Shown here: in pieces, positions 1 through 64,000 of the stretch
How positions within the stretch are numbered: the first letter of the stretch is position 1
How the letters are laid out: the number at the start of each line of letters is the position of its first letter
Assembly (NCBI GenBank): GCA_020629795.1
Contig: JAHDCR010000004.1
Coordinates: forward strand, 1 to 64,000
Direction: 5' to 3'
Length of the DNA stretch: 64,000 nt
DNA from: Candidatus Altimarinota bacterium
GTDB lineage: Bacteria > Patescibacteriota > Gracilibacteria > BD1-5 > UBA6164
Program-made: the position numbers and the translations under genes
The notes under the pieces: generated by a model
Databases searched by the model: none
What the model was told of the DNA's origin: nothing
What the model saw: the letters and a program-made list of their open reading frames with translations, nothing else

Positions 1-663
1 ATACAAAATAATACCCTTACTGCAAGTGATCTTGCTGAAAATAGTGTTGGTAATAGTGAATTAAATAATGCTGCAGTATTTGAAGTAGGAGAATTGATAG
101 CTTGAAATTGAAATGGTTCTGTAGCACTCACTATCAATGATGGTCAATGAAATGCAAATCTAACTTTTAACCATAAAGACGGGACTCCTGACCAAAATGG
201 TAATGCTGCTCGTATAGTAGTAAATACTGATAGCTCCTCTAATGCAAGTATGGTTTTTGAAGTAAAAAGTGGTGTTACGGGTGGTAGCTCAGTGAATACT
301 ACAGAGTATTTTAGAATCAATGAATCGTGAATTGATGTTAATGGGGATGCTATAGCAGATGCTTTTGTTTATAGCTCTGACAAGCGATTAAAAACAAATT
401 TTCTACCGTACAGTAATTGAAAAAGTGTTCTTTCTTGATTACGAACTTATTCATATGACTGGAAAGACCAAGCAAAAGGAAGTGATGTTTGAGTTATAGC
501 GCAGGATGTACTAAAAGTATTCCCAGAGGCTGTGGTTGAAAGAGAAGACTGATACCTTGCTGTAGATTATGCAAAATTAGTTGTACCTCTTATACAAACA
601 GTACAAGAACAACAAAAACAAATTGATGAACTTAAAAAACAAGTTGAGTTACTTCTAAAATAA
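1..663 (+). CDS. Surface/fibre protein with C-terminal peptidase S74-like intramolecular chaperone domain (5' truncated)
   Basis: Code-25 frame 1 open to TAA 661-663; C-term SDKRLKTNFLPYSNGKSVLSGLRTYSYDWKD...GVIAQDVLKVFPEAV...YLAVDYAKLVVPLIQTVQEQQKQI matches the S74 chaperone pattern. Confidence 0.8.
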
Positions 664-676
664 TACTTCTTTCAGA

Positions 677-2200
677 ATGAAAAATAATAATTTAAAAATA
701 TCAATAAGCTTACTATTAAGCACTATTTTTATAGTGCCTTTTAGTGTTTGGGCAATAAATACAGTGAGTACTGGGTATCAGACAACTACTACAGATACAG
801 AGATTGATGCACATAGTACGTGTCAAAATGTTAGGCATACAGGAAGTAATTCATACTTTGTACCAACTAAGACAAGTTCTGAGTGGTTAGCATTTAGGAA
901 TAATGTACCTAGTGATGTTGCATTAAGTGATTGTGACTGATGATGATATACTTTACCCCCTGATCTAGCTGACGTATTTGATCCAACTGAACCATTTGAT
1001 GATTATTGGACAGTTAATAGTTGTAATCCATCAGGTATATCAGTGGTAGAAGTGTATCCTTGAATAGATACATTACCAACTACGATATCTGCAAACACAG
1101 TTTATCACTTTAATACATGAGATTATATTTTAACTTCTTGAGCTTTTTCATGATGATGACTAGCTAAATATACAATGTATCTTAACTCCTCATGTACTGC
1201 ATTTGTGTGAGCTTGAGATGTTAATATATATATTAGCAGTGTTCCTACAACATACAATTATGCCTCAATTTTCTATTCTTGATTTTCTTCTTCTTTGCAA
1301 AATAATATCTTTGCATGAATCAACTTGTATCTTGATCAGGATTGATCATGATGAACTCATGCAAAGGCTTCAGCATTGTGATTTAGTATTAAAGACTCAA
1401 CAATTAGAGATGTTGTTATTAGCTGAACGGAGAATTGAATATGAATTACAAGAAATAATATGACTCTTGAAAATATAATTGCATACAATAATAGTAATAA
1501 TGCTATTTCTCTACAAGGTGACTTTCATATGGTTAATAATATCATTTCTTTTAATAACACAACAAGCGCTATATGAGCAACATTTACAGAATGAACCACT
1601 ATTAATAATGTATTAGCGTATAACAATACAAGATGACCAAAAATAGGATTAAATAACAGTATTAATAATGCGATTTCATTTAATAATCAGTATGAATGAA
1701 TCTGATATTCATATGCTACAACATCAAGATTTTTAAATAATATCGCATCTTATAAGAATTCAGCTCAGTGAGTAGATATGGCCTGAGGTATATCTAATAA
1801 CATTAGGTTATATAGTAATGGTCATTCTTGGAATCTGTTCCTTAGAGATGAAAATCTTACGCACTATTGAGAAACACTTATTTATGATAATACTAACATA
1901 TATACCCCTTCATTACATGTTCAGTGAATAGATTGATTCCTTTGAATGAGTAATGGTTCAGTAACTAATTCAATGACTTTTGACGCTTCACAGGTTGTTA
2001 TTCCATCTGTTTCTTGATGGGACTTTAATAATCAATGAATACAAACATGAACATATGATGAAAACATAACCTACACTTATGGTTCTAACATACCTAATCA
2101 ATCTCAACCGATACGATATAATACAGCAACAAATACATTTGAACTTTATGGTGTAGATGGAGTGGATTATGATAGCAGCAAGAAAATATGAGAATGGTAA
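677..2200 (+). CDS. Secreted right-handed beta-helix-like repeat protein
   Basis: Signal peptide MKNNNLKISISLLLSTIFIVPFSVWA; Asn/Ile-rich repeats (NNIISFNN, NNVLAYNN, NNAISFNN); many in-frame TGA (Gly). Confidence 0.75.
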
Positions 2201-2205
2201 TTATA

Positions 2206-2249
2206 TAATAATAAAATCCCTCAGAGAATTCTCTGAGGGATTTTATTAT
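2206..2249. terminator. Bidirectional intrinsic terminator
   Basis: Palindrome aaaatccctcagagaattctctgagggatttt between convergent genes. Confidence 0.85.
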
Positions 2250-2255
2250 TATATT

Positions 2256-2705
2256 TTATTTTCTCACTAATTTTTTAATACTTGCTTTTATAACTTGATT
2301 TTGATCTAGAAACGTAATATCTTCATTTGCTACCCAGAGTATTTGAGAATATATATCTCCCTCAAAAGTATTTATATCTGCTACATTGTTTCAGAGCTCA
2401 TCGATATATTGATAGTTTTCGTTTGTAGCACCAGTATATATTTCAAATTTATTATCTCAAGGTGCTGTGGCTCTGTTCTTATGAACATAAAATAATTCAT
2501 TTTCTTGTAGTCCTGATGTATCAAGATCTTTTACTACATTGGTAAGATTTTGTTTTAAAACCTGTATTCGATTTGTTTCATTGTACTTAGCAGTTACATC
2601 AGTGCTAAATATTAAAATATTTACTATTCAGAGCATTACAAATGCTAAAATAAATACTCATACAATAATTCAAACAAATGACTCGGCTTTCGTAGATTGT
2701 ATCAT
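2256..2705 (-). CDS. Membrane-anchored pilin/secretion-associated protein, unknown
   Basis: MIQSTKAESFVGIIVGVFILAFVMLGIVNILIFSTD... ending KKLVRK; hydrophobic N-terminal helix, pseudopilin-like. Confidence 0.6.
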
Positions 2706-2779
2706 TTTGATAAAAGTTAGTTTCGTATATAATAAATATTATATTAAGAGTAAGTTTTTTCACGTAAATTGCAAGCAGC

Positions 2780-3391
2780 ATGAAGTACATATCTCTAGAC
2801 AAAAATCTAATTGCTTTTACCATTGTTGAGCTTATGGTCTCTATTACTATATCGGTTATTTTGCTTTGATGAATATTTTACTTTATGGGTGATACTATTC
2901 TGGGTATTTCTCGATCATCTTCTCAAGCAAATTTTTTAAAAAATTTTTATGGTTTTACTACTATCCTAGATACTGGAGATTTAGAAGTACTTCATGATTA
3001 TTCAGATATATGATTTGATGTTGCTATTCTTCGTGCTCCAGATGGCCAAAGTTGAGTATTAATTTGAGTTACAGACAAAGAAACATTACGTTTATCACCA
3101 GTCTCTCAGTGAGATATTTATCATAATAGTGTTTTATGATACAGGGCATTATCATCAGTTGAAATGTCTAATATCGATTCTGATAGTACTATAGTCTATG
3201 ATTATGATTTTTTTCCAGATAAATTATTTGATACTTTTAACCTACGAGATTTTCAATTAGAAAGTTTTAATACAGGATCAACCGTTGAAATGACATTAGA
3301 TATTTTTCCATATTATAATCCTAATTTTAAGTGACAAAATTGGAATACTCTTCCAAGAGACGAAATATTTACTTATTCACTCGTATTTTAA
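2780..3391 (+). CDS. Type IV pilin / pseudopilin-like protein
   Basis: N-term MKYISLDKNLIAFTIVELMVSITISVILLGGIFYF with prepilin-type (A/F)T(I)VE(L) motif. Confidence 0.75.
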
Positions 3392-4551
3392 TGCAGTATA
3401 TTAAATCTTTAAGAGCTACGGTTCTTGTCTATACTATGGTACTTGTAGTAATTTGAGTTTTTATGGCTACTGTAGTTCTCAATATCGCAGTTCAGCTATC
3501 TGTAGAATATGATAATAGAAATATAGAGGTATCTATGGCTAGTATTATTAAGACAAAAGGTGATCTTTCTATTAAATATTCAAATGACCTTAATGCTACT
3601 TGAAGTGGGTATGTAGATATTTTATCTTGCCCTACAGGTATAACTATGAGTTGAACTACAGTATCTCCTTGAGTAGTAGATACAACAATTCGATATTTGG
3701 ATAACTCAATAGTATGTCATGCTTCTGCAGCGCATAATGGAATAGATCTTAATATTTTTTTTAACAGTGATTATAATGATCTTGAGTTTGCTCAGTTTGA
3801 TGGTTCTCAAATAGGTGTGAATTCGGGGAGTTTAGTGTGAGTTTTCTCGGACTCAGATTCGACAACAATTACTATTCCAAACACTTGATATTATTCGTCT
3901 GACATGATAGATGATAACTTTGATAGTGACAACTTTAGTACTTCCTCTACCTGAGGGACTCTATATCCTGATGGGTATTATGATAATGATAATGACGCAA
4001 AACTCATGACATATGGATACATATTAGAATGATCATGACTCTACAACGCTTTTTGGTCCAACACAAAAATAAAACAATATATTCAAGCTAATCCTAATAA
4101 TTTAAACGGTATTCATCAAACTTTATGATCTACGTGATCATGATATTTAAAAGTAGATATAAATGGTGATCATGCTATGTTTTTATATGAAATAGATAGA
4201 GATATATATAATGATTCTAATGAAATGGTAGTTAATAGTGTATTAACCGGGACCTGACAATCAGGTGGAGTATGATATTTACAAGATGATTTATCTATAG
4301 CTACAGGAACAGGAAGTGCTTATAATTTTAATTTTATTGAAAATGATTATGCACTTTTTATAGAAAATACTGGTTCTTGAGCACTACTCTATCAAATTCG
4401 CTGAGAATCTTCTGTGACTTGAAGTTGAATATATATTAATCCGATTGATGATACAGATGAATCCGTATTATCTTATCTATGATCTCATGTATTGGTAGAT
4501 GATCAGTGAAAACTTATATGAGATATGTTTGAGGTTTTCTGACTCAAGTAG
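3391..4551 (+). CDS. Secreted/pseudopilin-associated protein (PilX-like?)
   Basis: Overlaps previous stop (TAATG); MQYIKSLRATVLVYTMVLVVIGVFMATVVLNIAVQ N-terminal helix; frame open under code 25. Confidence 0.55.
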
Positions 4552-4607
4552 GACTTTACATCGTGAGAAAAACTATATAATATCCTCATTATTCATTACT
4601 AACTATT

Positions 4608-5906
4608 ATGGACCCCTCGCAGTACTTACTGTTCCTTGCTTTATTTATTCTCTCAGGTTTCTTTTCAGGAACTGAAATAGCTCTTATGAGTCTCCCGTCT
4701 CATAAAATAGACACCCTCCTAAAACAAAAACTCTTTTGAGCTAAGGCTCTTGCGAGTATCAAATCTAACACAGATAGACTCCTGATTGCTATCTTAGTGT
4801 GAAACAATCTAGTGAATGTATATGCAGCAGCACTTGCAACACAAATTTCTATTACATTTGCGAGAAACTCTGGTATGGAAGAAGCTTTTGCAGTGGGTAT
4901 AGCCACGTGAGCTATTACTTTTCTCATACTTGTTTTTTGAGAAATTGTTCCGAAAAGTTTTGCCTCAAAAAATGCAGAGAGAATTTCTCTTCTTGTCGCA
5001 TATCCATATAAGATACTGATAACTCTTATGTTTCCGATAGTATTTATTTTGGAAAAAATGATACGACTTTTTACATGAAAATGAGTACAAACTGGAATTA
5101 CGGAAGCTGAAATCCAAACTTTTATCGATTTAGGTAAAGATGCAGGGACGCTCGAGGATGATGAACATATGCTTTTGAAAAATACTCTAGAGTTTTCAGA
5201 TACTTTGGTAGAGGAAATAATGGTCCCGAGAGTAAAAATTGATGCTCTTTCTGATGAAGTTACTATCGAAGATGCATTAGAGTATTATCTTACTCACACT
5301 CATAGTCGTATTCCTGTGTATCACGATCAAATTGATAATATTATTTGAATTATTACCATAAGAGATATTCTCAGAGAACGGAAAGCTGGGAGAAATAGTA
5401 ATCTATTAAAAACTCTACATTTCAAAAAGTTTTTGAAAGTGCCTATTAATCAACCAATTGATAATCTTTTAGATACCTTTAAAACTACGAGGCAACATAT
5501 AGCTGTGGTTATGGATGAGTACGGATGAGTCGCTGGTATAACGACTATAGAGGATATTATCGAAGAAATATTTGGTGAGATCCATGATGAAACAGATTTT
5601 GAAACTGATGAAATTGTAGAAAAAGGAAAGAATACATATATTATTGACTCAACTATACTCTTGCATGATATAGTTGATGAATTTGCGCTAGAACTCGAGG
5701 ATTTAGGAATGGATGAGAAAGAGTTTTGAAGTGAAACAGTGAGTTATATGATTACTCATAAGCTTGAAAGGTTTCCTGAAAAAGATGAAGAAATCTGTTT
5801 TCCAATATACGATGAGGAGTGACAAGAAATAGAACATCAACTTTGTTTCAAGGTTTTAGAAATAGAAGATACAGCTATTTGAAAAGTCGAAGTTAAGAGG
5901 AAATAA
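4608..5906 (+). CDS. CorC/HlyC-type transporter: DUF21 + CBS pair + CorC_HlyC domain
   Basis: [81 protein letters not shown]. Confidence 0.92.
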
Positions 5907-6600
5907 TACTGTCTCTGATTTCTTTTCTTCTGTCTTTATTATGAAACTTGAGCATATCATCAGATATAATTACTCCAAAGGGTTTTCAAAGCTTTTGAAA
6001 GCTCTTTTTTGTTCGTGAAAAAAATACTCATTTTATGAGTTTTTCACAAAAATCTCAACAAAATGTTAACAAAAATGATGTTTTTAACAAAGGATGTTCA
6101 ACTATTTTCTGATCTATTTCTTTGTTTTTCCCTAATAATTCAGCATTTTCGTTATAAAAGACGGAAAATATATTTTTTCTATTAATAATTGGTTTTAAAT
6201 TATCAATCCAATACGCAAGATATATATCATCTCTTATTGCTATATTTTCAAAATTTAGAGCATCTTCTGTGATAAAGAAAGAGAGGCAAAATTTTCCTGC
6301 ATGATTTTTAGAAGTTTTTCTTTCTCATGTAAGAGTTAAAAAAATAGTCATTAAAATCCTGACTGTCCAAAGCCTATTGTTTTTAGTGATAATAAATAAA
6401 TCTATGTCTGAATCTTTATGAGCACTATTCATAGCCAAAGAGTTACATACCGCAATTCATAATATTCAGGGAATTTTTGAAAAATAATAATTATACTGTG
6501 ATACTTTTTCCCAGAGAAGTATTTCATACTCTGCTGGTTCAGGTTTTACTCCTATATATTCTTCGAGATGTTTTTTATTTTTTTCTGAGTAAAAATGCAT
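5893..6600 (-). CDS. Nucleotidyltransferase-fold domain protein
   Basis: GIAVCNSLAMNSAHKDSDIDLFIIT (GS...DSDIDL motif); C-terminal end overlaps convergent gene by 14 nt. Confidence 0.7.
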
Positions 6601-6682
6601 AAAAAATTTGATTATTTTACTTTCTTGACGTAGTATAAGGGCATATACTAAAATACTGAAATGTATTTATAACTTTATAGCT

Positions 6683-7204
6683 ATGAGATTTCTTTGCGTG
6701 AATTGTTGACACATATATGATGAAGCACTCTGAGAAATAGACGATGGTATTGAGCCTGGGACAGGTATAGATGAAATTTCTCAGGAGGTACATTGCCCAA
6801 GTTGTGATGGAAGTTTTGAAGATTTTTCTGTAATAGAAGATGAGGTAATTTATGCAGAAAATATGGATAAACTCACACATATAGAGCGAGAACATATGCC
6901 GAGAATTATCCACCTGGATATGGACAAAGTAGAAGTTTGTGTTGGAGAAGAGGAAGAAATGCATCCAAGTGGGGAAGATCATAGAGTAACAGCTATATAC
7001 CTTATTGATGATGAGGGGCATATAGTAGAAGAAGTTTTTATAATGATGGATGAAGACCCTGTAGCAGAATTTGATATATCTGGACTTGATGATTTTGAAA
7101 TTAGAGCAAGTTGTAGCCAACACGGGCTGTGGGGAACAGGACTAATAAATGTTGAAGAATACCATAGAGAACATCCTGAAGATGATAACGAATTTGAAGT
7201 GTAA
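6683..7204 (+). CDS. Superoxide reductase with N-terminal rubredoxin-like domain
   Basis: N-term MRFLCVNCGHIYDEALGEIDDGIEPGT...VHCPSC rubredoxin-type; EMHPSGEDHRVTAIYLID and SCSQHGLWG match the SOR His4Cys iron site. Confidence 0.85.
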
Positions 7205-7223
7205 ATTTACTTCACATTTATTT

Positions 7224-7254
7224 AAAAATATGCTATACTAATAGCATATTTTTT
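7224..7254. terminator. Intrinsic terminator
   Basis: aaaaatatgctat-acta-atagcatattttttatt. Confidence 0.7.
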
Positions 7255-7263
7255 ATTATAGGC

Positions 7264-9768
7264 ATGCAAAAAAAGATACTCGAAATACTTGTTGATAAGC
7301 AAAATGAGAAGTGACCAGCAGTTTTTAACGAAATTCTGGTTATTTTACACAGGGCTTATGGTGGTAAAAACGCATGAGAATCTTTCAGTTTTGAAATAAC
7401 AAAAGTAGGGAACAGAATACGTTTTTTTCTTATTTGCCCGCAAAAATATGTATCATTTCTCGTAAATCAGATATATGCACATTTTTCTAATGTTGAGATA
7501 TCTGCTGTTTGAGATTATTTAGAGCAGATACCAAATGATAAAATAATGGTATGAAAAATAACTACAAAGAAACATTTTTTCTATAGTTTGAAAACTTTTG
7601 AAGACCCTGGAGTCTCAGTAGGGAAATGACTAGATATAGATCCATTTTCATCTCTTACAGGAGCTCTCTCAAAAACATGAATCTACACGCTTAATACCTT
7701 TCAAGTAAATTTTCGTCCTGTAACATCTAATTCTTGGAAAAAAGACGCGAAGAGAATTATTCAAGTTCTGACATCAAGCTCTCCTAATCTAATAAAAAAA
7801 ATTAAACTTCACCCAAGTTTTAAAATATTAAAACTCGTATTTCTACCAATTTTACTTTTGGGGAAACTTATTTCAATGATAGTACCAAAACCAGAAACAG
7901 TAGATATAAAACCTCTTGAAGCTGATGAGAGAGTGACAGCTGATAAAACTAAGGATATCTTGGAAAATCCTGATAAAATAGATCCAAAATTTCTCACCAA
8001 ATTATCTAGTGAAGCATATGATGTTGACATAAATATTATATCAGCAGGAGAAAATGATCTAGAGGTGAGAAGCGCTATTACTGAGATTGCATCAACTCTG
8101 TCAGTCTATACTCAATTTTGACAAAATGGACTAAAGTTAGAGCATATTTCTAAAGATGAGAGTGATATACAGTGAGCTAAAAAGAGAGATATAATTTCTA
8201 AAACTATACTTTCTACTCCAGAGTTATCTTGATTTGTACATCTACCAACAAGCTATGTTAAAACTCCATATATAAATTGGGTGAGTAGTAGAGCATTTGA
8301 ACCACCATCTAATCTTCCGATTATTGATCCGGATCTCAGTGATGATGTGAGCCCAGAAACGTATCTTACACCAATTTGAAAGACGAATTTCAGAGGAACG
8401 GATATGAGTTTTGGTATGTGACCAGATGATAGACGTAGACATATGTATATCATTTGAAAAACAGGTATGGGAAAATCTGTGCTGCTAGAAAATATGATAC
8501 TTGATGACATAAATAAATGAAGATGAGTTGCTGTTATAGATCCTCATGGAGATCTCGCAGAAGCTGTCATTGGTCATATTCCTAAAAAGAGAACAAATCA
8601 AACTATAATCTTTGACCCTTCGGATAAAGACTGGCCGATTGCATTTAATATGCTGGAAAATATTGCTGATGACCAAAGGTCTTTCGTGGCATCTGGATTA
8701 GTTGGAATTTTTAAAAGAATTTTTTGAGATTCTTGGGGGCCGAGACTTGAGCATACACTCAGGAATACTATCATGGCTCTTATGGAGTATCCTAACACGA
8801 CACTTATCTCAATACCTCTTATGCTTACAAGTGAGGTATACAGAAATAAGGTCGTGAATAAAATCACTGATCCTGTTGTAAAAAAATTCTGGACTCATGA
8901 ATACTGAAAGCTAACTCCCCAGCAAAGAAATGAAACTGCTGGACCTATACTTAATAAAGTTGGTCAATTTCTCTCTTCTACGATTTTAAGAAATGTTTTA
9001 GGACAACCTAAAAATTCATTTTCTATGAGATGGGCTATGGATAATAAAAAAATTATCATAGTAAATCTCTCAAAATGAAAAATTGGTGAGGATGCATCAA
9101 GTCTACTTTGAGCTATGATGGTTACAAAATTTCAGCTAGATGCGATGAGTCGGGCTGACATTGCTGAGTCTGAAAGAAAGGATTTTTATCTCTATGTTGA
9201 TGAGTTCCAAAACTTTGCGACTGATAGTTTTTCTACTATTCTCTCAGAAGCACGTAAATATAAACTCAACCTCGTAATGGCTAATCAGTATATAGATCAA
9301 ATGACAGAAGAGGTTCGTGGAGCCGTATTTTGAAATGTTGGAACGCTCGTTTCTTTCCAAGTAGGTCATCATGATTCTTCGATATTAGCAGAAGCATTTT
9401 CTTGAGATATAGAACCAGAAGATCTCATGAATCAAAAGAAGTATACAATCTATCTCAAGCAGCTGATTGATGGTATGCCATCCCCGATATTTTCAGCTGG
9501 AACATTTCCTCCACATCCCAAAGATGAGCAAGAATTTGCAGAGCGATATCAAAAAATACTCCAAGTTTCCAGGGAAAGATATTGTAAAAAACGATCTATA
9601 GTCGAAGAAAAGATTAATAAATCTATGACAGAAATAGAAAAATTAGAAGAGCAGTGGGAAAATAAGAAAGAAGAATACAAGCAGAAAAAGGAAGATGAGA
9701 AACGTAAAAAACAACAAGAACGTATGGAGGCTAATAAAAAGGCAAAAGAGCAAGAGCAAGGGAAGTAG
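7264..9768 (+). CDS. VirD4/TraG-like type IV secretion/DNA-translocase family ATPase
   Basis: Walker A MYIIGKTGMGKSVLLENMI, GVAVIDPHGDLAEAV, FYLYVDEFQNFATDSFSTILSEARKYKLNLVMANQYI; coiled-coil Lys/Glu C-term. Confidence 0.85.
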
Positions 9769-9783
9769 TTTCCTTGCTCTTTT
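9752..9783. terminator. Intrinsic terminator overlapping stop codon
   Basis: aagagcaagggaa-gtag-tttccttgctctttt. Confidence 0.7.
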
Positions 9784-9832
9784 CTCTCATATTTGTATGC
9801 TATAGCATATATGAGTCATTTAAATCAGTACA

Positions 9833-10519
9833 ATGAAAATAGATAATCTTACTCTGAGCTTCAAAAATAAAGTAGTCCTCAGGGATATTAATTTAGATAT
9901 AAAACCAGGAGAATTTGTGTTTTTTATTGGATATTCATGATCAGGTAAGACAACTCTTATTCGTTCACTTATTTGAGATTTTAAGCCCGAACGTGGAGAC
10001 ATAGTTTTAGATAATGGTGGATTTTTATATCGAAATCTTACTGAAAAACTTCTGCTGGATTATAGAAAATCAATAGGGGTAATTTTTCAAGATTATAAAC
10101 TCATGGAATCAAAAACAGTCTATGAAAATGTAGCTTTTGCAATGGAGGTATGTTGATACAAGGATAAACAAATAGAAAAAAAAGTCCCACAAGCATTAGA
10201 GCAAGTAGGACTCCTTATAAAAAAAGACACCCACGTACAAGAGCTTTCTGGTGGTGAAAAACAAAGAGTTTCTATAGCCAGAGCCCTAGTGCATGATCCA
10301 AGCATTATTATCTGAGATGAACCAACTGGAAATCTTGATCCTGTTACAGCCTGAGAGATTATGGAAATTTTTGAGGATTTAAATAAGGATGGTAAAACGG
10401 TTATTATTGCAACGCATGATAAAAACATAGTAAATCATATGAAACGTCGAGTTATTACTTTCTCAGATAAGTGAGTTATGAGTGATAGGCAGGAAGCTGA
10501 GTATAACTTGGAGAAATAA
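9833..10519 (+). CDS. ftsE: Cell division ABC ATPase FtsE
   Basis: [17 protein letters not shown] (second P-loop Gly is TGA), [53 protein letters not shown]. Confidence 0.88.
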
Positions 10520-10549
10520 AAAAATGAAGTTAAAACTTCATTTTTTATT
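10517..10549. terminator. Intrinsic terminator
   Basis: aaaaaatgaagttaaaacttcattttttatt. Confidence 0.7.
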
Positions 10550-10558
10550 TAAAATCTT

Positions 10559-11002
10559 CTATTTACTCATTATATGAAATACTCTCGCGTAGCTACTTCT
10601 CATATTTGCGTAGCTACTTTTTAGTGCTCTATCTAGTTCTGATGACACGAGTCCAGACTCTTGCTCTGCAATATAACTAAATGTTTTTCCTGTGTAGTAT
10701 ACGAAATTTTCATATGATTTGATAAGGTCTTGCATTTCATAGTATGAGATTTCTCATGCTCTATATTTTGACATAAATACAGTTTTTAACTGAGCATCAA
10801 CTACGAGAAATTCATCATAGGTTCTTTGTAGGTTTGGATTCTGAAAATTAACTGCTTCAAGTTTTACTAGTCAGAGAGAGTATTCTTCTACTCCGTTATA
10901 TAAATCAAAGAGCTCAATAATTTTTCCATCATTTGCACTGACATGAAAAGCATTTGATATTAGGACAATGCTTATTATAATAGTAGCTATAATTTTCTTC
11001 AT
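10559..11002 (-). CDS. Small secreted protein, unknown
   Basis: MKKIIATIIISIVLISNAFHVSANDGK signal peptide; 147 aa; C-term duplicated SSYANMRSSYARV. Confidence 0.65.
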
Positions 11003-11067
11003 ATAAAAAGAGAATTAAGAAGTAATTAAATATATTTATATATTAAAATAATTAAAAGTCAAATAAT

Positions 11068-11784
11068 ATGGCACAGAATTTATATGATACTTTATGAGTG
11101 AGTAAAACAGCTACCCAGGATGAAATAAAAAAAGCATACAGAAAGCAAGCTATGAAATATCATCCAGATAAGAATAAGGGTGACGCAACTGCTGAAAAGA
11201 AATTCAAAGAGGCAAATACAGCATATCAAACTCTTTCTGATGAGTGAAAAAGAAAACAGTATGATATGTTTTGAAGTGCCGGATGATCTGGAGGAAATCC
11301 GTTTGCTTGATGAGGAAATCCATTTTGAGGTTGAGCAAGTACTTGATGATTTTCTTGATTTGAAGATATTTTTTGAGGTATGTGATGATCGTCGAGAGGA
11401 CAAAATGTAGAATTTGATTTCTGAGATTTATTTTGAGGTGGTATGTGATCACAGGGAAGAACTCGCAGCTCGTCTGCATATGATACTCGTAGAGAACCAC
11501 CAAAACCTGAAACATTAGACTTTGAAAAAACATATGAGATACCTGTGTTTGATATGATACTATGATGTAAGATAGAAGTTACTGGTGTATATGGCCAAAA
11601 AGCAAAGCTTACTATACCAGCTGGAACTAAATCAGGAGCAAAATTTCGAGTCAAAGAGTACTGAAAATCTGAAGGCTCAAAAAAATGAAATCTTATTATC
11701 AAAGCAGTAGCAAAAATGCCTAAGAGTATTTCTGATACAGATAGGAGGCTTCTTGAGCAGATTCGTGACAATATAGGGTATTAA
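11068..11784 (+). CDS. DnaJ/CbpA-like J-domain protein with Gly-rich linker and C-terminal substrate-binding domain
   Basis: [39 protein letters not shown]...[18 protein letters not shown]; Gly-rich linker largely TGA-coded. Confidence 0.9.
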
Positions 11785-11787
11785 AAA

Positions 11788-11818
11788 AACACCTAGAGCA
11801 ACAGCTCTAGGTGTTTTA
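11788..11818. terminator. Bidirectional terminator
   Basis: aaaacacctagagc-aaca-gctctaggtgtttt; overlaps 3' end of the minus-strand gene. Confidence 0.85.
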
Positions 11819-12347
11819 AGCTTTCCTGTGGAATAGCTCATAATCTCAGTATATCTGAGTATTTTGTAGCATGAATAAATTTAAGTATTTTTGCAGTAGT
11901 TTCGTTTTTATGTGTTGCTCAGAGTTCTCAAAGAGATGAAACAATCTTTAAATAAGTAAGAATGTATTTTTGGGAGTTTTGAGAGTTGGAAATTGGTATA
12001 TAAAGATACAGTATATCAAATATTTCATAATGTGGACTCCCTGTTGGGAGATTTTTTTTAATATATCATAGTAGTTTTAAAAATGATTCTATTTTATTAT
12101 ACGCTGTATCTTTTGTTTCAAAGTAGGATATTATTTTTATATTTCCAATTGTATGAATCGAATCTTTTTGTTTTGTTATAACTTCACAGCTAATAAGATA
12201 TCCTATATCAATGGGCTTTTCTCTTGCTTTTTTTTTCTTTGCTACTGTGAGAATCCCGTAATCACGAAAAAATATTTTATAGTATAAGCTATTTTCGCTG
12301 TATTTTCATACCTGTAATACTACTCATTGTGTCTTAAAAATAGCCAT
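11793..12347 (-). CDS. recO: RecO-like DNA repair protein
   Basis: MAIFKTQGVVLQVGKYSENSLYYKIFFRDYGILTVAKKKKAREKPIDIGYLI resembles the RecO N-terminal OB fold. Confidence 0.65.
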
Positions 12348-12422
12348 AAAACTGTAAAAAAAATTGTATTTACTAAAAATTACATATAATTTTATAGAAA
12401 TTTAAATTTTAGCAAACATATC

Positions 12423-12821
12423 ATGGCAGATGGTCAAATATCAGAAGTAGAAGTTGATAAAATAGTACTAAGCCTTTTAAAACTCCACTCTGAAAGTGTA
12501 CAGGTAGAACCTGAAACTTTTATGGACTTACTCAAACACTCACTTTCTTTGAATACTATGGAAAAAAAGAGAGTAGTTGATGCAGTTCCTACACTTTCTC
12601 AATTTCAATTTGATGAACTAACTAAGGTATTTACAGAAGAGAGAGAAAAGTTTAGAGAACTTGCAAAAGACCATCCAGAAGATATTAAAAAACTCCTAGT
12701 AAAACAACAAACTGAGTGGATACACTTATGAGACCTCTATAAATCAGAACTTGAAAATAAAGGAAAACAAGCTGAAGACAAAGCAAAAGAAGATGAAATA
12801 AAGAAATCTCTTGGATTATAA
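12423..12821 (+). CDS. Hypothetical charged protein
   Basis: 132 aa, one in-frame TGA; MADGQISEVEVDKIVLSLLKLHSE. Confidence 0.65.
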
Positions 12822-12829
12822 ATATAAAA

Positions 12830-13762
12830 ATGAATTACAATTTTTGCGTTAATATAGAAAAAAAACAAAGAGTTGATATGTATATATCAGCTCTTTTTCC
12901 ACAGCTCTCTAGAAGTTATGTACAAAAACTTATTGATACAGGCTGCGTTTTGGTAAATGGAAAGAAAATAAAGAAAAATCTGAAATTAGAACCAAAAAGT
13001 GAAATCTCTATTGATGAAATCACTACTTCTGTTGAGATACTTCCAGAAAATATACCACTTGATATTATTTTTGAAGATGATAACATTTGCGTGATAAATA
13101 AAGATCCTCAGATAAATGTTCACCCAACTCCGTGAATAGAATGAAAAAAATGAACACTCGTAAATGCGCTTTTGCATCACTGTAGAGATAAGCTTCCTGT
13201 TATATCATGAGAAGAACGTCCAGGAATAGTTCATCGTCTAGATAAAGACACTTCTTGAGTTATCCTAACAGCGAAAAACGATACTTACATGAAAGATATT
13301 TCAGCAAAAATCAAAAATAGAGAAGTAAAAAAATATTATATTTCTATAGTTTGAGGAGTATTGACGCAAGAAAAATTTACTATAACTTCAGATATCGGAA
13401 GACATAGAACAGATCGAACTAAAATGACCGTAAGTGATAGCGTGAATCCTAAAAATGCTATTACTCATGGAGAAGTTCTCTGATACATAGACGAAGAATA
13501 TACGGTTATAAAAGTTGATCTGGAAACGGGAAGAACTCATCAAATACGTGTTCATCTTGCAAGTATTGGATATCCGATTATTTGAGATGCAACATATTGA
13601 AATCCAAAGGTAAATAAACGAGCTGCTACACTCTATCAGGTTCACAGGCAAATGCTCCATGCACTAGAATTTCATATTGATTTATATGGAAAAAAACAGC
13701 TATTCAGAGCTCCATTAAAAGATGATATGAAAAGTATTATCCCGGAGGATATTGAAATATAA
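12830..13762 (+). CDS. RluA/RluD-family pseudouridine synthase with S4 domain
   Basis: YVQKLIDTGCVLVNGK (S4), [43 protein letters not shown]. Confidence 0.93.
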
Positions 13763-13826
13763 AAATATTGTATTTTCATTAAAAACTCCTAGTATATTAC
13801 TATATATTAGCCAATTATTGATAGCT

Positions 13827-14267
13827 ATGGTAAAACTTTTTTGAACTCGTGATGATGAAGAAACATCAATAAAAATTCAAAATATTGAACACGACTATGA
13901 TGATGAGGATTTTGTTGAAGAAGTAGAGGTATGACAAATAGCACTTGATGTCTTAGAAAATCATGAGAGCGTTTATATATTAGCTCCTGTAGCTGGTGTT
14001 GAGCTAGCTGATATTGACATAGCAGTTCATGAAACTACCCTTACCATATCATGAGTACGAAACAAACCGGAAGAGTTTTATAAACATGAAATGCAAATTA
14101 AAAATAGTGAGTGTTTTTGGGGGAAATTTCTAAGAAATGTGATACTTTCTGAAAATATGGATTTTTCTCAAATAAAAGCTGTAATGGAAAATAATCTTTT
14201 GGTTATTTATATACCCAAAATCCGTTTTGATAGTCAAAATATTAAAATTAATAGAATATCATCATAA
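13827..14267 (+). CDS. Hsp20/alpha-crystallin-like small heat shock protein
   Basis: ALDVLENHESVYILAPVAGVELADIDIAVHETTLTISGVRNKP...LLVIYIPK. Confidence 0.7.
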
Positions 14268-14276
14268 TACTACAAC

Positions 14277-14513
14277 ATGATTTTTAGAAGAAGTAAAAAA
14301 ACCGTAAAGAAAAGTATGTGAAAAATGGATAGACTTGTTACAGGTATCGTTATTTGATGAGCTGCAGCAGGTATATTTGGTTTATCTAGAACTCGTAAAT
14401 GAAAAAAAATTTGGGAAAAATGAATTTCAAAATGAGAGGTATATACTAAAAAATGAGTGAGTATTTTAGGGAAAACAACAGCTGGAATTATTTCATTTTT
14501 TTCAAAAAAATAA
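14277..14513 (+). CDS. Small basic membrane-associated protein
   Basis: MIFRRSKKTVKKSMGKMDRLVTGIVIGGAAAGIFGLSRTRKGKKIWEKG; Gly mostly TGA. Confidence 0.55.
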
Positions 14514-14520
14514 TATTACA

Positions 14521-15213
14521 ATGAAAAGAAGCATTCTATACATTCCTATAATTTTATGATTTTATGCATTTTCATATAATTCTTATGCAGATGAGCTTAT
14601 CAGCTGTGAATATGCATGAAAGTTTCAGCAGTGTAAAGTAGCAAATCAAAACGGTTCCAGTAGAACTATAAAAGATTTTGTGTGTATATCTTCTACTAAG
14701 GATGAAGATATACTTGATCAGATTATACTAGATGTAGAGTTTAAGAAAATAGATGACCAAGTTGAATCTTTTCTTGATAAACTAAAAAATGATAAAGAAG
14801 CTTCAGCAGTTGATTCTAACACCGTAATAGATGATATAGCAAAAAATCTTCTTCCAGAAGGAATATTTTACAGGCAATATAAAAGCTTATGTAACTGATG
14901 AATATTAGCTAAAAGAGCTGAATGTACTGGTTGAAAAGTGCCAAATATTGCAGCCTGAGAATGGATAGATCCTCTTTGATGAGAGTCTGAATGTATGTCG
15001 CTTGTAAAAAATAAATTAAATATTTATTCTCAGGTTGCATATGATACTATGAAAATAAATAAAGCAGATGTTAGGGAAGATAGACTCCAAGAATGAGTAG
15101 TACAGCAGCTAAGAACTAAATATGATAAACTCATAGATCTCATGGTAGCAATCATATGAAATATTTGAAGACTTGCGAGATGAATAACTCATTGGACTCC
15201 TGATCCATATTAA
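14521..15213 (+). CDS. Secreted protein, unknown
   Basis: MKRSILYIPIILGFYAFSYNSYA signal peptide; Cys-containing; open under code 25. Confidence 0.65.
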
Positions 15214-15249
15214 TAATAAAAAACACTCATATGAGTGTTTTTTATTATT
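15210..15249. terminator. Bidirectional terminator
   Basis: taataataaaaaacactcatatgagtgttttttattatta palindrome. Confidence 0.85.
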
Positions 15250-15261
15250 AATAGACTATAT

Positions 15262-16935
15262 CTACTTTGCAGCTGACTTTCGGGTTGTACTTGTTTTCTT
15301 TTTTGTAGTTTTAGCTGTAGATACTTTAGTTTTTGCGGGAGTTTTTTGAGTCTTTTTAATAACTTTTTTAGTAGGAGTAGTAACAGTTCATAGTTCTTTT
15401 TGTTTTTCAAAAGCTCTATGTTTTCGCTTATTTTGTATAGCCCTGCAGTGGGGACATGTCTTCCAATGAGATTTAATCTTTTCATCACAATTCCAACATT
15501 TATTCTCTTTAAAGAGTATTATCCACCATCTGATTGCTCCTAGAGTGAGCAGTATAGCTGCTAGTATGAGTAAGAGTCATACTATAATATATGGATTAAT
15601 TGAAACGACTTGCTCTATGTATTGAACTGTAAATGTTTTGGAAGTATTAAACTCTATAGGATTTCACTCCTCATCATAATAAACTAGCTCAATGTCAGCC
15701 GTAATATCTTTATGTGTTCTGTTTTCAGATACTCTTTCCCAAAACATGAGAAAACCAGCATCTTCTTTATTTTTTTGAGTATAGTATTCAGATGGACTCC
15801 AATAATTTACAATAGGGTTTCACTCATCATCAAACGTCTTATAAGGAAATCATTCCCAGCTAGATTCAAATACTCTCTTTGTACCAGGAAGAATATTTCA
15901 TCACTGATCATTGATAGGTACATAATCAACAATTTTTTGATCTATAATAGCTCCTCTATCATTTGCTATAACTTCTCTTCAAATAGCTTTAATGATTCCA
16001 TTTTCATCCTTTAGTACTATTTTTCAAGTAGGTTTAATATGGGTATTTCAGGTGTTTTTGATTGGGAACTGAAACTTTACTTCAAACTCATCTTCAAATA
16101 AGATTCATTCTCACAAGTCATTTGGTATCCCGTTATCTGAAAATAGATCTGGATCTGTGGTTCAGAAACATTTTTTATCATATTTGCTTGTTGTAAAATC
16201 TCACAGAGGACATTCGTCAGGATATATGATGACTGGATTTCACTGAGGGTCAGTTCCTAGATACCATCAATCATTAGATGAATCATCAGTATTTTCATTA
16301 TTATTAACATTATTGTCTGAATTATCATCTCATCAAATATTTCAGTCAGTCGTTTCTCAACTTCAAGAATTACTATTATTATTTCAGTATCATCCAGTTC
16401 ATCATCCAGAAATAATAGGATCCTCTATCTCTACTTCTGTAATCACGTCACCAGAAACGTTCACTAGTATTATGATTCAATAATCAACATTTATAGAAAT
16501 ATTTCCTCCTCAAGTTTCACTTCCAGGGTTTCTAAACAGCACAGCTCAATAGTGTCATCCTGGAGTCGCAGTAGTGGGTACATCGATAGTAAAATTTATC
16601 GTTCATTCTTGTCAGGGTGCAACTGTAACGCTTTCAGATCACAGGGTAATCCAAGAAGATAGTTCTTGATCTGGAAAGACGAGTTCAGATTTACGTACTA
16701 AACTAGGTACTCCGTTTGGTCCACTTGATTGAAAATCTGATGTTGTTGTAGGTAATGTAACGGTCTCATCACCATTATTTCTGATACTAGCAGGTAGAGA
16801 TATAGATTCTCATGGTTGAAGCTCTAGCTCATATCTAATAGGTGTAACACTATAGTTTATAGCTGCGTAGGTAGACTGAATTGTAACTAATACAAAACAA
16901 AAAAGGCTAATAAATAAAAAACGAAAAATATTCAT
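15262..16935 (-). CDS. DUF916-like extracytoplasmic protein with TM helix, cytoplasmic zinc ribbon and H1-like Lys/Thr-rich tail
   Basis: INYSVTPIRYELELQPGESISLPASIRNNGDETVTLP...ATPGGHYGAVLFRNPG; TM PYIIVGLLLILAAILLTLGAI; CWNCDEKIKSHWKTCPHC; tail TTPTKKVIKKTQKTPAKTKVSTAKTTKKKTSTTRKSAAK. Confidence 0.75.
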
Positions 16936-16990
16936 AAAATGTATAATAATGTAATGTGTAGCTTTATAATAGGCAAAAAAACAAGAAATA

Positions 16991-17027
16991 AAAAAAGTCT
17001 ACTGACTTGTCAGTAGACTTTTTTATG
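16991..17027. terminator. Intrinsic terminator
   Basis: aaaaaagtctactga-ctt-gtcagtagactttttt. Confidence 0.85.
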
Positions 17028-17045
17028 AATTAATTTTTAGATTAA

Positions 17046-17735
17046 TTAGAAGTTACCAGTAACAGTAAATGTTACTCTATCTTCATAGTCACCAGCTGGT
17101 GTTTCAACAGTCGAAGTAGCTGATACATCAAATGTTACATCATCAATAGTTCCAGAAGTAGATTCTGGTCTATTTGTTGTATAAACGTTATATTCAGTAG
17201 CATTTTCTGTAATTTCTTTAGCTGAATCAAGACCATTAGCACCAGTATTTACAGCAGTATATGCTGCATAACTAGAATCATCAGTTCCGTTGATTGTAGA
17301 TGCCCAAGTATAGTTTTCAGCAACTCCATCAGCAGTGAGAGAATTAATTTGTACTGCATTATCTGCAACATTCGTAAGACCACCACTTTGTGATCTTGCT
17401 GTGATAGAAACACCGTTTACAGCGTTTGTACCAACTTCAATAGCGAGATTACCAGTAGAGGCAACTCCAGCAACAAGAACCCCTAGATCAATTTCTTCAG
17501 CAGAAATTGCCATGTTTAGAGTAGGGTTTACTCTAGCTTTAATAAGAATATCAGAAACAGATCCTGACGCAGTACCAGGGAAAGAATCATCCCAGTTAAT
17601 CACGCTGTCAAAAGCAGGATTTCCATCTACTGAACCTGTACCAATTTGGGATGCTGATACAGCACCAAAGTTAGATGTTGCAATTGCCATAAGAGCAACA
17701 GCAGCAAATACTTTTTGTATTTGTGTTTTTGTCAT
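17046..17735 (-). CDS. Small secreted WxL-like/surface protein
   Basis: Signal peptide MTKTQIQKVFAAVALMAIATSNFGAVSA; C-term TVETPAGDYEDRVTFTVTGNF; about 20 Gly all GGN, no TGA. Confidence 0.8.
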   Translation of the reverse strand: MTKTQIQKVFAAVALMAIATSNFGAVSASQIGTGSVDGNPAFDSVINWDDSFPGTASGSVSDILIKARVNPTLNMAISAEEIDLGVLVAGVASTGNLAIEVGTNAVNGVSITARSQSGGLTNVADNAVQINSLTADGVAENYTWASTINGTDDSSYAAYTAVNTGANGLDSAKEITENATEYNVYTTNRPESTSGTIDDVTFDVSATSTVETPAGDYEDRVTFTVTGNF

Positions 17736-17830
17736 AACTATAAGAGTTATAAAAAATAAAATATCGCTATAGAAGAGAGTGCACTCTATTAGCTGATATA
17801 ATCATACCATATAATTTAATGATGTGTCAA

Positions 17831-17862
17831 AAAAAAGACTTGTCAAAAGACAAGTTTTTTAA
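17831..17862. terminator. Intrinsic terminator
   Basis: aaaaagacttgtcaaaagacaagtttttt, downstream of the giant minus-strand gene. Confidence 0.75.
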
Positions 17863-17892
17863 TATAAAATTAAGTTTTAATGAATTAATATT

Positions 17893-20800
17893 TTAATAAG
17901 TCAAATTAATGCCAAAGTCCAAGTTTCACATATAGTCTCAAGCAGCTTGCTCTAAATCTATCAGTGCTCATATCTGAATATCATAAGTATACGTGTTTTT
18001 ATTTCCATTCGTATTTATGAGAGCAGCTTGCGTTGCAATATTTTGATTTGTTAAAATACTAGAAATATCTCAAGCATATGGAGTTTGTTGATATCCATAT
18101 CATAAAGTTCCATTATAACTTGGAATTTCTTCTACTCATTGAGTAAATTCAGATGATCTATCCATCGTAACATCAAATGCGGCTCAAACAGTTTTAACGG
18201 TAATAGTTACAGTATCTGAGAATGTATTAGATAGGGAAGAGAGAGAGCCAATATCAATTGAACCACTACCTACTAAGAATTCAGGTTCATCTATGTAAAA
18301 ATCATGTACATACACGACAGGATTTCCATCATTATCAGAGATACTAAACCTATATTGATATTTCCCAAAAGTGAGATTATTTGTTGAATAACTTGCGCTG
18401 CTTGTTGAAGCAGAGTTAAATGTTATCCCAGATCATGCAATATCTGATCCATAAGCTGAAACTCAATCCCATTTATATAACTGCATAATAGTTGATGAAC
18501 TGTCTATACCAGAGTCAGCATCACTATAATTGATAATGATATCATGATTTCACCCAGGGAGGAGTGATCCACTTGCAAAATTAGTTGAGTCAATTGTTGG
18601 TGGTGTAGTGTCTGTTGCAGTACTTGTAAATGTAATATCATCAATAAATGCAGAATCTAATCCAGCAGCTGTATTTCAATTTTTTATATAACACCATCTA
18701 TAGAGATGACTTCCTGCTGAAACACTAGCTGAAGTATATTGAGTCCATGGTACTGTTCCTGACCAACCAGCTCATTGTTCAACATTATCTATATAGAACC
18801 TAAGAAAATCTCATCCGGCTTGTGAAGAAACATTATAGTAAAAATCTATACTTCACTCTGTACTTGAGTTATGAGTGACTTCAAAACATGCTTGGGTGTT
18901 ATTGATACCTGCTATATCACTTTCAAAAGAGTGAGTTCCAGTATGAGGATTTGTTGTGCTACGTAGCCAGTTACCAGAAGTAACAGTATATTTATAATCA
19001 TTTAAGATATTCTCAAAATCAATACTAGTGCTTACTCATTCTCATATATTATTGATAGAAACAGTAAATATTTTTTGATAGACTCAGCCATTTCCATCGT
19101 TAGTTTGTATTCTTAATGAATATGAGTTTTTAATTTCATAATCAGGAGAGTGAATCAGTCTTAGGGTATTTCCACTTATTGTGAAAAATGTATTATCTGT
19201 ATCACCAATACCCGAAACTAAGGAGTAAGTATGAGTATCCAAAAAGTCTGCATCTGTAGTTGATAAGGTTCCGATAACTGAATTTGCAGCAACATTTTCA
19301 TTTATATTATTGTTTGAAAGGGTAATATTTGTAGGAATGTTATTAGTTGATGCTAGGGTAGCAATTGTGAAAATTTGATTATCATTTATATTTACTCCAG
19401 CTGCTCTCCATAAATTTCATCATAGATTAGTCATAACTGTGGGTGTTTCATCAGCTAGATTTCCATTATTATTACTATCTTGTATAAAATAGTAATTAGT
19501 ACCTGTGCTTGGAATAGGGATATCAAAGTCTGTATTTGCTATGTCAAAGTCTAAGTTTATGCTTCCAACTTCTCATGTTTCTTGTGCTTTCCATCTTCGT
19601 GATAGTGTAAAGAATCCAATTGGCACATCAACAGATGACCAAGTGTTTGAATCTCCATTGTTTCATATTGTTAAGAATTCTTTATCACTTATATCTATAA
19701 AACTTGGTGCTATATTTGTTCACTCTCCAACTGCTTGTATTGTAATGACACTTTCTTCATTTACTGATTTTGACTGTACTTGAGTAAGTCCTTGGAGTAT
19801 ATCTCTCCCTATACCAAATATATCTTTATTAAAGGAACCTGCATTTGTCGCATTCCACATAATAGTAGCTCAATCTGAGGCTATATAGTCTTGCGTTCCA
19901 TTTTTTAGGGTAATACCGTATTTAAGTGATAAATATGATTCTATTTTAATTCTGTTTGCATCACTGAGTCTATTGTTGAAATTTATTACCTCTGCAATTT
20001 TCCCGTTAAAATAAAATGGATACGTTGCATCAAGCGAGCTTCAGAGACTATAATTTGTATTAGTAACTGATTGATAGGTATTAAAGGTGAAATTATCTAA
20101 TTGTACTCCTTTTTCATATATATTAGTTTTTGTTCCTGCTGCATCTTCGTTCATCATAACGAGCATTGGTTTTCAGGCTGAATATGAATCTGAACCAGTT
20201 TCAGCGGATCTATAGTTGGCAGATGAACCAAGTCAGTGAGTAATTACCTCATCTGGTATGGTAGCTGTAAAAGCTCATAGAACCATTCAACCAAACGGTA
20301 GTCCACAAGTGCCTGGAGTAACAGTAGTATTAAGACAATGGAGTCCAAATGGTACTCAACCTGCTGCTGTACCGTCTACTGTATTTGTAGGTACAACTAC
20401 CGCAAAATAACTTTTAGAACTCATTCCTCATGTCGTATTTCTCATTGATTGGTTGCTACCATTAAAATTAACTGTAGGATAAAAGTTAAGATTATCAGTC
20501 GTATTATTTCTAAAAGTAGGAGCTGTTACAGCTGTTGCATTTTTACCGTTTCAAGATTGGTCATTCCAAGTAGTGAGATTTGCATTATTAGTTGTAGTAC
20601 TTGTCCCAGCATTAGATTTAAGCCAAAGATTTAAATCAGTTGATACTCAACCAGGAGCAATTGGTCAAACAGGTGCTGCTGCTGTAGTTATTTCAGGTAT
20701 AGTTGAATAACTATCTAACAGTGTCCCGTCTGATTCGACTATTCTAAAACAGTAACTCGTGTTATCAGGAGCAGAATTATCAATAAGAGAAAAATCCCAT

Positions 20801-22683
20801 TTTCAATTTTGATCTTCTAATATAGGAGCTACAGAATTAGTGAAATTGTTGAGTTCTTGATATGTTTGATTTACAGTTGTAAATCCATTTGTAGGATCAT
20901 TTGCATTTGCCGTAAGATTTGTTTCATCAGCTACTGAAGCGTTATTATTGAATGCAATTGCACTAGATGCTGTTACATCACTATATGTTTCACCAGTAAA
21001 ACTGATATCACAAGTACCACTTTTAAGTGCAAATTGTAGTTTGAAATCTTTCTCATTTTGTCTCAACTTATTTTGAGTAATACTCATGAGAGTTCTTAAC
21101 CTGAAAGCATCTCCATCACTTGCAAGTGTTGCTGCAGTATTCTGCGCGGCTAGAACAGTTCCAACATCAGTACTATCAATATTTGAAAAGAATCTATAGG
21201 CTGACTGGTCTGACTCAGGAGCCACGAATGTATCTAGATTAAGTGCAAAAAAACCAAGAGTACCTGGCTGCGTTCTATCATTTCCTCCTGCCTCTCATCA
21301 TGCTAATGGATCAGTACTAACTCATATAGTTGATCATGGTCATGATGTAGTATATATTCCTGCAGGTTGAAATCACATAGCAAATGTATCAGTTGTTGCC
21401 TGATTTCAACGAGAGTAGTTTCAATGTTTTCAAACTGTTTGTTTTACCCCATCAATAGTTATCGAACCATATGATGTTTGTCTCTGTCCTGATGCTATAT
21501 TATTTCTTGCTGTCCATATATTGGCCCATGAAAATATATCTGCTGGATTTGTAACATTTACAAGAGAATCACTATTTTTAGTAAAACTTAGTGAATCACT
21601 TATATTTACATCACGAGCAATATTGAGAGTTTGTGCAGTAGTTATATCTTGTAATCCAACGGAATCTTCGGATCGAAACACTTCGAGATAATCAGGCATT
21701 TCTAAAATAATCATTTGTCCATTACCATCTGTAATCATATTACCATCTTGATCAGCTCCACCATCGTCTGCAGCAACTCACGGACCTCTGAATACTTCAG
21801 CTTGAACAGAAATATCAGCAGTATTTGTTTCTATGACATCCATTGATCCCAGACCACAATATTCATTTGCAGCATTTCTCTGATAACAATATGCTCGAGT
21901 TGAAAGTGAGTCTACATTATCATATTCTAGATGTCCTATACGTTGAGATCTTCACGCACCTGAATTAAAAGATACAGACCAAGCAACTAAATATTTTTTA
22001 TTATCACCTTTGAGAGTAATTGTATCTCACGCAGTATTTCATTCTATTGCAGAAATATCTGATTGACTTACTACACTGTCTATATCAATGGTATTAGGAG
22101 TAGTTCCTCAATAGGCATTTCATGTTCCACCAATTCCATATATACCATAGTTTGATTGGCTCAGTCGTATTACTTGTACATCTGATGCGTTTACGATGCT
22201 TCCTGATGTAGGTGCATCTGTATCACGACGTTTTTGGACTTGAATTTGAGAGTTTGCAGAAGCTCAAATAATAACACTGACAGCACGAGTCCAAGACTCG
22301 TCCTCAGAATTATCTCTCGAATATCATGAGTAATGTGATGTGAAAATATCTCACGTTCCAGCAGTTTGATCTACCCGAAGCTGAGAATTATAACGTCAAT
22401 TTGAATCATCATTATCATGAGTTGTTGCAATAACTAGATAATCTCCAGCTTCATTTAATTGAATAGTACCATCGTTAGGTTTCGTATATATACCATCATT
22501 TCTTAGTTCTGTATCAAATTCAAAAGCTCCAAAACCCGTTCCTGGTATCTGTCCTCATACACTGTCCCTCCAGTGACCGATATCACCTATTGCTGCATGT
22601 ACTACAGAAATATTTAGAATAGAAGATAAAAACCATAATACTAAGATTATAGTTGATATGTATCTTTTCCTTGCTGTATACAC
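17893..22683 (-). CDS. Giant secreted surface protein (about 1596 aa): jelly-roll-like N-term, LamG-like and cadherin-like regions, shared C-terminal module
   Basis: Every minus-frame triplet checked by eye: no TAA/TAG from GTG 22683 to TAA 17893; signal RKRYISTIILVLWFLSSILNISVVHA; cadherin-like NNNINENVAANSVIGTLSTTDADFLDTHTYSLVSG; C-term AGDYMGNLDFGINLTY. Confidence 0.85.
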
Positions 22684-22980
22684 GCTGGAGAGTTAAGTTT
22701 TATTTTATAAGATTAAATAAATTTTAGCATATACATATATAGCAATGAATAATAGTGAGCTTTTTCGTCTCTAAAATGTCTTTACAAAATAGCTTTTGTT
22801 TTATGATATATTAACTTTTGATTTTAAAAAAATACGTATTTGTAAATTTTTAACTAAATCGTAAAAAATAATTATATTATTAATATTAATATTTTATAGT
22901 CAATACTTATAAATGTACGAAGTTTAAAGAATATGCTACCCTAAAGTTATATAATTACTTAATACCTTGTAGGGAAAAAA

Positions 22981-25900
22981 TTGAGAACAGTATTCATCCG
23001 TAGTTTGGTAATTACACTGATATTGCAAATATCTGGATTTTTTTCTATGACTTCGTTTGTGTTAGATTTTTTCGATGTAGATATAGCGAGAGCGCAGTCC
23101 CCATGAGTTCCTATTTACACAGTGTACCGTGATGCAGCTGGAGGAGAAAATATTACCACTACTCCACAATCACTCTCTTGGGATACGCAAGTATCAGAAA
23201 ATATAGAGATTCAGGCAGATGGATCAAATACAAATTTCGATTTAAGTGTTTGAGGTCATTATCTTGTTATGTATTCTGTGCCTGTCCGTAGTACGGGAGG
23301 GAATAATAGAAGTGAAATACAATCTTGGCTTGAAATCAATGGTTCTAATGCATCTGCTTATTCATACTCAAGTAGTTATATTAGACGAGCAGATGATGAT
23401 TTCGAGTGATACAATGAAGCTGCTGCAATTATAAACGTAAATTCAGGTGATGATATTAATATACAAATACAAAAGACAGATTCTAACTCTGCTACTATGC
23501 AGCGAACCCCAAATCGTTCTTGAATTAATATTTTAAAGCTCGATGATACTTGGGATTATGCGAGACTCAGACCAGCTGCTGCTCAAGCTATCACTACTTC
23601 TTGGTCAGAAGTAGATTTAGGTGCAGTAGATGAGCTAGATGCATGAAATTTTAGTGTATCTGGAAATGATATTACTCTCCAAGCTGCTGGTAAATACTTA
23701 GTGACCTATAATGTTTGAACAGTTATAACTGGAACAGATAGAACGAATAATGAAATGCGTTTAACACTAGATGGGGTAGAAGTAGAAGCCACGAGAAGTA
23801 CTGCCTATGCAAGAGCGCAAAATGGTTCATTTACGGGTATTGCAAGCTATGTAGGGATTATAGAAGTATGATGAACTAATCAGGTCCTAAATCTAGAAGT
23901 CATGAGAGAGTCAAGTTTGCAATGAACTACGAATAACACTGTTCCAGGGAAAACAGGTATTACTATTACAAAACTTCCAGATAGTGCAGATTACTTGAGA
24001 GTGTGAGAAGCATGATGAGGTCAAGATATGAGTACAGCAAAGACTCCAGTTACTTTTGATACTACTATAGAGCAGGGAACGAACCTGCAACATGATTCTA
24101 TAAATACTTCTGAAATAGATATTCTTAGTGCAGGTGATTATATGTTATTTCACTCTATTTATAATTCTCGAAGTGATACATCTAATACAAATAGAGAAAA
24201 CCCATTTTTGCAGTGGGAAATTTGAGGTATTCCTATAGGATATGGTGTATCCGGATCATATAATAGACATTCAAACGATGGAGATGGTATTACGAACTCT
24301 TCTCATTCATCTGCTTGACTGATACTTCCAGGACTGTCTTCTAGTGATACGCTTGAATTAACTCAAGTTAATGAGGCTAGAAATGGTACCAGTACTTATA
24401 CTGCTGGGAGGATGTGAATCCAGTGAGTAAGTCTCACGAGTCTTTTTTCAGGGAGCGCGTATTTATCTCAACCAAGTTATAGATGGAGAGATGATAGTAG
24501 TGATTTTGATACAAATGCTTGATGGCTTGCAAATGAAAATGCAGCTATTAATGATGTAGAAAAAAATGAAACTCTAAGGCTTAGAATGAAGGTAGAAAAT
24601 CCAGGAAATAGTGCTTACCTAAACAGTACTCAGTTTGAATTGCAATGGGCAGAAGCAAATTGAATTTGTAATTGAGGACTTTCTTGGAATAGCATTTCCA
24701 GCTCTTGAGATGCTTGGGAAATGATTGACAGCGCATATATTTCCCCTAATGGAGAAACCTCCAGTACTGTTTTATTGGATAACTCTGGAGGAAATACACA
24801 TATACAAAGTGAATGATATCATGCCCCAAATGGTCTTACAAATTCTAGCTCAGGAGGAATATTTACAAGTGGAAGCCAAAAAGAATATGAATTCTCGATA
24901 CAATCTACTATATATTTAAAGCAAGAAAGTATCTACTGTTTTAGACTCTATGACTCACTGCAAAACCAAGCATTGAGTGTAAATAATTTCCCAAGTTTAG
25001 AAACAGCGAGTACTCCAGTTATTCTCAATAATGTGTGGGGAGAGGCTGGAAGTATTTCAGCACCTGCTGATGGATGATGGACGACTGTTACTTTTGCAGG
25101 AGGCCCATATACTACTCCAGTTATAGTTGGTCGTAGCAATACTCATAATGATCCTGCTGAGGCTCTTGTATTTGAATCTCGAAATTTGACGAGTACTACA
25201 GCGCAGGTGAGACTCTGTGATTCTCAGGCATCAAACGCAACTGATTGTGATACTCACGGGGTTGAAACAATATGATATATAGTAGTGGACGCAGCTCAAA
25301 CGAGTAGTGTAGATTGAGTGGAAGCTGGAGTATTTTCTGCTGATGAATCATTTGATACGGTCGGATGATCAATTACAACAAGCTATGGAGAATCTTTTTC
25401 TCAAATACCTTATGTGTTTACATCTATTCAATCTACAAACGGAAGTAGTCCTATAGTAACGAGAGTGAGTGCCTCGAGTATTTCAAATTTTACAGGATGA
25501 ATATGTCAGCAACAATGATCAGAAGATGCTTGTAATGGGACTCATCCCACAGAAACCTTTGGGTGGATTGCAGTTGATCCAAGCGTAAATCCATTTTTTA
25601 GACAAATGGATATCGGGACCTGAGTTTCTACTACACCATCTGATGTATGGTCTACAGCTGTTTTCTCAACGAGTTTTGTCACTACACCAATTGCTATTTC
25701 TCAGACAGTAACAAATAATTGAGGTCAGGATGCACAGATTGATGAAATACAGAGTATTACTACTTCAGGGATGGAGTTTAGGTCATGTGAGCTTGATAAC
25801 GATGATGATTGTGATACTCATGCAATAGATGATATTAGATGGATGGCTATAGAGCAGGGAGTTTTTGCAGATGAATATGTTCTGGATAAAACGCATTATA

Positions 25901-27129
25901 GATGGTATGAAAATAATAATGCTAACACTCCAATCACTCCTTTAGCAGCTGAGAATTCTAAGCTTAATATTATTCCGTGAAATAGGCAAGTTCGTCTCAG
26001 GATGCTAATACAAAATGGAGAACCAGAAGTTCCTGCCTGAGTACTGAGCTTAAAACTCCAATACGCAAACTCAGCGACATGTGAAACTGCCCCTAGTTGG
26101 ACGGATGTATGAAGTCTCTGATGAGGAGAAGATTGGCTCATGTATGATAATGTATGAGTTACGGATTGAGCAACGCTTACAAATTCTCTCTTGTTTGGAT
26201 GAGGACACATACTCCAATCGTATAATGAATCTATCCCAACTATAAGTAATCCAAATGCAATACCTGTGAATCAATGGGCAGAGTGGGATTTCTCACTCCG
26301 TAGAAACACTTTAGCATCAGGAAATCAGTATTGTTTTCGAGTGGTAACTGATAATGATAGCGAAATTGAGTATTCGAGTTATGCTATTATTGATACTACT
26401 GATACAGTGGTTCCTGTTATAAATTCTTATACTCCAGATACAGATAGTCTTATCCCAATTTGAAATTTTGAAATAACTTATAATTATAGCGATGTAGACT
26501 CTGGTATTGATACAGATAGTGATATTATAACACTCCAAAGATGGGATGGAGCTACATGGTGAGCTAATATCGCAGGAACATATATATCACTTGATAATAT
26601 ATCCTCAACAGATGCTCTCTATAATGTTACAGGATTACCTTATGGACGTTATCAAGTAGGATTTCAAATATCAGATAATGCATGAAATTCTGCTTTTGAG
26701 ATTCATGAACTCTATGTGGATGAAGTCGAATTTATAATCTCTCAGGCAGAAGTAGAAATAGATACTATTTTTACTGATAACACAAAATACACAAGCGACG
26801 ATACTCTCACAGTTACGGTAAAAACTGTCGGTGCAGCATTTGATGTCGTTATGGAGCAAACAAGTGATATGAGTAATGCAGGGGAGATAATTCCAGACTG
26901 GGATTGAAGCAAAGGATTTTGATATGAAGAAGCTCCATTTGGTAGTGTAAATTCATTTGGATCTGGAGTTACTATTGCTAGTGAAGTGAGAGATTTGAAT
27001 ATAAACGGAGAAAAATATAGCTATACTTATGACTTAAAATATTCAATTCTTTTAGATATGTTCGAGAGTTATGGAGCATGAGACTATCAGGCAAATTTAG
27101 ATTTTCATATAGAGCTAGATTACAACTAG
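22981..27129 (+). CDS. Giant secreted surface protein (about 1382 aa) with tandem N-terminal jelly-roll-like repeats and shared C-terminal module
   Basis: TTG start; open under code 25 to TAG 27127; repeats around GHYLVMYSV / GKYLVTYNV / GDYMLFHSI; C-term AGDYQANLDFHIELDYN. Confidence 0.82.
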
Positions 27130-27187
27130 AAATTGATAATTTTCCTAAAAAACATACACTGCAAGTATATAGTTTATTAGGAAAAAA

Positions 27188-28000
27188 ATGAGTTTAGAAA
27201 TCATACAAAAATATAAAATTCTGGCAAAGAAATCACTTGGTCAGAATTTTTTAGTGAACAGTGAGATTATAGATGAAACAGTAAATATTATACCAGTTGC
27301 ATGAAATAATATCATTGAAGTATGACCAGGGTATTGAGCTCTCACAGAAAAGTTATTAGAGCAAAAGCCAGCTTCACTTCATCTTGTTGAGCTTGATCGA
27401 GATATGATAGAAATCCTAGAAGATAGATTGCATTTATGAGAATTAAAATCTTGAGATGTAGATTTTAAAATTCATAATCAAGATGTTTTAGATTTTATCC
27501 CTCAGTTTTGAGGGTATTCGGTGATAGCGAATATTCCATATTATATAACTTCACCAATTCTTAGGCATTTTCTCTATGACTTGGAAAATAAGCCTGAAAA
27601 TATGATAATCCTCATGCAAAAAGATGTAGGAGATAAGATACTAGGAAAATGAAAAAATAAATCATCGGTCCTGAGTTTAATGATAGAGAAAAAATGTAGC
27701 GTATCTGAAGAAATATTTGTCGCAAAAGAAAATTTCATACCGGCTCCAAAAATAGAATCTTCAGTATTACTATTTGAAACTCATGAAAAATATAAAAATA
27801 TTGATGATGAAAAATTTTTAGACATAATCAAGAAATGATTCCTTGCTCCTAGAAAAAAACTTATAAAAAATCTAGTGTCTTGATGATTTGATAGGTCTAA
27901 AATAGAAGAATATTTTTGTCAACAATGATATGATGAAAATTTAAGAGGGGAGGATTTAAATATTTTTCAGTGGTGTGAATTAGTTAAGAATCTCTATTAA
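27188..28000 (+). CDS. rsmA: 16S rRNA dimethyladenosine transferase
   Basis: KKSLGQNFLVNSEIIDETV, IIEVGPGYGALTEKLLE, HLVELDRDMIEIL, VIANIPYYITSPILRHFL. Confidence 0.93.
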
Positions 28001-28118
28001 GGTTTATTTTTGATATATCACCTAATTAAAAGTAAAATTTAATGTCAATAAAGACAAAGATATTATAATTATAGACAGATAAGAATTACAAATATTCTAT
28101 AATAGACAGATTAAAAGT

Positions 28119-28949
28119 ATGTCAAATATAATAAAAAATAACCCAAAGATATCAGTAATTATGCCTGTCTATAATACTGATAAATTTGTATGAGAGGCTA
28201 TTGAAAGTATATTAAAGCAAAGCTTTAAAGATTTTGAATTTATTATAATTGATGATTGTTCTACAGACCAATCATATCAAGTTTGTAACGAGTATGCAAA
28301 AAATGAATCGAGAATTAGACTGTATAGAAATAAAGAAAATATATGAATTAGTGAAACAAGAAATAAATTAATAGAATTATGTAAAGGTGAATTTATTGCT
28401 ACTCAAGATAGTGATGATATATCAGTAAATAATAGATTAAAATTAAGTTTCGATTTTCTCATACAGAACCATGACTATGCAGTAGTTTCTGGCAATAATA
28501 TAATAGTAAACCAAGTATGAAAAACTATAGGGGCCAGAATATATAGTAACAATATAAAAAAAACTATACTTAAAAAATCCCCTGTTTCGCAACCATCAAG
28601 TATGTTTGTGAAAAATGTTTTTATTCAAGTTGGTTGATACGATAGGAGTATAAATTATGGAGAAGATTATGATCTATGGTTAAAAATATATTCAGTTGGA
28701 TATAAAATAAAGAACTTAGATAAATTTTTAATTAAATACAGACTGCATGGTAATCAAACCAAATCTACTAAGTTAAGGCAAACATTAAAAAATACAATAT
28801 TTATTCAAAAGAGAGCTATTAATAAATATAAAATAAAAGCGAGTTTATCTGATTATATCTATCTTTTCTTGGAAAAGTGTTTATTATTTTTACCAGAAAA
28901 ATTTGTTTTATTCTTTTTTAAAAAAACAGCGTATAAAAATGCAAAATAA
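28119..28949 (+). CDS. Family 2 glycosyltransferase
   Basis: ISVIMPVYNTDKFVGEAIESILKQSFKDFEFIIIDDCSTD, QDSDDIS, GGYDRSINYGEDYDLWLKI. Confidence 0.9.
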
Positions 28950-29733
28950 AGAACTTAAGCTATCAATTCTTATTACAACAATAAATGAGTGAATTTTTAG
29001 GGTTAAAAATGATTTACTTCCTCAATTGTTAGATGTAGATGAAATTATAATTTCTCATCAGATTACAAATAAATCTATGAAATCTCAAAAAATAATATTT
29101 TGAGATAATACAAAGTACTATTCCATGTTTAAATCAGGATTGTCTAAAAATAGAAATAATGCTTTAAGACATGCAACGTGAGATATTTGCTACATTTGCG
29201 ATGATGATCTCACAATTATGCCCAATTTTGCAGAGAATATTAGAAAAATTTTCCAGGATATAAATATAGACGTAGCAACATTTCAAGCAGTAGATGAATT
29301 GAATAACAAGCATTTTGAAGTTAATGAATGAAGGCATAATAACTTATCTATTTTAAAAGTATGGAGTTGGGGTATTACTTTTAGAAGAAAAGTGGTTACT
29401 AGTAAGTGAATAAAATTTAATGAGAATTTTTGACTTTGAACCAAATACCCAGTTTGAGAAGAGAATATATTTTTATCTTATTGTTTGAAAAAATGATTGT
29501 CTGTAATTCATACTGATAAGGTAATTGTTTTACATCCAAGGGAAAGTAGTAGTATCAGATATTCGAAAAATCTTATAATTTGAAGAATTCAATTGTGGAA
29601 AGAATTATTTTGAGTATTTGGATGAATATTCGCTATTTTTTATTTTACTCTAAGTCATCATAAGTACTATAAAAATGAATTTACGGTACTTAATTTTTTC
29701 TTTTTAAGTTGTAGCTGACTAAAGAATATATAA
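28939..29733 (+). CDS. Glycosyltransferase (GT2-like)
   Basis: LSILITTINEGIFRVKNDLL, KNRNNALRHATGDICYICDDDLTI, KYPVGEENIFLSYCLKKG. Confidence 0.75.
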
Positions 29734-29775
29734 AATAGACAGGGAAACATTATTTTTAAAAATATAGAACTTTAT

Positions 29776-30861
29776 ATGGATACACTCGTTAGCAAAAGAT
29801 ATAAATATGATGGAAAGATTCCTTTTTATTTTTCTAAAAAAAGAAAAAATAAGATTCGAGAATTTGAAGAAAAAAATTCATTAAGAAATAAAGACACGCA
29901 AGCTTGTTATGTGTGCTGATGAGAAAATTTTACTAAGTTGTGAGAAAAGGATAAGTATTGATTTTACTATCCTGTTGTTATTTGTCATACTTGTACCTTA
30001 GTGCAAACAAATCCATACTATTCTTGAGAAGAAGTAAATATTTTTTACTCAGATTACTTTAGGGAAGTATACATGTGAGTTCCACGAACTCAGAAATATA
30101 TTTTTGAAAATAATATTAAGAGAGGTGAAAAGGTAATTAATTTTATACAGAAAAATACTTGATTAAATGTGTCATCAAAAAAAGTGCTGGACATTTGATG
30201 TGGTAACTGATGAATTCTAAAGGCATTTCAAAATAACTCTAATTTTTGTCTTTGAATCGATTTATGAAGTACGTATTTTAATCTATGAGTTGAACAGTGA
30301 TTAGATTTACGTCAATCTTCATTAAAATGACTTTTGGATTCATGATATAAGGAGCAATTTGATATTGTTGTTTTTTCACATAATTTAGAACATTTAATCA
30401 ATCCAAAAGAGGAATTACAACTCCTAAAGAAAATTATACATAAAGACTCTATAGTTTTTATATCTGTTCCATGACTCTTTTTTATGGAAAATAATAACTT
30501 TGATTATGTTGGAGAATATTTTCAAAATGCTCATAAATCTCATTTTACACTTTCAACACTTCAATACTTAATGAAATATGAGTGATATAAGCTTATTCAT
30601 TGAGATGAAGAGATTCAATCAATATTTATGCTCGGTGATGATGTGCAAAAAGTCCTGACGAAATCAAGTGATGAAATTATTACTAGAATTAAGGACGTTG
30701 AATCTATTTATGTAGAGAGGTATAAGAAACTAATGTTTATAAAAATCGTATATTTTATTTTAGATAAACTATGATTACGAATATTTACTCTTGCAGTGTT
30801 TAGAAAATTATGAATTACAAAATTTTTTAGAACTTTTCTTCTTTGAAAAGATGTATTATAA
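29776..30861 (+). CDS. SAM-dependent methyltransferase with N-terminal Cys-rich domain
   Basis: CYVCGGENFTKL...VICHTCTLVQTNP; VLDIGCGNGGILKAF; FDIVVFSHNLEHLINPKEEL. Confidence 0.85.
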
Positions 30862-31765
30862 AACAATAGCATATTTAATTCAAGCCCACGGAAATCCTTC
30901 TCATCTTTTAAAGCTTGTTACAAAGCTACAAAGTTTAGAAGTCGACTTTTTTATTCATGTAGATAAAAAAACTAATATAGTTCCTTTTGAAGAAGAGCTT
31001 AAAGGTATTGATAATGTTTTTTTTGTTTCTGAACGTGTTTCTGTTGTTTGGAAATGATTTTCACAAGTTTTAGCTAGCCTTAACCTTATTACTTTAGCTT
31101 TGAATTCAAAGTATGAATACAAGTACTTTACTTTAATAAGTGGTGTAGACTATCCTATTATTTCTTCTCAGGATATTGTAGATTTTTTTGATTCTCAAAC
31201 ATATAATTTCTTAGAATATGAAGAAATAAAAGAATCTAAAAGCTACATAGATTATTTTAAGAATAAACAACTCTGGTTTAAAATTTCGAAATGGCATTAC
31301 TATGACACTCTTAAAATTAACTGGTGATGTAATCAGTGAAGTTTTAAACATATGCTATATAGAGGATATATTTTTTTAAATATTTGTATTTTAAACATCT
31401 TTAGTAAGAAAAAAAATATTGATACAACTAAGAAATATTATTTTTGATCATCATGGTGGAGTTTAACAAAAGAATCTATAGGGTATGTTTTGGATTACTC
31501 TAAAAAAAATCCAGAATTTAATATGTTTATGAAGTATTGTGATGCTTCTGATGAAATATATTTTCAAACTATCCTTTTAAACTCTCCATATAAAGATATT
31601 TGTGTGAATGATAACTTACGATACATAAATTGGAGTAAGGATAGAGAAGGCCCTGCTATATTAGTTGAAGATGACTTTGAGGAAATAACGAAATCTTGAA
31701 AAATTTTCGCAAGAAAATTTTCTTCCGTAAGTAGAAAATTAATAGAAAGATTAAATAATCAATAA
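30851..31765 (+). CDS. Core-2/I-branching-type (GT14) glycosyltransferase
   Basis: IAYLIQAHGNPSHLLKLV, FIHVDKKTN, YFTLISGVDYPIISSQDI, GSSWWSLTKESIGYVLDY, CDASDEIYFQTILLNS. Confidence 0.85.
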
Positions 31766-31769
31766 AAAT

Positions 31770-32669
31770 TTATCTATAGATTACTAGTTTATTTATTATT
31801 GATATAATTTTCTTTGGAATTATTTTATAGACTATATATATAAGTAAGTCTTTTTGGTTGATGTGTGGTTTTTTTATTGGGATAGAAAGTTCATTTACAT
31901 ACTTCCAAAATTTTTTTTGATAGTTTTTATGTATAATTGCTGGAGATATATAGAATAACTTTCCTCTTGATGCGTAATGATGTATAAAAGCGTTTTCGTC
32001 ATATTTTTCATTCACAATAGAATTAAATTTATCTGAAATATATAATGTAGAAGAATTATAAGCTATATTTAATGCATCTTGATCAGCGAATATGTATTCA
32101 TATTTTTTAAATACCTCGATGACATCAGACATAAGGGATCCTCGTATTTTTTTGAGGTTAACTATAAGTACTCATGCATTTATATATGATTTTTTTTGCA
32201 ATCAGAGATCACGTTCTTTTTTTCTTGAAAATGGAATGTATGGATCTAAAACTCATGCTATTGAATAACCGCTTATGTCAGTATTTATATAATCTTCATA
32301 AAAATTTCTATGGATAATAGTATCAGTATCTAAATAAAGTAAATTTTCGACTGAAGTAGGTAATAGTTCACCAAAAAACAATCGTAAAAAAGTTCATGGA
32401 TTCGCAGGAATACTTTTACTCATCATAAAACTCAAGTTTCTTTCTAATCTTTCAGGGAAAAATATAAAAGTTATTTCAGTTTTATACTCTTTTACGATAT
32501 TTTTAATAAATTCTAGATTTTCGGGATGAATTCTATAAATTATTATATATATGAGAATATTATTATTTGAGTGATTACGCAACAAAGAAGTAAGAGATAT
32601 TCATAAGAGAGATATCTGTTCTTTATTATGTAAACTCTTGTTGTCATTGAAACAATATACTATGTTCAT
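31770..32669 (-). CDS. Family 8 glycosyltransferase
   Basis: MNIVYCFNDNKSLHN..., FGELLPTSVENLLYLDTDTIIHRNF, INAGVLIVNLKKIR, FADQDALNIAYN, FIHHYASRGK. Confidence 0.85.
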
Positions 32670-33658
32670 GAGAGTCTATCTTTAATTTTTTTAATTTTTT
32701 CTATTTTTTCTTCCTCAAAATTAAGAGCTGATATTTTCCAGTCTATATTTTTAATTCATAACATATATTGAATATTAAAATATATTTTGAGAAATACTGT
32801 GTATAATAAATCTCAAATAGTGAAACCGTACCGAACATTGATATTTAGTAGTGGAATTTTGCTAAGTGTAGGACTTTTTCTTAAAAGGCCTAAGTGTCTT
32901 CTGCTCCAATGCACATAAGGGTGGATATCAATAAATCTTTGTTTTAAGCGCTTATTGTTTTCTCAAAACATAATAACTGGTATTCACATAGCAATACACG
33001 GCATAGCACAATGAAATCTACTTGTAACTACTAATTTTGCATTATTTTTATAGTATTCTAAAATATCCTTAGAAATAGAGAATTTAGTCTCATTAGATAT
33101 AAATGGTCAATGCGAAATTACATGACTTAAATACTCGTAGTCTTTGGTTTTTTCTGGAGTAGGTGTATACTTATCAACATCTACTAATATAATTTTTTTT
33201 GCATTTTTTTCTTGTTCTAATGTTCTTCTTTTTAATAAGAGAGTGATACATTCATTATTGATAGCTTGAATTCAATGTTTTATAAAGATAGCTTCTGTAT
33301 CTGCATCACGACAACCAATAGGTTCAAATTTTTTGAAATAGTCTATATTTTTTTTTGTAAAAAATTTTTCTTCGACTTTTTTACTTTTTCAATAATCAAG
33401 CTCAAGGTGGAAATTATAAAATATTGGGGTTATACTTTTATGAAATGGAAAATTTTTCTCAAAATTATTATCTTCAAAACAAAAGAATCAATTTATAAAT
33501 ACTGTAATATTTTTTCATATTCCTTTATGTAGTTGATTTTGATCTATATTAGAAACTGAATATCATAAGTCTTCTAGTATTTCTTTTGTTACGTATGATT
33601 GTATATTATCACCAATATTGTTTGAATGATCATATCAGATAGTGTATATTTTTTTCAT
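32660..33658 (-). CDS. Polysaccharide pyruvyl transferase family protein
   Basis: GYDHSNNIGDNIQSYV, EPIGCRDADTEAIFIKHGIQA, LVVTSRFHCAMPCIAMGIPVIMFG. Confidence 0.82.
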
Positions 33659-35154
33659 TATTTTTTTGTTAGAGAAAGGATAATTTTTTTATTGAGAAAA
33701 AAGTATATTCAGAACCATATTAATCATATTCAGCTAATGAACAAAAATACTATTAGACGATTTTCTAAAAGTAAATATGGAGTTATGAATAAATGTATTA
33801 AAAATCAAAGAATTCAAAATAATCATATATGTTTTCCTAGAGATGAATAGTTTAATCATACTCGCATTTTCTCTCAGACATAAATTTCTGATAATACCCA
33901 CATTATTATCCAAGATAATCATGTCATAATTGCAGCACCATATACTCATAAATATTGTATGAGTATATAGTTCCCAATTACATTTATAAATATTGTAAAT
34001 ATTATTATATAAAGCCTATTTTTTATCTTTCAAATCGTAGCTAAAATATTAAAATTGATTTGTAGTAAAAAATTAAATGTAAGTAATAGGATTGAATATT
34101 TTAGAATTTCTCAGGAGAGTAAAAAATTTTCTCAAAATAAAACATATGCAATATAAGTTGCAAATACAAAAAAGAATATGTTTAGAGAAATTCATAAACT
34201 ACATGTAAAATCTTGTAGATTTTTCTTAATTTTAATTATATCTCTACTCTCTTTATTCTTAGAATATAGTTCAGAAAATACTGGTAATAAAAAAGCAAAA
34301 ATAGGTGCTATGAGTATAAATGGTATACCAATAATACTAAGGTAATTTGTATAGTATCAAGCACTTTCTGTACCTAACAATACAATTATCATCTGCATAT
34401 CAATTTGTGAGAGTATAGTTGAGGCTTGAGCTCATAAAAATACTATAAATGCATAAATAAATATATTTTTAAATTCATCGAAATCTATCATAATTCTTTC
34501 AGACTTCAGGTAAATCTTATAATATTTATGATAGAAAATTATTCAGGATAATAAAAGTCAAATATACAATCAAATTATCCATGCGTAGCTAAACTGGATA
34601 ATAGTTCATTCACTAAAAAATAAAATTATTATTACTGAAAATAGTATAAAACATGATCTTACAAATTCCATAGATTTCTGTAAAAAAGTATTTTGTACTG
34701 ACAAGAAGAAATTATTTATTAATTGAAATGTGTTAATTCATAAAAAAAACATAGAAAATACTTTTATTATTTGTCATGAGATATTATTTTCAAAGTAGTG
34801 TTCTCATAGTATTTCTGATCAAAAAAAGAATATGCATGCAAGTGTTATACTAGTAAATCATTGTATGATAAAAGCTAATAAGAGAAGAGATTTTATTCTT
34901 GCGAATTCTTTTTTGTTGTAATATTTGGGTAGATAGAACAATAAGCTTTCTCTTATACCAAAGTCAGAAAATGAAGAGAGAAGAGTGATAAGACTTATTA
35001 TTCCATATATAAGTCATATGTCTCATACGCTTAAATTTCCCGATAGTATAATTTTTACTATATATCCAATCGGAGCAATAATAAAACTGAATAAATAGAG
35101 CCAAAAACCCTTTTTTAAAAATTTTTCTCAGAGAGATGCATGTTGATCAATCAA
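33658..35154 (-). CDS. Wzx-like polysaccharide flippase (MOP superfamily); TTG start uncertain
   Basis: About 12 hydrophobic helices under code 25; GFWLYLFSFIIAPIGYIVKIILSGNLSVGDIGLIYGIISLITLLSSFSDFGI; NVIGNYILIQYLGVYGAAIMTGLSW. Confidence 0.82.
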
Positions 35155-35193
35155 AATATGATATTTATCTATTAATTGGAATTTAGTATATAC

Positions 35194-35229
35194 AAAAAAA
35201 TATCTTCCAAAAGAGGAAGATATTTTTTT
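35194..35229. terminator. Intrinsic terminator
   Basis: aaaaaaatatcttcc-aaaaga-ggaagatattttttt. Confidence 0.85.
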
Positions 35230-35240
35230 ATGTGTAAAAC

Positions 35241-36374
35241 TTATGCAATACTCTGAGCAATTAAACCTGCTATTCAATCTTCAAATGGTCATGGAATGAT
35301 TTTTTCTGGACTTGGATTTTCAACTGCAGCTGCTAAAGCCTGAGCAGCAGATATTTTCATATCATCAGTTATTGCATTCACTCAAGCTGCGAGTGCTCAT
35401 TTAAATATTCATGGAAATACGAGAACGTTGTTAATTTGATTCGGATAGTCTGATCTCCCGGTAGCTACAATTTTAGCACCAGCTTCATACGCAAGCTCAG
35501 GCATGATTTCAGGATCAGGATTAGCCATTGCAAATATAATAGCATCTGTATTCATAGACTTTACCATATCTTGAGAAAGTGATTTTGGTGCAGATACTCA
35601 CAGGAATACATCAGCTGAAGCTATAGCTTCACTGAGAGTTCCAGAAATATTATTGGGATTTGTGATGTTAAGTATTTTTTGTTTTTCATTATTTAAATCT
35701 GTCCTGGATTTTGATACGACTCATTTACTATCGCATGCGATGATATCTGTTACACCATAGAGAAGTAAGAGTTTTATAATAGCTGTGCCAGCAGCTCATA
35801 GCCCATTGACCACTACTTTAATATCTGATTTATTTTTCCCAGTTATTTTCAGGGCATTGATAAGTCCAGCTAAACATACGATAGCAGTTCCGTGTTGATC
35901 ATCGTGAAATACTGGTATATCTAGCTCTGCTTTGAGTCTCTCTTCTATCTCAAAACATCTAGGTGCTGAAATATCTTCAAGATTAATTCATCAAAAAGTT
36001 GGAGCAATATTTTTAATAGTTGAGATTATCTCCTGCGTATCTTGAGTATCAAGTACGATTGGAAACGCGTTTACTCAAGCAAATTCTTTAAATAGAGCAC
36101 ATTTTCACTCCATAACTGGAAGGCTCGCTTCAGGTCCTATGTTTCAAAGTCATAGTACCGCAGATCCATCTGAAATAACAGCAACAGTATTGCCTTTGAG
36201 AGTATATTTTTTTGCGAGTTTAGTGTCTTTGGCAATTTCCATACATGGGGCAGCAACTCATGGAGAGTATACTGTTGCTAAATCTTCTTTACTTGTAATA
36301 GGAGTTTTTAATTTTGTTTCAATTTTTCACTGAAATTTTTCGTGTAGTTCTAACGATAATCTGTTGTAATCCAT
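35241..36374 (-). CDS. NAD(P)-dependent malic enzyme
   Basis: [94 protein letters not shown]. Confidence 0.95.
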
Positions 36375-36472
36375 AATGTAAATTATAATTTTAAATTTGT
36401 GACAATATTATAAATAGCTTTTTGTAAAAAGCTAAAATATTATAGAGAATAAACTATAAAAAACCTTAATAA

Positions 36473-36509
36473 ATGTAAAGTTAAGTTCAGAACTTAATTT
36501 TTACAATAT
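36473..36509. promoter_or_regulatory. Palindromic operator-like site in a divergent intergenic region
   Basis: TTAAGTTC-A-GAACTTAA at 36481-36497 with outer TGTAAA / TTTACA arms. Confidence 0.45.
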
Positions 36510-36555
36510 AGAGAAACTCCTTATTGTAAGCCTTAATATTTATATATTATTTTTT

Positions 36556-39500
36556 ATGAAAAATTACCTTTCTCTCTGAATTCTGTGGACTATATGAATT
36601 CTTGTTATGTTTTTTTACTATATTTGATATCCATTTCACGGAGAAACAAAAGATGTGTTTTTTTATTTATATGTACTACTCGTTTGAATTATATATGGTT
36701 GATATAAAATCTTACAAAACTTTAACTCGCTAGGGTATATAACTATTAAACCATCTTATTTAATATGAGGATTCTTGGTTCAATATTTTTTAGTTTGTAT
36801 TTATTTCTTTGTAGTTTCTTGACCACAAGCAGGTCTGTGAATTATCTTATTTACTAAGAGTATTCTATATATTTTAGTTGCAGCTACTATATGGATGAGT
36901 TTTTATTGTCTTTGAAAAAAAATATTATCTCTACATGAAAATATTCATATCAAGGATCCAAATATAGAATCCTTGGTCTCTCTTGGTCTTTGATTTATAA
37001 CTACTATGTTTTTTATATTCATAGCTGCTAGTATGTGAAGATATGACTTTATCACTATACTTATTATATTTTGAATCAGTATAGGAATATCATTTTCTCA
37101 GTGGAATACTATTTTTTACAATTTTATAAATTATAAAAAAGAATATCTCAGATCACCAAATCAATTTTTATGAAACACATCTTTAATAATAGATGAATTA
37201 TTATTTCTATTTATTACATTTTTACTTTCTGTTAATTTTTTATCTGTTTTTAGACCATTTCCAATTGGTTGGGATGATTTAGGAGCATATATGAATTATC
37301 CTAAATTACTATCAGGAGCAGGGGAGCATATTGCAATAGGGAAAATGTATCTCTGGGAATTATATACTTGAATTTGATTTCTTGCGGGAAGCCAAACATT
37401 TGCGTTTTATCTCAATTCTTTTGCCTGAGTGATTGCTGTAATTGCAATTTATCTTTCCATTAATACTTTTACGAGATTTACCAAACAAAAGTATAACTTT
37501 TGACTCTTAGCATCGAGTATATTTCTTATGATGCCTATGGTTGTGTTTCAGGTAGCAAAAGATATGAAAATAGATGTGGGGCTTTTTTCATTGAGCGCAA
37601 TTGCTCTGAGTCTTTTATATTATTTACTCTTTTCAAATAGTAAAAAGAGCTATATTCTTTATGGAATTTTAGGTCTTTTAGTATGAGCTGCTTTTGCTAT
37701 AAAAGTTACTTCATTACTCCTTTTGCTCTGAATAATAGCAGCAGTATTTTATCATACATATAAAATACGAGGATTTATAGTATTTGTTCTCCTATTTATA
37801 GGAATATTCTCGATAGCAAATTTGTGGTGACTCATGAATGTGGTCATTCCATGATCTGGAAATGGTTTAATGCAACTTGGTTTTTTATGCAGTTGACTCT
37901 CAGTTGCTTGATTTGCAGTATTGTTATTTTGAAAACAATCAGGCTCAAGTGAAAAATCTTGAAATATATTTGTAGCTCAACTGCTGAGCCTACTCTTATG
38001 ATTTATAATTGCGTTAACTCCATGGATGTTAAAGCATATTTCAGAAATCCCTAGTGATTTTACTCCTGGTGTCACAACACTTATATCATGAATCTCAGAT
38101 AAGTATGATATTGATTATTCTACTATTTATAAACAGGACGAGTTAGAACTAATTCAATGAGTATTAGAGTCTTGAATTAGTGCTTCTTGAACAACATCAA
38201 ATGAAGATTGGGGGAGATATTTTTGATATGAGAAAGGTATAAATAATTTTCTCAAACTTCCATGGAACTTAACATTTCAAACGAATCAAAAAGGAGAATT
38301 TACAGATATTACATTTTTGTTCTTAGCGCTAATCCCAGGAACATTTTTATTTTTACCATATAGAAGAGAAGAATATAAATATCCGGTCATCGCAGCAATA
38401 GTTTTATGAATGTTATATTATGTGCCTTCTCCGATTTCTTGATTATTTACGAATGTTTTTTCTACTATAAATTTACCTAGCTGATACGGTATTATTATTT
38501 GATTATTTTTATTACCAATATTGTACTTTTCATGGGCTTTAAATAAAGAAAAGAAAGCTACAAATTTCTTTCTTGTAAATCTCTCTTTCCTTACTGTCTA
38601 TATGTGACTTTGGGCAATATCATCATATGGAGTTGTTTGGTATGGTATAGTTATGTATTTTGTACTTATACTATTAATAGTTATATGTATTTTTTCTTCA
38701 GCTGAGAATGAAGAAACTCACAGATATGTAAGTTATAGTGTGTTGTTATTTGTTTTTATATATGCTTTTGGTTCAGCTATACCACACGGTATTTCAAATA
38801 TCAAAGCTGCTGCATATACAGAGTATAAAGTATGAAATTTCAATGAAGAAGTCTCTTTGATGAGTTATCATCCTGAATATTTTTCAATAATGTATGAAAT
38901 TAATGTATCAGATGATAATAAACAAGAGTTATTTATAGACTACAGAAAACGTCTGCTTGTGGCACTAAGTTCTACAGATGATTTTGAGCAAGTATTGCCT
39001 CAAATACAAGCATACACGTCTATGAATGAGTTACACAAACTTATAGTGGAACTTGCAAAAGTTGATTTTCCAGGTGAGAATATTGACGCAGCAATCACTC
39101 AATTACGTCAAGAATTATACGACTTGGTAATCTATACTCCTAAGGAATTTAAAAATACTAAAAATATATATAGAGTCTGAACATTCTTAAAATATTTTAT
39201 ATCAGAAAACAATACTAGACTTTTTGAAGACGGTCTGATTACTCAGTTTGCAAACTATATTTACAATGATGAAGATGAAATAGTACTTGATAGATTTGAT
39301 AAGCTTGAAATAGATTATATTTTATTAGATTTAAATGCAGCAACTATTGATAATGATCCTGCTAAAAATCTCACAAAAAGGTATGAAGATTTATTGAGTT
39401 TTCTCAAAAATCCTCAAGTAGAACTGATAGAAACAGATAGTATATGTCTGAGGCTAGCAATCGATAATTATAAAATAGAGCAAAACTTAGAAACTTATAT

Positions 39501-39744
39501 GTGACTTGCATCAGTAAATCATAGTTCTGAATACTCTCAAGCACAAAAAAGAAATGCATGTTTCTCATTTATACAAAAAGTAATTTCAAGTGAGCAATCA
39601 CTCCAGATGCATCCATATTTGAATGCCTATAGAAATGCAATCATTTGAGCTGAAATAGATTTAAATGATGCTGAAATGGTAATATGAGCATTACATCAAC
39701 TCATTAGATGAAACTGATATAAGGCACTTTTTAAAATAAACTAA
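36556..39744 (+). CDS. Large polytopic membrane protein, GT39/ArnT-like glycosyltransferase
   Basis: FRPFPIGWDDLGAYMNYPKLLSGAG (early loop Asp), many TM helices, soluble C-term. Confidence 0.65.
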
Positions 39745-39784
39745 AATAAAAAATAAGCTTACAAAGTAAGCTTATTTTTTATTG
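39745..39784. terminator. Bidirectional terminator
   Basis: aaataaaaaataagctta-caaag-taagcttattttttatt; contains the minus-gene stop. Confidence 0.85.
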
Positions 39785-40188
39785 TTTTCTAGAAAATTTT
39801 CGAGCTTTCGAGTGATGTGTGAGGATATCAGGTGTTCTATTTTACAAGCAGTGATAATTGATTCTTCTTGTTTTGCTCCTAGTACTTCAGTGAAAAATTT
39901 TATAAATAAATTCCTGTTTTTTTTAATTTTTTCAACAGCACTTTTCCCAAGTTCAGAGAGGAGTATGAATCTATTTTTATCTTCCTCTATAAGTCATTTT
40001 TTCATGAGTCATTTGAGTCAAGTGGAACAGCTTCATGCTGTGATTTCTAATTCTCTTGCTATATCAACACTTCGAGCATATCACATGTCATCGTGTAATT
40101 CATCGATTGCTAATAAATAGTGCGCTGCTGAGTGTGAGATACTATTTTCCTCAAACTCTTTCCAGACTTGGCTTGTTTCGTGAGACAT
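39772..40188 (-). CDS. DtxR/MntR-family metal-dependent regulator
   Basis: SAAHYLLAIDELHDDMGYARSVDIARELEITAGSCSTGLKGLMKKGLIEEDKNRFILLSELGKSAVEK; IEHLISSHITRKLENFL. Confidence 0.85.
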
Positions 40189-40280
40189 ATTATAATATTA
40201 CAATAATAGATTATATTTTAATTATATAAAAACATTGAGATATTAATAATTAATTATTATTTTTTCAAAGAAAAAGGTTC

Positions 40281-41309
40281 TTAAGCAATAAGTCATTCTG
40301 CCATGCCTTTTACTGAATAAGATACTGTTTTAAACATATTTTTTATTATAGTTCATTCTAGTTTTGTTATTTCTGACCTGATTTTTTCTGCCATAATCGG
40401 GTTAACCTCTTCTGCGATTGGTAATATAAATATTCTCGTTTCTCTTAATTTTTTGAGTACTTTTTCTTCACTCATGTGTCAAAGAGTTTTGAGATTATGC
40501 AGTCTGTCAGCAAGCTTAACATTAATAGATCTTAGACATATTTTTTTAAGCCACTCTTCAGAGTATTTTATTTGAAGTTTATTCGCTTCTCATTTTGAGT
40601 ATTCATAAAATGTATCGAAATCTAAATACTTTTCGAAATGCTTTGTATTTCTAATTGATTTATATTTTCCTTTAAGAAAATTATATTTCTCTACTACATC
40701 GGGAGGTAAGAGTGTATCATCTATTATTTTTCATGATAGATCTAAGTTTTCCTCTCATATAAGTTCAAAACATTGCTCAAAAACTTTTTTTTCTTCTTCA
40801 TTATCAATATATGTATCAAAGCTTGTTTTTGATATGATATGAACTCAAAATGCAATTTCTTTTCATTTGTGTGATAGGGCTTTCCATAAGCTATGATAAT
40901 CATGTGGTGTGTCTTCTATAATATCATGTAATAGTGCTACAAATATATCTTCAATATTTAGAGAATCTAAACTAGATTCCTCAGTAAGTATAAAAGCTGT
41001 TTCTAATAGATGGTAAAAATATGGAGTTTCATCACTTCTCAGACTACTAGAAAATAAATCATCCACCATAGAGTAAATTGATCTAAATTGCTTCCAAAGC
41101 TTTTTTTTATGCTCAGATGTTGGATATTTTGTTTCTTTGTTTGGAATTTTATCCCATATCATGTCCCACATAAAATTTATTTCTTTTCCTGTTGGTAAAA
41201 AATGGGGATTATCTTTCAATATACGTCAAAAAATAGGATGCACTTCAATTTCATTTCATTGTGCTTGGTTATAGGGAGCGGGGATTGTAGTGGGATGTGC
41301 TCTTCTCAC
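40281..41309 (-). CDS. SpoT/RelA-type HD domain hydrolase (stand-alone); GTG start
   Basis: YFYHLLETAFILTEE...VALLHDIIEDTPHDYHSL, VKLADRLHNLKTL. Confidence 0.75.
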
Positions 41310-41407
41310 TATTTATAAATATATATTATTCAGTAAAATATACTAAAAAACACAAATATTGCAAATTATAATATTTATGTTTTTAATAATTTAATGAAGA
41401 TTTAATA

Positions 41408-42556
<1,149 letters not shown>

Positions 42557-42568
42557 AAATAATCGAAA

Positions 42569-42606
42569 AAAAATATCTTCTAGAGTATAGGTAAGATATT
42601 TTTTTT
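42569..42606. terminator. Intrinsic terminator
   Basis: aaaaaaatatctt-ctagagtataggt-aagatattttttt. Confidence 0.65.
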
Positions 42607-42608
42607 GT

Positions 42609-43202
42609 CTAACTTTGAGATACTCTTTGTGATTTGAGCTCTTCGAGATTTTTTAAAAGTTTTTCGTTTCTTTCTTTAATTTGAGTATCAGTATAAAATA
42701 CATGTCATCTGACTATATCGAGTGAAGCGTGGTGCCAATCTGGGTCTTTGATTTTAATATTTTTCATAAGCTCGAGCTCTCTTTTTATTTTTTCATTTAT
42801 ATCAAAAAAATCTTCTCTTCCTAGATTGTCCATATCTGCGTCTTTGATAATTTCTTCCAGTAGGTTTTTTGGTTTAGCGCTCGGAGCAGTTGCTAGAATT
42901 ATTTCTTGTATGGTTTTTATTTTTTCTTCTGGGTATAAAATAGTCCTAAGATAATTTCGAGCAATCTTTGCTCAAAAAGTTTCATTATTATCATACTCAA
43001 TAATAAAACCAGTATCGTGAAATAAAGCTGCAATAGTAATCATTTCAATTTCATCCTGACTACATCATTCCATTGTAGCAAGATAAATTCAACGCTCCAT
43101 AACACTGAGTGCATGATCATATTGATGATAGTACATATTCTCAAGTGGTATGAGGAGATAGTTTACATATTTTTTAATATCTGAAATAAGTGCTTTATCC
43201 AT
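42609..43202 (-). CDS. HD domain phosphohydrolase
   Basis: YHQYDHALSVMERGIYLATMEGCSQDEIEMITIAALFHDTGFI...DADMDNLGR. Confidence 0.82.
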
Positions 43203-43209
43203 GATTGTT

Positions 43210-44562
43210 TTAATCAGTAAATATTTTTATAATATCATTATACGCTATTAAAATTGAGAGAGCAATTAATAGGAGAAAAAATATAACGTGAACTAAGTTT
43301 TCTAAATCTCATGAAAGTCGAGATTTTCAAAATATTGTATCTACGGCACTTCTGATCCACAATAATAATAACCTTCATCCATCAAGAGCAGGGATTGGAA
43401 GGAGATTAAAAACTCATAGATTTACTGATATTATAGCTCAAAGAATTATGAGTATCGTAACTCAACGACTCATTGATTCTGTAATCACTGTGACAATTCC
43501 TATAGGTCCAGCAACACTTTCTATAGCCTCTTGTCTATCCTCTGGTGTTTCTGGTGTAAAGATATTTTTTACCAGCACTCCAAGTCAAGACAGTGTCAGT
43601 CGGATTTGCGCATATGTCTCTGATACTCCATATTTTACAGAATCCACTCATCAATACTTATATATAAAATCTTCATTTTGATATATATTTGGTGAAAGGT
43701 ATGCTCCAATAAGCCCATCATCTCATAATGTAATTCCAAATTCTTTATTTTCAAAATATCTAGGGCAATTTGCAGTATCTGGACACTCTGGAGTTGACAG
43801 AGTTAGTGTGATTGCATTATTCTTGCTTGATTGAATGATTTTTTGCGCTCTAGCTATATCAGTAATTTTTTCTCAATTTATTTGCGTAAGAATATCTCAT
43901 TGTAGTATATTTGCATTTTCTGCTAATGATCACTCAATTGGATACAAAATTATACCTTCATCCTCTATTAATATTCATTCTTGAATTGCATCTTCATAGC
44001 TAGGAATTATTTTAGAAGGAGTGTTTGTTTCTATAAAAGTATTTACTCAAACTGGTTTTACTCATATGAAAAACAATGCAGAAAATATCACAGCTGCGAG
44101 TATAAAATTCATTACTACTCCTGCAAGTAGTACAGCTGATTTGGCTAAAATATGCTTTTCATAAAAATTTGCTCATGTTTTTTGGTTTTCTAAGCGAGCT
44201 TGTATAAATTTTCGTTCTTGTTTAGTGATTGCTATTCATTTTTTTGTATAGATTTCATCTCAGGAATTTAGTTTTTTTCAGAGTCATTTTTGTGTTAATA
44301 GTTTTCATTTTTTCCCATAGTAACTGAGAAATAACTCAGATTCTCATGTTATTTTTACAAAACCTCCAAGTGGAATCCAATTGAGTGAAAACAGAGTTCA
44401 CTCTTTATTTTTCCAGAGTTTTTTCGCTCTAGGTGGTATTCCTAATCCAAACTCATCCACATGGATTCAAAATATTTTAGCTGTCTTATAGTGTCCGTAT
44501 TCGTGAAGTAATACTATGATTGAAAACATAATAAAACTCACAAGTATTCATAACAAAATCAT
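43210..44562 (-). CDS. rseP: RseP/site-2 protease family zinc metalloprotease
   Basis: SIIVLLHEYGHYKTAKIFGIHVDEFGLGIPPRAKKLWKN, FSLNWIPLGGFVKITGE, PDZ, NLGVFNLLPIPALDGGRLLLL. Confidence 0.93.
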
Positions 44563-44702
44563 AGAGTTGTTTTAAGTAATATATACTAGGCTCTATGTTA
44601 TAAGTGAGTGAATATATTACAAGTTATTTTTATCTGAGTCTTTTTTTGATTTTTAGGCTATTTTATAGTATAGTATAGTTAATATTTTTTAAGTCATTAA
44701 TT

Positions 44703-47700
44703 ATGACGGAGATAAATTGATCTCATAAGCCAGGTGAATTGGATGAGGAAAAAAATTCTTCTGGAAATAAAACATCTCAAGAGAGTCTTATTCTCAAAGC
44801 ATACAAATGATTTATTCAGCAAGGAATTGATACTCAAGGGGTTGCATTTATCAATAAGTTTGCTCACTTAGATGATAACGATTTGTCCTATAAAGAGGAA
44901 TTTCAAAAATATATTGATAGTAAAGAAGAGTTTATAAGTTTAGGAGATGATTTTAAGAACAAAATGAGTTTGTGAAAAATTAAGAACTTAATTTGACCAG
45001 AACTATGAAAGTATAAGGCAGAAAGAGCTATCTTTAAAAAATATATATTATCAAGTTTTGATATTTCAAATGATGAGTATGAGAATAAATTTTGAAAAAT
45101 AATTAGTAATATATGAATTTCAAAATTGAGAGATTTGCGTTGAAATACTATTGAAACACGTGCATATTTTGAATGACTTGGTATGAGTTTTCCTCTAAAT
45201 AGAGATATTAAGCAATTTCTAGATGAGCTCGATATTACTCAAAGAGTAGAAAAAATTAAGCCCAATTCCAGGAAGGATAGAGTAGAAATAGAATTAGCTT
45301 CTGCAAAAGAAAGCCTTGATGTTAATAGTGCAAATTTTGCTACAAATTTTTTATATTTACTTCAATATCTTTACGAAGAAGAAGGTTTGCTATCATTTGA
45401 TGAAAAATTGCAACTATTTAAAAAATTTGTTCCATCAATTTCAGTGATTCAAGCAAAAAAATCATGACTTATAAGTGAAGTTGAAATAGAACAATATATA
45501 AATGATGTAATTCTCTTTTGAGTTACATCAGATAAGGATCTATTATATCAAGGAATATATCAAGATATATCATCTTTAGAGATAGAGACGTCAAGATTGA
45601 ATATATCAAATAATAATGATATTTCGAAATTAGTAAGTTATTGAAATTTTAAAGATTTTGCATTAAATCTTCAAAAAAATTATCATGAAATTAATTCCGA
45701 CGGGCCGGTAAAATTTGAGTCTTTAATATCTGAAATTTCTACCAAATATCCTTCAAAAGTATCTTGATTATCTAATTTTTCTCAGTGAAATATTTTAGAA
45801 ATTGAAGTTTCAGACGATGGAAAAAACTACCATAGCGAGTATTATGAAATTTTCTCTATTTCTTCAAATTCAGTTCCGCAAAATCGAGTATCTCTTGTTA
45901 ACAGGGGATGAAATGGTATATATACACCAAATGAAGAAAAGAAATTAGAACATAAATTTTATTCTGATTTTTTAGATCTAGTATGATTTGATAATGTAAA
46001 GAATGTAAACTTTTATTCAAAGGCTAATTTTGAACAAAAAGCTGTAAGTGGGGAAATAAAAGAAGATTTATGAAATTTTCAATATCTATGAAGTAAGGAT
46101 AAAGAGGCTAGGATGATTCGTCAAAGAAGAGAATTGGAACAAGCATTTATATATGATGGTATAATGGAGGAATGAGATGACTTTGATGTCATTTTTGATA
46201 ATTTAACTTCTGAGCAAAGGCAAGATTATAAAATACAAATTGAAAGTTATGAATGATCTATAGACATTAATAGTTATAATATTCTTCAGGAGTTAAACAC
46301 TATAGATACTGAATGAAGAGAATATGGATTTGAAGTTGGGACTAGCTTTACAACAAAAAATGATGAAGATCAGTACACAATCACAAGTATAGATGAAAAT
46401 GATTTATATTGAGAAATTGGAATTACTAATATCTGATGAGATACTCAGCTTATTAGCTTTGAAGTATTTTTAGAAACTTTTAAACTAAAACAATGTAAGA
46501 GAACAGCTAAAATTAACTCTGCAAATGAATTAGTTTCTTATGTACAAAATGAACAAAATATTTGGAGAGATATAAATTTTACTTCAAATACATTAACAAG
46601 TCAAGATTCAAAAGGGAATACATACCATAACGATTACCTTGTTGCTTCAGAGAAAGGGAATAAGTTTTGGAAGGATTATGACTTACTCAAGATATGAGAT
46701 TTTTCTTGAACTCATGTCACGGTTTATTTATGAAAACAATGAAAAGCTAATAAAGATAAAGATGACGATAAAACTAATCCTGAATATCAAACAGAAAGAG
46801 AAAGTATAGATGTTCCTGTAGGAGTTCTAGCAACTTGGATTAAAATGTCATGACTTGAACCAAAAAATATACAGCAAGAAAATGCTAAAGAAGAAGTCTT
46901 ACCTAACGGGCCCAAGATGAAAAAATGAGCTTGGAGTTATTATATTAATAATTTTGCTAGTATAACAACTATTATATCTGCTTGAAAAAGATATGTAGAA
47001 ATGTGGTCTGAATATCTTAAGCAGTGAAATGATGCCCAAGTTGCTAAGCTGGTTAGTAAAATACCTTGAATTAGTGAGGAGCAAAAAGCTGGTATGAGAA
47101 TGTTGCTTGAGTCTGCTGAGAAGAAGAGTATGGAAGAATATATTGAAAAACTCAAAATTTTAGACTCTAAGGAAGCCACAGCTCTTATAGAAAAGTGGAT
47201 TACTGATGTGAACACTTCAGAAGCCCAAAAAGAAGCATGACTGTTTTATATGTGTGAAAAATATTGAGTTTTATATGAAAAAGGTCCACTCATTAAACAT
47301 AAGTGAACATTTCTTTGGTATACCACTTTGTGATGAAGAATATGAGATGAACTGTATAGAAAGGAAGAAGCCAAAGCAAAGAAATTAGGTATTCAATTTA
47401 CCGAAGAAGATTTAGTATATGTCCTTTTAAACAAACAATGAAAAGAATCCAATGCAGGATGATTAAAACCAAAACGTAGATGAAAACTCTATAAAGAATA
47501 TGAGGCTATAATGTGAAAGTGAAGATGAGACGAAATTGAAAAATGAGAAAAAGATGCATCTAAAAAACGAAACTATATACAGAGAGAGGAATTTGCAATA
47601 GAAGAGCTTGCAGATTGAGGTTGGCCAAACTCAATTTGAGCTATGAAAGCAGCAGTATGAAAGTGAGCTGATGGTGATGTAGCAAGATTAAATTGTATAC

Positions 47701-48725
47701 CGTTTGTTATGATGGTATCTTGAGCAGCTAATTCATTTTTTCAAGAAAGTGCAGATGCTTTTAAAAACGGTATTATTCCAACACAATTTTTTGTCTGAAA
47801 ACAAACAACTATTGATTTATATGTTGATTGTGTTGAGCAGCTTATTGATGATATAGAGACTAATTTAGGTTGAGAATATATTGGTATGAAAAATGCCTAT
47901 ATTAAAGCTCGCTCTTCTTCCAATGAACATGATAGAGTTATGGCAGTTTATAAAACATTTTTCCAAAAGAATGAAAAATGGTGAGATACTCTTAGTAGGT
48001 CTTTACTTATGCTTAATACTCGTAGAAAAGATAAAGAGGCAGTTTTCGAAACCTGGATTGAGGATAATCAAGATAATTCTACATATAGAAGTTATATGGA
48101 GACATTTAGAGGATGATTAAGTGCAACAAAGGATGAGCGCTTTAAAGAGGAATGAATTCTTAAAGATGGATTATCTCCAGAAGGTTGAGTTGGAACTTGA
48201 GGAATTAGTAATTGGTATAGAAAAGATATTCCAAAACATTTCCTACAGCAGCAGAGCTGAGGAGTATGATTTAGAAATCAAGATATGTGAGGGCTGCAGT
48301 GGTGAGAAATATCAGCACAAATTGACTCACTTGCGGAAAACGAATATTTAGATAATAGCTATAAAAGACTTAGAATTGGAAACATTCTTAAGTGACTTAT
48401 GGATGGGCTTGCATTTAGTTATGCTCAAAGAGATTGAGTGCTGGATTCAATTCTGACTAATAGAGGGCATGTTTTTTACACTAAATTTAATCAGTGGTGA
48501 GTAGAGAGTACAGATTGGGACAAGTGAGATAGTAATTTTTCAGATGGCTCATTTATAAGATGAAACAAAATTATTAATCGCTATTTAGACAATATTCTAT
48601 GATCTAATACTCTTATGAGTCAGTCGGTGAATCAGCCTAACTTTAGTATCAACGATATTACTGAAATCACAGCAAAACAAGCAGCTAGTAAATTAACGAA
48701 AAATAATTCGGATAATGACTATTAA
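44703..48725 (+). CDS. Very large protein of unknown function (about 1340 aa)
   Basis: Frame open from ATG 44703 to TAA 48723-48725 under code 25; MTEINGSHKPGELDEEKNSSGNKTSQESLILKAYKGFIQQGIDTQG; no recognised motif. Confidence 0.8.
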
Positions 48726-48752
48726 AATAATCCTTTACAGGATTATTTTTTT
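48724..48752. terminator. Bidirectional terminator
   Basis: aaaataatcctttacaggattatttttttg. Confidence 0.75.
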
Positions 48753-49408
48753 GCTTTCCAATTTGTTAGTATAGTACTCATTTCGAGTTTTTGAGTTTCT
48801 TGTTTTGCTCTGTCACTCCACTGAACTAATACTGTTACTTTTACCGAATCATTTGTATATTGGTCTGATCAAACTAAGTTTCATGAGCTATCAATATAAT
48901 CAACATTTAATTCTCTTGTATAAAATGGCTCTGTTCCTACTCAGTATATGATTCATCCTGATTGAGTATAAAATCCATCTATACTTTCTTTTCTGATAGC
49001 AAATTCATTTCTATAAGAATCATCAGCGTAAGAATCTCAAGGTCAATATGTTCATAAAGCTAATCGAAACTTATTCTCTGAATCTCTATATATTTTAAAG
49101 CCTTCGTTCGTATCATGTTGTATATAACTCGTTCCTCAGACATTTCCTATACAAGTTAATTCGTAATCAAGAACATTCCAGCAATTTTCGTAATCTGCAC
49201 CATACAATTCCCAGTTTGTATCTCTAATATTAATAAATGCCTCGAGTCAGTCGCGAGCAATTTGTATTGCCTCAATTCTGTTAGACGTAGAATCAGCGAG
49301 CTTTTGTGATGAAACAAGCAGTCAATAGACTCATGTTATTCCAGTAACTACAACAAGTAAAACAATCATAGATTCAATTATTGAAGTTGCTCGTAGCGAA
49401 TATTTCAT
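48743..49408 (-). CDS. Pseudopilin-like protein (PilV-type)
   Basis: MKYSLRATSIIESMIVLLVVVTGITGVYGLLVSSQKLADSTSNRIEAIQIARDGLEAFINIRDTNW. Confidence 0.72.
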
Positions 49409-49537
49409 CAGTTTAATATAGAAAAATATTTATATGAAATCAGTATAAAAAACTTTTATAAATTCACAATACTTTTGGCTTTACAAAGATAAAAATTTCT
49501 ATACAATCCCCGAGCCTTAACCTAAACGTTCAAAACT

Positions 49538-50614
49538 ATGACACGTTTTTCAATACATAATCAGACTCAGCTCAAAGAACTCCTTGCAGAAAATAAAATT
49601 CCTGCATTTAGATATGGTCAAATAGAAAATGCGATCTATAAGAACTTCATTACAGATTTTGATGAAATTCAGACTATACCTAAGGATTTGAGAGAACTTT
49701 TAAAAGAAAAATGTTTTTATCAATCACTTGAAGTAGAGCATCAAGCTACTTCGAAAAATGACCAAACCAGTAAATTTCTTTTTAGAACTACAGATAACCT
49801 TCTCATTGAGGCTGTTTTAATGCGACATCTCTCAGGAAGAAATACCCTATGTATATCATGCCAAGCAGGGTGTCCTATGGCTTGTACTTTTTGTGCTACT
49901 GGAAAATTATGACTTCAAAAAAATCTCCCACTTCATGAAATAGTAGAACAAGTAATGTATGCTGCAAAACTCGTAAATGATGAAGGATCTAAACTCAGAA
50001 ATATCGTGTTCATGGGAATGTGAGAACCAATGCTTAATTATGACGTTATGAAAGAAGCAATTCATATGTTTACGGACCAAAAGAAGTTTGATCTTTCAAA
50101 TCGTAGAGTAACAGTTTCAACTTGTGGTATTGTTCCAGGAATTAAAAAGTTTACTCAAGACTTCCCACAAACATCACTCGCTATATCTCTCCACGCACCT
50201 AATGATGAAATCAGAAAGACTATTATGCCGGTTGATCATACCTATGATGTAAAAACTTTGATGGCTAGTTTAGACGAATATACTGAAAAAACCAATAAAA
50301 GAATATTCTATGAATATATCATGATAAACGGAGTCAATGATCACCTCAAACTTGCAGATGAACTCGGAAAACTCCTAGAGTGAAGACTTGCTCACGTAAA
50401 TTTTATTCCATACAATGCCTGAGAGGGAACAGCTTCAGATGGATATACTACAACTCCAAGATTTATCATAGAAAAATTCCAAAAAATACTTTCAAAATAC
50501 GGAGTAGTTTCTACTATCAGAGCTACGATGTGAGATGATATCGATGCTGCATGTGGACAGCTTGCAAGAAAGAAGAAAGATGAAGAAAATGAAATAGAAA
50601 AAGCTCAGGATTAA
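49538..50614 (+). CDS. rlmN: 23S rRNA/tRNA adenine-C2 methyltransferase
   Basis: [40 protein letters not shown] (invariant Gly = TGA), STCGIVPGI, LAISLHAPND, FIPYNAGEG. Confidence 0.97.
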
Positions 50615-50627
50615 TCCTGAGCTTTTT
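50598..50627. terminator. Perfectly palindromic bidirectional terminator inside both convergent ORF ends
   Basis: aaaaagctcaggattaatcctgagcttttt centred on overlapping TTAA stops. Confidence 0.9.
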
Positions 50628-51069
50628 TATATCAAGAGAGATGAGATGGCCAATTTTTGTAATTAGTATATTCTAAAATGCTATCGATTATATCATGTAT
50701 TTGTTTATTTGAAACCTTGTAATTTCTCAACATATTTGTAAGAGTTCCGAGTTGATCATATCTTATAGTTTCACCATTTTTATATCTTTCTGCTAAATCT
50801 TGAATTTCAGTATCTGGATGGAATCATTCTTTATCAAGTGACATATATTTTCTAAAATCTTCTAAACTCATAAAACCAGTTTCCCAATTATCTTGAAATG
50901 CAATTTCAATAATAGTGGCATAGATATGTGATAGAGGCTGCTTACATTCACTTATGAAATTTCTAATAGCTAACAATTTCATTGCTTTTTCATTAGAAGA
51001 TTCTCGTAAATCTTTAAGCATATATTGATTTGCTAGAGGAGGTGATGAGTTTACTGGTGCTTTGTTCAT
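50611..51069 (-). CDS. Hypothetical protein
   Basis: MNKAPVNSSPPLANQYMLKDLRESSNEKAMKLLAIRNF...YTNYKNWPSHLSGYKKAQD. Confidence 0.7.
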
Positions 51070-51203
51070 GATTTATAAGTTTTCACTCAAGTTATATATT
51101 GTAATATTAATTATATATATAATTTGTCAAATATTATTATAAGCTAACCTTTAGTATTTGCTATTTTTCCATAGAATACTGTCATTATAATTTTCTACTA
51201 CAT

Positions 51204-52850
51204 ATGAAATCATTGATATTTAAACTGTTTTTTACGCTTATTTGAGGAGCTTTTATACTTCTCTTTGCTATGCCATGGAGTTATTTTAATATAGAAGTTC
51301 CTTTTAGCTGACCAGATTATAAGCTATGATTAGATCTCAGTTGAGGTATCGAGCTGGATTATAAGGTTGATTTATCAAAGGTCAAAGAGGAAGAGTGATA
51401 CAATGCTCAAAGAAAGAGCTCTGTTATTGAGTGATTGAAATCAATTATAGATAAAAGAATAGAGACTCTTAATATTAATGATTCAGTTATAACGAGTGCG
51501 AGTTACGGTGGGGAAGAGCATATAATAGTACAAATCCCCCTCAAATGAAATGATGAACTGCAAAGTAATGAAAATATTGAAAGAGCGAAAGCAGCAATTT
51601 GAAAAGTGGTTACTATTGAGTTTAAGGAACTCAGAGGAGATATTACTCAGCAAGATATAGAAGATAGAAAAAAATTAGCGAATACACTGTATGAAGAACT
51701 ATTAAATTCAGGAGAGAATTTTTTAATTGAGGCTCAAAGAATTCAAAATAATAATGATAATATTGTGGTAGGTACGAGCACGGATATGCTGAGTGATTTT
51801 AACACTGTTTCAGGCAGCTGAGAAATTTTAATGTTTAATACCGATGAAAATGGATATGCTTCTTCACTTCTAGAAGTGCAAAACATATTGGGTGAAGTTT
51901 GATACCTGAGTTATTTTCAAAATGATGAGGATATATATCAATATATATTTATCTCAGCTGAACCATCAATTTGGATTGCAGCCCAAGATACTCAAGGAAG
52001 AGTATTAAATGATAAATATTTTGTGAACTCTTCAGTACAATATAGTGAAGCGTTTCAACCACTTATTGAACTCACTTTTAACACTGATGGTGCAGAAATA
52101 TTTTGAGAACTTACTAAGCGATTAGTTTGAGATCCAATGGCTATTTTTGTAGGTGGAGAGTTACTTACTGCTCCAACTATTAATGAACCTATACTCTCTG
52201 GTAGAGCCGTTGTTACCTGAAACTATACTCCAGATTCTGCGAAAAAACTCTCTGATGATATTAATATTTGAGTTGTGCCAGCTCCAATTTATCTCACAAG
52301 TGAGAGAACAATTGATGCAAGACTTGGTCAAAGTTCACTTGAGAAAATAATTTACGCATGATTATTATGATTTATATCTATTTTACTTTTTCTTATCGTA
52401 GTATATAGATTCTCATGACTTATAGCTGCTTTAGCGCTATTTATCTATGTGGTTATTACCCTTGCTATATTAAAACAATTTGGAGTCGTACTCACTCTTG
52501 CGTCTATTGCAGGTCTCGTATTATCTATCGGTATTGCTATTGATGCTAATATAATCATTTTTGAGAGAGTAAAAGATGAATTAAGAAAATGAAAAAATAT
52601 TAGAGATTCTGTGAGAGAGTGATTTGATAGTTCGTTTTCAGCAATATGGGATGCAAATATTACAGGACTCATAGTTTCTATTATACTCTTTATATTCTGA
52701 ATAAATCTTATTAAATGATTCTGATTTATATTAGGTCTATGAATTATTGTAAGTTTATTTTCTGTATTTTTTATTTCGAGATTATTTGTAAGAATACTTT
52801 CGAGATCAAATATATCTGAGAAAAATTTTATTGGTTTATCTAAAAAATAA
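51204..52850 (+). CDS. secD: Protein translocase subunit SecD
   Basis: YKLGLDLSGGIELDYKVD, DARLGQSSLEKIIYAGLLGFISILLFLIVVYRFSGLIA, LTLASIAGLVLSIGIAIDANIIIFERVKDELR. Confidence 0.93.
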
Positions 52851-52851
52851 T

Positions 52852-53316
52852 ATGACACTCAATCTAGAAACTAAATATTCTGCTGTAAATAATTTATGAG
52901 AAGTTACAGAAATATCTCTTTGAGAAATTTTTAAATGTTCAGATAAAACTCTTCTCTATTTTTATCCAAAAGATAATACTCCAGGTTGCACTGTGGAGAA
53001 TAAAGATTTTTCTTGTATGGTTTCTGACTATAAAGATTTAGGTATTATACTTGTATGAGTTTCTAAAGATTCAGTGGATTCTCATAAAAAATTTATTACA
53101 AATCAGCAGCTTTGAATTGATCTTATTTCAGATCCTGAGCTTACACTTCATAAAGAGCTTTGAGCATATGGAGAAAAAAATAATTATGGAAAAATTGTAA
53201 GCTGAGTAATTAGATCAACATTTCTCTTTGACTCTAGTGGAAATATTCTGCAAGAGTGGAGAAATGTAAGAGCAAAATGACATGCTGCAAAAGTATTGAG
53301 GGAAATAGAAAAATAA
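52852..53316 (+). CDS. bcp: Peroxiredoxin, Bcp/AhpC-TSA family
   Basis: [49 protein letters not shown]. Confidence 0.9.
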
Positions 53317-53326
53317 AATACCAAAA

Positions 53327-54265
53327 ATGCTTACAAATGTACAACATTACCAGACTTTAATACTCTCATTTATACTTTTTATATGAGTGTATTTTTTTTG
53401 ACTTGATATTAGCCTTCTTGAAATAATTTCAGTTTTCTTTACGGTTATTATTTTAGATTTCTTATTTTTAAATGGCTTAAGGTTTTCTCATCAAAGTATT
53501 ATTCCATACTCAGGAGTTAATGCTGCATTTTGAATTTGTTTTTTCCTGAGAAGTGAGGACATAATAATTTATATTTTTGCGAGTGTCTTAGCTATATGTT
53601 GAAAGCACTTAATAACGGTATGATGAAGGCATTTTTTTAATCCATCAAATATGTGAGTATTTCTTACACTCTGTCTGTTTCCTCAATACACCTGGGTAAA
53701 TACGCTCCAGTGGTGAAACTATACGGGTTCAGCTGGTATAGAGTATTTTATAATGCTACTATGTGTTATACTACTTTGAGTATTTATTTCAACCAGAGTT
53801 ACTAAACTACTGCATTACGAGTATTTATTTACGTACTTAGTTCCGTTTTTTGTAATTCATAGTATCTTGTTTTTTATTATTCCATATTATGAATCATTAA
53901 CATCATATTTTTTATTTTTTAACATCTCGTTTTTTATATTCATATTTTTTATGATATCGGATCCAAAAACAATACCTACAAAATCTGTTTCAAGAATACT
54001 TTATAGTTTTATCATAGTGGAACATTTTTATGTGCTCCAGTTTTTTATAAATGAAAGCTATTCAATACTTTGATCACTTTTTGTATCTACTTTTTTACTT
54101 CCAATTATTTGGAAGCTAGAAAAATATAAGAATAACACTCAAATTAATACTTTTTTATTTCTCTATAACATTCTTATGATTATTGTCATTAGCTTTTGTA
54201 TACTAGTTTATTGACAACCAGACTTAGTTTTTGATAATGTATGTAATCAATTAGTGTGTAAATAG
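53327..54265 (+). CDS. RnfD/NqrB-like membrane protein
   Basis: IIPYSGVNAAFGICFFLRSED, GKHLITVGGRHFFNPSNMGVFLTL (GRHxFNPS/A motif), MISDPKTIPTK. Confidence 0.72.
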
Positions 54266-54289
54266 TTATTATTTAATAATATTTTGATC

Positions 54290-54619
54290 ATGATTCCTCC
54301 AAAAATATATAGTTTCTTGTTTTTGTTCCTCGGGTTCGCTATGATATATTGAGCAGTAGTTTTAAGTGTATCTACATTTTCTGAAAACAAATGAGAAAAG
54401 GCTGGAACATATTTTCCTACGGTAGAAGCGCAAATAAATTTTTTTCAGGATAAATTTTGAGCAAAAACTTATTCTTCAAGCTGAAGTAGTTTTTGGAGCT
54501 CTCCAGAGTTTTATAATCAGTCTTTTGGAGATGTGAAAGTTACACTGTGAAATGAACCTGCTCCTGTTCCAGGGACAATAGGGGAAACAATAACAAGAAT
54601 TTCTAGAAACTCACACTAA
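54290..54619 (+). CDS. Small single-TM protein, unknown
   Basis: MIPPKIYSFLFLFLGFAMIYGAVVLSVSTFSENKGEKAG; open under code 25. Confidence 0.6.
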
Positions 54620-54625
54620 TATATT

Positions 54626-56446
54626 ATGAAAAAATTATTAATACTCGCTTTTATATTTACAAGTATTTTTACCCAAACTCACGCAGGTTCAGAGGAAGAT
54701 GCATGTTTTTTGCTTTTAAATGAAGCTGTATGAAATGACCAAAGATTCAAGGACTCAGATCTCATGCCAAACTGAGATTTGACGAATGTTTTATATGATG
54801 AGTCTAATAATTCATACTATGATTTTTGAACATATTCAAATTTCAGAGTAAAAAGAGCAGAAAATACTGCTAACACATGATATCCATATGGAGATGAATA
54901 TTATTTTGAAGCAAGAAGAAATAACATAGGGACTATTATTGCATGAAATAATTATGTTATATCTCAAATATCTGGATTTTGAAGGGACTCTAATTTTGAT
55001 TTCCCATTAGAATCAAAAACATGAACACCTTTTGGGGATAAGTACAAATTTAATGGTAATTTTTTTAAAGAATACGTTCTATATACTCATCATGTTAATT
55101 CATATTCAGAAAGTTACCCTCTTATGAGCTGCGGAATAGTAAAAGTTACTCCCCTGTGATGAAGGACTTTTTCTGATATCAATGAATCAGGATATATGAC
55201 GAATATCCTTAATGGAATTGAAAAACAAGATAATTTATGAAATAAGAAATGCGCATCTTGATTTGAATGAGAATATGTAAGTGAGTGAGATAAAGATTAC
55301 TATAAAATGAAGGCAAATGTTTGCGTACAAAGCTATGATGAATCAGACTATTTAAAGCTTGAAGTTATTTCTATTGCCTACGATAATGATTCATCTCGTT
55401 TAAATGAATATTATACCCATCCTCTTCAGGTTGAAGCAATGAGAGATAATGCAAATCATGCACAGTGATTGAAGTGAATTCAAGATGTATTTGCTAGTAA
55501 GCTTGTAAATGAGACTTGTTATAGTGTAATACATGGTTATAGATATAATTTACCTGAAAGATGTAATAATACATATGGCCCAGTGTCGTATCAGTCAAAA
55601 GTATTTAGCCTCTGAGATATATTATTTCCTGTAGCGAATGCTAATCTTGATATTTCAAATACTGAAAATATCTTTGAAGAAGAGGAAGATACATGATTGA
55701 TGATACAATGAAATTTACCTTATAGATTATATGAAAAGTTAGAGGCTATTCCTGATGAAAGTTTTAGAGAATATATGCTTCTTGCTGTGCTCCCAAATTT
55801 TGAAGAACTCATAGCGCACAGATTAGAAAATGACGTACTACTAACTCCTTTTGAAGAAACATTTTTAAGTTGTTGATTAGATTATAATCAAAGATTAGAA
55901 GTCGTAATAGATTTTTTAGCTGACTTAGATACAGAGAATTTCTCTCTCTCTAATCTAGATTATACAAATGAATCATTCTGAGATTGTATTATTCCATATC
56001 CTGATAAAGATAAAATTTCTACAGTTGTAGATGGATCATTTGATTCGAATAAACTTTTAGCAGAGAAACTTAGCGGTGTATATGCACCTCCATCTGATTC
56101 TCCTGAGGTAGGAGAGTATATTAAAATGAGAGAAGAATATCTTGCTGAATTAAATACAGCGATAAGTGATATAGAATCAAGATTTAATTCATGAGAAATT
56201 GATATAAATAGAGCTAACGTTTTAAAAATAGAGCAACAAGAAAAAACTCAAATGAAAATAGACTCATTAGATTTTTCAACGTGATCACTTAGTGATTTAG
56301 ACTCTGAAATAATAGAGGAAACTCTATGAGATAAATCTGATAGAAATGAGAGTTTTGTAATTTATTATATTCTTATTGCTATCTTGACAGGATTATGATG
56401 AGCTTTTATAGTATTCTCATTTTATAAAAAAAATAAAAATAAATAA
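54626..56446 (+). CDS. Secreted, C-terminally membrane-anchored protein, unknown
   Basis: Signal MKKLLILAFIFTSIFTQTHA; C-term TM FVIYYILIAILTGLGGAFIVFSFYKKNKNK. Confidence 0.72.
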
Positions 56447-56447
56447 C

Positions 56448-59177
56448 ATGAAAAAAATATTATTTTCAATTTCTATACTGTTTTTACTCATTGTACAAGT
56501 ATCAGCATGATTTGATTCAAGTTTTACAAACATAACTTGAGATGAAAACTTTTCTAAAAATCCATGAGTAGATGAATTAAGAGTAAGTGAGGATTATTTT
56601 ATAAACCCATTCTCTAACTCAGTTATTAAAAGAAATATAACAACTTGTACTTGAAATAATTGCCCGTGTTGAAGAAGTGGTTGTAGTTATACTACTTCAT
56701 ATACGGTAGATGGGAAAATATTTAACTCTTCCCACCCTAAATTTAAGAGAGCAAATCAAACAAGGAGGAATTGGTATTCTTATGGAGATGGGATAGAATC
56801 TAAAGTTAATTATTTACAAAATACTTATACGGAAGAGGATGATATTTATGTACCGAGACAATCAGTAAAGGTCCGTAGATATTATATAACTACCTTTCGG
56901 CATGATACCACAACACCAACCTGTTGAGAGGTAAATTATTATAATGACGATGAGCTTACAGAATCATTTACATATGATTGATGATGGCTGAATCAACCAA
57001 AATACTTTACAATGACTTGTTTAGATAGTGAAACTGAGTGTTACTGTGCTCCTGATGATGAAAGTTGTGAAATAAGAGATGGTAAAGTTATATCCACTGC
57101 TCAACTTTTAGGACATAAGATTAATCCTAGGGTAAGTTTTACAAATAAAGTTAAGCTAACAGATACAACATGTGAACCTGGTGGAACATTTCAACAAGTA
57201 CTTTTTGATCTTAAAACTCCACGATTTGATATAGCATTGTGAGATGAGTCGTTTAATCTAAACTCTTTAACATTGAGAAATTATAAAACTCAAAATTGAA
57301 AAATATTAGATGGGATAGAGACTCCATGAATTGTAGATTTTACTCGGTCAGGAAGTATAAATCAAATAGCTTGAAATACACTTGTTGATTTGCAATTAGA
57401 AGACTCATATTTAGAAGATTCTGTCCATTGAGTTTCTGGTTTAAAGTCATACAATTTTACTATCACTCGTCTTACAAATCAGTCTTTTCAATCTATTTCT
57501 CCGGAAATTTTAAATGATTGTTCTCAAAATTATTCATTTACTAGTCAATACAATTCTAATGGAAATAAGGAAATTTCTGATGTACGAGACTCATCATTTA
57601 ATTGTAACGAGTTAACTACAGCAGGAAAATACGATTTTACATTTATTGCAACAGATTGGGCATGAAATGAAAGCAAGTCTAGTACAGAAGTAAATATTTA
57701 TCCGGATAAAATTAATACTTGAGATTCGTTACTTGAAGTATTAAATTCTACTGCTACTCCATATGCTAATAATATCGATAGTTTTGACTATAAATTAACT
57801 CTTAAAGATCAATATTGAAACCCAATTTTTGATACCCAAATTGAAAACCCTATACAAACTCCATTTTCTTGATGAAATACTATCCTATTGAGTAATTCTA
57901 ATTCTGCACTTAGATATACATATCCAAATACCCAAACAAATGCTGATGGTGAATATCTATTCTCTGTGAAATCATTACTTTTTTGAACTATAGATCATAA
58001 AATTACTTTTAATTATGACAATTGGGATGAAAACTATATACAAAATTGATTGAGTGAAAGAGTTTCTCTTTATATAAGTAATACAGGTGATTTTGAAAAA
58101 CCATTTTCTGCAGGTATTACTATGATTTGACCTTGAAATAATCCTGAGGTTTGAACTGAGCAAAATTATGAGATAAATCTTGTTTATAATTGAAATGTAG
58201 AAAATATTTCTTTAGGTAATTTAAATATAAATCAGAATACTTTAAATTTTTCAAGCTGACATAAATTTTCAGACATTTCAAATCTAGATGATACATTTTC
58301 TTTCAATGATTTACAATGTAGCTTCTCTGGAGTGTTTGATGCTATATCATCAGAGAGTGTTCTTTCGGCTCCTGTATTTGATATTGATAATATGAATGTT
58401 AATTACAAATTAGCAGGAGAAGATATTCGTTATACACTAGATAGTTTTTGATTAGTCTGATGTGATATTTCAACACTTGGTCTTAAAACCATTTGATCAA
58501 CACAATGAGACGGTAGATGAGAAATAACAGGTTGAAGTGCTAATTTCTCTGATGTTTCTACTTCAAGTTTGAGAGCTGACATTAGAAAAAATGCATATAC
58601 TCTTATAAGAGGACTAAACTCAAATCAAACTGTTAATGGAGTGAGATATGTAGAGTGAGATGTAACGATATCTTGAGATTTAAATTATGAAACACTTATA
58701 GTAAAAAACTGAAATGTATTTATTTCTTGAAATCTTAATACTGCTTGAGATAATTTAGGTATTATTGTTCTAAAAGACGATTGATTTAATCTATCATCTG
58801 ATTTTAATACAAATGGTAATATATATGTATCGAATACAGTTTCAACTATCAATGCTCACTTGTACGCTGATGGAACACTTAGAAGTGCAGATATAAATGG
58901 TATTAAATATAGTGACACGGATTTATGAATAAAGCTACGAATGAAAGGTTCTTTATTTACTAGAAATACGGTTTGAGGTTGATTATTAGCTGGTGAAGGG
59001 AATTACATTTTACCAGGTGGCTCAACTACCTTAAGTCGTGAAATTGCTTCTATATATGATTTAAACTACATCAGAAGAGCGCAAGAATGTACGGACTCAG
59101 ATGACTATTCATTTTTAGTTGAGTATGATCCATCTATACAATTAAACCCTCCTAAATGATTTGATGTGACGAATTAA
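56448..59177 (+). CDS. Large secreted protein (about 909 aa), unknown; beta-rich repeats
   Basis: Signal MKKILFSISILFLLIVQVSA; Cys-rich CTGNNCPCGRSGC; VNGVRYVEGDVTISGDLNYETLIVKNGNVFISGNLNTAGDN. Confidence 0.72.
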
Positions 59178-59180
59178 TAT

Positions 59181-59214
59181 AAAATAAAAACGAGCTTAGC
59201 TCGTTTTTATTTTA
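59181..59214. terminator. Bidirectional terminator containing the murC stop
   Basis: ataaaataaaaacgagcttagctcgtttttattttat palindrome. Confidence 0.88.
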
Positions 59215-60548
59215 TATCTCATATTATCTATATCTCAAGCTCAGAGTAATAGTATAATACTTGAGTTAGGATTTTCACTGTCATATTGATCTATAGTATG
59301 CAGTGTTTGATCAATTCCTTTTCCATCAAAGACATGTTCATGCTTAATACTATTTACTAATATTTTTGTAGTCATTGCTGCTTTGTCCTCATCATTATCT
59401 CGAGATTCATATATATTTGGTATTATAAGTGTATCTGCGAGTGAAAAACATGTCGTAAATCAATCTAGGAGTTCAATAGTTCTGGAATATTGATGAGGCT
59501 GAAATACTACATATAATTTTTTATCTGGATATCCAGATTTTAGGGCTGAAAGTGTAGTCATTATTTCAGTAGGGTGATGGCCATAATCACTCATGAGAAT
59601 ATTTCAGTTTTTAGTCTCTCAAATCCTTTCCATTCGTCTCCATACTCCTGAATAATCTTCTAGTGTTTCTAAAGCTATAATTTCAGGAATCCCAATCATA
59701 AAACTTACTATATAAGCAAGTTTTGCATCATAGAGTATGTGTTCTCAGGGGATATGCATTACTATTTCTGGATAATTTTCAATATTTGATTCATGATTTT
59801 CATTTGGAAATATTGTAGAAAAATTATCGTTTCGAGCTATGATGTAGTGAATATCTTTTCTTTTTCAAATAAGTGTTTTACAATTTGTATCTTCTCAGTT
59901 TATGACACAAAAACCTCAAGGAAGAATATTTTCTATAAATTTTTCGTATGCTTTTATATAACTTTCTGGAGTTTTAAAATAATCAGCATGATCATATTCT
60001 ATATTTGTTATCATAACCACGCTTGGTTTGTATGCTAAAAAATGCTCCTTATATTCACAAGCTTCTATAGTAAAATAATTTTGCTCTCATCTTGTGAAAA
60101 AATTTTTACCTCAAAACTCTTTTAATAAAGTTCAGATGACAGCACTAAAGTCCTCCTTTGAACTTTGTAATATTTGAGAAAGCATACTTGTCGTAGTAGA
60201 TTTTCCATGAGTTCAGGCAACAGCAATTAACTTGTGAGTATTTACTATTTCAGCGAGTGCTAGATTGTATTTTAATATTTTTATTCAAAGAGTTTGAGCT
60301 TTTGAGAGTTCTTTTTGTGATATAGGTACAGCTTCACTATATATGACACGCTCAAAATCATCAGTTATTCTATTAGCATCTGATCAAATGATAATGTTAC
60401 ATCACTCAGATATAAGCGAGTGAATAAGCTGTGAATCATTAGTATCGCTTCCAAAGACTTCGTATCAATTTGACAGGTAATATCTTGCAAGTGCAGAGAC
60501 TCAGATTCATCATATTCCTACGAGATATACTTTTTTTCTTTCATTCAT
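59196..60548 (-). CDS. murC: UDP-N-acetylmuramate--L-alanine ligase
   Basis: [95 protein letters not shown]. Confidence 0.95.
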
Positions 60549-60553
60549 ATTGT

Positions 60554-61075
60554 TTAGTTTTTTTTTAGTTCCTCTGAAATTTTATTATAGATTTCAGTAT
60601 CAATATCTATTAATTCATCAGCTGTAAATTTTGATAGTACCCAGTCTGATACGTTATATTTTCAAGCTTCTCAAACTCATACTTTTATTCGAGTCCAATC
60701 TGATTTAAAGTGCTGGATAATACTTTTTACCCCATTGTGTCATCAAGCACTTCCTGTTTCTCTCACTCTTATTTTTCAAAATTGCATAGATATATCATCA
60801 TAAATGACAATAAAGTCATCTGCAGTTAGTTTATAAAAATTACATATTTTCACGAGTGACTCTCATGAGAGATTCATGAAAGTTTGAGGTTTTACTAACA
60901 TAATTTTTTCACCTCCTAATATCCCTGAACATATTTCTGCTGTAAATTTACTTTCATACTTCCAATCGGAAAATCAATTTTCTTGAGAAAATTTATCCAA
61001 GAAAATAAAACCGAGATTATGACGAGTCTCTCGATATTTGTCACCAGGATTTCAAAGTCCTACTATGAGTTTCAT
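60554..61075 (-). CDS. pth: Peptidyl-tRNA hydrolase
   Basis: [67 protein letters not shown]. Confidence 0.95.
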
Positions 61076-61136
61076 AATTTGCAAAAAATACTACTAGAAT
61101 TACGAGTAGTATAATCAAAAAAATAAAAGCTGAAAG

Positions 61137-61706
61137 CTAAAAGAAGCGCTTTATAATTTGTAGTTGAATCCAAGTTCAAAACCTTGAGAAATATTTAAAG
61201 AAGAAGTTTTTTGATGATTGTTCTAAGAGTCAGAAGTCGAAAATAAATATATTTTCTCAATCAGTAAAAAGATTATGAATCGTGTTAGGATGTTTAATTA
61301 TATCACTTCAAAGTATATCTAAAAAGAATCATTGCTGTTTCCACATAAGTTCATTTGCTACAATAATTCTTGCAAATTTAGAAACGAGTTTAGGATTATT
61401 ATTTAAGTGTTGTTTCGTTAATTTTTCTCAGGGAATTTTTTCTTGCCTAATAACATAATTAGAATCTTTGTCTTTCAGAATTTCAGTTTTTGGGATAGTT
61501 ACCATAGGACCGAAGTACTGTTTTATAAGTCTGAGTGCATCAACTACTTTTTCATAAGAGTCAGTATGTCTATACATGGTATGTTTATAGAGTGCTGTAG
61601 GCATTTTATAAAAATGTTCTCACTCCTGAAAGACAAAATTTTCTCATAAGAGTCTCCATGAAAACTTTCATTCTGCCTGTTTTTTTATCTTTTCTGCTTG
61701 TTTCAT
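61137..61706 (-). CDS. Kinase-like fold protein
   Basis: Catalytic-loop-like DIIKHPNTIHNLF and IFIFDFGLLEQ. Confidence 0.55.
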
Positions 61707-62938
61707 TATTTCATGAATTTTTTATGTATATTCTTGAGTTGAGGATTTGTAACATGAGTATATACCTGAGTAGTAGTAATGCTTGCATGTCACAGCATTT
61801 CTTGAATACTCCTTAAATCTGCTCATGCTCATAGGAGCGTAGTTGCAAATGAGTGTCTGAGTGTATGCGCTGAAATATTTTTGAGTATGAGCGCTTGTAG
61901 TGAATATTTTTTAATCATACCAGTAATAAAAAAACGAGTAAGTCGCATATTTTCATCCTCTAAAATATCTATGTTATTCTTCCCAACATTATGTCTGATA
62001 AAAAGAGGGGAGAGATGATCATCTCTTGCATTTAAATATTCTTTTATAAGCGATGCAGCGAGCTGTGTAAGATACACTACGCGGATTTTTCTTCACTTAC
62101 CACGAACTGCGAATTCCAATGTTTCAAGATTAATATCTTTTTTATTGAGACTTGTTAGCTCTGAAATACGTAATCCAGTAGAGTAAATACACATCATAAT
62201 AGCGAGATCTCTTTTTCATATGATAGTACCTACATCTGGAGCCTTAAAGAGTCTTTCTAGCTCTTCATCAGAGAGAAATTCTACTCTCCTAGGTTCAGCT
62301 TTGATGAGATCTATTGATGTAGCACTGAGAGATTTTTGTCATTGTTTTTCAAGATATTTTAAAAAACTCCGAAGTGTTATCATATATGCATTTGCAGTTT
62401 TGATTGTTATCTTTTTTTCTCACTTATAGAGATAACTTCTAAATCATTCAGCCAATTTGAGAGTTATTTCTCATACAGTAAAATTGAAACTGTCTATATT
62501 TTTTTCTTCTAAATATTCTGAAAATTTTTCTAAATGTCTTGAATACTGTTCCACCGTCTTGAGAGATCTGTTTTTTATAACTTCGAGCCAATCTATAAAG
62601 TCACTACATGCCTCAATATAGGGGATTCAATCTATATTTTTTTCATAGTGATGTTCAGATAGCTTTTCAGGTGAAATTACTGGAATGACTCAGTTTGTTT
62701 CAGATATTTGTTTTGATCTTGCGAGAGACTTTTCTCAGAGTTTCAACATATACTGTATTCTATCTGGATTACAAATGATACAATGTCACGTTCGAGTAAT
62801 AAAACTGTGTTCTTTTTCACAAGGTTCAACTCAAATTGCAAAGAGTTTTCAATCACGTTTCATTTGAACTTTGTATTTTTGCGGGAGCATATTACTTGCA
62901 TCAAAAATAAGCGAACTATCTATAGAGTGTTCGCTCAT
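61706..62938 (-). CDS. Tyrosine recombinase (XerC/XerD-like) with extra N-terminal Cys/His domain
   Basis: [77 protein letters not shown]; N-term HCIICNPDRI. Confidence 0.92.
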
Positions 62939-62973
62939 GAAACTTTTATTTTGAGGAGAGATATTCACTGTTA

Positions 62974-63408
62974 TTAAATTTTTGATGGATCAAAGTCGGG
63001 ATATTTTTTTATGAAATTTTGCATTGGTATAAATAAGTTATCTCATATAGATTTTACATCATCCCAACTCATCCATATCCATTTTTCAAGTTTATGAGGT
63101 TCCATATTTTTCAAAGTACCAGAGAAAATCTTTATAACGGGCAGTAATGTTATATAGTGCTTGTTATCAGATTCCATATAATCATCAGTAAAAAAATCAA
63201 GCATTATGTTACTTTTTTGTGTATCTAGATTCGTTTCTTCTTTTAGTTCTCTTATAGCAGTTTCTTCAACTGATTCACCAAATTCTTGGTGTCATCAAGG
63301 AAATGAGAATTTTCATTCTCAATGAGATCATTTTCGTTTTCCTATGAGAACTTTTCATTCATTATTTATAACTATGATTCATACTCAAACCCTTACAATT
63401 TTTTCCAT
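62974..63408 (-). CDS. Nudix hydrolase
   Basis: [43 protein letters not shown] (PGGH Gly = TGA TGA). Confidence 0.93.
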
Positions 63409-63419
63409 AATATAGTATT

Positions 63420-64000
63420 TTACACAATAATTTCTGGACCATTTTCAGTAATAAGAACGGTATGCTCAAATTGGCATCAGATACTTCCATCATCTACATA
63501 AATTTCCCAATCTCACTCATCAGTAATTTTTCCAGATGAATATCAAAGTATAGGCTCTATTGCGAGAGTCATACCAGCTTTTAATTTAGTACCAGTTCCT
63601 GGAGTACCATAGTTGTATATATATGGTTGTTCGTGGAGAGTTTTCCCAACTCCATGACCTGTTAAATCTCTGATAATATGATATCAATGTTTAGAAACAT
63701 AACTTTCTACAGCGTGACCTATATCTCCTACGGTATTTCAAACTAGGGCTTGCTCTAATGCTTTGTCTAAAGCTTTTTTACCCACTCTGAGAAACTCTCT
63801 TTGATTTGCATATTTAGTATCATCTCAAATGATAACCGTAAAAGCTGCATCAGTACATATTCCATGCTTTTTATCTTTTACTCAGAAATCAATAGTTACA
63901 ACATCTCATTCTTTAAAGATAATATCTGGCAGTGGACGACCATGAACTACCACATCATTGACGCTCGTTTGCAGCGCATATTTGTATCAGTAAACACCTG
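63420..64000 (-). CDS. map: Methionine aminopeptidase (5' end beyond window)
   Basis: LQTSVNDVVVHGRPLPD, VTIDFGVKDKKHGICTDAAFTV, IRDLTGHGVGKTLHEQPYI, AGMTLAIEPI, DGSIGCQFEHTVLIT. Confidence 0.93.

Follow-up and report, generated by a model that had tools for sequence, protein, structure and literature searches.

Whether a stop codon that has been reassigned ever becomes an ordinary sense codon is the question raised by this locus, and here the answer is seemingly no, even though the codon concerned is the commonest one for its amino acid. The window, that is, the whole stretch of 64,000 nucleotides analysed, comes from a Gracilibacteria genome of 1.1 Mb in 22 contigs, whose assembly is ~95% complete. 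This genome uses genetic code 25 (UGA = Gly), with in-frame TGA widespread in conserved genes and aligned with Gly positions conserved in E. coli. In a sample of 594 kb of stretches from the genome, window included, TGA makes up 45% of the 11,976 Gly codons in 537 mechanically called open reading frames (ORFs), some of the background ORFs being spurious. It is the commonest Gly codon of the genome (about 45-46%, versus 26% for GGA), and across the ORFs of the window its share is 790 of 1469 Gly codons (54%). The gene under study uses none:

17046..17735, minus strand: coding sequence of a probable secreted, pilin-like beta-sandwich protein, 229 codons, 0 TGA among 20 Gly codons

The reading frame opens with ATG at 17735 and closes with a TAA stop at 17046-17048. 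Its Gly codons comprise 13 GGT, 6 GGA and 1 GGG, which makes exact the count given in the initial annotation (about 20 glycines, GGN only, no TGA), and the frame is unbroken under code 11, as that annotation also stated. A longer mechanical ORF, beginning with TTG and reaching to 17846, contains one TGA, solely upstream of the ATG. Neighbouring genes had been described as encoding much of their Gly as TGA, and the window-wide share proves to be above that estimate. The figure of about a third for ftsE agrees with an FtsE-like ABC ATPase (9833-10519; 6 of 18 Gly codons), and the dnaJ gene described as TGA-rich (11068-11784) carries 20 TGA codons.

At a rate of 45% (537 ORFs in 594 kb), the binomial probability of finding 0 TGA in 20 Gly codons is ~6e-6. 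Genes vary more in TGA use than a binomial allows (overdispersion phi 2.3), so an empirical rate is fairer: among genes with 15-30 Gly codons outside the reference set of ribosomal-protein and elongation-factor genes, 2 of 192 are TGA-free, namely NusA and ClpP. Out of frame, TGA is not depleted in the gene, with 18 occurrences in frame 2, or 78.6 per 1000 codons, compared with 62.7 expected from synonymous shuffles. The triplet is thus avoided in frame only, which points to codon avoidance, and avoidance of a DNA motif was rejected as the cause.

Code 25 and its tRNA-Gly(UCA), together with loss of RF2, are established for Gracilibacteria and Absconditabacteria by three reports (PMC4032931, PMC8629427, PMC6851277). 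The present genome has a single tRNA-Gly(UCA) gene, anticodon TCA, on contig C13 (28328-28406, minus strand; locus L164), 95% identical to the copy of a complete relative. Read from the relative's copy by the criteria of PMC8629427, the Gly identity elements G1:C72, C2:G71, G3:C70 and U73 are present. We found this tRNA in 52 of the 60 genomes searched. At 79 nt, it is labelled tRNA-SeC by ARAGORN and is missed by the Rfam tRNA search, which returned zero tRNA-Gly for the genome. Nor were tRNAs for Ser, Pro, Ile, Asn or Gly(UCC) found in the assembly; these absences are probably assembly gaps, since a relative has such tRNAs in clusters. Among the tRNAs read, the complete relative and one same-genus relative have one tRNA-Gly(UCC) each and no tRNA-Gly(GCC). 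Decoding of UGA depends on one dedicated tRNA. Gene counts do not indicate that UCA is the scarcer of the two tRNAs (UCC being counted in two relatives). A limiting tRNA-Gly(UCA), the other suggestion of the initial annotation, would be consistent with these counts.

A single release factor was found in the genome, of RF1 type, with P-E-T at the P-x-T motif and a score below the prfB cut-off; in the ~95% complete assembly, no RF2 rose above that cut-off. Separately, one Gracilibacteria bin (genome G022, locus L136) holds a TGA-free, full RF2-type gene beside the usual RF1-type gene, which suggests either contamination or an acquired RF2.

TGA use in the genome follows gene class. Forty-two conserved genes were located with E. 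coli reference proteins, blind to TGA. TGA accounts for 15 of 227 Gly codons in 18 ribosomal-protein genes (the outlier L9 left out) and for 1 of 60 in EF-Tu and EF-Ts, or ~6% when these are pooled. ATP synthase genes have 12 of 146. GroEL (18 of 53) and DnaJ (17 of 53) contain more TGA than one would expect from abundance alone. The L9 homologue (L013:18388-18843, contig C12), which sits directly after the TGA-free nusA, has TGA at 10 of its 12 Gly codons, opposite to the other ribosomal proteins.

A codon-bias score was built from the ribosomal-protein and elongation-factor genes, with Gly excluded. Across 461 genes, TGA fraction declines with this score (rho -0.33; -0.26 without the reference genes and the target): it is ~0.51 for the half of the genes with lower scores and 0.23 for the top decile. 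In a binomial model that includes GC of the non-Gly codons, the effect of the score has z = -10.3. The surface gene ranks 6th of the 461, among EF-Tu, S12, L2 and S1, and GGT forms 65% of its GGN codons, compared with 60% in the reference set and 33% in other genes. TGA-free genes were not found to be common at low-expressed loci: of the 14 such genes with at least 8 Gly and at least 100 codons, 12 have a codon bias in the 92nd percentile or higher. The earlier proposal of translational selection has therefore held up against the codon score, the GC control and the comparison with ribosomal proteins.

Related genomes display the same gradient. Homologues of the gene are present in 53 of 99 of them, and in 28 of 29 relatives the homologue has a lower TGA fraction than its own flanking genes (stratified z = -23, among species that share ancestry). 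Over 24 genomes, this one included, mean TGA is 0.645 in the background, which in relatives consists of one to a few flanking genes each, 0.351 in ribosomal proteins of the S10 cluster and 0.133 in the surface gene. The surface gene lies below the ribosomal proteins in 23 of the 24, species that are not phylogenetically independent, and the two fractions covary (rho 0.77). Median log-odds shifts from background are 1.8 for ribosomal proteins and 3.2 for the surface gene. In genome G010, the values are 0.88, 0.38 and 0.05 for background, ribosomal proteins and surface gene, respectively. On the other side, the homologues in several relatives (G009, G042, G041 and G032) have 32-53% TGA. In genome G011 (locus L038), tandem paralogues of the gene have TGA at 7 of 23 and 2 of 22 Gly codons, which suggests, on codon content, that they may be unequally expressed.

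The surroundings of the gene are those of a conserved locus, probably transcribed on its own:

17801..17830, minus strand: promoter motif conserved in relatives, TTGACA, 18 nt, TATGAT, with TG one base before the -10 box; 11 of 12 matches
17776..17787, no strand assigned: perfect palindrome AGAGTGCACTCT, lying within the predicted 5' UTR and shared with the two nearest relatives only
16991..17024, minus strand: predicted intrinsic terminator of the gene, 15-bp stem and T-run, -17.9 kcal/mol, z = -8.3
17838..17855, minus strand: terminator-like hairpin after the upstream gene, its T-run reaching into the -35 box
15262..16935, minus strand: conserved neighbour, a membrane protein of WxLIP-like type that ends in a zinc ribbon, TGA at 33 of 50 Gly codons
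17893..22683, minus strand: conserved neighbour, secreted adhesin-like protein of 1596 aa, TGA at 54 of 153 Gly codons

The TTGACA/T-18-TG motif occurs at most homologues, yet among the 496 genes sampled from the genome studied here only 2 are preceded by it. Because the T-run of the upstream hairpin overlaps the -35 box, the gene is probably monocistronic, as judged from these signals. No Shine-Dalgarno sequence is visible at the gene or its homologues. Both flanking genes use TGA freely. The membrane protein, which matches the WxLIP profile (PF06030) at 30.2 bits against a curated cut-off of 27.3, adjoins the homologue in most relatives whose flanks were read, and the large adhesin does so in many.

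The product begins with a predicted export signal:

17649..17735, minus strand: Sec-type signal peptide MTKTQIQKVFAAVALMAIATSNFGAVSAS, about residues 1-29, read from the sequence; predicted helix at 5-20, then a low-confidence linker

Beyond it, the predicted structure is a beta-rich domain (pLDDT 86). Searches of Pfam and PDB sequence profiles with the product returned no family, and the best Foldseek matches are weak (Csu pilin, TasA and Fim subunits; E 0.003-0.03, TM-score 0.26-0.37). On the strength of the model, the gene probably encodes a secreted pilin-like protein. The signal peptide and the conserved neighbours also lend support to the surface location proposed in the initial annotation. 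By profile and motif, it is not a WxL protein: a search of the genome with the WxL domain PF13731 is empty up to E = 10, neither PF13731 nor a W-x-L motif occurs in 31 homologues, and the invariant Trp48 of the family lies in W-D-D. The last 25 residues resemble the end of the adhesin's C-terminal domain (AGxY motif), with a probability of only 14%, so shared ancestry is not claimed. Homologues are 44-72% identical, and the family is not slow-evolving. Its 41 loci in 84,980 species' genomes are nearly all labelled Gracilibacteria; the remainder are vague labels of metagenome-assembled genomes, one weak Dojkabacteria match and one Saprospiraceae record (L200), whose close homologue is probably on a mis-binned Gracilibacteria contig.

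We consider it likely that this is the gene of a very abundant, secreted surface protein and that translational selection acts with unusual strength on its Gly codons, UGA being decoded less efficiently. The protein is probably the small subunit of a coat or fibre on the surface, attached close to the WxLIP-like membrane protein. After reassignment to Gly, UGA would have spread under AT-biased mutation to about half of Gly codons. Read by the single-copy tRNA-Gly(UCA), it may be decoded less efficiently than GGN, and GGU especially. The higher the expression of a gene, the more thoroughly selection would then purge UGA from it, with a weak effect in most genes, a strong one in ribosomal-protein genes and the strongest in the surface gene. 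From codon bias, the promoter and the comparison with ribosomal proteins, we infer the high abundance of the protein; a kinetic cost of UGA, and its cause at the tRNA, are likewise inferred. These patterns suggest that recoded TGA is still translated less well and is avoided by heavily expressed genes. On balance, we also favour a broader reading, with rather less assurance, in which UGA would remain kinetically inferior in Gracilibacteria even where it encodes almost 90% of background Gly. Under such expression-graded selection, TGA/(TGA+GGN) would serve as an expression meter, by which this uncharacterised surface protein would exceed the ribosomal proteins in abundance.

Of the alternatives, the one that survives best is accuracy rather than speed, in which UGA would be selected against for its errors, namely misreading as Trp or termination. 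A proteomic study of a BD1-5 population reports low-level UGA misreading (PMC4032931), in keeping with this idea. Selection for accuracy, however, predicts that GGN should concentrate at conserved Gly, and in a test of limited size no such difference was seen, leaving this explanation improbable.

A second alternative is that the gene is merely GC-richer than its neighbours and that TGA follows base composition. Gene GC does correlate with TGA fraction (rho -0.60; target GC 0.38), but GGN is itself GC-rich, so part of the raw correlation is built in. GC of the non-Gly codons predicts 46% TGA for the gene, making 0 of 20 an event of probability 4e-6; third-position GC at these codons is low (0.14), and the codon-score effect given above persists with GC in the model. 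Composition is accordingly a very unlikely cause.

Amino-acid turnover stands equally low in our estimation. Under this explanation, conserved proteins keep ancestral GGN, while TGA arises mostly at new Gly in fast-evolving proteins, and it fits with ribosomal proteins being both conserved and TGA-poor. Within the same genes, however, TGA is equally frequent at conserved and non-conserved Gly (z = 0.03), and ribosomal and other genes differ even at conserved Gly alone (p = 1.5e-7). In homologues of the surface gene, TGA takes 11.8% of conserved and 13.5% of non-conserved Gly, and at 44-72% identity the gene is not slow-evolving.

Least likely of all is recent acquisition from a standard-code organism, with TGA yet to accumulate: the intact frame under code 11 would agree with it, but the near confinement of the family to Gracilibacteria-labelled records among 84,980 species' genomes makes transfer from such a donor unlikely, local gene order is conserved, codon usage matches that of host ribosomal genes, and TGA-poverty is kept across the divergent homologues.

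Translational selection against UGA in an abundant surface protein has several implications. If TGA avoidance tracks expression, most of the 24 species make the surface protein in amounts that equal or exceed those of ribosomal proteins, and it is a candidate for the dominant surface protein of a host-dependent lineage. TGA fraction would offer a proxy for expression, obtainable from DNA alone, in uncultured bacteria. There is also a bearing on phage-host genetic codes in these bacteria. It has been proposed that TGA, through its high use, is the codon to which these hosts are optimised (PMC10746230). The pattern seen here points in the opposite direction and suggests that TGA-free phage genes are not handicapped.

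In its code, this genome resembles the Gracilibacteria and Absconditabacteria described in the literature, with tRNA-Gly(UCA) present and RF2 not found. A non-exhaustive literature search, covering sources in part, found no description of uneven UGA use between expression classes in code 25. The locus itself recalls the WxL/WxLIP (DUF916) systems of Firmicutes in combining a WxLIP-like membrane protein, a small secreted beta-rich protein and a large adhesin. It differs from them in having no WxL domain or motif, and in a family so far essentially confined to Gracilibacteria. A close parallel in codon use is the ciliate Oligohymenophorea sp. PL0344, in which reassigned UAA and UAG are used less in the most expressed genes, translational inefficiency being one possible reason given by its authors (PMC10553269). 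That case concerns a eukaryote, UAA = Lys and UAG = Glu, and a reduction across a whole gene set, whereas here a bacterium avoids UGA = Gly almost completely, and conservation as the cause was tested and found unsupported. More generally, the pattern resembles the CAI-type bias of highly expressed bacterial genes, in which preferred codons concentrate in genes for ribosomal proteins, EF-Tu and abundant surface proteins. Unlike the usual bias of this type, the dispreferred codon here is a former stop, yet the commonest Gly codon of the genome.
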